A DNA stretch of 32,784 nucleotides from Fimbriimonadaceae bacterium (GTDB lineage: Bacteria > Armatimonadota > UBA10988), in assembly GCA_020850355.1 (NCBI GenBank), contig JADZEX010000079.1, positions 1 to 32,784 of the forward strand, read 5' to 3'. The notes below the pieces were generated by a model. That model was not told where the DNA came from, ran no database searches, and saw only the letters and a program-made list of their open reading frames with translations. Position numbers and translations under genes: made by a program. Positions 1 to 32,784 of the stretch are shown here, in pieces. How positions within the stretch are numbered: position 1 is the stretch's first letter; each line of letters opens with the position of its first letter.

Positions 1-125
1 CCGGCTGCGGCATCCACTTCGCGGTCGCCGACCTCACCGGCAACGGCCGCCTGGACCTCGTCGCGCCGGGCAAGGACGGCCTGTACGTCTTCTTCAACGA
101 AGGCGACAGCCGGGGCGGGGGGTAG
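1..125 (+). CDS. C-terminal end of an FG-GAP/VCBS repeat protein (5' partial)
   Basis: The reading frame enters from outside the window; its first full codon is at position 3 and it stops with TAG at 123-125, giving 40 visible residues. The segment ADLTGNGRLDLVAPGKDGLY has the D-x-x-G-N-G-x-x-D layout of the calcium-binding loop of FG-GAP/VCBS beta-propeller repeats, followed by the usual VFFNEG strand. Proteins ending this way are typically secreted, and the repeats form a beta-propeller. Only the last blade is visible, so the catalytic or binding partner domain, if any, is unknown. It reads in the same direction as the relic genes that follow. Confidence 0.7.
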   Translation, partial: GCGIHFAVADLTGNGRLDLVAPGKDGLYVFFNEGDSRGGG

Positions 126-168
126 GGATCGCCGCGCCAACGACGAAGCGGGTGCTGGGAGGGTCGCG

Positions 169-342
169 TTGATCCCAGCCGTCGCCACCGTCTGGAATGT
201 CTATGCCCAGGAGCTGAGCCAGGCGCTGGCCGCTGGGAACGCCACCGAGCACACCCACCGCCCGGCGTTGAAGCGGCTGCTGGAGGGCCTCCGCGCGGAC
301 CTGACGGCGACCAACGAACCTCGCCGTGTGGCCTGCGGCGGG
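169..342 (+). pseudogene. N-terminal relic of a type ISP/IIG-like N6-adenine restriction-methylase
   Basis: A TTG-initiated frame encodes about 58 residues of clear family character: VYAQELSQAL, then GNATEHTHRPALKRLLEGL, then TATNEPRRVACGG. In intact type ISP and related single-chain restriction-modification enzymes this stretch opens the protein and leads into the nuclease domain (usually ...NEPRRVACGAPDF...). Here the similarity stops abruptly after VACGG near 342 and the frame ends at 364-366. A second piece of the same family, from deep in the protein, lies in the same orientation at 2011-2136, so the intervening several hundred codons are missing. The likely -35 box of the following cassette begins only four bases after the break. 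I see no way for this to encode an active enzyme. Confidence 0.7.
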
Positions 343-345
343 CAG

Positions 346-374
346 TTGCAGCGTTGCTGTCGGTGACGTACTAT
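346..374 (+). promoter_or_regulatory. Candidate sigma70-type promoter for the nucleotidyltransferase cassette
   Basis: TTGCAG at 346-351 and TACTAT at 369-374 are separated by 17 bases. The -10 box is the most AT-rich hexamer in the surroundings. Transcription would start near 381, giving a very short leader before the GTG at 397. The match to the -35 consensus is only three of six, so this is a candidate, not a demonstrated promoter. Confidence 0.35.
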
Positions 375-396
375 TGCGTTGTATGGAGCGCGTCTC

Positions 397-969
397 GTGG
401 AGGTTGTGCCTGAGTTCGAGCAGCGGCCGGGTTACCCCTTCGGGGTGCTGCCCGACGGGGTCCACCGGACTGATGAGCCGGGCTTTCGAGCCCGCTTTGT
501 GGCCGCCGTGGCGGCCTCGGCGACTCGCTCCGTGATCTGCGACGGGTTCTTCAGGCTCCGCGCCGAGGCTGTCGCCCAGGGCATTGGCGGCACGCAATGG
601 GTAGACGGGTCGTTCGTGGAATCGAAGGTTGATCCAGGCGACGTGGACGTGGTCACGTTCACCGACTACGACGGCGTCAACGCGCTGCCGCAGGCAGCCC
701 AGGAGTCCGTCGGGTTGGTGCTGGCAGGCCGCGCGTCAACCCAGCCAGCCTACTGGTGTCATACGTTCTTGGTGCTGTCGTGCGACGCCAGCCACGAGTA
801 CTTCGGCACCTTCGAGCGCCACCGGGCATACTGGCGCAAGTGGTTCGGGCGGGCCTTCGACAAGGAGCACCCGGCCGGCGACAGGCAGCCCGAGCACACC
901 AAGGGCCTGGTGTCGTTGGCGCTCGGGGACGCGGCGCAGGCGCCGGTCATCAGTGTGGCCAGGAGCTGA
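397..969 (+). CDS. DUF6932-like protein with nucleotidyltransferase-fold signature
   Basis: This 190-residue protein has the segment WVDGSFVESKVDPGDVDVV near its middle. This is the G-S-[FL]-x8-P-x-D-[VI]-D pattern of the minimal nucleotidyltransferase (pol-beta-like) fold, with two acidic residues placed to bind metal. The opening (VVPEFEQ...FGVLPDGVH) and the late HTKGLVSL stretch fit the DUF6932 group. I chose the GTG at 397 because GGAG at 384-387 lies nine bases upstream; TTG at 379 and GTG at 406 are possible alternatives. It ends two bases before the next gene, so the two form one transcription unit. Both are intact although they sit between two fragments of a dead restriction-methylase gene. 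Members of this fold include antibiotic adenylyltransferases and MNT-type antitoxins; the substrate here is unknown. Confidence 0.65.
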   Translation: MEVVPEFEQRPGYPFGVLPDGVHRTDEPGFRARFVAAVAASATRSVICDGFFRLRAEAVAQGIGGTQWVDGSFVESKVDPGDVDVVTFTDYDGVNALPQAAQESVGLVLAGRASTQPAYWCHTFLVLSCDASHEYFGTFERHRAYWRKWFGRAFDKEHPAGDRQPEHTKGLVSLALGDAAQAPVISVARS

Positions 970-971
970 GC

Positions 972-1961
972 ATGGATGCTCCAGCAGTCGACAGGACGGT
1001 CACGCACGTGGCGTTGCCACGGCCGTTGGCAGTGATTGAAGAACAGCTTCAGGACCTGGCTGAGGTGCTGCGGGCGGCCCGCGCGTACGGCACGCCCGAT
1101 GCTGCCAGCCGTCTTGGCATGGCCTCGCTTCTGAACCACGAACGGGAGCTGCTCGACGAGAAGCACGCCGCCGAGCTGCTGGCTTCGACTGCTGATGCCG
1201 AGGTCTCGTTGGAAGGTGACGCGACGGCGGGCCACGAGGTCCCGGCCGGGCTGCTGGGCGACTTCCTGGTCTGCCTGCAGAAGCTGACCTACGCCGTCGC
1301 TCAGGTGCGCGCTGGTCGGCCGACCTCCCGGGCGCCGATTCGTCGGGACACTGTGGCAGAGCACCGCCTGCTGGTGCAGCCCGCGTTTCAGGCCACCTCC
1401 TTCGGGGTGCGCTTCCGGTTGCCGACCCGCGAGGAACTCGGCCAGCTTGTCGACACCGACGCCGCCGAGACGGTCGGCATGGTCTGCGCCACCCTGGATC
1501 CCGCCGCGCCTTCGGACGACCTGGCCGAGCTGCTGAGCAACCCGCGCGTCAAGAGCCACTACCACAAACTGATGGACCTGCTGGCCCGGCAGAACATTGG
1601 CGTGGTGGCCCGGACGCGCTCCCGACCCGCCGGGGTGCGCCTCAAACCCGACCAGGCGCGCGGCCGATTGGAGTGGCTGGTGTTGCTCCAGGTCCGTGAG
1701 GAGGTGATCCAGCAGGATGGCCGGCTGGTGGGCGGTAGCCTCGAGCGCGATCGGTTCGAGCTGCGGTGCCAGGATGGGACTCTGGTCGGCGCGGTGACTG
1801 CGGCAGCGAAAGCGCAACTGCAGGGCCTGCACCTGGGCCAGGCGGTCACGGCCCGGATCCGCGTGCGGACCGTCGAGCATGAGGAAGTGTCGACCGAGCC
1901 AACCGTATCCTACCTCGCGGAGGACTTCCGGCCGCTGCAACCACCCGCGCCCGCGCCCTGA
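972..1961 (+). CDS. Partner protein of the DUF6932-like gene, function unknown
   Basis: A 329-residue soluble protein starts at the ATG at 972, with AGGAGC at 961-966 as ribosome site and only two bases after the upstream stop. The N-terminal 90 residues look helical. The middle (residues about 90-150, GDFLVCLQKLTYAVAQ) and the stretch NPRVKSHYHKLMDLLA at about 195-210 look like conserved blocks. The last 70 residues (ERDRFELRCQDGTLVGAV ... VSYLAEDFRPL) look like a small beta-barrel, possibly OB or SH3-like. I do not recognise a catalytic motif or a membrane segment. Tight pairing with the nucleotidyltransferase-fold gene suggests that the two proteins act together, possibly as an enzyme and its target-binding partner or as a toxin-antitoxin-like pair. 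This is inferred from context only. Confidence 0.6.
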   Translation: MDAPAVDRTVTHVALPRPLAVIEEQLQDLAEVLRAARAYGTPDAASRLGMASLLNHERELLDEKHAAELLASTADAEVSLEGDATAGHEVPAGLLGDFLVCLQKLTYAVAQVRAGRPTSRAPIRRDTVAEHRLLVQPAFQATSFGVRFRLPTREELGQLVDTDAAETVGMVCATLDPAAPSDDLAELLSNPRVKSHYHKLMDLLARQNIGVVARTRSRPAGVRLKPDQARGRLEWLVLLQVREEVIQQDGRLVGGSLERDRFELRCQDGTLVGAVTAAAKAQLQGLHLGQAVTARIRVRTVEHEEVSTEPTVSYLAEDFRPLQPPAPAP

Positions 1962-2010
1962 CTCCACCGCCTGCCGGCTCCCCGCCAGCGAGAGCCGGCC
2001 GGCCACCTGC

Positions 2011-2136
2011 TTGCACCGGCCCGGCCACAGCCGCAAGCGCGAGGTGGCGCCCGACGGCGGAGTGGACGAGCATGTCTTCGACATCCAACAGGGCGTGGCC
2101 ATCGCTCTGGTGGTGAAGTACGGCGCGGAGGCGACC
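2011..2136 (+). pseudogene. Internal relic of the same type ISP-like restriction-methylase
   Basis: The frame reads LHRPGHSRKREVAPDGG followed by VDEHVFDIQQGVAIALVVKY. Intact type ISP/N6-adenine methylases carry a closely similar stretch (LHGN-x-R-K/R-x-E...DENVFDIQQGVAI) in the second half of the protein, after the methylase domain. The piece has no start codon of its own, and on both sides the similarity ends. It is in the same orientation, and in the same frame register modulo three, as the N-terminal relic at 169-342. The bases 1962-2010, between the cassette and this relic, show nothing recognisable. Confidence 0.65.
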
Positions 2137-2138
2137 GC

Positions 2139-2348
2139 ATGCGCAAGGCGACCTGGCGGGTGGTGCTGGAGCAGGACCCGGCGAGCGGCGACTGGGCCGC
2201 CTGGTGCCCCGAGCTGCCCGGCTGTTGCTCGGCTGGCGGGACCCGGCAGGGGGCCTTGGACGGCATCCGCGAAGCCATCGCGCTCTATCTGCAGCCCGAC
2301 CCGGTGGAGCTCGGGCCGGCGGCTGAGCTGGTCGAAGTCGCCGTCTGA
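2139..2348 (+). CDS. hicB: HicB-like antitoxin
   Basis: This 69-residue protein matches the short HicB antitoxin fold: VVLEQDPASGDWAAWCPELP, then GC-x-S-x-G-x-T, then ALDGIREAIALYL. These are the strand-strand-helix elements of the partial RNase H fold that covers the HicA toxin. In this family the antitoxin neutralises the mRNA interferase HicA. The ATG at 2139 has GGAGG at 2127-2131 upstream; that ribosome site lies inside codons of the restriction-methylase relic. The stop overlaps the next ATG (TGATG at 2346-2350), so hicB is translated first and coupled to hicA. No separate DNA-binding tail is present, unlike longer HicB proteins. Its toxin partner appears broken, so the antitoxin may be a leftover. 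Confidence 0.75.
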   Translation: MRKATWRVVLEQDPASGDWAAWCPELPGCCSAGGTRQGALDGIREAIALYLQPDPVELGPAAELVEVAV

Positions 2349-2568
2349 TGCCCGGCCACGCCCGGCGTCTGACCGCCGCGGAGGTTGAGCGCCTGCTGCT
2401 GCGGCCGAGGCCGGCGACAACCTTCGAGGCACCGGCTTTCGGATGGTCCAAACTCGTGATGCACCGCCGGATTGCGGCCGGGGCAGACAGATGGTCGCCG
2501 TCCAGACCCATGGGAAAGATGCCAGCGCTTGCATCACCCGCCGACGGGCTCGCGATAGCGACCTTGGA
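2348..2568 (+). pseudogene. hicA: Frame-broken HicA-like mRNA interferase
   Basis: The frame starting at the overlapping ATG gives MPGHARRLTAAEVERLLLR, which is how HicA toxins begin (the L-T-x-x-E-V helix). The continuation lies in another frame: from about 2395 the +1 frame gives GFRMVQTRD, then GRQMVAVQTHGKDAS, then TRRRARDSDL. These correspond to the HicA core G-F-x-L-V-x-Q, to V-x-V-P-x-H-x-G-K-D, and to the final helix L-R-x-I-x-R-x-x-G-L. The catalytic histidine region (R-Q-x-G-S-H in intact HicA) reads QTRDAP here, so it is degraded as well. A small indel near 2400 plus substitutions would explain this. The original frame runs on without similarity to 2704. An intact toxin is very unlikely unless the assembly contains an error. 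Confidence 0.6.
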
Positions 2569-2611
2569 TCGGCGGATCGCGGTAGTCCGCCTACTGACCG
2601 CGCCGCCCCGT

Positions 2612-3802
2612 CTACCCGCTTGTCCTCACCGGCTGGCTGACCACGCCGCAGCAGCGGGTGCAGGCGGGGAGGATGCCGCCGGCCTGCCGCAGCTCTTGCC
2701 GTAACCAGCGGGCCCGGGGGCCGTTCCAGATGGCCGTCAGGGGCTCCTCCAGCACGTTGCCGAGGGTCACGTCGTAGCAGCGGCCCTGCGCCGGCAGGAC
2801 ACGTCCATCGGTGGCGACCATCAACTGCCGGTAGGGCGCCCGACAGCCGCCCTGGCCCAGGAAGGTCAACTCGTCGCGGTAGTAGGTCGCCAACTGCGTT
2901 GGGGCGGTGAACGCCGGCGTGAAATGCAGCGCCGGGCCAGCGGGCCAGGTCGCGGCCAGCTCCTGGGCGGCCTGGAGTTCGGCCCAGAGCGCTGTCAGGT
3001 CAAACTCCGCCGGCTGCTGCTCCCCCAGGTTGGAGCGCGTGACATGCAACTCGGGCGGCGTCACGGCGTTGTGCGCGGCGGCCATTGCGGCGGTGATGAA
3101 GAGCAGGTGACTGATGTAGATGGTGCGCGGGCGCCACGGCCGGACCGCCTCCAGGAACTCAGGCAGGTGGCCGATGTTGGCGTCGGTGATGGTGTACGAG
3201 ACGTCGACAGCGGGGTGCTCGACTCCCCGCGCGGCCTGCGCGGCGCGGAGCTGTTCAACGCCGGCAGCCAGCCGCTCGAACGACTGCGGGTGCCCCCGCA
3301 CGACGTTGTGGATCACGGGCGGACCGTCGACCGACAGCGTCAACTGCTGCAGACCCGCCGCGACCAGCGCCGCGGCGTGCCGGGACAGCAGCAGACCGTT
3401 GGCGGGCAACGAGGTGGTCAGCCCGCGGGCCGTCGCCGCCGCGACCAGCTCGCCAATCGCCGGGTGCAGCAACGGCTCGGTGTAGACCAGCGCCACGCCC
3501 GGCGGCGGGTCGAACTCCTGGGCCTGGTCCAGGATCCGCTCATACAGCGCGACGTCCATCATCAGCGGCTGCCGGCCAATCAACTGCGACCAGAAGACCG
3601 TCTGCGGGTCGCCCAGCCCGACATCGCGCATCCGGCAGTGCAGGTTGCAGTAGTTGTTGATACCCAGCACCAGCCACTGCGGCGGCCCGGTCGCCTCGCC
3701 CGCGGCATCGCCCACGTCGCTCAACAGCATGTCTGCCAGGTCCACCGCCAAGAGGCCCTCCCAGCCGGGCTGCCCGCCGCCGTCGCCGGCAGGAGACGTC
3801 AA
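2612..3802 (-). CDS. Radical SAM/SPASM-type protein with an altered cluster motif
   Basis: A 396-residue protein of the radical SAM family with a C-terminal SPASM-like region. The entry strand and cluster loop read LGINNYCNLHCRMRDVGLGD. The family normally has C-x3-C-x2-C (CNLHCKMC), but here C52 and C56 are followed by R59 (codon at 3628-3626 is CGC rather than TGC). Other family features are intact: YTEPLLHP in place of GGEP, VSYTITDANIG, VTRSNLG, and the C-terminal VLPAQGRCYDVTLGNV...IWNG...PACTRCCG. The TTG at 3802 is the farthest start and lies inside a palindromic repeat, so an internal start (for example the ATG at codon 25) is plausible. Loss of the third cysteine should abolish 4Fe-4S-dependent chemistry. 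It converges on the hicA relic and diverges from the next gene. Confidence 0.8.
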   Translation of the reverse strand: MTSPAGDGGGQPGWEGLLAVDLADMLLSDVGDAAGEATGPPQWLVLGINNYCNLHCRMRDVGLGDPQTVFWSQLIGRQPLMMDVALYERILDQAQEFDPPPGVALVYTEPLLHPAIGELVAAATARGLTTSLPANGLLLSRHAAALVAAGLQQLTLSVDGPPVIHNVVRGHPQSFERLAAGVEQLRAAQAARGVEHPAVDVSYTITDANIGHLPEFLEAVRPWRPRTIYISHLLFITAAMAAAHNAVTPPELHVTRSNLGEQQPAEFDLTALWAELQAAQELAATWPAGPALHFTPAFTAPTQLATYYRDELTFLGQGGCRAPYRQLMVATDGRVLPAQGRCYDVTLGNVLEEPLTAIWNGPRARWLRQELRQAGGILPACTRCCGVVSQPVRTSG

Positions 3803-3803
3803 T

Positions 3804-3822
3804 AAATGGTCCTGACCCCTTT
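3804..3822. repeat. Dispersed palindrome, copy 1 (GGTCCTGACCCC type)
   Basis: AAATGGTCCTGACCCCTTT is an imperfect inverted repeat (AAAxGGTC-CT-GACCxCTTT). The same core occurs at 16743-16760 and 32569-32585. This copy sits between two divergent genes and overlaps the TTG start region of the minus-strand radical SAM gene. Confidence 0.6.
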
Positions 3823-3873
3823 GAAGGAACTCGCAGCGCGCCAGGCAAGTCGCAGCGGCAGCGGAGAGTGACT

Positions 3874-6717
3874 GTGGTCGGTTGGACGCTGCTGGCCCCG
3901 GTGTTGCTGTGGGCCGCGCCGCAGGTGGTGGTGGAGGGCCCCGGGCGGCGGGTCGCCGGCGACGGCTGGCGGGCTGTGCTGACCGCCGAACAGCTCGACC
4001 TGCAGCTCGATCTGGCGCTGCCGGGCGGGCAGTGGCTGCCGGTCTTGGCCGACCGGCGCTCGGTCGGGTTTGGCTGGATGGTGGGCGGGGCCGAGGTCGA
4101 CCTGGCCGGACGCCGCGCGACCTTCGCCGAGGCCCGCCGCGCCGAGGGGCTGGCGCTGGTCTGGCAGGCGCCCCTGCCGGGCGAGCGGCGGCGCTACGAG
4201 TGGCAGGTCCTGGCGGTCGCCGAGGGGCTCTTGATGCGGACGCGGTTGGTCGGCGAGGGACCGGTCAGCGGCGCGGTCTGGTCTCCCCCGCGGCTGCGGC
4301 TGCCGGCCGACCAGTTGGATGGTTACCGCTTCTGGGACGCCGCCGGTAAGCTGGTCGAGGGGCGCCTGGGCACGCTGAACGTCCAGCCGAGCTACGCCGG
4401 GGTCACCACCTGGGGCCAGGGCGGGCCGCAGACGCCAGCGCTCAGTCCGCAACACGGCGCGCTGATCGCCACCACCCCGGCCGGGCTGGGGCTGGGCGTG
4501 GTCCAGCTCGGGCCCGTGCAGCGCGACGCCACGCACGCCTTCCTGCAGCTCCACACCCCGACCCACCTCTACTTCTACGGCGGCCTGCAGCCGCTGCCGG
4601 CCAACGGCGAGGCCGGCTGGTGCTGGCTGACCGCCTTCCCGGCCGACGCCGCGGCGGCCGCGGCCAAGGTCCGGCAACTGCGCGAGCTGGCGCCGCGGCT
4701 GCTGGCGGCGACCCCCTTCCCGAGCCCGCCGGCGCCCACCTGGGGCCGGCCGCTGCCCGCCTTCCCAGCGGAGCTGCGGCGCGCCAGGCCGGTCAGCGAC
4801 CCGCTCCAGGCGGTGGTCTACACGATGGGCGAGACCACCCGCACGCCGGCTGCGCTGGACCTGGCGCGGCAGGTCGGTTCGGACCTGATCGTCCGCGGCT
4901 GGTTCAAGTGGCGCCAGGCCCCGCCGGTCGCCCAGCTCGCCGACCTGCCCCGCACGGCGCACGGCTTCGGAACGCTGTTCGGCGGTGGGATCACTTGCAG
5001 CGCGCTGTACGACGACGAGAACGGCCTGACCCGCGAGCAGCTCCTGGAGATGGCGACGCGCGGGCCGGACGGCCAACTGGTCGACGCCTGGGACCAGCCC
5101 GGTTGTCGGCACGGCTCGCTGAGCAGTCCGGCGTACCTCGACTACCTCTTCCGCTGGTGCCGCGAGCAGATCGACGCCGGCGCTGACTACCTCTTCATGG
5201 ACGAGCCAAACGCCGCCCACGGCGCGTTGGAGGGTTTCGACGACCCGGCGATCGCCGACTTCCGGCGCTGGTTGCTATCTGACAGCAGCACCACCCGCGG
5301 CTGGGCGGCGACCGATCCGCGCTGGCAGAGCGAGTACGGCATCGCCCTGGGCGACCGCCGGATCTGCCCCGACGGCGGGGTCGGCAGCCTCGACTACCGC
5401 GCCTTCCTGGCCGCCGCCGGCGCCACCCAGCAGCCCCACGGGCCGCTCAACAAGCTGACCGGCCTGTGGCACCAGTTCCGGATCTGGCGCGACGACCGCG
5501 CCTGGCACAGCCTCACCGACCGGATCCGCGCTTACGCCGCCGCGCAGGGGCGGACCGTCTGGCTGAGCGGCAACGGGCTGATTCGGTATGTCGACCTGCA
5601 GGTGCTCGGCGTCTGGGGCCACTGGCGGCCCTCCGCCGGGCGGGTCGATCTGCGCGAGAACCAACTCCCGGCCTGGCGCGGGATGGTGATCAACGGGCAG
5701 CGCCTGGCCGACCGGCCGGTGCCGACAGTGATCTTCCACGACTGGGGCTTCGGCGACACGCCGTTCCCCTGGATGGCCGTCAGTCCGGCCGACCGCGAGC
5801 TCTGGATGCGCACCCGCGGGCCCGAGATCTACGCCGCCGGGGCGTACTTCGCCTGGCCGGTGCTCGGCCCCTTCGGCTGCGACGCGCTACAGGACGGCAC
5901 CCTGCCGGCGATCCAGACCCTGACGGCCTTCTACCAGCGCCACCGCGCGCTGTTCACCGCCGGCCGCTACCTCGCCAGCGACCCGCTGACCGCCAGCCAG
6001 CCGCTCCTGACGCTGGCTGTCTGGCAGGTGCCGACGGGGCTGGCGGTCCACGTGATCAACCGCGACGCCCGCGACGGCGTGCTGCAGCCCAGGCGAGAGC
6101 TGACCGTCAGCCTGCCGCTGACGACCGCGCCGACCGCCGTGCGGTGGGTCTCGCCCGACTGGGCCGGCGAGCGGCCCGGCCCGGCGCGAGTCGTCGGCGA
6201 CCGCCTGGAAGTGTCCCTGGCGGCGCTCGACGCCTCGGCCATCGCACTGCTCGACTACCCGCAGCCACCCGACCTGCGCCACCTCCGCGATGCGGCGCGG
6301 ACCACCCTCCAGGGGCGTTGGGCGCGGCCCGAGCGGGCCGAGTTCACGGTCGGCGCCGACGGCCTGTTGCGCCAGGCTGAGGAGTTCAGCGGCACCTTCC
6401 AGGGGCAACTGCACCAGCACCTGCGCAACCCGCCGACGCTGCTGGTCAACGCCCGCACCCCGGGTGTGTTGCGCCTCAAGGTGACCGCCGTCGCGACGGC
6501 CGGCGCGCGGCTCGAGTTTCGGCTGGACGGCGTCCCGCAGGCGACCGTCGAGCTGCCCGACCTGGATGGTCTGAACGACAGTGGCGCGCCCGAGTATGAC
6601 CGGGTCGTGGAGTTCCGCTTCCCGGCCGGTCGCCACCGCCTGGGCCTCGACAACCTCGGCGGCGACTGGGCGAGCCTGGCCTGGATCGAGTTGCAGGGTG
6701 AGTTCCTGGATCCCTGA
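3874..6717 (+). CDS. Large secreted glycosidase-like TIM-barrel protein, specificity unknown
   Basis: About 947 residues. A short hydrophobic N-terminus ending in WAAPQ looks like a signal peptide, so export is likely. Residues about 20-280 are strand-rich and resemble the galactose-mutarotase-like domains that precede many glycosidase barrels. Residues about 310-720 have barrel-like strands: LIVRGWFKW, DYLFMDEPNA at about 440, VWLSGNGLIRYVDL and VIFHDWGFGD. The D-E pair in LFMDEP is the best catalytic candidate. The last 90 residues (LEFRLDGVPQATVEL ... LGLDNLGGDWASLAWIELQG) look like a carbohydrate-binding beta-sandwich. I chose the GTG at 3874 because GGAGAG (3863-3868) is properly spaced from it; the GTG at 3868 would overlap that site. 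I cannot assign a CAZy family. It is followed 16 bases later by sufE. Confidence 0.7.
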   Translation: MVGWTLLAPVLLWAAPQVVVEGPGRRVAGDGWRAVLTAEQLDLQLDLALPGGQWLPVLADRRSVGFGWMVGGAEVDLAGRRATFAEARRAEGLALVWQAPLPGERRRYEWQVLAVAEGLLMRTRLVGEGPVSGAVWSPPRLRLPADQLDGYRFWDAAGKLVEGRLGTLNVQPSYAGVTTWGQGGPQTPALSPQHGALIATTPAGLGLGVVQLGPVQRDATHAFLQLHTPTHLYFYGGLQPLPANGEAGWCWLTAFPADAAAAAAKVRQLRELAPRLLAATPFPSPPAPTWGRPLPAFPAELRRARPVSDPLQAVVYTMGETTRTPAALDLARQVGSDLIVRGWFKWRQAPPVAQLADLPRTAHGFGTLFGGGITCSALYDDENGLTREQLLEMATRGPDGQLVDAWDQPGCRHGSLSSPAYLDYLFRWCREQIDAGADYLFMDEPNAAHGALEGFDDPAIADFRRWLLSDSSTTRGWAATDPRWQSEYGIALGDRRICPDGGVGSLDYRAFLAAAGATQQPHGPLNKLTGLWHQFRIWRDDRAWHSLTDRIRAYAAAQGRTVWLSGNGLIRYVDLQVLGVWGHWRPSAGRVDLRENQLPAWRGMVINGQRLADRPVPTVIFHDWGFGDTPFPWMAVSPADRELWMRTRGPEIYAAGAYFAWPVLGPFGCDALQDGTLPAIQTLTAFYQRHRALFTAGRYLASDPLTASQPLLTLAVWQVPTGLAVHVINRDARDGVLQPRRELTVSLPLTTAPTAVRWVSPDWAGERPGPARVVGDRLEVSLAALDASAIALLDYPQPPDLRHLRDAARTTLQGRWARPERAEFTVGADGLLRQAEEFSGTFQGQLHQHLRNPPTLLVNARTPGVLRLKVTAVATAGARLEFRLDGVPQATVELPDLDGLNDSGAPEYDRVVEFRFPAGRHRLGLDNLGGDWASLAWIELQGEFLDP

Positions 6718-6733
6718 CGAGGGGAGACAAACG

Positions 6734-7165
6734 ATGAGTGGGTCGCCCGCGGGCTGGCCGGCGCGGTTGGAAGAGCTGACCGCGCAGTTCGACGACTTGC
6801 CGCGCTCCGAGCGCATCGAGCTGCTGCTGGAGTACGCCGCGGCGCTGCCGCCGGTGCCGCCCGACCTGCTCGCCAGCGGGCCGGGTGAGGTGGTCAGCGA
6901 GTGCCTCTCGCCGGTGCAGTTGTGGGTCGGCCCGGCCCCCGGCAGCGCCGTCCTGGGGATCGCCGTCGGCGAGACCGCCCCGACCATCGCCGCCGTTGCG
7001 GCGGTCCTGATCGAAGGCTGCGCCGACGCCCCCCGGGCCGAGCTGCTGGCGATCCCGCCCGAGCTGCCGCTGCGGATCATCGGTCCCGAAATGGTCGGCC
7101 AACGCCGCCTCGGCCTGGCGGCCCTGGTCCAACGGATCCAACGGCGGGTGCAGCAGTTGGGGTGA
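6734..7165 (+). CDS. sufE: SufE-family sulfur acceptor
   Basis: A 143-residue protein of normal SufE length. It begins with the family pattern RLEELTAQFDDLPRSERIEL followed by YAAALPPVPPDL. The sulfur-accepting cysteine is C57 in VVSECLSPVQLW (usual form V-x-G/E-C-x-S-x-V-W-L). It ends with a helical LVQRIQRRV. In the family, SufE takes persulfide sulfur from the cysteine desulfurase SufS and passes it to the SufBCD scaffold in the cytoplasm. No sufS, sufB, sufC or sufD is in this window, so it is detached from the usual operon. GGGGAGA at 6721-6727 precedes the ATG. The 16-base gap after the glycosidase-like gene suggests co-transcription without an obvious functional link. Confidence 0.8.
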   Translation: MSGSPAGWPARLEELTAQFDDLPRSERIELLLEYAAALPPVPPDLLASGPGEVVSECLSPVQLWVGPAPGSAVLGIAVGETAPTIAAVAAVLIEGCADAPRAELLAIPPELPLRIIGPEMVGQRRLGLAALVQRIQRRVQQLG

Positions 7166-7329
7166 GGGAGGGGCGAGCAGGGCCTGTGGCGCCGGGGTTG
7201 TTAGGCTCGCTGCCACCGGGGCGGCACGGAGCATTGCGGGGTCAAATCGTTGTAAAGTCCACCATGCGGACGGGAGTCGGGCCAGCCGTGGGGTGGCTGG
7301 CAGGGGCCCCAGGTGGGAGGATGGGTGCG

Positions 7330-8265
7330 ATGCGGATGGAGACGCCAGGTCCGGCGGATGGGGATGAGGACGCCGCGCTATTGCAGCAGTTCGAGAAGCT
7401 GCTGGCCAGCGTGGCCAAGGAGGTTGGCACACGGTCGGTCCAGCCCCACACCGCCGAGTTGCGGGAGGCGCTGGACGGCGCTCAGAAGGCCGTCGGCGAG
7501 CAGACCAAGGAGTTCCAGCGGGCGGCGAGCGTGGCAACGCAGCGGGTCCAAGGGCTCCGGGACGAGCTCACCACGCTGCTCAGCGGTTACCGTGACAAAC
7601 TGACCAAGCTGCTGGAGGACCAGCGCGCGGCGGTAACTGGCGCGCTGGAAGGGGCCCTGCAGCAGGCACGGCGGCGGGAGGCCGCGGCGGCTGAGGTCAG
7701 CCGCGGGATCGAGCACCAGTTGCAGGCGGCGGCCGCCGCCTCGCACGAGGAGTTCGGCCGAACCGCGGACCAGCTCCAGGCGCACTTGGAGCGCTACGCC
7801 GACCAGGTGCTGGGCGCGGTGGCGGCCGAGTCAGCCGCGGTCGAGCGCCTGCAGACGCTCCACGCCAGCATCGACAGCCACACCGCCACACTCCAGTCCC
7901 TCGGCCAGGAACTGGTCCGCACGGCTGAGCCCCTCCAGGCGTTGCCCGCGGCGGTGACCCGCAGTTCCGATCAGTTGACCGCTCGCCTGGCGGAGTTCGA
8001 CCGCCAGATCCAGCGCCACCTCGGCCAGGTCGACGAGCGCCTGGCTGGCTTGGACCAACAGGTGGCGCGCCTGGCCGCTGACCAGCGGTCCCTGTCGCAG
8101 CATTTGAATGGGGCTCTCCATGATCTGCGGCAGGACCAGACCCGGCAGGCCTCGGCCAGCGAAGGTCGGCTGGCAGCCATCGAGACACGGCTGGCGGAGA
8201 TGCTAGAGTTTCTGCAGCGGCCGAAAGGTCTGGCGGCCTGGTTCGGTCGGACTGACGGCCAATGA
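7330..8265 (+). CDS. Coiled-coil protein of the dynamin-like module
   Basis: About 311 residues, almost entirely helical. Heptad-like patterns and many Q/A/E/R residues run from about residue 15 to 295, with no signal peptide or membrane span. The tail KGLAAWFGRTDGQ is a short amphipathic or aromatic patch. Segments such as ADQLQAHLERYADQVLGAV and ARLAEFDRQIQRHLGQVDER resemble long structural coiled coils. Of the starts at 7264, 7321, 7330 and 7336, I prefer the ATG at 7330 because GGGAGG (7315-7320) is nine bases upstream. Its stop overlaps the start of the first GTPase (ATGA at 8262-8265), so translation is coupled. A role as tether or regulator of the GTPases is inferred from context. I see nothing compelling in the upstream gap 7166-7329. 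Confidence 0.65.
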   Translation: MRMETPGPADGDEDAALLQQFEKLLASVAKEVGTRSVQPHTAELREALDGAQKAVGEQTKEFQRAASVATQRVQGLRDELTTLLSGYRDKLTKLLEDQRAAVTGALEGALQQARRREAAAAEVSRGIEHQLQAAAAASHEEFGRTADQLQAHLERYADQVLGAVAAESAAVERLQTLHASIDSHTATLQSLGQELVRTAEPLQALPAAVTRSSDQLTARLAEFDRQIQRHLGQVDERLAGLDQQVARLAADQRSLSQHLNGALHDLRQDQTRQASASEGRLAAIETRLAEMLEFLQRPKGLAAWFGRTDGQ

Positions 8266-10298
8266 ACGCCCCCGACGGCAGCGCGGCGCAGGCCGTGCGG
8301 CTCTGGCGGCAACTGCTGCCGGCCCGCCGGCGGGAGCAGTTTCGGCGCTTGCGCGAGGGCGCGCAGCAGGCGATCGACCTGTTGCAGCCGCCGTGCGCTG
8401 CCCAGCCGCGGCAGGCCCTGCACGACCTCTTGCCGGCCCTGCACGCCGACTACTACGTGATGGCGCTGGGGCTGTTCAGCGCTGGCAAGAGCACCCTGCT
8501 CAACGCCCTGCTGCACCGGCCGCTGTTGCCCGCCAAGCACGAGCGCTGCACTCGTCGGCTGACCCGCCTGCAGTACGGCAGCACTCCGCGAGCGACACTG
8601 TTCAACCCTGCCACGGGCCAACGTCAAGAGTGCCCCCTTGAGCAGATCGCAGAGTTCAACGCGCAGTTGGCGGACCACGAGGCCACGGGCACCGCTCGGT
8701 CGACCCTCGAGATCGCGTTGCCGCTGCCGCTGCTGGCCGACCTGACTCTGCTCGACACCCCGGGCTTCGACGATGCAGGCCGGCTGGATGACGAGCACAG
8801 CCGGCATCTGTTGGCCCAGGCCGACTGCGTGCTCTGGCTGATACCCGGCGACCGCGTCGGCAAGCAGGCCGATGTCGAGCTGCTCAGCCTGGCCCCGGCC
8901 GAGGCGCGGCGGCTGGGGGTCCTGACGAAGTGGGACCTGGTGCAGGCGCCGATCCCCGGCGATTCGCCCGAGCCGGAGCGGCAGAAGGCGCTCGCCGAGG
9001 CGCGCCGCACCTTCCCGCAGGTCCAAGGTTGGTTCTGCGTCGACAGCATGGCGGCGCTGCGGGCCCTCGCGAGTGCGACCCCGGACGGTGACAGCGGTGT
9101 GCCGACGCTCGAGGCGGAGCTGCGGCAGTCGGCGCGCGACGGCCTGCGCCACAAAGCAGCGCAGCGGCGGCAGCAAATCACTCACCAGATCCGCCTGGCG
9201 CAGCAGCACCTGAGCGACCGCCGCGAGCGTCTCCAGGCCATCGCCGACCGGCATCAGGAGATGGTTGAGGGCCTGTTCGCGGGCGCGCTTCAGGCGCTCT
9301 GCGAGGCAATCCAGACGATCAGCCGCGCCCATGACAGTCAGGTCGAGGCGTTCGGCCGGGCCTTGCTGCAAGCAGGCCCGAGGCTGCTGCCGACGCGTGC
9401 CGCACCAGGGTTCGAGGAACGCCTGCACGACGCGGTGCCGACCGACTGCTACCAACCTCGGGCCTCCTGGTTGACCAACGCCTGGCGCCAGCTTGAGAGC
9501 CGGCTGACAACCCAGGCCAGTAAGCTCCTGGGTTACCGCGTGACGGCCAAGCCCTGGCCGCGTCCGGACCACTGCGACACCCTCCTTTGGTTGTGCCTGG
9601 GCGCTGATATCAAGAGTGTCCGGGAGTTTGCCACAGTGGCAGACAGCGCACTGGCGGGCTGCGGCGGGAACGCGAGCGCCGACCTCTCGACGGCCGCACT
9701 GGCCGCGTTCACCGCCGCCGATGCGGCCGCCGTGGCGGCAGTGGCCACACTGACCGGCGTCGACCTGGACCTGGACGACGACAGCGCCGATGATGATGAC
9801 AAGCAAGGGTCGTCAATCATCGCGCTGGCTCGGAGGCTCGGCGACTTGGCGGTCCCAGATATCCGAGCGATCGACTGGCAGGACCTGGCGGACGGAGTGG
9901 GGTTCGAGTGGACCGGTGGTCTGGTCTGGCTGCAGGACTTGACCAACAGCGCCTCAGGCATGTACCGAGACGGCATCTACCGGCCGCTCCGTGAGAATGC
10001 AGAGCGTGAGTTCGCGATGCGAGAGGTTGCGGCGTACCGTTGGCTGGTGCCGGCCACCGGCCGTCTCTTGCGTACCGTCTACGAGGAGGTCGGGGCCGAC
10101 TTCAGGCGACAGACCAGTGAACACTTGGACCGGCCGGCAGTGCTGGCCGAGGTGGCGGCTCTGGCCAACCTGTCAGAGCAGTTGGCCGCGACACAGCGTC
10201 ATATGGGCCGGCCACTGAGTCAGGCCAGCCTGATAAGCCAGGCTGCGCAGCGCCGGGCGCGAGCCGCCGAAGGAGTTGACGATGGCATCCGACGATAG
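8262..10298 (+). CDS. Dynamin-like large GTPase A
   Basis: A 678-residue protein with an N-terminal GTPase domain after a helical lead. G1 is GLFSAGKSTLLNALL at residues 70-84, G3 is LLDTPGFDDAG around 165, and G4 is LTKWDLV around 222. The RPLLPAKHERCTRRL stretch after G1 is where the switch-I threonine of dynamin-like proteins lies (PxxxxxxT). After residue 300 the chain is long and helical, as in the stalk of bacterial dynamin-like proteins. It includes a weakly hydrophobic alanine-rich segment (about 480-505) followed by an acidic run with eleven aspartates in about 18 residues. Such proteins bind and bend membranes on GTP hydrolysis. It overlaps the coiled-coil gene by 4 bases and GTPase B by 17 bases. 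The acidic insert is unusual and could be a regulatory linker. Confidence 0.85.
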   Translation: MNAPDGSAAQAVRLWRQLLPARRREQFRRLREGAQQAIDLLQPPCAAQPRQALHDLLPALHADYYVMALGLFSAGKSTLLNALLHRPLLPAKHERCTRRLTRLQYGSTPRATLFNPATGQRQECPLEQIAEFNAQLADHEATGTARSTLEIALPLPLLADLTLLDTPGFDDAGRLDDEHSRHLLAQADCVLWLIPGDRVGKQADVELLSLAPAEARRLGVLTKWDLVQAPIPGDSPEPERQKALAEARRTFPQVQGWFCVDSMAALRALASATPDGDSGVPTLEAELRQSARDGLRHKAAQRRQQITHQIRLAQQHLSDRRERLQAIADRHQEMVEGLFAGALQALCEAIQTISRAHDSQVEAFGRALLQAGPRLLPTRAAPGFEERLHDAVPTDCYQPRASWLTNAWRQLESRLTTQASKLLGYRVTAKPWPRPDHCDTLLWLCLGADIKSVREFATVADSALAGCGGNASADLSTAALAAFTAADAAAVAAVATLTGVDLDLDDDSADDDDKQGSSIIALARRLGDLAVPDIRAIDWQDLADGVGFEWTGGLVWLQDLTNSASGMYRDGIYRPLRENAEREFAMREVAAYRWLVPATGRLLRTVYEEVGADFRRQTSEHLDRPAVLAEVAALANLSEQLAATQRHMGRPLSQASLISQAAQRRARAAEGVDDGIRR

Positions 10299-12840
10299 GG
10301 TCACGCTGGCGGCCGGCGAGCTGTTTGCGCTGGCGGGAGAGCTCGCCGAGTTGCCGCCAGCGCCGCCGCCTGCGCTAATGACGCCCTTGGCGCAGAACCA
10401 ACGCGTGCTCGGTGAACTGGCCGCCGGGCCACAGCAAATCCTGTTGCTGGTGATGGGAGAGTTCAGCACGGGCAAGTCGACGCTGATCAACGCCCTGTTG
10501 GGCCGGGTCGTGGCGCCAATGTCGGCGACCATCGAGACCGGGCATCTCAGCCACTTCCATTACGGCTCACCCGAACGCGCCGTGGTCCACCTCCGGTCGG
10601 GCCGCGAACGGGAGATGGCACTCGAGTCCGTCGAGAGCCTGCTGCGCGCCGGCAATCCCGAGTCGCAGGCCCTGCTCGCGCAGATCGAGTGGGTTGACTA
10701 CTACCTGGACCTGGACCTGCTGCGGGACATCGCCCTGGTCGATACCCCCGGCTTGGGCTCGGTGCAGGCGCACCACGAGCAACTCACCGGGCGCTACCTG
10801 GACACGGCGCAGGCCGTGCTGTGGGTGTTCGACAGTGGGCAGGCCGGCACCGGCACCGAGTCCGCGTACCTGGAGACGCTCGGGAGCCATCGCTGCGTGA
10901 TCGGCGTTATCAACAAGGCCGACCGGGTCGATGAGTTCGACCGCCCCGGAGTCGGCCAGCACATCCGCGAGTTGGCGCACGGCACGCTCCGCGAGGTTGT
11001 TTGGGTCTCAGCCCGGCAGGCCCTGGGTTGTGCCCTCGACCAGCAGCCGTGGTCGGCCGAGAGCGGCCTGCCGCGACTCTGGGAGGTCGTCGTCGAGCAC
11101 GTCGTACAGCGCCAGGGCCTGATCGCCGAGGTCTCCCGCGACGGGATGCTTCGGGACGCCACCTGCCGGCTGTACGACCACGTCAGCCGGCGGCAGCGCG
11201 ACCTTGTGCGGCGGCTTGACGGGGCCGAGCGGGTGCGCCAGGTGCTCGACCAACGGAGCCGTGATGTGGCCCTGAAGGCCGAGACCAAACTGCTCGAGCT
11301 GACCAGGGCCTTGCACGAATCACTCAGTAGCGAGTGGGACGAATGTTGCCGTCGCCGCGGCAACGACCTCGACGGCCTCGGGCAGGACGCGGCGCAACTC
11401 TGCGCGCCCCAGCGCCGAAACGACCTGAATCGAGACCTGCAGGCCACGGCACAACGGCTGTTCGACGACGAGTGGACAACTCTGACTGCGCAGTGGGATT
11501 TGGCGGACCGGGCGCCGGGTGCGGCGCCATTCGTGCCACTTGACGGCGTGGCGCCGCCCGATTCGGGCGACGCGGTGAGCGACGGCTTGGTTGGCGCCGG
11601 CTTCGGTCTGGCGGCTGGGGCCGTGATCGCGGCCGCATCGGCGGCGATCACGGTGGCGATCCTGCCATATGCCGCGGTGATCGGGGCCGTCGCCACCCTC
11701 GGCAACATGGTCAAACGAAACCGCCAGCACGGAGCGGCCGCCGCCGAGGTACGGCGGCGAGTCCAGGACGGTCTGGATAGGGAAAGGCAGGAACTCGACC
11801 AGTACGTCCGGCAGCACTTGCTGCCCTCGATTGAGGTACAAGGTCGCTTGGTCGCCGACCAGTTAGGTTCCGAGCAGACACAGCAACTGCTGGGCGGATT
11901 CCCCATCGAGCGCCTCCAGCAGAGCGCTGCCCGCTGCCAGGAGATCGAAACGGTCGTCCGCCGTGTCGCACGTCAGATGCAGGTGGATCTACGGGGCGTC
12001 GTCCACTCCGACGAGGGGGCCAGCGAGCCCGACGCCGACCATGACCCGGCGCGGCGGGTCGAGTTGCCGCCGGGGCCGGCCCCTGCCAGTCCGCCCCCGG
12101 CGGGGCCACCACCGACCATCCTGAGCGACACCGTGCTGGTCCGCCGCGCTCCCGGGCGCCCAGCCCCGGACCAGGCCGCGCCGCCGCCTGACGGAGGTGG
12201 CGAGGGACAGGCGGCCGAGGCGCTGCTCGCGGAGGAGCCACCGGCCCCCGAACTGCAGGTGGTGGAGGCTGCACCGTCCGAGGCCCCGACCGCGGCCGCA
12301 GCGCAGCCGCCGGCCGACGCTCCATCACGGGAGGCGGAGCGGGTGGCCAAGGAACAGCAGGATGCTGCGGAGCTTCGTCGCATCAAAGAAAAGCTAGGAG
12401 CTGAGCAGGAGGCCCGTCGGAAGGCGGAGTCCGAGCGGGATCAGGCACAGCGCCAGCAGGCGCTGGACCACGCGCAGGCCGCGCAGGCCGCCGCGGCCGG
12501 CGCGCCGGTCCCGGTCAGCGACGCTCGCGCCCTCCGACTCCGGTGGGAGCGACTCTACCGGAGCACCACGGTCACCGACGCCGCATGGCGCCGCATCAAG
12601 AAGCTGCCAACGGCGCGGCGGGACGAGCTCGAAAGGCTGGTGGGAAGCCTGCAGCATTCTGATCGGCCGAAGAGCCGCGACAAGGTCGTGGGCACGGCCG
12701 ACGTCTATGAGTTCGGATTCGACCACGATGGCCGGGCGTATGTGCGCTTCGAAGGTGCGCGAGTGGTGCTGCTCCAGGTGGGTGCCAAGGGCACCCAGGA
12801 GCGCGACACGCAGGCCTTGCGGCGGCAGTCCCCGGGCTAG
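10282..12840 (+). CDS. Dynamin-like GTPase B with RelE-like C-terminal domain
   Basis: An 852-residue protein starting at the ATG at 10282, with AGGAG at 10271-10275. G1 is VMGEFSTGKSTLINALLG (residues about 57-74), G3 is LVDTPGLGS around 154, and G4 is INKADRVDE around 211. A helical stalk leads to a hydrophobic glycine/alanine hairpin at about 434-475, a likely membrane-inserting paddle. Next come a coiled coil (about 485-590), a proline-rich disordered linker (about 600-690) and a charged helix. The last 100 residues (RLRWERLYRSTTVTDAAW ... DVYEFGFDHDGRAYVRFEG ... VVLLQVGAKGTQERD) resemble the RelE/ParE-type toxin fold. GTPase A and B are dissimilar outside the G motifs, consistent with a heteromeric pair. 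The RelE-like assignment is from pattern recognition only. Confidence 0.8.
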   Translation: MASDDRVTLAAGELFALAGELAELPPAPPPALMTPLAQNQRVLGELAAGPQQILLLVMGEFSTGKSTLINALLGRVVAPMSATIETGHLSHFHYGSPERAVVHLRSGREREMALESVESLLRAGNPESQALLAQIEWVDYYLDLDLLRDIALVDTPGLGSVQAHHEQLTGRYLDTAQAVLWVFDSGQAGTGTESAYLETLGSHRCVIGVINKADRVDEFDRPGVGQHIRELAHGTLREVVWVSARQALGCALDQQPWSAESGLPRLWEVVVEHVVQRQGLIAEVSRDGMLRDATCRLYDHVSRRQRDLVRRLDGAERVRQVLDQRSRDVALKAETKLLELTRALHESLSSEWDECCRRRGNDLDGLGQDAAQLCAPQRRNDLNRDLQATAQRLFDDEWTTLTAQWDLADRAPGAAPFVPLDGVAPPDSGDAVSDGLVGAGFGLAAGAVIAAASAAITVAILPYAAVIGAVATLGNMVKRNRQHGAAAAEVRRRVQDGLDRERQELDQYVRQHLLPSIEVQGRLVADQLGSEQTQQLLGGFPIERLQQSAARCQEIETVVRRVARQMQVDLRGVVHSDEGASEPDADHDPARRVELPPGPAPASPPPAGPPPTILSDTVLVRRAPGRPAPDQAAPPPDGGGEGQAAEALLAEEPPAPELQVVEAAPSEAPTAAAAQPPADAPSREAERVAKEQQDAAELRRIKEKLGAEQEARRKAESERDQAQRQQALDHAQAAQAAAAGAPVPVSDARALRLRWERLYRSTTVTDAAWRRIKKLPTARRDELERLVGSLQHSDRPKSRDKVVGTADVYEFGFDHDGRAYVRFEGARVVLLQVGAKGTQERDTQALRRQSPG

Positions 12841-12865
12841 CAGTCCGCTCCGAGCCGGCTGCTCA

Positions 12866-12882
12866 GGCCGCTAGCTGCGGCC
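12866..12882. terminator. Hairpin between convergent genes
   Basis: GGCCGC at 12866-12871 and GCGGCC at 12877-12882 form a perfect 6-bp stem with a 5-base loop. It lies between the convergent GTPase B and membrane protein genes and overlaps the latter's stop codon. There is no T tract, so a terminator role is only suggested by position. Confidence 0.3.
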
Positions 12883-13938
12883 GGTGGCCGCCTGCCGGGC
12901 CAGTTCGCCAAACGCCAGCTCCAAGCACTCGACCTGCCGCAACGCGTCGCGGGCCTCTGTGGGTGAGTAGTCGGCCGTCAGCGCGGCCAGCTCCACCAGG
13001 TGCTTCAGCTCGCAGAACAGCCGCAGCAGCTCCCCGCGACGGCTGGCCAAGACGGGCTGGGCGCGGTGCTCCTGCAGGAAGCTGGCGTAGTTCAGCAGCT
13101 TGGCAGTGTTGGTCACAAAGACCTCGTGCGGCACCTGGAGCAGAGCACGGCAGGCGCCGAGACCGGTCGCCCCGCCCAACAGGCCGCCGCCGCAGACCAG
13201 CACGGTGAAGCCGCCGGCCATGCCCAGCCCCCCGGTGGCCAGCGCTCCGCCGCCAAAGAAGGCCAGGCCCGAGGTGAAGGCAGCCGCTCCATGCCAGCCC
13301 AGCAGGTGCGTGCCGACGGCCGTCGCGAGCCCCGGCGCCGCCAGACCGGCCGTCAGCAATGCCGCGACCGTGGCCCCGGTCGTCCAGAGCGCGACCTTTC
13401 TCCAGTAGTGCGTCGCCTGCCGCGCGAAGCTGTCGGTGTCGCTCAGAATACGCTGGCCGGCGTCTCCTGGCAGCCCCACCAACTGGCTGATCTCCGTGGC
13501 GCCAGCGCGCGGGTCAACCTCCTGCGGCCGGCCTTTGGCCGCGGCGTAGAGGGGCACGTGGAGCACTTCCTGGAGCACCAGGAAGCGCGTCGCCAGCCCC
13601 TCCGGCGTGGCCGGCAGCCGCGCCTGCAGCGTCTCCAGCGTGGGCCGTTGGCCAACCCTGGGTCCCGCCGCCTGATGGGCCTCCGCGATCCACTGGTCCA
13701 GCCAGTCCCGCTTGCTCACCACCTGCGCCGAGGCCCGCCGGGCCTGGACACCTTGGCCAAAGCGCTGCGCCTTCCGCAGCAGCGAGTCAGCGTCCGGTGC
13801 ACCGGCCGCGGCGCTCGCCGCGGCGGCCTGTTCGGCGGCTTCCGTGCGCTCGATATCGCGCCCGGCGCGTTGCTCCACCAGGCCGACGAACAGCTCGTAG
13901 GCGCCACCATCCAGCGTGAACTCGCGAAGTCCTGTCAT
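12871..13938 (-). CDS. Glycine-rich membrane protein facing the dynamin-like genes
   Basis: A 355-residue protein with a helical, charged N-terminal half (residues 1-180) and two or more hydrophobic segments between about 181 and 262. The second cluster is extremely glycine-rich (GGGALATGGLGMAGG, then CGGGLLGGATG), a glycine-zipper-like hairpin seen in proteins that insert in or span membranes. A helical C-terminal tail of about 90 residues follows, with conserved-looking LLNYASFLQEHR and LFCELKHLVELAAL. There is no signal peptide. GGGAGC lies upstream of the ATG at 13938. It is convergent with GTPase B, only 30 bases away. I recall similar glycine-rich hairpin proteins next to bacterial dynamin-like GTPases, but I cannot name the family. 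A membrane anchor or pore partner is the natural guess. Confidence 0.6.
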   Translation of the reverse strand: MTGLREFTLDGGAYELFVGLVEQRAGRDIERTEAAEQAAAASAAAGAPDADSLLRKAQRFGQGVQARRASAQVVSKRDWLDQWIAEAHQAAGPRVGQRPTLETLQARLPATPEGLATRFLVLQEVLHVPLYAAAKGRPQEVDPRAGATEISQLVGLPGDAGQRILSDTDSFARQATHYWRKVALWTTGATVAALLTAGLAAPGLATAVGTHLLGWHGAAAFTSGLAFFGGGALATGGLGMAGGFTVLVCGGGLLGGATGLGACRALLQVPHEVFVTNTAKLLNYASFLQEHRAQPVLASRRGELLRLFCELKHLVELAALTADYSPTEARDALRQVECLELAFGELARQAATGRS

Positions 13939-14010
13939 CGCTCGGCTCCCATGCAGCGACCCTGATCTGCCACAGCAGCCGCCGTCGCGTCAAGTTGCCC
14001 CCCGCCCCCC

Positions 14011-14358
14011 TCACCGCAGCACCTGCTCCATCGCCTTCCCCTTCGCCAGCTCGTCCACCAGCTTGTCCAGCCAGCGGATCTGTTGCATCAGGGGGTCCTC
14101 AATCGTCTCGACGCGGACGCCGCAGACGACGCCCTTGATCAGCACGCGGTTGGGGTGCAGGCACGGCGCTTCGGCGAAGAAGGTGGCCACGTCGCAGCCG
14201 CGGTCAAGTTGCTGCTGCAGGGCCTCGCGGGTGTAGCCGGTCAGCCAGCCGATCACCTGGTCGACCTCGTCCTGCGTGCGGCCCTTGCGGACCACCTTGT
14301 TGACCAGGCAGGGGTAGACCTTGGCGAACGCCATGTGGTAGATGCGATGGTCGGCCAT
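14011..14358 (-). CDS. DUF2200 family protein
   Basis: A 115-residue protein that matches the DUF2200 family along its whole length: [19 protein letters not shown] at the start, then [44 protein letters not shown], and the final [18 protein letters not shown]. The biochemical function of the family is not known to me; it is small, soluble and widespread. The ATG at 14358 has GGGAGA just upstream. It follows the VOC-fold gene by 19 bases on the same strand, so the two probably share a transcript. Confidence 0.9.
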
Positions 14359-14377
14359 CGGGGTCTCCCGGAGGGCG

Positions 14378-14851
14378 TCAGTCGCGGATCGCGGCTTCGA
14401 TCGTGGCGATGTCGATCTTGGTCATCGGCAGCATCGCCTGAAAGGCCCGCGGAGCCAGGTGCGGGTCGGCCATCGCGCGGGATAGGGCGACCGGGGTGAT
14501 CTGCCACGAGATGCCCCACTTGTCACGGCACCAGCCGCAGCGGCTGGCTTCTCCGCCGTGACCGACCAGGGCGTCCCAGTAACGGTCGGTCTCGGCCTGG
14601 TCGGCGGTGGCGACCTGGAAGGAGAAGGCCGGGCTGTGGCGGTAGGTGTCGCCGCCGTTGAGCCCGAGGCAGGGCAGGCCGAGGACGGTGAACTCGACGG
14701 TCAGCACGTCGCCGCGGCGACCGGCGAACCAATCCGCCGGCGCGCGGTGCACCGCCTGCACCGCGGAGTTGGGAAACGTCGCGGCGTAGAACTCGGCGGC
14801 CTCGGAGGCGGCGCCGTCGTACCACAGGCAGATCGTCAGCGGGGCGGGCAT
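14378..14851 (-). CDS. PhnB-like VOC-fold protein (3-demethylubiquinone methyltransferase-like domain)
   Basis: A 157-residue protein of the glyoxalase/VOC superfamily, of the PhnB or 3-dmu-9_3-mt type. It shows the expected order: [20 protein letters not shown], then [20 protein letters not shown], then [20 protein letters not shown], then [16 protein letters not shown]. It ends with a run typical of the family, [18 protein letters not shown]. Despite the domain name, members are usually not methyltransferases, and the substrate cannot be read from the sequence. The ATG at 14851 has AGGAG upstream, so I prefer it over farther in-frame starts. It heads a short minus-strand unit with the DUF2200 gene. 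Confidence 0.85.
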
Positions 14852-15204
14852 GGTCGGCGTGCTCCTGGGCCACTCGGCAGCGCCCCAGCGGCCCGTCGGC
14901 GCAGCGTCGCCGGCACGGTGCCGGGGCCCGTTGCGCGAGGATACGATCAGCGTGGCCCGCGGCGCCGGGCCTGTCAACGGCAGGTCTGGCAGACCGAGCC
15001 CGCGCTGCGGCCGGCCGGCCCGGACCATCGCCGAACGGTGTTCGCGGACGCAGCGGGTGTTCGGCAGGTGGCTGACCGGGCTGATCGCGACGCGTTGAAC
15101 GCCGCCTCGCCGGCGCAGCGCAGTGGCGGGGCAGGCGCCTGGGCAGAGGACGGCTTGCCGGCCCGGCGGGCCTTGCCGTACACTACCGCTGGGGAGCCCG
15201 TGTG
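14852..15204. other. Divergent intergenic region
   Basis: This 353-base gap separates the VOC-fold gene (minus) from the methyltransferase gene (plus), so it should hold two outward promoters. A plausible plus-strand promoter is listed separately at 15155-15184. I see no convincing coding frame, tRNA or repeat family here; GC content remains high throughout. The AT-rich patch GGATACGATCAG around 14938-14949 is the only other promoter-like spot. Confidence 0.5.
15155..15184 (+). promoter_or_regulatory. Candidate sigma70-type promoter for the methyltransferase operon
   Basis: TTGCCG at 15155-15160 and TACACT at 15179-15184 are 18 bases apart and lie just upstream of the ribosome site GGGGAG (15191-15196). 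Each box matches four of six consensus bases. The spacer contains a GC-rich inverted repeat (GGCCCGGCGGGCC) that could bind a regulator or be incidental. Confidence 0.4.
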
Positions 15205-16197
15205 ATGCCCGCCGACACGTCTGCCGCTCGTCTGTCTGCCGCCACAATGGCGCTGCTGCGTTGCCCGGCCTGCGGGGGTGAACTGGATTGGGCCGCGGCG
15301 ATCACCTGCCGGGGCTGCCAGCGCCGCTATCCGGTGTTGGACGGTGTGCCGATCCTGCTGGACGAGCAGCAGAGCCTCTTCAGCCCGGAGCAGTACGAGG
15401 CGACGCAGCCGGTCTTCTACGATCGTTCGAGTCGGCTGCAGCGGCTGGTCTGGCGGGTACAGCCCGGGTTGCGCTGGCGCGACGACGACGCGCCGGTCTA
15501 CCACCACCTGCGCGACCTGCTCGGTCAGCGGTCGCAGCCGCGGGTGCTGGTGGTGGGGGGCGCCATCGAGGGGCAGGGGATGCGGCATCTGCGCGACTTG
15601 CCGGGAATCGAGCTGGTCAACACGGACATCGAACTCAAGCCGGGCACCGGGCTGGTCTGCGACGGCCACCAGTTGCCGTTCGCCGACGCCAGCTTCGACG
15701 CGGTGATTGCCCAGGCCGTGTTGGAGCACGTCCTTGACCCGGCGCGCTGCGTCGCCGAGTTGCATCGCGTACTGCAGCCGGCTGGGCTGGTCTATGTCGA
15801 GACGCCGTTCATGCAGCAGGTCCATGGCGGGGCTTTCGACTTCACGCGGTATAGCGCCCAAGGCCATCGCCGGCTGCTGCGCGATTTCGCCGAGCTGGAG
15901 AGCGGTGCGCTGAGCGGGCCGGGCAGCGCCCTGGCGTGGTCCTGGCGGTACTTCCTGACCAGCTTCGCGCGCACCCGCCGGGGCTACCGCCTGCTCAACC
16001 AGATCGCCATCTGGACCGCCTGGCCGTGGAAGCACTTCGACCGCTGGCTGCTGCGCCGCCCCGGCGCCCTCGACGCCGCGTCGGTGCTGTACTTTCTGGG
16101 GAGCCGGCAGGCCACGCCGCTCGACGACCACGAGCTGTTGAGCGCCTACCAGGGCTTCAACGGCGTGCGCCTGCCAGGCAAGAACCCGACGGCATGA
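15205..16197 (+). CDS. Trm112-like zinc domain fused to a SAM-dependent methyltransferase
   Basis: A 330-residue protein. The N-terminal part LRCPACGGELDW ... CRGCQRRYPVLDGVPILL is a Trm112-like segment with two C-x2-C pairs, the usual short zinc-binding partner of methyltransferases. A class I methyltransferase core follows: motif I VLVVGGAIEGQG, NTDIELKP, then CDGHQLPFADASFDAVIAQ and LEHVLDP, with HRVLQPAGLVYVETPF as post-motif strands. The C-terminal 100 residues are helical and basic. The ATG at 15205 has GGGGAG eight bases upstream; the adjacent GTG at 15202 would add one residue. It overlaps the following membrane-protein gene (ATGA). Genes of this type are often linked to surface glycan or lipid biosynthesis, but the acceptor cannot be read here. 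Confidence 0.8.
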   Translation: MPADTSAARLSAATMALLRCPACGGELDWAAAITCRGCQRRYPVLDGVPILLDEQQSLFSPEQYEATQPVFYDRSSRLQRLVWRVQPGLRWRDDDAPVYHHLRDLLGQRSQPRVLVVGGAIEGQGMRHLRDLPGIELVNTDIELKPGTGLVCDGHQLPFADASFDAVIAQAVLEHVLDPARCVAELHRVLQPAGLVYVETPFMQQVHGGAFDFTRYSAQGHRRLLRDFAELESGALSGPGSALAWSWRYFLTSFARTRRGYRLLNQIAIWTAWPWKHFDRWLLRRPGALDAASVLYFLGSRQATPLDDHELLSAYQGFNGVRLPGKNPTA

Positions 16198-16739
16198 CCC
16201 TCGACGAGCTGGCCGAACGCTGTCGCATCTTGGCGACCTGCGTCGTCGCGGCGGTCGTCTACGGGGTGCTGCACGACCTGGTGACGGCCCACGTCTGCGT
16301 CGAGTACTTCTCGCGGTTCCACCCGCCGGTGATCGCCTCCGAGTCGCCGGTCGCGCTGGCCCTGGTGTGGGGCGTGTTGGCCACCTGGTGGGTCGGCGCG
16401 GGCCTGGCGGTGCCGCTGGTGGCCGCGGCCCGGCTGGGCGCCGCGCCGCGTTGGACCGCCCGGCAACTGCGGCCGCTGCTGGGCGCGCTGCTGCTGAGCT
16501 GCGCTGCCGCCGCGGCGCTGGCCGGCGTGGCGGGCGGTGGCTGGGCCCGCGCCACTGCCTGGCAGCCGCTGGCCGCCTGGCGCTCGTGGCTGCCCCGCGG
16601 CGCCGAGGCGCGCTTCTTCGGGGTCCTCGTGGCGCACAACATCAGCTACCTGATGGGCTTCAGCGGTGGCCTGGCCGTCGCTGGCGCGGTGCTGGTAAGT
16701 CGCGCCAGGGCCCGGCGCGCGGCCGCCGCGGCGCCGTAG
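16194..16739 (+). CDS. Small multi-pass membrane protein coupled to the methyltransferase
   Basis: A 181-residue protein with about four hydrophobic segments (roughly residues 10-30, 50-77, 93-115 and 140-170). It has a conserved-looking luminal or periplasmic loop near the start (YGVLHDLVTAHVCVEYFS, then FHPPVIASESP) followed by LALVWGVLATWWVGAGL. I recognise this as an uncharacterised membrane family with the G-W/V-G-V-x-A-T-W-W-V-G signature, but know no function for it. Its ATG overlaps the stop of the methyltransferase gene by four bases, so they are translated together. The alanine-rich C-terminus ends at TAG, directly before a dispersed palindrome that can fold as a terminator. Confidence 0.7.
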   Translation: MTLDELAERCRILATCVVAAVVYGVLHDLVTAHVCVEYFSRFHPPVIASESPVALALVWGVLATWWVGAGLAVPLVAAARLGAAPRWTARQLRPLLGALLLSCAAAAALAGVAGGGWARATAWQPLAAWRSWLPRGAEARFFGVLVAHNISYLMGFSGGLAVAGAVLVSRARARRAAAAAP

Positions 16740-16761
16740 AAAAAGGGTCCTGACCCCTTTA
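16740..16761. repeat. Dispersed palindrome, copy 2, terminator-like
   Basis: AAAAAGGGTCCTGACCCCTT (16740-16759), continuing TA, shares GGTCCTGACCCCTTT with copy 1. It can fold as AAAGGGTC/GACCCCTTT with one bulged C. On the minus strand the stem is followed by five T residues; on the plus strand it ends in CCCCTTT right after a stop codon, so it may end transcription of the methyltransferase unit. Confidence 0.6.
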
Positions 16762-16828
16762 GGGTTGACCGTGGCGCGCGGGGGACAGGTGCTACCGGCC
16801 GGACAGGACCGGCTCAGGGAGGGTAGCG

Positions 16829-18679
16829 ATGTCACAGCGTCTGGTGTGTGGATTGTGGCTGGTCTGCCTGTCGCCGCTGGGAGCGGCCTTACCGCTGCCG
16901 CCGCGGAATGGCAAGAACAGCGTCCAAATGCTGGTGGGCGGCAGCAACAAGGTGCCGCTCTGTCTGGTCCCCCCACGGGCGCGCGCCGATGGCACACCGT
17001 TGGCGCCTGGCACGCGGTGTACCATCGTGGTCTACCGCTCGCACGCCGCGGGGCGGACCAACACCTACGACCAGGAGGTTGGCCGGGCCGACGGGCAAGT
17101 CACCCGACCCGATGACCTGCAGCCCTGGATCGATGTCACGGCGATGGTGCCGCCGGACGATCCCAAGGGCGGGATCTTCTACCTCGCGAGCTCGGCGATT
17201 GTCGACGGGCAGGAGTCCACGCTCAACAATCAGTGGCTGACGGTGCGCTGGTCGCCGGGCAGCTTCACGCCGCTGGAGTACCCGGCGGCCGGGCGGGTCG
17301 CCGGGTCGCCGCCGTCGCACCGTGGCGCGATGGCCGCGGTACGGCCACTGAACTATCCTGGCTGGGTCCTGGAGGCGACCGCCGGCACGGAGTTCGACTG
17401 CCGGCTGCCGAGTGACACCACGCTGCGGGTGCGGCCGACGCTGCGGATCAGCGTCAACGGTACCAACGCCAGCGGCAGCGTACCGCTGGCGGCGTTGGCC
17501 ACCGAGTACCGCAAGAAGGTACCCGAGGGCAGCGTCAGCCTGCCCCGCAACCAGTTCCGCGGAACGGTCGCCGACGGCCTGCTAAGCGGCACGCTGGAGC
17601 TGCACTTCGTGCTGGGCGGCAAGCAAGACGGCGCACCGCTCAACGAGCGGGTCGAGACGACCTTGCAGGTCCGCGCCGCGCTGACCGGCAAGGGCCGCCT
17701 GGAAGGCGTCGCCAAGGGCACCACGGTGACCACCCGCAACGGCCAGAAGCCGGTCACCGCGCAGGTCGACTGGCTGTTTGGCGGCGATCCCCCAGAGGGT
17801 CGCCGCCGCCGCCTGGCCGCGACGGCCTTCGCCGGGCAAAGCCTCGGCCTACCCGGCCCCGGCTTCCAGTTGCCCTCGTTCGCCCAGGAGAACTGCCCCC
17901 TCGGCAGCGTCGGCCAGGTCTTCACGGCCTGCTTCCGCGAAGCCCTCAAGCTACAGAAGGGTGAGACCAGGTTGCTCCGGCACCAGCCGGTGCCGTACTG
18001 CGAGGCCGACACCCGCTGGGTCTTCAAGCAGCCCCCGCGGCGGGTCCCGGGCGACCAGGTGAGGTGGCTCTGCGGGCCGCCGAACGTGCTCGGGTGCAGC
18101 GAGGCGGGCGACGCCTTGACGGCCAAGGCGGTCGGCAATGGCGTCGGCGAGATCTGGTCCCGCAGCGAGTGGAGCTACACCAACAAGGAGGGCAAGCCCG
18201 AGAATCGGACGCTCTTCATGACCTGGCTGGTGGTGGTCGGCAACGTCGCTGGTGAGGCCTACGACCGCAGCCTGGGACGCGTCAAGGGTCCGGGCCTGAA
18301 CCCCGAGCCGGGCCCGGTCAACCGCGGCAAGGTCAGCGGGTACGTGCGCGGGCCTGACGGCAAGCCGCTGCCGGGCGCGCAGGTCTTTCTGGTGCACGAG
18401 GCGACGGGCAAGACCTACACCGCGGAGAGCTGGCTGAGTGGTGCCAATGGCACCTACGCGTTGGACCTCTCCAAGGAGTCCAGCGGCCTCGGCCTGAAGG
18501 AGGGCAGCTACGCGGTGATGCCCTACAAACGCGGCTCGCCGAATGGGCCAGGCGACGACTACTGGCCGCACCCCCGAACCCGTCCGACGATCACCCTGAC
18601 CCGCGACCTGGCCCTTGAGAAGGCGATCCAGGTGCCGGAGATCTGGCTCGACCGGGTCAGCAGCCTGTACGGCCGCTGA
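16829..18679 (+). CDS. Secreted protein with C-terminal carboxypeptidase-regulatory-like domain
   Basis: A 616-residue protein with a clear signal peptide (MSQRLVCGLWLVCLSPLGAA), so it is exported. Most of the chain is strand-rich, with Ig-like features and several cysteines in the second half (residues about 350-430), and it has no catalytic motif I recognise. The last 115 residues (GKVSGYVRGPDGKPLPGAQV, then FLVHEATGKTYTAESW, then NGTYALDL) match the carboxypeptidase-regulatory/transthyretin-like beta-sandwich that decorates surface and secreted proteins. AGGGAGGG at 16816-16823 precedes the ATG. It converges on the GH16 gene with a strong hairpin between them. It is probably a structural or binding protein of the envelope. 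It could alternatively be a fusion of repeated beta domains whose function cannot be read. Confidence 0.65.
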   Translation: MSQRLVCGLWLVCLSPLGAALPLPPRNGKNSVQMLVGGSNKVPLCLVPPRARADGTPLAPGTRCTIVVYRSHAAGRTNTYDQEVGRADGQVTRPDDLQPWIDVTAMVPPDDPKGGIFYLASSAIVDGQESTLNNQWLTVRWSPGSFTPLEYPAAGRVAGSPPSHRGAMAAVRPLNYPGWVLEATAGTEFDCRLPSDTTLRVRPTLRISVNGTNASGSVPLAALATEYRKKVPEGSVSLPRNQFRGTVADGLLSGTLELHFVLGGKQDGAPLNERVETTLQVRAALTGKGRLEGVAKGTTVTTRNGQKPVTAQVDWLFGGDPPEGRRRRLAATAFAGQSLGLPGPGFQLPSFAQENCPLGSVGQVFTACFREALKLQKGETRLLRHQPVPYCEADTRWVFKQPPRRVPGDQVRWLCGPPNVLGCSEAGDALTAKAVGNGVGEIWSRSEWSYTNKEGKPENRTLFMTWLVVVGNVAGEAYDRSLGRVKGPGLNPEPGPVNRGKVSGYVRGPDGKPLPGAQVFLVHEATGKTYTAESWLSGANGTYALDLSKESSGLGLKEGSYAVMPYKRGSPNGPGDDYWPHPRTRPTITLTRDLALEKAIQVPEIWLDRVSSLYGR

Positions 18680-18698
18680 GGCCACCAGCGCCCCACCG

Positions 18699-18726
18699 GA
18701 GCGCTCGGCCCGCCGGTCGAGCGCTC
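18699..18726. terminator. Bidirectional hairpin between convergent genes
   Basis: GAGCGCTCG at 18699-18707 and CGAGCGCTC at 18718-18726 are perfect inverted repeats (9-bp stem, 10-base loop). The hairpin lies in the 46-base gap between the convergent secreted-protein and GH16 genes and touches the GH16 stop codon. It lacks a T tract, but position and symmetry favour transcription termination in both directions. Confidence 0.55.
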
Positions 18727-19649
18727 TACGGCGCGGCGGCCGGGCGCTGGTAGACGCGAGCGTAGTCGACCTCGTAGACCAGCGGCGAGGTGGCCGGGCC
18801 GGGGTCGCCGCCGGGGCCGCCGATCGCCAGGTTGAGGATCAGGGCGTGGGGCTCGCGGAAGGGATGCACCACCTGCGACCACGGCGTCTGCGGGTTGCGG
18901 GCGACCTCGTGGGTCACTTCGTTGAGCAGCTCGTCGTCACAGAGGATCTGCGTCTTGGAGTCGGAGCCGACCAGCCGCCAGACGTGGAACTTGCGCAGCC
19001 AGTCGGGGTCGCGGTTGAGGAACCAGCTCAGCCGGGGCCTGTTCTGATCGCCGTGCTGCGGGTTCTGCCAGGCGTGCCAGTGCGCGTTCCACTGCTGCGT
19101 GGTGCCCCAGGCGAAGTTGGCCAGGATCCGGCCGCCGTAGCACTCCATCAGGTCGACCTCGCCACCGTGCGGCCATTGCCCGGGGCCGGTCGTCCAGATC
19201 GCCGGGAAGTAGCCCGGCTGCGGGCTCAGGCGGGCGCGGACGACGATCTGCACGCGGTCCAGCGGCCAGGCGAACTTGCCCCAGGTGTTGAGCGACGAGG
19301 AGGTCCACTCGGCGAACTCCCGCTGCCGCCGCCAGTCGCCGCTGCCAGCCTCGTAACGCGGGTTGGGCACTCGTTCGCGGCGCCCCTCAATCACCAGCAG
19401 CCCGCCGCGCACGGTGGCGTTCTGGGGCTGGTACCACTGCGCCTCGTTGTTGCGGACGAAGCCGTTCTCGAAGTTCCACCTGGCCGGATCGGGCGCGCCG
19501 TCGCCGTCGAACTCGTCGTGCCAGACCAGCTCGTGGCCGGGCACGGGGTCGATGCTGGTGACGGGCAGCCGCGCCGGGTCCTCGGGCGCCTGGCCGACCA
19601 ACGGCAGCGTCAGCAGCAACAGCAGGACCAGCGCCAGCAGCTTCAGCAT
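18726..19649 (-). CDS. Secreted glycoside hydrolase family 16 enzyme
   Basis: A 307-residue protein with a leucine-rich signal peptide (MLKLLALVLLLLLTLPLVG) and a single GH16 domain. The opening ELVWHDEFDGDGAPDPARWN and the catalytic motif GGEVDLMECYG are typical. In E164-V-D-L-M-E169 the first Glu is the expected nucleophile, D166 the helper and E169 the acid/base. GH16 enzymes cut beta-1,3/1,4-glucans, agarose, carrageenan or xyloglucan by a retaining mechanism; the exact substrate cannot be told. The final strand VYEVDYARVYQRP is the usual end. The ATG at 19649 has GGAGG upstream and a good promoter at 19673-19702; longer in-frame starts lack both. It works outside the cell or in the periplasm and is probably one of several glycan-active proteins of this locus. 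Confidence 0.92.
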   Translation of the reverse strand: MLKLLALVLLLLLTLPLVGQAPEDPARLPVTSIDPVPGHELVWHDEFDGDGAPDPARWNFENGFVRNNEAQWYQPQNATVRGGLLVIEGRRERVPNPRYEAGSGDWRRQREFAEWTSSSLNTWGKFAWPLDRVQIVVRARLSPQPGYFPAIWTTGPGQWPHGGEVDLMECYGGRILANFAWGTTQQWNAHWHAWQNPQHGDQNRPRLSWFLNRDPDWLRKFHVWRLVGSDSKTQILCDDELLNEVTHEVARNPQTPWSQVVHPFREPHALILNLAIGGPGGDPGPATSPLVYEVDYARVYQRPAAAP

Positions 19650-19672
19650 GGTTCGCCTCCACCCCCGCGGCG

Positions 19673-19702
19673 AGTCTAGCGGCGGGAGCGGCGTGGCGTC
19701 AA
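19673..19702 (-). promoter_or_regulatory. Sigma70-type promoter of the GH16 gene
   Basis: On the minus strand TTGACG (19702-19697) and TAGACT (19678-19673) are 18 bases apart, matching five and four of six consensus bases. Transcription would start near 19666, leaving a short leader that contains the GGAGG site of the GH16 gene. This supports the start at 19649. Confidence 0.5.
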
Positions 19703-19729
19703 GGACGTCGGCCGGAGTGGTGCGCTGCG

Positions 19730-19979
19730 GACTCACGCGGTGGGTCAGCAGACACCAGACTCACGCAGAGGCGCAGTGGAGATAGACAACTAGTAGCAGC
19801 CTCACCCGGCGGGGGTATACTATGAGACCAGGGACTCACGCAGAGGCGCTGAGGCGCAGGGGAGATAGACAACTAGTAGCAGACTCCCCCGGAGGGCCAA
19901 GACCAGGAGAACAGGGACTCACGCAGAGGCGCGGAGGCGCGAGGGAGATAGACAGCTAGTAGCGGACCCACGTGGTGGG
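19730..19979. repeat. Tandem array of a 75-83 bp unit alternating with small hairpins
   Basis: The 393-base gap between the GH116 and GH16 genes (19650-20042) holds three imperfect units starting at 19758, 19833 and 19916. Each runs GACTCACGCAGAGGCGC, then GGAGATAGACAACTAGTAGC (third copy: one A-to-G change). Units 2 and 3 contain a second GAGGCGC octamer that unit 1 lacks, which accounts for the 8-base length difference. Four small hairpins alternate with the units: 19732-19744 (CTCAC/GTGGG), 19804-19816 (ACCC/GGGT), 19884-19894 (CTCC/GGAG) and 19967-19979 (CCCAC/GTGGG). Their sequences differ while pairing is kept. A partial unit (GACTCACGC) begins at 19730. I see no gene in the gap; the remaining 63 bases to the GH116 stop show nothing clear. 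Confidence 0.75.
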
Positions 19980-20042
19980 GAGAGAGTCGACGGTTGCTGT
20001 TTGGCGCCGCTGGGTGCCTGGGATGGGATGGTGCTGGGGTCG

Positions 20043-23000
20043 TCAGGCAGAGAGCACGGCCTGAACCGTCTCTGTGGCGATCACCTCCGCGCCCGGCCGG
20101 ACGATGACCCGTTCGCCGGCGCGCTCCAAAGTGGCTGGCACGGGGCGGCCGTCGACCGTCAGATCGACGTGGGTCAGCGTTGGGGCGGCCGCCAGGACCA
20201 GCTCGCGCAGCCGCAGGCGGCCGTAGCGGATGTCGACCGTGGCGGTCTGGCGGTCGGTGATGGTCTGCGTGAAGAGGCCCCAACACTCGGCGCCTAGGAA
20301 GACACTGCGGTGGTCGGCCGGCTGCCAGCGCGGCAGGAAGCCCAGGCGGCCGGCGGGCCCGTCCAGAACCAGGCCCTGCGCGGCGGTCAGCAGGCTGCCA
20401 GAGCTGAGCGCCCGGGCGTAGAACTTGCCGCACTCCAGCTCGTTGTAGGGGTTGCCCCCGGGTCCCGAGTTGAGCGTCTCGCGGCGGCGACCGTCATAGC
20501 GCGAGCGTGCGGCGGACACCAGGCGGACGCCCTCGGCGACCATGCCCTCGTAGATCAGCAGCCCCGCCACGGCGTACTCGATGCCGGTCCAGACCTCGTC
20601 GGCGTAGATGATGAACGGCTCCGGTCGCCCGCCGTGGGGCCAGGTACACATCAGCAGACCGGGCTCGTCGTCCAGCACATAGCGCCGCGGGGCCTGCTTG
20701 AAGCCGTGGAAGTTGGCGCGAAAGTTGTGGGCCAGAATCTGCCGCAACGCGGCGCGCACATGGTCAGTCGGGTAGAGGTAACCGAGGTCGAGCTGGTGGG
20801 CCCACCACTGCCCCAGCAACTGGTCACTGTGGCAGCCGGTGTGGTAATCATGCGCCCCGCGGGCGTCCGGGCGTTGGATGTAATACTCGTGCTCGGCGTG
20901 CCACAGCCGCTCGTCCTGCAGGCGGCTGCCGCGCTCGCGCAGCTCGCCGTAACGCCCTGCCGCGGCGGTGTCGCCGACGGTCTGCGCCATCTGCCGACAG
21001 GCCGCCAGCGCGCTGAGGTACTGACTGCCGCAGAAGGTGTGCTGCCCGCTGGTGGCGCAGTCGTAGGTGTTCCACTGGTGGCCGGTCAGGACGCCCTCGC
21101 CGGCGGCGTCGAAGGTGGCGATCAGCCAGTCCATCGCCTTCTTGACCTGCGGCCAGAGCTGCCGCAGGAAGCTGTCGTCGGCACTGGTCTGATGCGCCCG
21201 TAGGGCGCCTTCGATCACCGCGCAGTGGCCGTCGACAAACGCGCCGTGGCGGCTGTGCTGGCGGTGCTGCGTTTCGCCGCTGTCCAGCAGATAGGTCACC
21301 AGGTCCGAGGTGCGCAGGTTGCGGTCGAGCTCGGGCCACAGCCGGGCGTGGGTCTGGGCGTAGTTCCAGACATGGGTGCAGTTCAGCGGGCAGCAACCGT
21401 AGCAGCCCTCGTACCCCGCGAAGTAGCCGGCTTCGGTCCAGAAGCAGGTCGGCCCGCGGGGGATCACCGCCTGCGAGGTGAAGGCGTCCAGCAGCGCCGC
21501 GGGCAGGTTCGACTGGTAGACCGTCTGGTGCCAGCGCTCGGTCCAGCCCCATAGTTCGGGCAGCCGGTCGAGCACGTCGCTGACCACCGCACCGGCGTCG
21601 CCGTAGCGCTGGCTGTAGAAGTTGCCACGGTGGCCGAAGCGCTCGACATTCGGGAAGTGCCAGCCGATCACGAAGGTGACCGTCTCGCTGGCGCCGGGGG
21701 CCAGCGTGAAGCTCGGCGCCAGCGCGCAGTTGTGGGTCTCGCCGGCGGGCGTTGGCCCGGCGCTGGCGCTGCCGGGCAGCGTCCCGCGGGTCAGCAGCTC
21801 AGCGGTCAGCTCGGCGGCGGCGGTCCAGCCGGCCTCGGCCGCGGCCGGCCGGTCGCAGGCCAGGGCCAGCGTGCCGTAACGGGTCGCCGCGGTCACCAGC
21901 CGCTGCCCCGCCGCCAGCGGCACGCCGCGGACGGCTCGCAGCAGCGGTTCGATCCAGGCGTCTGGCAGCGTCTCGGCGAGGCTGACGATCCAGCGCGAGC
22001 GGCCGACCGGCAGTGACAGCAGCACCGGCTCACCGCGCACGGTCGCCAGCACCTCGGCGCCGCCGCTCAACTGCAGGCCCTTGAAGGCCACCCGCCGGCT
22101 GACCGCCCAGCCCGCCGGATCGCCCAGCACAGCGCGCCCCGCAGCGGTTAGCTCGACGCTCTGCAGGCCGGCCGAGGAGACCTCTTCGACGGTCTGAAAG
22201 CGCACCGGCAGCGCCGCCGCCAGGTCGCTCAGCGGGCCTCGCAGGCGGTACAGCCGATCCGGTGGCAGGTCGGCGAAGACAATGTGATCGACGTTGAGAT
22301 GGCCCCAGGCGTCGGAGCTGCGGTCGACGATTTGCAGGCGCGCCTCTTGCCCGATCAGGTCGCCGACGTCCCACGAGGCCGGCTCCAGCCGCTCGTTGTT
22401 CCGGCCGGTGGCGGTCCGCACGACCCGGTCGCCGATCAGCAGGTTCAGGCAGGCCCGCTGCGGGTCACTACCGCCGCCGATCAGGAAGCCGATGTGGCGC
22501 CGGGCGATCTTGAAGGGCGGTGAGGTCAGCGTGCCCTGCGGCCCATCGCCGGGGCGGAAGGTGTTGACCAGCCCGCGGCCCAGGAAGCCGCTGACGGCCT
22601 GCTGCCCGGCCTCGGTGCCGCGTGACGGGCCAGGGCCGAAACCCTCGCCGGCGACCTGCCATTGGCCGTAGGTCTCGCCCTCGAAGTCCTCGAACACTTC
22701 CAGCGCGTCCCAGGCGCCCTGCTCCGCACGGATCGCCGTCAAGGCCTGCCAGAAGCCGGCGCCGGCGCTGCCGACGAGCAGGCCGCCGCCCTGCTCGGCC
22801 AGCCCGCTGGCGGCCTCGATCACGGCGCCGGCGACGCGGTCGGCGGTCAGGTCGGCCAGGCTGCCGAGCTGGCCGAGCCAGTAGACCGGCGGTCCGGCGA
22901 CCTCCGGCCCGTGCGCCTCACGGACCGTCAGCGGGCCGTCCGGCGGACGGGTCCAGTCGCGGCCGAGGTGGACCACGGTCCGCCCGGCGCCCTGCTCGAC

Positions 23001-23699
23001 GCGGCCGACATTGCCGCCGTAGGCGGGCAGCCGCACCCCGTCGAGGCCGGTCTCACCGCCGCAGCCGACCGCGTTCTGGAGGCTCGCCAGCAGCGTCACC
23101 GCCGCCGGCAGCTCACCGGGATTGGTGACGGTCACGCGCAGCAGCACCACCGGCAGGGCCGAGTTGGCGGCGTCCAGCGGCAGCAGCGGCGAGGTCGCCT
23201 CGAGCCGCACCCGCACCGGGAGCTGCTCGTCGCGGTAGTGCAGCCGCGCGATGGGGTAGCCACCCTCAAAGGTCAGCGCCTGCATCGGGCGCAGGCCGGC
23301 GTCGCTGACCGTCTGCAGCACCCGCGCCACCGGCCGCCCAGCGCCGACCTGCGCGCGGATCGCCAGGAAGCTGTCAGGCACCCGCGCCTCGGTGCTGTTG
23401 TTGAAGATCTGCCAGACGCCCAGGCGACCGCTGCCTTCGAGCCAGATCGTCCCGGTGCCCAGCCCGCCCAGCGGCATCGCCACGGCCGCGAGATGCTCCC
23501 GCTCGTAAGTCCGCGGCGTCTGCAGCGGCGGCTCGCCGGCCCCCCGGCGGCGCGGCAACCCCGGCAGCGCCGCCCGCACCCCCGAGCTGGCCAGCGCACA
23601 ACTGGCCGCGGCGACGGCCAGCGTTTGCAGAAACTCCCGCCGCGGCACCGCCGCCAACGGCTGGCCACACTGGCCCGAGCAACCGCAATCACGCGTCAT
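20043..23699 (-). CDS. Tat-exported GH116-type glycosidase with inserted carbohydrate-binding-like module
   Basis: A 1218-residue protein. The cysteine-rich N-terminus is followed by a twin-arginine signal (RREFLQTLAVAAASCALASS), so it is probably folded before export. The start of the GH116 beta domain is clear (AVAMPLGGLGTGTIWLEGSG, then LGVWQIFNNS). Residues about 335-478 hold a separate beta module (FEDFEGETYGQW ... GTLTSPPFKIARRHIGFLIG ... GHLNVDHIVFADLP) known from many secreted sugar-active proteins. The (alpha/alpha)6 catalytic domain (about 700-1130) shows CPLNCTHVWNY, GCHSDQLLGQWW, IIYADEVWTGIEYAVAG and NPYNELECGKFYARA. GH116 includes beta-glucosidases, beta-xylosidases and N-acetylglucosaminidases. 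Near residue 870 it reads LTGHQWNTYD where I expect an acidic E-G before N-T-x-D, so activity is uncertain. GGAGG precedes the ATG. Confidence 0.85.
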   Translation of the reverse strand: MTRDCGCSGQCGQPLAAVPRREFLQTLAVAAASCALASSGVRAALPGLPRRRGAGEPPLQTPRTYEREHLAAVAMPLGGLGTGTIWLEGSGRLGVWQIFNNSTEARVPDSFLAIRAQVGAGRPVARVLQTVSDAGLRPMQALTFEGGYPIARLHYRDEQLPVRVRLEATSPLLPLDAANSALPVVLLRVTVTNPGELPAAVTLLASLQNAVGCGGETGLDGVRLPAYGGNVGRVEQGAGRTVVHLGRDWTRPPDGPLTVREAHGPEVAGPPVYWLGQLGSLADLTADRVAGAVIEAASGLAEQGGGLLVGSAGAGFWQALTAIRAEQGAWDALEVFEDFEGETYGQWQVAGEGFGPGPSRGTEAGQQAVSGFLGRGLVNTFRPGDGPQGTLTSPPFKIARRHIGFLIGGGSDPQRACLNLLIGDRVVRTATGRNNERLEPASWDVGDLIGQEARLQIVDRSSDAWGHLNVDHIVFADLPPDRLYRLRGPLSDLAAALPVRFQTVEEVSSAGLQSVELTAAGRAVLGDPAGWAVSRRVAFKGLQLSGGAEVLATVRGEPVLLSLPVGRSRWIVSLAETLPDAWIEPLLRAVRGVPLAAGQRLVTAATRYGTLALACDRPAAAEAGWTAAAELTAELLTRGTLPGSASAGPTPAGETHNCALAPSFTLAPGASETVTFVIGWHFPNVERFGHRGNFYSQRYGDAGAVVSDVLDRLPELWGWTERWHQTVYQSNLPAALLDAFTSQAVIPRGPTCFWTEAGYFAGYEGCYGCCPLNCTHVWNYAQTHARLWPELDRNLRTSDLVTYLLDSGETQHRQHSRHGAFVDGHCAVIEGALRAHQTSADDSFLRQLWPQVKKAMDWLIATFDAAGEGVLTGHQWNTYDCATSGQHTFCGSQYLSALAACRQMAQTVGDTAAAGRYGELRERGSRLQDERLWHAEHEYYIQRPDARGAHDYHTGCHSDQLLGQWWAHQLDLGYLYPTDHVRAALRQILAHNFRANFHGFKQAPRRYVLDDEPGLLMCTWPHGGRPEPFIIYADEVWTGIEYAVAGLLIYEGMVAEGVRLVSAARSRYDGRRRETLNSGPGGNPYNELECGKFYARALSSGSLLTAAQGLVLDGPAGRLGFLPRWQPADHRSVFLGAECWGLFTQTITDRQTATVDIRYGRLRLRELVLAAAPTLTHVDLTVDGRPVPATLERAGERVIVRPGAEVIATETVQAVLSA

Positions 23700-23781
23700 C
23701 GAGCGCCTCCGCGGCGGCGGGCTTCACCAGACCGCGGACGCCACCTCCTGGGAGCGCCGATGGGCGATGGGCGATGCGGTT

Positions 23782-23820
23782 GATCAGACCGATCCGACCG
23801 ATCAGACCAATCCCACCGAT
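23782..23820 (+). repeat. Four-copy 9-bp tandem repeat (GATCNGACC)
   Basis: GATCAGACC, GATCCGACC, GATCAGACC and AATCCCACC follow one another, ending in GAT. The repeat lies in the divergent gap between the GH116 gene and the next gene, about 75 bases before the latter's start. A related short run (ACCGACCGACCCGACCGAT, 30483-30501) lies after the shortened GH5-like gene. Confidence 0.7.
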
Positions 23821-23892
23821 CGTCGACGGTCGCCGACCTCTCCAGAAGGAAGCGCTGGGCCTGGTCCGAAAGGCGATCCTGGGAGGACCGCG

Positions 23893-26800
23893 ATGGTGCG
23901 CTCCGGCTGGTTGGCGCTGTGCCTGGTGGGCGGTGCCCTGAGTGCGGCTCCGGGGCCGAACCTGTTGCGCAACCCGTCCTTCGAGCAATGGACGGCTGAC
24001 GGCGCGCGGCCGGCGGAGTGGACCGTCTACGGCGGCACCGGGCCGCTGCGGCGGCTCAGCGCGGTGACCACCGCGGTCGATGGGCAGCGGGCGGCGTTGC
24101 TCGAAGACGACGACCCGGCCGCCGAGTTGGGGCTGACGCAGGTCGTGCCGGGCGAGGGCGAGGTGGTCTACCAGGCCAGCGTGCAGGCCCGCGCCGCCGA
24201 CGGTTCGAGCTGCGCCGGGTCGTACCTGCAACTGCGCTTCATCCCGTCGCAGACCTTTCGCCAGGTCGCGCTGACCGCCGCGCCAGGGCTCTGGAAGGAG
24301 ATCCGCGTGACCGCCCAGGCGCCGGCCGGGACCACCCAGGTGCAGGTCTACTACTACAGCCACCGCGACCCGCAGCCGCGCTACCTGCTCGACCAGGCCG
24401 CGCTCGTGGCCGGAGCCGAGCTGGACGAGAGTGCGGTGCCCGATCCGGTACCGCCAGCGATTGCGGCGCTCAAGCCGTTGCATCAGCAGACCGTGCTGGC
24501 CCAGAACGGGCAGCCGACCGCCACGATCATCGCGCCGGCGGTGCACCAGGCCGCCGCCCAACGGCTGCAAGCCGCGGTCCGCACGGCCACTGGGGTCAGC
24601 CTGCCGATCGCCAGCGACACCGCCCCGGCGGCCGCCGTGCCGTTAGCCGGAAATGTGATCCTGCTTGGCCAGCGGGCCGACAACGCGGCGCTGCGGCAGC
24701 TCTACGCCCTGCACTTCACGTTGCTCGACACGAAGTACCCCGGCCCGGGCGGGTTCTGTCTACAGTCGCTGCACAGCCCCTTTGGCGATGGGCGAAACGC
24801 GCTGCTGGTGGGCGGCAGCGACGCGGCCGGGGTCGGCGCGGCGACCGACGCGCTGATCGCCGCCGTCCGCGCAGCGGCGCGGCCGGGCGCGCTGAGCCTC
24901 GGCTGGCTGCAGCAGATCCGCCTCTCACCGGCCTACCGCGTGCCGACCGCGCTGGCCGACGTGAAGCTGTGGGACGCCAGCGACGGGTACGGCTCGACCG
25001 GCTACTTCGGCTGGAACTCGCTGAGCAAACGGCTGGCGCTCTACCTGCAGACCGGCGACCCGCAACACGCCCGTGAGTTCCTGCGGCTGGCTTTCCCCGA
25101 CGCCGCCACCAAAGACGAGCTGGCGCGGACCGACGGGGAGATGAACGAGAACAAGGACGACCCGCTGGCAGGACCCTACCATTACAACGCGCATCAGATG
25201 ATCCTGCTCTGGGACCTGGTCGAAGAGAGCCCGGTGTTCAGCGACGCCGAGCGGCTGCGGGTGACCCAGGCCTTGGCGCGGCAACTGTTGCACCGCAAGG
25301 ACGAGGGGATCTACCCGTTGACCGAACCGCCCGCCGCGGTCGGCTCGCGGCATGGGCAGTGGTCGGCCATCTCGCTCTACTGCCTGGCGCGCTACTTCCA
25401 GACGAACTACCCACACGCGGTCTGGAAGCACGCGCTAAGGGCTGCGCGGCTGCACTTCGAGGCACTCCACAACAGCGCCTGGGTGAGCGGCGAGAACGAC
25501 AACCTGTTCTGGTACAACACCGCCACGGCGCCGATTCTGTGGTACCTCTGCCTGACCGGCGACCCGGTCCCGGTGCGGAACGGCGTGCTGGCCGAGCTGC
25601 TCCGCCCACAGGAGGTGCTGGCCTCGGGCCAGGCGCCCGACTGGGCCTTGCGCTACGGGGCGATCACCTTCTTCCATCAGGCTGCCGCGCTGACCGGTGA
25701 CGGCCGCTGGCTGACCTACCGCGACCGCAACACGCAGAACCTGGACGAGTTTCGGCTGGGGCAGTCCTGGTGGCCCGACGGCCTGACCGCCGCGCCGCCC
25801 GCCGACCTGGTCGGCCAGTGGACCGTGCAAGCCCTGGCGCCGCCGCATTGGGCCAGCCGCGGGTCGGGGTTGCCGCAGCGCGAGTCGTTCGGCGTCGCCA
25901 GCTTCCGCTCGAGCGTCAACGCCGACGGCGACTACCTCCTGCTGGACGGCTTCAACGGCGCCTCGCGCAATCCGCACCACACCTTCGCGCTGCTCGATCT
26001 GCGGATCGCCGGGCAGAAGATCCTGAGCGTCGGGAACGGCGCCTACCTCAACCAGGTGCAGACGAAGGCCGACGGCCTGGTCGAGCCGCGGGTGGCGATG
26101 GACGCCGCGCTGCGCCGCCGCGAAGTGCTCGGGGAGACCGCGTTCGCGGTGGGCGAGGTGCCGCGGCTGAGCTACGCCAACTGGCGGCGCAGCATCGTGC
26201 AGCGGATCGGGCGCCAGGTCCTGGTAGTCGACGCGCTGACCTTCAAGAACGACAGTGCCAACTTCGAGGCGACCACGCTCTGGCAGCCCGGCTCCGGGAG
26301 CTGGGACGCCCGCGAGAACGCGGTGCGGCTGCCGCCGACCAGCCCCGCCGGCCTGCCGCCCGGATGGCAGCGGATCGCGGCGCTGACGGCGCCGCTCACC
26401 GCGCAGCCGAGTGGCGAGCGCGACCTCGTGACGTTGGACACCTACGCCACCAGGCTGCTGCGGGCGACGGCGCCGGGGAGCTGGGTCGAAATGGCCTTCG
26501 AGCTGCCCGCGGCGGTCAACGCCCCGCTGCACGCCGAGCTGCTCAACTACAACGACCGCGGCGTGGTGGCGATCAGCCTGGACGGCCGCGAGCTGCTGCC
26601 GCGGTACGACTGCCGCACCTCCGACGCCGTCACGGCGCGCGTGCCGCTGGGTACCCAGAACCTGGCCGCCGGGCCGCACCGCCTGCGGGTGACGGTCGTC
26701 GAACGCCACGCCGAGCTGGCGACAGCTTACATCGGGCTGGTCGGCCTGCTGCTGCAGGCACCCGACGCCGCCGCCAGCGCCCCGGCGGGTCAGGCCATCC

Positions 26801-28527
26801 GGCCCTGCGACCTGCTGCCTTCCACCTTTGGCGCCGATGTGCTGAGCCGCACCTGGCGCGGCGCGGTGCGCCAGGGCGGGACGCGCTACGACTTCACGCT
26901 GCTCGGGCCTGCCGGCAGCGCCGCCGCGCCGACCGCCTGCCTGCGCCTGGCCCCGAACGCCGCGGTGCTGCGACTGCCCGAGCCGGCGGTCGCCCTGGTC
27001 GGCCAGTGGCAGGGCTGTCAGGGCGAGCTGCTGTGGCTCAGCAGCACGCACCTCTGCGGGTTGCAGGTCCGCCGCGCCGGCCACCCGCAACCGCTGTTGA
27101 CCGCCAGCACGCCGGTCGACGTCGACTGGAACCTGGTCTCTGGACACCTCACGCTGCTGGCGCCGACGGCCACCACGCTCGAGCTGACGGTGCCCGCCCC
27201 CCGCGACGGCTTGCTGGTTGACGGTGCCGCGCGGGAGGCCACCGAGACGGCGACGGGGCTGCGCCTGGAGCTGCCCGCCGGGCGCCACACGATCCAGCGC
27301 GCCCGGCCGGTCGACACCGCCGCCGCTCCGCTGGCCGCGCTGCTCGACGAGGGCCGCGCCGAGCTGGCCCGCCAGGCCGCCGCGCAGGCTGCCCCGGTCG
27401 ACGCGGCCGCGGGTCCCCCGCCGCTCTGGCGAACCGCCCTCGGCGGCCGACCGACGGCGGTGGCGGTCGGCGGCGGGCGGGTCTTCGTGGCGGTCGACAA
27501 CCAGGTCCACGTGCTCAGCGCCGCCGGCAGCAAGGACCGGCAGCTCAGCGTGGCCGGCAAGATCCGCGTGCTGCACTGGTGGGCCGAACCGCAGTTGCTG
27601 CTGGTCGGCTGTGTCGACGAGCAGGTGATTGCCTTCGACGCCACCGGTGCCCGGCGCTGGGCCTTCACGAGCGTGATGGACCCGGCCGCCTTCCGCGCCG
27701 CGAAGCAGTACTGGTTCAAGTCGGCGCCCGGCCACGAGGGCATTCACGGGCTCGGCAGCGGGGTCTTTCTGAACGGCCAGCAGCAGTGCTTTGTGGGCAG
27801 CGCCTGCACCGTCGAGGTGCTCGACCCGGCCGGCCAACTGGTCCACCGCTGGCCCGTCTTCTGGGGTCCGGGGACGATCCTGCAGACAGCTCCCGGGGCC
27901 AACAACTCGCGCAACCTGCTGATCGCCCGCTGGCACAACGACGGGCCGGCGCTGGCGGTGATCAACTCGGTCGAGCGGAACCCCGACCCGCGCAGCTTCT
28001 ATGGCGTGCCGGCAGGCTACGACTATGTCGGCGGCTGGGACAACCAGAACCGCAACCACCTGCTGCAGGCCGACCTGGACGGCGACGGGCGCGACGAAGT
28101 GGTCAGCGAAATCAACGGTACCTGGAACCGCATCACCGTCTGGGACCTCGCCGGGCAGCCGCTGCACTGCGCCAACCTCGGCCCTGGCACGGCGGCGCCT
28201 TTCCGCAACGTCCGGGCGCTGGCCCTGCTGCCGGCGGCCAAGGGCCAGACCGTCGCGGTGGCGCTGGCCGACGGGCTGCTGCTACGGCTCGATGCGCAGT
28301 GCCGCCTGCTCGGCTCGGCGCGCCTGCCAGCCGCCGCGGTGACCCTCAGCACGGCCGCCGACGGGCAGCTCCTGGCGGCCTGCGACGACCGCCGCCTGCG
28401 CCGGCTCGACGCCGCGGGCCAACTGCTGACCAGCAGCCCGCTGGCGGCCCGCCCGCTGCTGGCGACGCGGGCCGGCGACCTGACCGTGGTGCTCGACGAC
28501 CAGGGCGAGGTCAGCGCCTGGCGCTGA
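23893..28527 (+). CDS. Giant secreted polysaccharide lyase/hydrolase-like multidomain protein
   Basis: A 1544-residue protein starting at the ATG at 23893 (GGGAGG at 23881-23886) with signal peptide MVRSGWLALCLVGGALSAA. Residues about 20-170 (NLLRNPSFEQWTADGARPAE ...) are a CBM4/9-like sugar-binding domain. Residues about 190-350 (ATIIAPAVHQAAAQRLQAAV ... VILLGQRADN ... LLVGGSDAAG) resemble the small alpha/beta domain preceding GH67 or GH20 catalytic domains. Residues about 365-640 look like an alpha/alpha toroid (YFGWNSLSKRLALYL, HYNAHQMILLWDLVEESP). Residues 650-1000 are strand-rich, like the sandwich of heparinase II/III-type lyases (LVVDALTFKNDSANFEATT). Residues about 1175-1544 form a PQQ/WD-like propeller with an Asp-rich DLDGDGRDEVV repeat. 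The architecture suggests an uronate-polysaccharide lyase or related enzyme, but no catalytic residues can be fixed with confidence. Confidence 0.7.
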   Translation: MVRSGWLALCLVGGALSAAPGPNLLRNPSFEQWTADGARPAEWTVYGGTGPLRRLSAVTTAVDGQRAALLEDDDPAAELGLTQVVPGEGEVVYQASVQARAADGSSCAGSYLQLRFIPSQTFRQVALTAAPGLWKEIRVTAQAPAGTTQVQVYYYSHRDPQPRYLLDQAALVAGAELDESAVPDPVPPAIAALKPLHQQTVLAQNGQPTATIIAPAVHQAAAQRLQAAVRTATGVSLPIASDTAPAAAVPLAGNVILLGQRADNAALRQLYALHFTLLDTKYPGPGGFCLQSLHSPFGDGRNALLVGGSDAAGVGAATDALIAAVRAAARPGALSLGWLQQIRLSPAYRVPTALADVKLWDASDGYGSTGYFGWNSLSKRLALYLQTGDPQHAREFLRLAFPDAATKDELARTDGEMNENKDDPLAGPYHYNAHQMILLWDLVEESPVFSDAERLRVTQALARQLLHRKDEGIYPLTEPPAAVGSRHGQWSAISLYCLARYFQTNYPHAVWKHALRAARLHFEALHNSAWVSGENDNLFWYNTATAPILWYLCLTGDPVPVRNGVLAELLRPQEVLASGQAPDWALRYGAITFFHQAAALTGDGRWLTYRDRNTQNLDEFRLGQSWWPDGLTAAPPADLVGQWTVQALAPPHWASRGSGLPQRESFGVASFRSSVNADGDYLLLDGFNGASRNPHHTFALLDLRIAGQKILSVGNGAYLNQVQTKADGLVEPRVAMDAALRRREVLGETAFAVGEVPRLSYANWRRSIVQRIGRQVLVVDALTFKNDSANFEATTLWQPGSGSWDARENAVRLPPTSPAGLPPGWQRIAALTAPLTAQPSGERDLVTLDTYATRLLRATAPGSWVEMAFELPAAVNAPLHAELLNYNDRGVVAISLDGRELLPRYDCRTSDAVTARVPLGTQNLAAGPHRLRVTVVERHAELATAYIGLVGLLLQAPDAAASAPAGQAIRPCDLLPSTFGADVLSRTWRGAVRQGGTRYDFTLLGPAGSAAAPTACLRLAPNAAVLRLPEPAVALVGQWQGCQGELLWLSSTHLCGLQVRRAGHPQPLLTASTPVDVDWNLVSGHLTLLAPTATTLELTVPAPRDGLLVDGAAREATETATGLRLELPAGRHTIQRARPVDTAAAPLAALLDEGRAELARQAAAQAAPVDAAAGPPPLWRTALGGRPTAVAVGGGRVFVAVDNQVHVLSAAGSKDRQLSVAGKIRVLHWWAEPQLLLVGCVDEQVIAFDATGARRWAFTSVMDPAAFRAAKQYWFKSAPGHEGIHGLGSGVFLNGQQQCFVGSACTVEVLDPAGQLVHRWPVFWGPGTILQTAPGANNSRNLLIARWHNDGPALAVINSVERNPDPRSFYGVPAGYDYVGGWDNQNRNHLLQADLDGDGRDEVVSEINGTWNRITVWDLAGQPLHCANLGPGTAAPFRNVRALALLPAAKGQTVAVALADGLLLRLDAQCRLLGSARLPAAAVTLSTAADGQLLAACDDRRLRRLDAAGQLLTSSPLAARPLLATRAGDLTVVLDDQGEVSAWR

Positions 28528-28549
28528 GGACGACCAACGGGAGACCGTG

Positions 28550-29911
28550 ATGCGTGACGCCGCGGCGTGCGGCTTCGATCCCGAGGCCAGCGGCCTCGCC
28601 AACACCGCCGCCCTGCAGGCCGCAGTCGACGGCGGGGGCTGCGTCTGGATCGGTCGGCCCGGCCTCTACCGCGTGGCCGGCACGGTCTACCTCGGCAGCC
28701 ACACCGCGCTCCGCTGCGCCCCCGGGGTGGTGCTGCGGAAGGTCCCCGAGGCCGGCCCGTTCAGCCACGTGCTGCTCAACCGCGGGGCGCGGCAGAAGCA
28801 GTGGGACGAGGACATCCTGGTCGAGGGCCTGACCGTCGAGTGCCACGGCGTCGACGTGCGGACTTTCGCCGACGTCTTCGGCCTGCACGGCCAGCTTGCC
28901 TTCCACTACGTCCGCGACTTGCGGATCGACCGCTTCCGCTGCGCCGATCTGGGGCCGGCCCAGTACGGCATCCACATCTGCACCTTCGAAGACGTGCTGG
29001 TCAACGATGTGCACATCGCTGGGGCCAAGGACGGCGTCCACTTCGGCCGCGGCAAGCGCTTCCGGGTCAGCAACGGCGTCTTCCGAACCTACGACGACGC
29101 CGTCGCCCTGAACGCCCACGACTACGACGTCGGCAATCCTGAGCTGGGCTGGATCGAGGACGGCATCGTCGAGAACTGCCACGACCTGCCCGACGGCCGA
29201 CCGCCAATCGGCTACTTCTGCCGGATCCTGGCCGGCGGTTGGATCGACTGGATTCCCGACATGGGCGTCCAGAAATCCGACACGGTGGTTCACGGCGGCC
29301 GTCTCTACCGGGTCCGCGCCGACGCTGACGAGCGCGTCTACCCGTCGCGGACACCGCCGACTCACGCCCATGGCAGCGTCGAGCTGGACGGCATCACCTG
29401 GGTCGCGGTGCAGGACGACGTGACCTACACGGCCGGCGTGCGCAACGTCGTGTTCCGGGACATCTTCCTCCACAAGCCGCGGGTCGGCTTCTCGGTACAC
29501 TTCGATGTCGGGCGCTACAGCCGCAGCTACTACCCGGGCGCGCCGGTCCCGCGGCAGGAGCGGCTGCTGCTCGACAATGTCCGTGTGCTGCACGACGAGC
29601 GGGTCGACCTGCTCTCGGTCGGCACGCCGGTCGACGTGTTGACGGTGGTCAACTCGCAGTTCGGCGACACGCCCATCCGCTTCCACGGCAACCGCGCGAT
29701 GGACGACTACGGCCGGACGCAGGTCAACCTGATCGGCAACACCTTCACCCACGGCGGCCCCTTCGATTTGCTGCTGAACAGTGTCCCGGGCAAGCGGGTG
29801 CGCTTGCGCACGGCGCACAGCACGGTGCTCGGGGCGGGCTTCGCGGCGCGCGTCGACGCCGGGCCGGGGCAGGTCGAGGTGGCCAGCGACCTGCCCGGAA
29901 TCGCGCCATGA
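28550..29911 (+). CDS. Right-handed beta-helix (pectate lyase-like) protein
   Basis: A 453-residue protein with the pectate lyase-like superfamily layout. An early NTAALQAAVDGGGCVWIGRP-type segment is followed by LYRVAGTVYLGSHTALRC and PGVVLRK, the usual N-terminal cap. Then come repeated short strands ending in N/D-rich turns (VNDVHIAGAKDGVHFGRG, FRTYDDAVALNAHDYDVG). The DDA-V-A-L-N pattern is the conserved turn of GH28- and lyase-like helices. No signal peptide is visible, so it is either cytoplasmic or exported by another route. The ATG at 28550 has GGGAGA five bases upstream; the GTG at 28547 is a less likely start. It begins 22 bases after the giant protein and overlaps the next gene by four bases, so the three form an operon. 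Specificity cannot be stated. Confidence 0.75.
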   Translation: MRDAAACGFDPEASGLANTAALQAAVDGGGCVWIGRPGLYRVAGTVYLGSHTALRCAPGVVLRKVPEAGPFSHVLLNRGARQKQWDEDILVEGLTVECHGVDVRTFADVFGLHGQLAFHYVRDLRIDRFRCADLGPAQYGIHICTFEDVLVNDVHIAGAKDGVHFGRGKRFRVSNGVFRTYDDAVALNAHDYDVGNPELGWIEDGIVENCHDLPDGRPPIGYFCRILAGGWIDWIPDMGVQKSDTVVHGGRLYRVRADADERVYPSRTPPTHAHGSVELDGITWVAVQDDVTYTAGVRNVVFRDIFLHKPRVGFSVHFDVGRYSRSYYPGAPVPRQERLLLDNVRVLHDERVDLLSVGTPVDVLTVVNSQFGDTPIRFHGNRAMDDYGRTQVNLIGNTFTHGGPFDLLLNSVPGKRVRLRTAHSTVLGAGFAARVDAGPGQVEVASDLPGIAP

Positions 29912-30483
29912 GGTGGCCCCTGCTGGCCCTGCTGACCAGCCTGCTGGGCGCGGCCGGGCAGGACCCGGCGGGGTTGAGCTGGCAACCCGGCGAGCTGTTC
30001 CTGCGGGTCGACGGCCGGCCGCAGGTGGTGCTCGGCCGCAACCCGGCGGAGCGGCAGACGGCCGAGTGGGTTGCCCACTTCGACGCGATGGCCGCGGCGG
30101 GTGAGCGGCTGGCGCGGATCCACCTCTGTTGGATGCCCGCCGGCGAGGTGCCTGGGGAGATCAGTCCCGCGATGCTGGCCGGCTGGGACGCCCTGTTGAC
30201 GGCGGCCGCCGAGCGGGGGCTGGCGGTGCTGCCCGTGCTGGGGGCCTGGTACCGCGACGCCCGCTGCCGCGCCCCGCGCTGGCCGCTGGCGCCGTGCGCC
30301 GACCAGTGGATCGAGCTGCCGGCCGCCGGCGACTGGGAGCTGACCTGGATCGACCCCGTCGACGGCCGCGCCACGACCACGCGCCAGACCGTCGACAGCC
30401 CTCCCCGCCTGGCTCTGCCGCCGTTCACCGGCAGTCTGGCGCTGTGGGCCACCCGTCGCGCCGGCGCGCCGCCCGGCGCTTGA
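29908..30483 (+). CDS. Shortened GH5-like protein joined to a C-terminal beta domain
   Basis: A 191-residue protein with signal peptide MRWPLLALLTSLLGAAGQ. Residues about 28-112 (FLRVDGRPQVVLGRNPA ... HFDAMAAAGERLARIHLCWM ... WDALLTAAAERGLAVLPVLG) are the first strands and helices of a GH5/GH42-like TIM barrel. Residues about 130-185 (WIELPAAGDWELTWIDPVDG ... LALPPFTGSLALWATRR) match the small collagen-binding-type beta domain that normally follows a complete barrel. The usual 250-300 residues between them, including both catalytic glutamates, are absent. The reading frame is open and coupled (ATGA) to the beta-helix gene. Either an in-frame deletion produced it, or it is a non-catalytic leftover. 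The barrel part is certain only by pattern. Confidence 0.6.
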   Translation: MRWPLLALLTSLLGAAGQDPAGLSWQPGELFLRVDGRPQVVLGRNPAERQTAEWVAHFDAMAAAGERLARIHLCWMPAGEVPGEISPAMLAGWDALLTAAAERGLAVLPVLGAWYRDARCRAPRWPLAPCADQWIELPAAGDWELTWIDPVDGRATTTRQTVDSPPRLALPPFTGSLALWATRRAGAPPGA

Positions 30484-30660
30484 CCGACCGACCCGACCGA
30501 TGTGGCGGAACCATTGCATTACCATTCCTGTTCAGTTTCGGTTCACCCCCTGCGCAGGCGCCTGGGGAGGGCCCGCGGCGGGTGGGTAGAACCAAGCTCA
30601 AGCGAGTGGTCGCTCGCAGAGACACAGCACAGGGCGGCCGGGTTGTAGGAGAGATCGATC

Positions 30661-31287
30661 ATGTCACGCAAACGAGGCTTTACCCTCATCGAGTTGCTCG
30701 TGGTGATCGCCATCATCGCGATTCTGGCGGCGATTCTGTTCCCGGTCTTCGCCAAGGCGCGGGAGAAGGCCCGCCAGTCGTCGTGCGCCTCGAACTGCAA
30801 GCAGTTGGCAGTCGCCAGCCTGTCGTACGCTCAGGACTACGACGAGCGCTTCAAGTTCGGCTGGGGTCCCAACAACCTGCGTTGGTGCACCGTCTGGATG
30901 CCCTACATCAAGAACGTCCAACTCTTCGCCTGCCCGTCCTACACCAGCCTGGCCGGCTACGGCACGGTCTGTGAGGCCGGCGGCATCGGCGGCTACGACG
31001 CGATGGCGCAGTTCGTCAGCCCGGCCGAGACGATCATGCTCTCGGACAACGAAGGCTACGCCGACGGCGCCGGTGGCCAGGGCGCTGACCGCTCCTGCCC
31101 GCCGTGGCACACCACGCAGTACCACAACTACGAGACCGTCGCTTACCCACCGGCGCGGCGTTGGTACAGCCGTCACAATGAAGGTGCCAACTACAGCTTC
31201 ATCGACGGCCATGTCAAGTGGACGAAGTACCAGTCCACCTTCACCGACGCGGCCGGCACCGGCTCCAACATGTACGACCGCAACTAA
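30661..31287 (+). CDS. Type II secretion/type IV pilus-like prepilin, H-X9-DG (DUF1559-like) family
   Basis: A 208-residue protein with a class III signal: MSRKRG then [18 protein letters not shown], cleaved after G6 by prepilin peptidase and followed by methylatable F and E at +5. [20 protein letters not shown] and [14 protein letters not shown] follow, a wording I know from Armatimonadota. The C-terminal H172[10 protein letters not shown]182-G is the H-X9-DG signature. The protein stays in the inner membrane until assembled into a pseudopilus; in these phyla very many paralogues exist and individual roles are unknown. GTAGGAGA precedes the ATG. The 177-base leader contains a small stem-loop (GCGAG/CTCGC at 30602-30617) and an AT-richer patch near 30510-30540 that could hold a promoter. 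A strong hairpin follows the stop. Confidence 0.92.
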
Positions 31288-31299
31288 CCGCGGCCGGTC

Positions 31300-31349
31300 A
31301 CGGCCCGGCGGCCGGTGCTCCCAGCAGGGACTGCCGGCCGCCGGGCCGT
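31300..31349 (+). terminator. Long perfect hairpin after the prepilin gene
   Basis: ACGGCCCGGCGGCCGG at 31300-31315 and CCGGCCGCCGGGCCGT at 31334-31349 are perfectly complementary (16-bp stem, 18-base loop). It starts 12 bases after the prepilin stop. There is no T run afterwards, but the stability of the stem and its place before the next gene favour a terminator or mRNA-protecting hairpin. Confidence 0.6.
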
Positions 31350-31422
31350 CGTCGTTGGGGGTGCCGCGGCGAGCAGGGATCTGCTCCAGGGTGGGTAATC
31401 GGCGGCCCAGACGGAGAGCTCG

Positions 31423-32514
31423 ATGCAGCGGTTACGGCTGGGCGTGCTGGGCGCGGGACGCGGCGCGGGATTGGCGCGGGCGGTGGCCCTCGCGCCGAGC
31501 GTGGAGCTGGTGGCGATCTGCGACGCCGACGAAACCCGCCGCGCGGCCGCCTGCGTCGCCACCGGGGTGGTCGGCCTCAGCGACTACCAGGCCCTCCTCG
31601 ACAGCGACCGGGTCGACGCCGTGCTGGTGGCCAGCCCGATGCCGCTGCACGTCGCCCACAGTGTGCAGGCGCTGGCCGCCGGGAAGCACGTCCTGAGCGA
31701 AGTCACCGCCGCCACCAGCCTGGAAGACTGCTGGGAGCTGCTGGCAGCGGTCCGCCGCAGCGGCCTGGTCTACATGCTGGCCGAGAACTACTGCTGGTAC
31801 CGCCCCTGGTCGCTGGTTCTGGCGCTGGTGCGGGCCGGCCACTTTGGCGAAGTCTACTACGGCGAGGCCGAGCAGTTGCAGGAGTTCAAGGGCGGCTTCA
31901 AGCCGCTCGACCAGGGCGGCACCTGGCGCGCCGCCGAGTTGGCGATGCGGTTGGGCAACCATTACATCACCCACCACCTGGGTCCGCTCCAAATGGCCGT
32001 CGGCCAGCCGATCACGCAGGTGATCTGTCACGGCAGCGGCCAGCGCCACCTGCCCTGGGCGGTCGCCGATTCGACCAACACCGTGCTCGCCGAAACCAGC
32101 GGCGGCGCGCAGTTCCGGCTGCGCCTCGACTTCTTCAGCGACCGGCCCAACAGCTACACCTACTTCGGCCTGCAAGGCACCACCGGCGCCTACGAAGCAC
32201 CCCGCGCCGCCAGCGAGGAGCACCGCCTCTACCTCCACGGCCGCACCGCGCCGGGCACCTGGGAGAGCCTCTGGAACTACGCCGACCAGCTCCCCGCGGC
32301 CTGGGCCGACATCCCCCCAACCCCCGCCCGTGAGACCCACGACGGCGGCGCCCCGTTGATGCTGGAGGCCTTCGCCCGCGCCGTGCTTGACGGCACCCCG
32401 CCCCCGGTCGATGTCGCCCTGGCCCTCAACCTGACCGCCACCGGCCTGCTCAGCGAACTCTCCCGCCAGCGCGGTGGCGCGCCGGTGGAGGTACCCCGCT
32501 TCGGGCTACGGTGA
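31423..32514 (+). CDS. Gfo/Idh/MocA family oxidoreductase
   Basis: A 363-residue protein with an N-terminal Rossmann domain (LRLGVLGAGRGAGLARAVAL, dinucleotide-binding glycines) and an acidic residue (CDAD) after strand 2 that favours NAD. ASPMPLHVAHSVQALAAGKH is the classic family stretch. The usual E-K-P is HVLSEVTAATSLEDCWEL here; the change to E-V-T-A-A and the following YMLAENYCWYRP occur in a subgroup that also has G-N-x-Y-x-T-H-x-L-G-P. That motif is present as GNHYITHHLGPL. This subgroup includes NAD-dependent glycosidases (GH109-like) as well as sugar dehydrogenases, so a role in handling sugars released by the neighbouring enzymes is reasonable inference. The ATG at 31423 has GGAGAG just upstream. 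There is no signal peptide, so it is cytoplasmic. Confidence 0.85.
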   Translation: MQRLRLGVLGAGRGAGLARAVALAPSVELVAICDADETRRAAACVATGVVGLSDYQALLDSDRVDAVLVASPMPLHVAHSVQALAAGKHVLSEVTAATSLEDCWELLAAVRRSGLVYMLAENYCWYRPWSLVLALVRAGHFGEVYYGEAEQLQEFKGGFKPLDQGGTWRAAELAMRLGNHYITHHLGPLQMAVGQPITQVICHGSGQRHLPWAVADSTNTVLAETSGGAQFRLRLDFFSDRPNSYTYFGLQGTTGAYEAPRAASEEHRLYLHGRTAPGTWESLWNYADQLPAAWADIPPTPARETHDGGAPLMLEAFARAVLDGTPPPVDVALALNLTATGLLSELSRQRGGAPVEVPRFGLR

Positions 32515-32568
32515 GCGGACGGGGCCGGCCGGCGGCGAAACACGGGTCTGGACTGGCGGTACTCCGAC

Positions 32569-32585
32569 GGTCCTGACCCGTTTTC
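32569..32585. repeat. Dispersed palindrome, copy 3 (GGTCCTGACCC core)
   Basis: GGTCCTGACCCGTTTTC shares the GGTCCTGACCC core with the copies at 3804 and 16740 but diverges after it (CGTTTTC instead of CCTTT). It lies 55 bases after the oxidoreductase stop, in the 270-base gene-free tail of the window. I see no supported gene between 32515 and 32784. Confidence 0.5.
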
Positions 32586-32690
32586 GGTGCCACCACCAGC
32601 CGCCGGAACGGACCGGCGGCTGCGGTCGGGGCCGACCGGGTGCCGTCGTCCCCCGATCCCAGCCGATCCGTCCACCGTCGCCCACCTGGC

Positions 32691-32719
32691 CCTTCGAGAC
32701 GGCCTGCGGCCTCCTCAGG
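32691..32719. repeat. REP-like palindrome
   Basis: The left arm CCTTCGAGACGGCC and right arm GGCCTCCTCAGG flank a TGC loop. Pairing is CCT/AGG, GAG/CTC and GGCC/GGCC, with mismatched pairs between these blocks. The CCTTCGAGACG...CTCCTCAGG wording is that of a repeat family I know from intergenic regions of many GC-rich Proteobacteria; here it lies in gene-free sequence near the right end. Confidence 0.55.
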
Positions 32720-32784
32720 ACAAGCGCGTTGGGGCTGGTGGGTTGAGGCAAGGAGCAAGCCGGCCGAACCAGGCACCGCGGACC

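Follow-up and report, generated by a model that had tools for sequence, protein, structure and literature searches.

An operon for a bacterial dynamin pair with a coiled-coil gene in front and a putative RelE-like tail on the second dynamin

The locus raises the question of which of four neighbouring genes, here called A to D, act together and to what end. Bacterial dynamin pairs are widespread and, to our knowledge, few of their triggers and partners have been established. A sequence-only reading of the window, the whole 32,784-nucleotide stretch of DNA analysed here, had joined a coiled-coil gene, two dynamin-like GTPase genes and a gene for a glycine-hairpin membrane protein into one four-gene module. 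The unit that emerges is smaller: A, B and C form one operon, a real operon of known type, and its unusual parts are the leading coil gene and the putative RelE-like tail carried by the second dynamin.

The coordinates, strands and overlaps given in that reading for all four genes proved correct against open reading frames and ribosome-binding sites (Table 1). Gene A begins at ATG 7330, with GGGAGG about 9 bases upstream. The start of B (ATG 8262) lies within the stop region of A, the two genes overlapping by 4 bases, and C begins at ATG 10282 behind GAAGGAG, overlapping B by 17 bases. Scans for terminator and promoter patterns found none, and at 72% GC such a scan says little. GC3 of A to D is 0.83-0.87, slightly below the 0.91-0.95 of their neighbours, which fits acquired or fast-changing genes. 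Flanking genes include a SufE-domain gene, a radical-SAM gene, glycoside hydrolases and other metabolic genes, and no envelope-stress gene marks the operon. ARAGORN called a tRNA-Thr (GGT) of 94 bases at 21837-21930 on the minus strand, within a 1218-aa GH116 gene of the same strand; this is probably a false call.

Table 1. Positions of the four genes and of the putative C-terminal domain of gene C in the window
Feature	Position	Strand	Description	Basis
Gene A	7330..8265	+	311-aa coiled-coil protein	ORF and ribosome-binding site
Gene B	8262..10298	+	678-aa dynamin-like GTPase	Pfam Dynamin_N, 78 bits
Gene C	10282..12840	+	852-aa dynamin-like GTPase	Pfam Dynamin_N, 77 bits
C-terminal domain of C	12577..12822	+	putative RelE/gp49-like domain, residues 766-847	Pfam gp49 and own profile
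Gene D	12871..13938	-	355-aa glycine-rich hydrophobic hairpin protein	ORF

Genes B and C adjoin on one strand, and each encodes a dynamin G domain. Their Dynamin_N scores stand against a Pfam gathering cut-off of 27, and both proteins carry the G1 (GLFSAGKS / GEFSTGKS), G3 (DTPG) and G4 (TKWD / NKAD) motifs. They are 30% identical across 163 G-domain residues (E 5e-15), and therefore the earlier statement that the two GTPases share only the G motifs understates their likeness. The pair is not the product of a recent duplication; in a tree of 62 sequences of dynamin-like proteins (DLPs) both fall on long orphan branches with no supported placement, neither being nearest to the other. Another DLP pair is encoded in the same genome (G000:C65, about 96352-99827; L195, 3353-5110 and 5107-6828), with a 4-base overlap and behind a TPR-like gene, and its two members join in the tree on long branches.

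Among known proteins the best sequence and structural matches are BDLP, Cj-DLP, IniA and mitofusin. Protein B has a G domain at about residues 63-230 and a weak Ala-rich hydrophobic stretch at 479-502, matches Cj-DLP, IniA and BDLP among PDB sequences, and shows no family match in its remaining parts. In protein C a G domain (50-275) precedes a helical neck/trunk (278-565) with a paddle at about 430-480; after a disordered Pro-rich linker (578-680) come a coil (681-739) and a putative RelE-like domain (about 766-847). A strongly hydrophobic stretch (443-461) falls inside the predicted membrane paddle, for which narrower limits are about 443-478. In an AlphaFold2 model of C, built with 49 aligned DLP sequences, pLDDT is mostly 85-98 in the G domain, the trunk is confident, and the paddle and C-terminal domain are of low confidence. 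Foldseek of this model against the PDB returned Nostoc BDLP (2j69) as the best match (E 2e-17), followed by the Campylobacter DLP pair and IniA. Thus modelled, C has the classic BDLP fold with neck/trunk and membrane paddle; the corresponding part of B shows a weak hydrophobic stretch only.

Conservation of the set was sought in several collections. Close orthologues of B, C and D were not found in 61 to 291 genomes of the phylum, nor those of A to D in plasmids. A degenerate scan of genome contigs yielded none for C, and phages gave one weak match. The genes are missing from the same-family genomes examined; because the comparison genome G001 has only the 949-aa gene in common with the locus, an insertion boundary cannot be drawn. 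In a wide sample of 73 DLP loci, 47 were solo and 26 paired (10 tight tandems and 16 with DLPs near each other). The sequence-only reading held that the module would be an accident of this genome if homologues of the GTPases were routinely found alone with unrelated neighbours, and on this the outcome is mixed: the solo loci count against the module, and in planctomycetes DLP pairs accompanied by a coil gene retain their order. The co-expression of the DLP pair, which is probably heteromeric, is well supported by the overlaps and by the general pairing of DLP genes.

The product of gene A is poor in proline and tryptophan, matches only coiled-coil profiles, and is soluble, with neither a hydrophobic stretch nor a transmembrane (TM) segment. 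The gene occupies the position taken by a TM-anchored coil gene in other planctomycete DLP operons. The complete order coil, DLP, DLP was found in four planctomycete genomes (L078, L187, L188 and L190), and two further cases are partial, L186 having no second DLP adjoining and L189 being cut at the contig end. The coil proteins of these operons possess a C-terminal TM segment and a common ELFREFQAYVRSVY-type motif, with which A aligns by eye as EDAALLQQFEKLLASV. The coil profile does not match A significantly (E 0.73), and A was rejected as a homologue of the TM-anchored coils, the likeness being one of coil composition only. Profiles of the DLPs in these operons match B and C chiefly across the G domain, with no detectable homology beyond it; by hhalign, C (P0003) matches the second-position DLP family at E 2e-20 over 262 columns and the first-position family at 5e-12. 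The planctomycete family thus has the gene order of A-C; homology of its coil, or of its DLPs over their full length, to the proteins encoded here was not detected. The common order could be due to deep divergence or to convergence. Its recurrence in a second DLP family supports the earlier suggestion of an upstream coiled-coil partner, and the product of A probably serves the two DLPs as a scaffold or adaptor.

Other arrangements were met among the DLP neighbourhoods. An accessory family of about 280 aa with the motif GLPDLDLxxGIGNHRxVFSHS lies beside DLP genes in L078, L186, L187 and L192 in varied orientation, and its L078 copy has no Pfam match. In L186 a gene that by eye is NERD-domain-like (1-808) takes the place of the second DLP after the coil and first DLP. 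Genes that by eye are protein-kinase-like stand upstream of DLP pairs in the same strand run in L188 (4749-6128) and L192 (669-2009). Gut Clostridia/Oscillospiraceae (L115, L119, L140, L143, L158, L162, L169 and similar) have a recurring trio of DLP, a protein of about 326 aa, and DLP. DLP genes are also found beside Hsp70 or Hsp70-like genes (L067, L194 and, on a Rhodococcus plasmid, L093); no Hsp70 gene is present at the A-C locus.

Unlike the earlier reading, in which it was missed, the present analysis points to a RelE/HigB (gp49)-like domain at the end of C, on a weak profile match. When the last 108 residues were scanned alone, Pfam gp49 matched with E 4e-4 and 20.7 bits, under the curated cut-off of 23.9. 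A RelE/HigB (gp49) profile of our own, for which RelE/gp49 sequences were taken from the phylum, gave the tail 15.9 bits, against at most 10.0 among 2000 shuffles. Searching 201 genomes of the phylum with the tail returned three foreign matches: a RelE toxin of 98 aa, preceded by a Phd-like gene and confirmed as RelE through plasmid relatives; a 92-aa RelE-like protein; and a match in an unrelated 620-aa enzyme, which was dismissed as chance. The end of the tail, VVLLQVGAKGTQERD, aligns with LIVLLVGGDKSSQERD of L215, an end of the VLLxxGxKxxQxRD type. The order helix-helix-strand-strand-strand, as would be expected of a BECR fold, appears in both models, with a mean pLDDT of about 50 or lower; folded alone, the tail has pLDDT 49, and Foldseek of this fragment gave no meaningful match. 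No relatives of the tail were found in plasmids, and none of the 174 other bacterial DLPs collected has a convincing RelE-like tail. A RelE-type fold is, in our own estimate, quite likely.

An active toxin is another matter. The conserved arginines of E[LM]R and YR in the central strands are Gly and Tyr in the tail, as read by eye from the alignment, and because these two arginines are replaced the tail is probably inactive as a toxin. Nuclease activity we estimate to be improbable. No antitoxin-type small ORF was found adjoining C. Most likely the tail represents a toxin fold taken over for binding or assembly. The domain combination would be unusual even if the tail were no more than an inactive binding module; in a recent survey of multidomain RelE/ParE toxins no GTPase is mentioned (PMC11980606). 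If true, a dynamin whose tail has a toxin fold would tie membrane remodelling to toxin-antitoxin evolution.

Taken together, we favour with moderate confidence the explanation that A-B-C encodes, as one operon, a heterotypic pair of bacterial dynamins and a coiled-coil partner, which probably serve as a membrane tethering, repair or fusion machine. Translational coupling would keep the stoichiometry of the three products. B and C would form a hetero-oligomer, as Cj-DLP1/2 do, in which C would put its paddle into the inner membrane and B, with its weak paddle, would be mainly the partner GTPase. The coil of A may bridge or recruit the complex, and the tail of C may contribute binding or assembly, in a position comparable to that of the DnaJ-like tail beside Nostoc BDLP1. 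GTP-driven assembly would then tether or fuse membrane patches and seal envelope damage, including that of phage lysis, like DynA of Bacillus subtilis, which delays phage lysis through action on the membrane (PMC8844932). This mechanism, in which the pair tethers or repairs membranes with a coil as scaffold, is considered the most likely because DLP pairs are the rule, DynA acts on the membrane, and the label of Eleos, a defence system discussed below, is not earned.

Defence is a serious rival, unlikely on balance. A-B-C would then be devoted to defence against phage, as a system of Eleos/Leo type in which infection or membrane damage is sensed by the DLP pair and the block is delivered by the tail or the coil. 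B and C match the PADLOC LeoBC/LeoA profiles (31 and 65 bits), which we take to be those of the Eleos defence system. Because every DLP tested matches the same profiles, among them ten others, paired and solo, at 25-92 bits, the matches carry no membership signal; the NCBIfam LeoA model reaches 20.5 bits here against a cut-off of 325, and Eleos membership was rejected. The slightly lower GC3 and the absence from same-family genomes would suit genes that were acquired or change fast, the gp49 family includes abortive-infection toxins (PMC11980606), and DLPs protect B. subtilis against phage (PMC8844932). Against this, the 32.8-kb contig holds no defence gene apart from a generic radical-SAM match, the two conserved arginines of the tail are replaced, and no antitoxin-like gene adjoins. 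A link to phage resistance is possible, by analogy.

The inclusion of D, with its product serving the DLP pair as a receptor in the membrane, is less likely again. D was correctly described as a glycine-hairpin protein converging on the GTPase genes: two hydrophobic stretches (about residues 182-209 and 231-262, core GGGALATGGLGMAGG) are present, the stops of C and D are 30 bases apart, and its GC3 of 0.87 resembles that of A-C. Some other DLP operons also carry an accessory gene in varied orientation, the family of about 280 aa described above (D078), but D has no similarity to it and was rejected as its homologue. D belongs instead to a minus-strand run, lying 72 bases after a DUF2200 gene, itself 19 bases behind a PhnB-like gene, and because it follows these two genes it is not shown to be part of the A-C unit. 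Profile searches matched D to no protein family, and viral contigs held no close orthologue. The one clear hairpin relative in 291 genomes of the phylum (L065) is on a 3.1-kb contig with no known DLP context, and none of the other DLP neighbourhoods retrieved contains the D motif. The four-gene module is in this respect unsupported, and D is left out of the A-C module as a separate gene.

A further reading, very improbable in our judgement, makes the tail a toxin-derived RelE-type effector of the second dynamin, freed or positioned by GTP-driven assembly on a damaged or phage-attacked membrane and leading to translation arrest or an abortive response. Least likely of all is that A, B and C are merely adjacent and act independently, their pairing an accident of this genome: many DLPs are solo and, with close orthologues of B and C not found, the linkage of the exact set cannot be traced, but there are two overlaps with good ribosome-binding sites, DLP genes are generally paired, and the coil-DLP-DLP order recurs.

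The preferred reading, a co-expressed dynamin pair with a coil partner, can be set beside several known systems. DO-GTPase conflict systems (PMC7159879) were not adopted, since they are described as a different TRAFAC family with GAP1. LeoA/LeoBC of E. coli are tandem unlike DLPs, as here, and their PADLOC profiles match B and C, whereas no defence context is present at A-C. The gp49/HigB branch (PF05973) of the RelE/ParE superfamily has its helix/strand order and the type of its end in common with the putative tail of C, which differs in being fused to a DLP, in its Arg to Gly/Tyr replacements, in the lack of an antitoxin gene and in a score below the family cut-off. For DLP tails there is a precedent in Nostoc punctiforme, where BDLP1 (2j68/2j69), the best structural match of C, has a neighbour, B2IZD2, with an extra C-terminal DnaJ-like domain (PMC6104087); the tail of C is RelE/gp49-like and follows a linker and a coil. 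The planctomycete coil-DLP-DLP operons, complete or partial, are of the same phylum and resemble A-C in the order and approximate sizes of their genes and in junctions that are tight or overlap, and differ in their TM-anchored coil with its own motif, in having no RelE-like tail and in a different accessory gene. That two unlike planctomycete DLP families each place a coil gene in front of the pair suggests a third subunit common to both. In Campylobacter jejuni, Cj-DLP1 and Cj-DLP2 (PDB 5owv, 5oxf) are the products of unlike DLP genes that lie next to each other within a single operon, as here, and their chains match B and C by sequence and C also by fold. That pair has no RelE-like tail and no coiled-coil gene described, and its heterotetramer has been solved, whereas here such an assembly is inferred. 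Most bacterial DLPs occur as side-by-side pairs, and heterotypic pairing is likely needed for function (PMC6104087; PMC4159319). Because adjacent DLP genes are thus the known norm, the pair in A-C is no new kind of system.

Follow-up and report, generated by a model that had tools for sequence, protein, structure and literature searches.

What is the short repeat array that lies between a GH16-like gene and a GH116-type gene in this Fimbriimonadaceae genome: a private structure serving its neighbour, or one copy of something that occurs elsewhere? The window, by which we mean the whole stretch of 32,784 nucleotides analysed, is contig C83 of a 6.67-Mb draft genome, and it carries three direct repeats at this site. 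The features of the locus are listed below.

18726–19649, minus strand: the GH16-like gene of the preliminary description, its start codon 81 bp from the array
19730–19746, plus strand: compact palindrome GACTCACGCGGTGGGTC, similar to the parent element's ends and the one notable hairpin of the four
19758–19774, plus strand: head block of unit 1, a left arm of the element with one octamer step
19781–19797, plus strand: block B of unit 1, GATAGACAACTAGTAGC, locus-specific
19799–19815, plus strand: second hairpin of the preliminary description, folding no better than random stretches
19833–19857, plus strand: head block of unit 2 with an extra octamer, TGAGGCGC
19864–19880, plus strand: block B of unit 2
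19882–19898, plus strand: third hairpin of the preliminary description, folding no better than random stretches
19916–19940, plus strand: head block of unit 3 with an extra octamer, GGAGGCGC
19947–19963, plus strand: block B of unit 3, with one change
19965–19981, plus strand: fourth hairpin of the preliminary description, not significant (10.6% of shuffles equal it)
20043–23699, minus strand: GH116-type gene with PF12215 and PF04685 over cut-off, whose end lies across the array from the GH16-like gene

The three head blocks (GACTCACGCAGAGGCGC) start at 19758, 19833 and 19916, all on the plus strand, and the three copies of block B (GATAGACARCTAGTAGC) start at 19781, 19864 and 19947, where 0.01 matches would be expected by chance at up to 3 mismatches. 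TRF reported a single array at 19764–19971 with a period of 83, 2.5 copies and a score of 290. In units 2 and 3 the head is followed by an xGAGGCGC octamer, which is missing from unit 1 only, and the head spacings are therefore 75 and 83 bp. The block positions and TRF thus bear out the original description of three tandem units with two conserved blocks and an octamer difference.

A genome search for both blocks, as had been proposed, separated them clearly. The head block (TCACGCAGAGGCGC) occurs at dispersed genomic loci, with 28 matches at up to 2 mismatches, including the three in the window, against 2 for the reversed-pattern control. Block B is confined to the window array: three of its five matches lie there, the two further ones carry 3 mismatches each, the reversed control gave 33, and none of the intact element copies is matched. 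Block B as a dispersed family was therefore rejected. We read the arm forms from the head-match loci, leaving out the match at C34:71129, and from an arm scan of seven stretches. Intact copies turned out to be inverted repeats of tandem octamers. Inverted arm pairs are found on C28 (three pairs), C34 (two places) and C87, and forward-only arrays on C49, C83 (the window) and C85. The C87 copy is of mixed or intermediate form, with four forward heads closed by one reverse arm; C9 has a single degenerate head, and the match on C29 is unlike an arm. The arm cluster on C28 encloses the sole GxxExxY gene found in the draft genome (C28:37250-37600).

The window holds three arms on the plus strand, with 0–1 mismatches to TCACGCRGAGRCGCRGAG, built of C[AG]C.[AG]AG octamers starting TCACGC. 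The arm scan found no second, inverted (minus-strand) arm near the array within 4 mismatches, and no GxxExxY gene lies inside it. Because the inverted second arm is missing, we label the window copy a partial relic and not an intact element. MITEs are short, gene-less, dispersed sequences with terminal inverted repeats that are related to a gene-bearing version. Gene-less copies of the GxxExxY type resemble them in each of these respects, but their octamer arms vary in copy number and the associated gene is not a known transposase. Terminal inverted repeats are present in the intact copies on C28, C34 and C87 and absent from the window copy.

These observations make it very probable that the window array is a degenerate, tandemly amplified left-half relic of a dispersed octamer inverted-repeat element. 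Since intact copies are inverted pairs and the window copy is forward-only, we read it as a left half without its partner, multiplied together with a local spacer. The arms of the parent element consist of about three head-to-tail octamers (TCACGC-RRAGRCGC-RRAGRCGC-RRAG). The right arm would have been lost at this site. The left half may then have been multiplied, along with its locus-specific spacer, by slippage at the directly repeated octamers or by unequal recombination between them. The preliminary description had named homology to a simple mobile repeat as an observation that would speak against it. What we found comes close to this, the units being arms of a dispersed, GxxExxY-associated inverted-repeat element.

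The association between the gene and the arms was examined across bacteria. In the arm test, 250 bp upstream of a gene were locally aligned with the reverse complement of 250 bp downstream, no arm sequence being assumed, and arms were called significant when they beat all 100 shuffles. Within the phylum we took 31 loci, namely the genome's own copy and 30 from the best matches in 68 of 291 genomes; three with short flanks were left out. Flanking inverted repeats were detected at 25 of the 28 testable loci, compared with 0 of 51 in the shifted control. A set of named loci, the best 80 of at least 575 confirmed stretches with one peptide pattern, gave inverted repeats at 65 of 78 testable loci; two were left out, and L089, whose upstream flank is partly masked, was retained as a miss. 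For the same best 80 of at least 575, the controls gave 2 of 140 (shifted) and 3 of 71 (neighbouring ORFs), genes being compared with 100 shuffles and controls with 50. By their record titles, the named loci include Proteobacteria, Verrucomicrobia, Bacteroidota, Chloroflexota, Cyanobacteria, Acidobacteria and Planctomycetes. A single GxxExxY gene is thus bracketed by such arms in many phyla. Significant arms were missing at 3 of the 28 phylum loci and at 13 of the 78 named ones from the best 80.

Gene and arrays also tend to occur together. The gene is found in 68 of the 291 phylum genomes and long octamer arrays in 24; it is present in 19 of the 24 array genomes versus 49 of the 267 others (Fisher P 1.9e-9, a value that ignores relatedness). 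Five of the 24 array genomes have no gene, and 49 of the 68 gene-bearing genomes have no long arrays. The reversed-pattern control for these arrays was non-zero (22 in G020 and 1–4 in eight other genomes), in part because a tandem octamer resembles its own reversal. We compared the units of 88 GxxExxY arms, from 24 of the 25 significant phylum loci and 64 of the 65 significant named loci (again among the best 80 of at least 575); L079 and L152 were left out, the latter being unlike octamers. Of the 88, 79 have the C[AG]C.[AG]AG core, exact or as a close variant, on either strand. The arm period was 8 in 36 of the 88, and in 32 no period was found. At one locus of a same-family relative (L053, G001:C50), the GxxExxY gene is accompanied by arms of another unit type, CCACAGAGGACACAGAG, so the unit type can differ within a family.

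The gene in the C28 cluster belongs to the GxxExxY family (TIGR04256; PDDEXK_3, PF13366), over the family cut-offs. In an alignment of 58 sequences, D62, E72, K74 and Q86 were invariant and Y90 was conserved in at least 90%. The RecB/Cas4 active-site pattern is D...ExK...QxxxY, and these residues fit it. A structure model of the protein (pLDDT 95.9) matched 4ic1 (SSO0001) best among PDB entries (Z 9.7, rmsd 3.6, 98 residues), which we take to be a Cas4 protein. The best Foldseek E-value was 3.3e-3, with no match at 0.001, and a PDB sequence search with the GxxExxY profile gave no match. Matches to Cas4 profiles were weak, below cut-off where one exists. With PADLOC, the Sphingomonas protein matched RTasPDDEXK, a model of a PD-(D/E)XK protein associated with reverse transcriptase, best (E 1.5e-6), ahead of the Cas4 models (1.2e-3 and weaker), and the protein of the window's own genome matched Cas4 best (8.4e-4). 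The modelled structure indicates that the GxxExxY protein is a Cas4-like PD-(D/E)XK protein with a restriction-endonuclease-like fold. The gene is under purifying selection, with a median dN/dS of 0.18 over 753 pairs from 45 copies, one genome being counted twice (L136 and L253 are the same place). In the portions of the open-licence literature available to us, texts that name GxxExxY do not mention flanking repeats, TIGR04256 was not found, and PF13366 appeared only in work on Arctic microalgae.

Sphingomonas allowed a closer comparison, in sets of 61 and 121 genomes drawn from a larger group. The gene-bearing element of sphingomonads lies between a putative fabD and a putative fabG, names taken from reading the sequence. 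Among 30 loci, the best matches to one species' fabD, 26 hold the element, one holds another insert, and three have just 16, 25 and 58 bp, counted from the end of the fabD alignment. In the set of 61, the placement relative to fabD–fabG was achieved for 58 genomes; the gene is present in 26, 24 of them at this site. Because the gene-bearing element is stable there in 24 of 26, we see no recent movement of it. At the empty sites the spacers are too diverged for a target-site duplication to be read. The gene is mostly single-copy, alongside up to dozens of gene-less arm copies; arm copies reach 108 per genome, and reversed-pattern matches were 0 in all 61. Of the 26 gene-bearing genomes, 23 have five or more arms, versus 3 of the 35 that lack the gene (P 1.4e-10, which is not a count of independent events because the genomes are related). 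On the fabD tree, gene-less, arm-poor genomes are interspersed among arm-rich ones. Three gene-bearing genomes have few arms (0, 0 and 1), and three without a detected gene have 9, 28 and 32.

Among the places listed, many arm pairs have a spacing of about 110 to 130 bp and some are nested, as at L291 (G292:C1:93300-94100), L292 (G299:C1:191800-192500) and L295 (G020:C264:3100-3500). Outer and inner arms of nested elements differ in unit type, a sign of successive insertion, and in G020 an octamer pair surrounds repeats of other unit types. The left arm of the G292 gene has a 19-mer whose exact sequence is found at 9 further places in that genome and in none of the 24 arms of G293; the corresponding 19-mer of G293 is found at 2 more places there and in none of the 36 arms of G292. 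At L119, L136, L291 and L292 the left arm starts at a TGA or no more than a few bases from it; this TGA is the fabD stop in the first two and a possible stop in the others. Insertion beside stop codons may be a target preference. In G331, a genome with 1 arm, the fabD–fabG spacer (L262) contains an insert of 475 bp that has no intact GxxExxY frame and is probably a decayed element.

Do the two arms of an element change together? We placed arm changes by parsimony on a tree of the element's own gene, using 26 of 31 Sphingomonas elements; four with 9-bp arm variants and one with a degenerate left end were left out. Of 32 left-arm and 31 right-arm changes, 17 on the left coincided by branch and column with a change on the right, 16 of them to the matching base. 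Under column permutation the mean was 2.4; none of the 5000 permutations came to 17, the highest value being 12. Whole-element replacement alone should not yield coinciding changes, given that the tree was built from the protein encoded within the element. Such changes could reflect either selection on pairing or conversion between the arms. The latter, in which gene conversion and not selection on pairing keeps the arms of intact elements complementary, is a serious prospect, if one to which we give somewhat less than even weight: conversion would also take coinciding changes to the same base on the same branch, as seen for 16 of the 17, but 15 of the 32 left-arm changes have no match on the right, which fits tolerated drift and incomplete conversion alike.

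As a specificity control we chose TIGR02436, presumably a four-helix-bundle protein. Thirty loci (L214–L243) were taken from the best matches in 76 of 151 genomes and two were left out; 23 of the 28 testable genes lie between inverted repeats of like architecture. The copy in the window's own genome is L238 (G000:C69:27617-27940). The candidate statement that GxxExxY is the sole gene found in such arms was rejected on this result. Since the TIGR02436 arms are alike, GxxExxY is not the only family with this architecture, and its gene may be a passenger. Two protein families thus share one architecture, each with its own unit, and represent either a wider class or genes riding on repeats that are moved otherwise. 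Among 24 TIGR02436 loci counted for units (at L214, 1 of 100 shuffles was as good), the period was 7 in 15 and the GxxExxY core was present in 2.

We regard it as rather unlikely that the arms spread by host recombination or an unrelated transposase with GxxExxY as a passenger, a reading that rivals the mechanism and not the relic interpretation. The similarly built 7-mer arms of 23 of 28 TIGR02436 genes and the three Sphingomonas genomes with 9, 28 and 32 arms and no detected gene are in its favour. However, the core is family-specific (79 of 88 GxxExxY arms, the named loci being the best 80 of at least 575, versus 2 of 24), and so is the period (8 in 36 of those 88 versus 7 in 15 of 24). Furthermore, arm number tracks the presence of the gene in Sphingomonas, and the arms of gene-bearing elements co-vary.

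REPINs probably owe their spread to RAYT transposases, and an analogous division of labour can be considered here. From proximity, co-occurrence and co-variation we infer that the nuclease acts on the arms, and the analogy with REPIN/RAYT suggests that it also moves them. The enzyme would recognise its own arms, probably folded into a cruciform or hairpin, and by its activity would spread gene-less copies in the way proposed for RAYT and REPINs. Cyanobacterial short tandemly repeated repetitive (STRR) heptamers are dispersed tandem short units whose function is unexplained. The 7-mer arms of TIGR02436 are likewise tandem short units and may explain such old heptamer repeats, whereas the window family consists of 8-mers and goes with GxxExxY. 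In the partial text of the published account available to us, REPtrons and TIRtrons each comprise a gene between palindromic or inverted repeats, plus dispersed gene-less copies of the repeat that often form inverted pairs and clusters (PMC3733652). As far as that text goes, our elements resemble REPIN/RAYT and TIRtron systems in all of these features. They differ in enclosing a PD-(D/E)XK nuclease (PF13366/TIGR04256) and not an HUH tyrosine transposase, the gene in the C28 cluster being TIGR04256/PF13366, and in having arms of tandem octamers, the GTAG tag not being a feature of the family. In the portions of the open-licence literature available we found no account of octamer or heptamer arm repeats, and an earlier description elsewhere is possible.

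The most far-reaching interpretation is a tentative one, which we place just short of an even chance. It envisages trans-phylum minimal elements in which a Cas4-like nuclease gene sits between octamer arms, together with non-autonomous, nesting arm pairs mobilised by that nuclease. They would be a PD-(D/E)XK-based counterpart of RAYT and REPIN, alongside a parallel heptamer class around TIGR02436. Extruded as a cruciform, the arms would be bound or cut by the nuclease, and arms and enzyme would co-evolve.

We return to the hairpins of the window. Four homologous stretches of 17 nt, aligned in register, start at 19730, 19799, 19882 and 19965. The hairpin at 19730–19746 has a folding energy of −15.5 kcal/mol, a value reached by 2.9% of 1000 dinucleotide shuffles and by 7% of the 33-nt stretches sampled across the window. 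The window is GC-rich, and hairpins 2, 3 and 4 were judged against random stretches from it: 62%, 77% and 47% of sampled 27-nt stretches fold equally well. In register, 22 of 28 base-pair cells in the four copies are paired; pair 6-12 is broken in two of the four, and a two-sided change is seen once, at pair 2-16. Random mutation of copy 3 as the null for pairing retention gave P=0.001, and that of copy 0 gave P=0.28. Compensatory pairing among the four hairpins is unconvincing, as the two nulls disagree. The preliminary description had reported four hairpins that keep pairing while their sequence changes and had suggested selection on structure. The four homologous stretches exist; the kept pairing is not borne out, three of the four being random-like, and neither these folds nor the two P values demonstrate such selection. 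Varied sequence with kept pairing is instead a property of the intact-element arms in Sphingomonas. The proposed folding of both strands gave no better result than shuffles for either (z −0.76 and −0.36), and an Rfam search over 19500–20200 returned only a chance-level match outside the array (19548–19620, E 1.4).

The same data bear on the proposal that the array is a functional RNA or protein-binding element controlling the GH16-like gene, whose Pfam match is below cut-off only (SKN1_KRE6, 19.3 versus 30 bits). The array sits 81–330 bp upstream of the start codon, and one of the four hairpins beats chance. Against this, hairpins 2–4 are not significant, the whole region folds like shuffled sequence on both strands, Rfam gave nothing above chance, and the head block is also found elsewhere in the genome. 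In the same-family relative G001, the GH16 homologue is 68% identical, its upstream gene order differs from that of the window, and no array is present within the 951 bp upstream that we examined. The suggested influence on GH16 thus found no support in the relative, an effect of the array on neighbouring genes is unlikely, and we consider control of the GH16-like gene highly improbable. It is scarcely credible that the array represents a GTAG-tagged REP family, since block B, which ends in GTAGC before a short palindrome so that GTAG precedes small palindromes in 3 of 3 units (as in the GTAG-tagged REPs described in the part of PMC3733652 available), is confined to the window array with a control of 33, hence is not a dispersed family of tagged palindromes, and the palindromes are weak.

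Taken together, the array is more likely a member of a little-studied, possibly mobile family of tiny elements than a private regulatory element. Seen in this light, there is nothing unusual about the window array, which is a decayed relic next to a glycosidase gene. Octamer and heptamer repeats of this kind occur in many bacterial genomes, and the link to a nuclease family offers a testable agent for repeats that have been unexplained, while TIGR04256, a family named only by its motif, gains a function to test.
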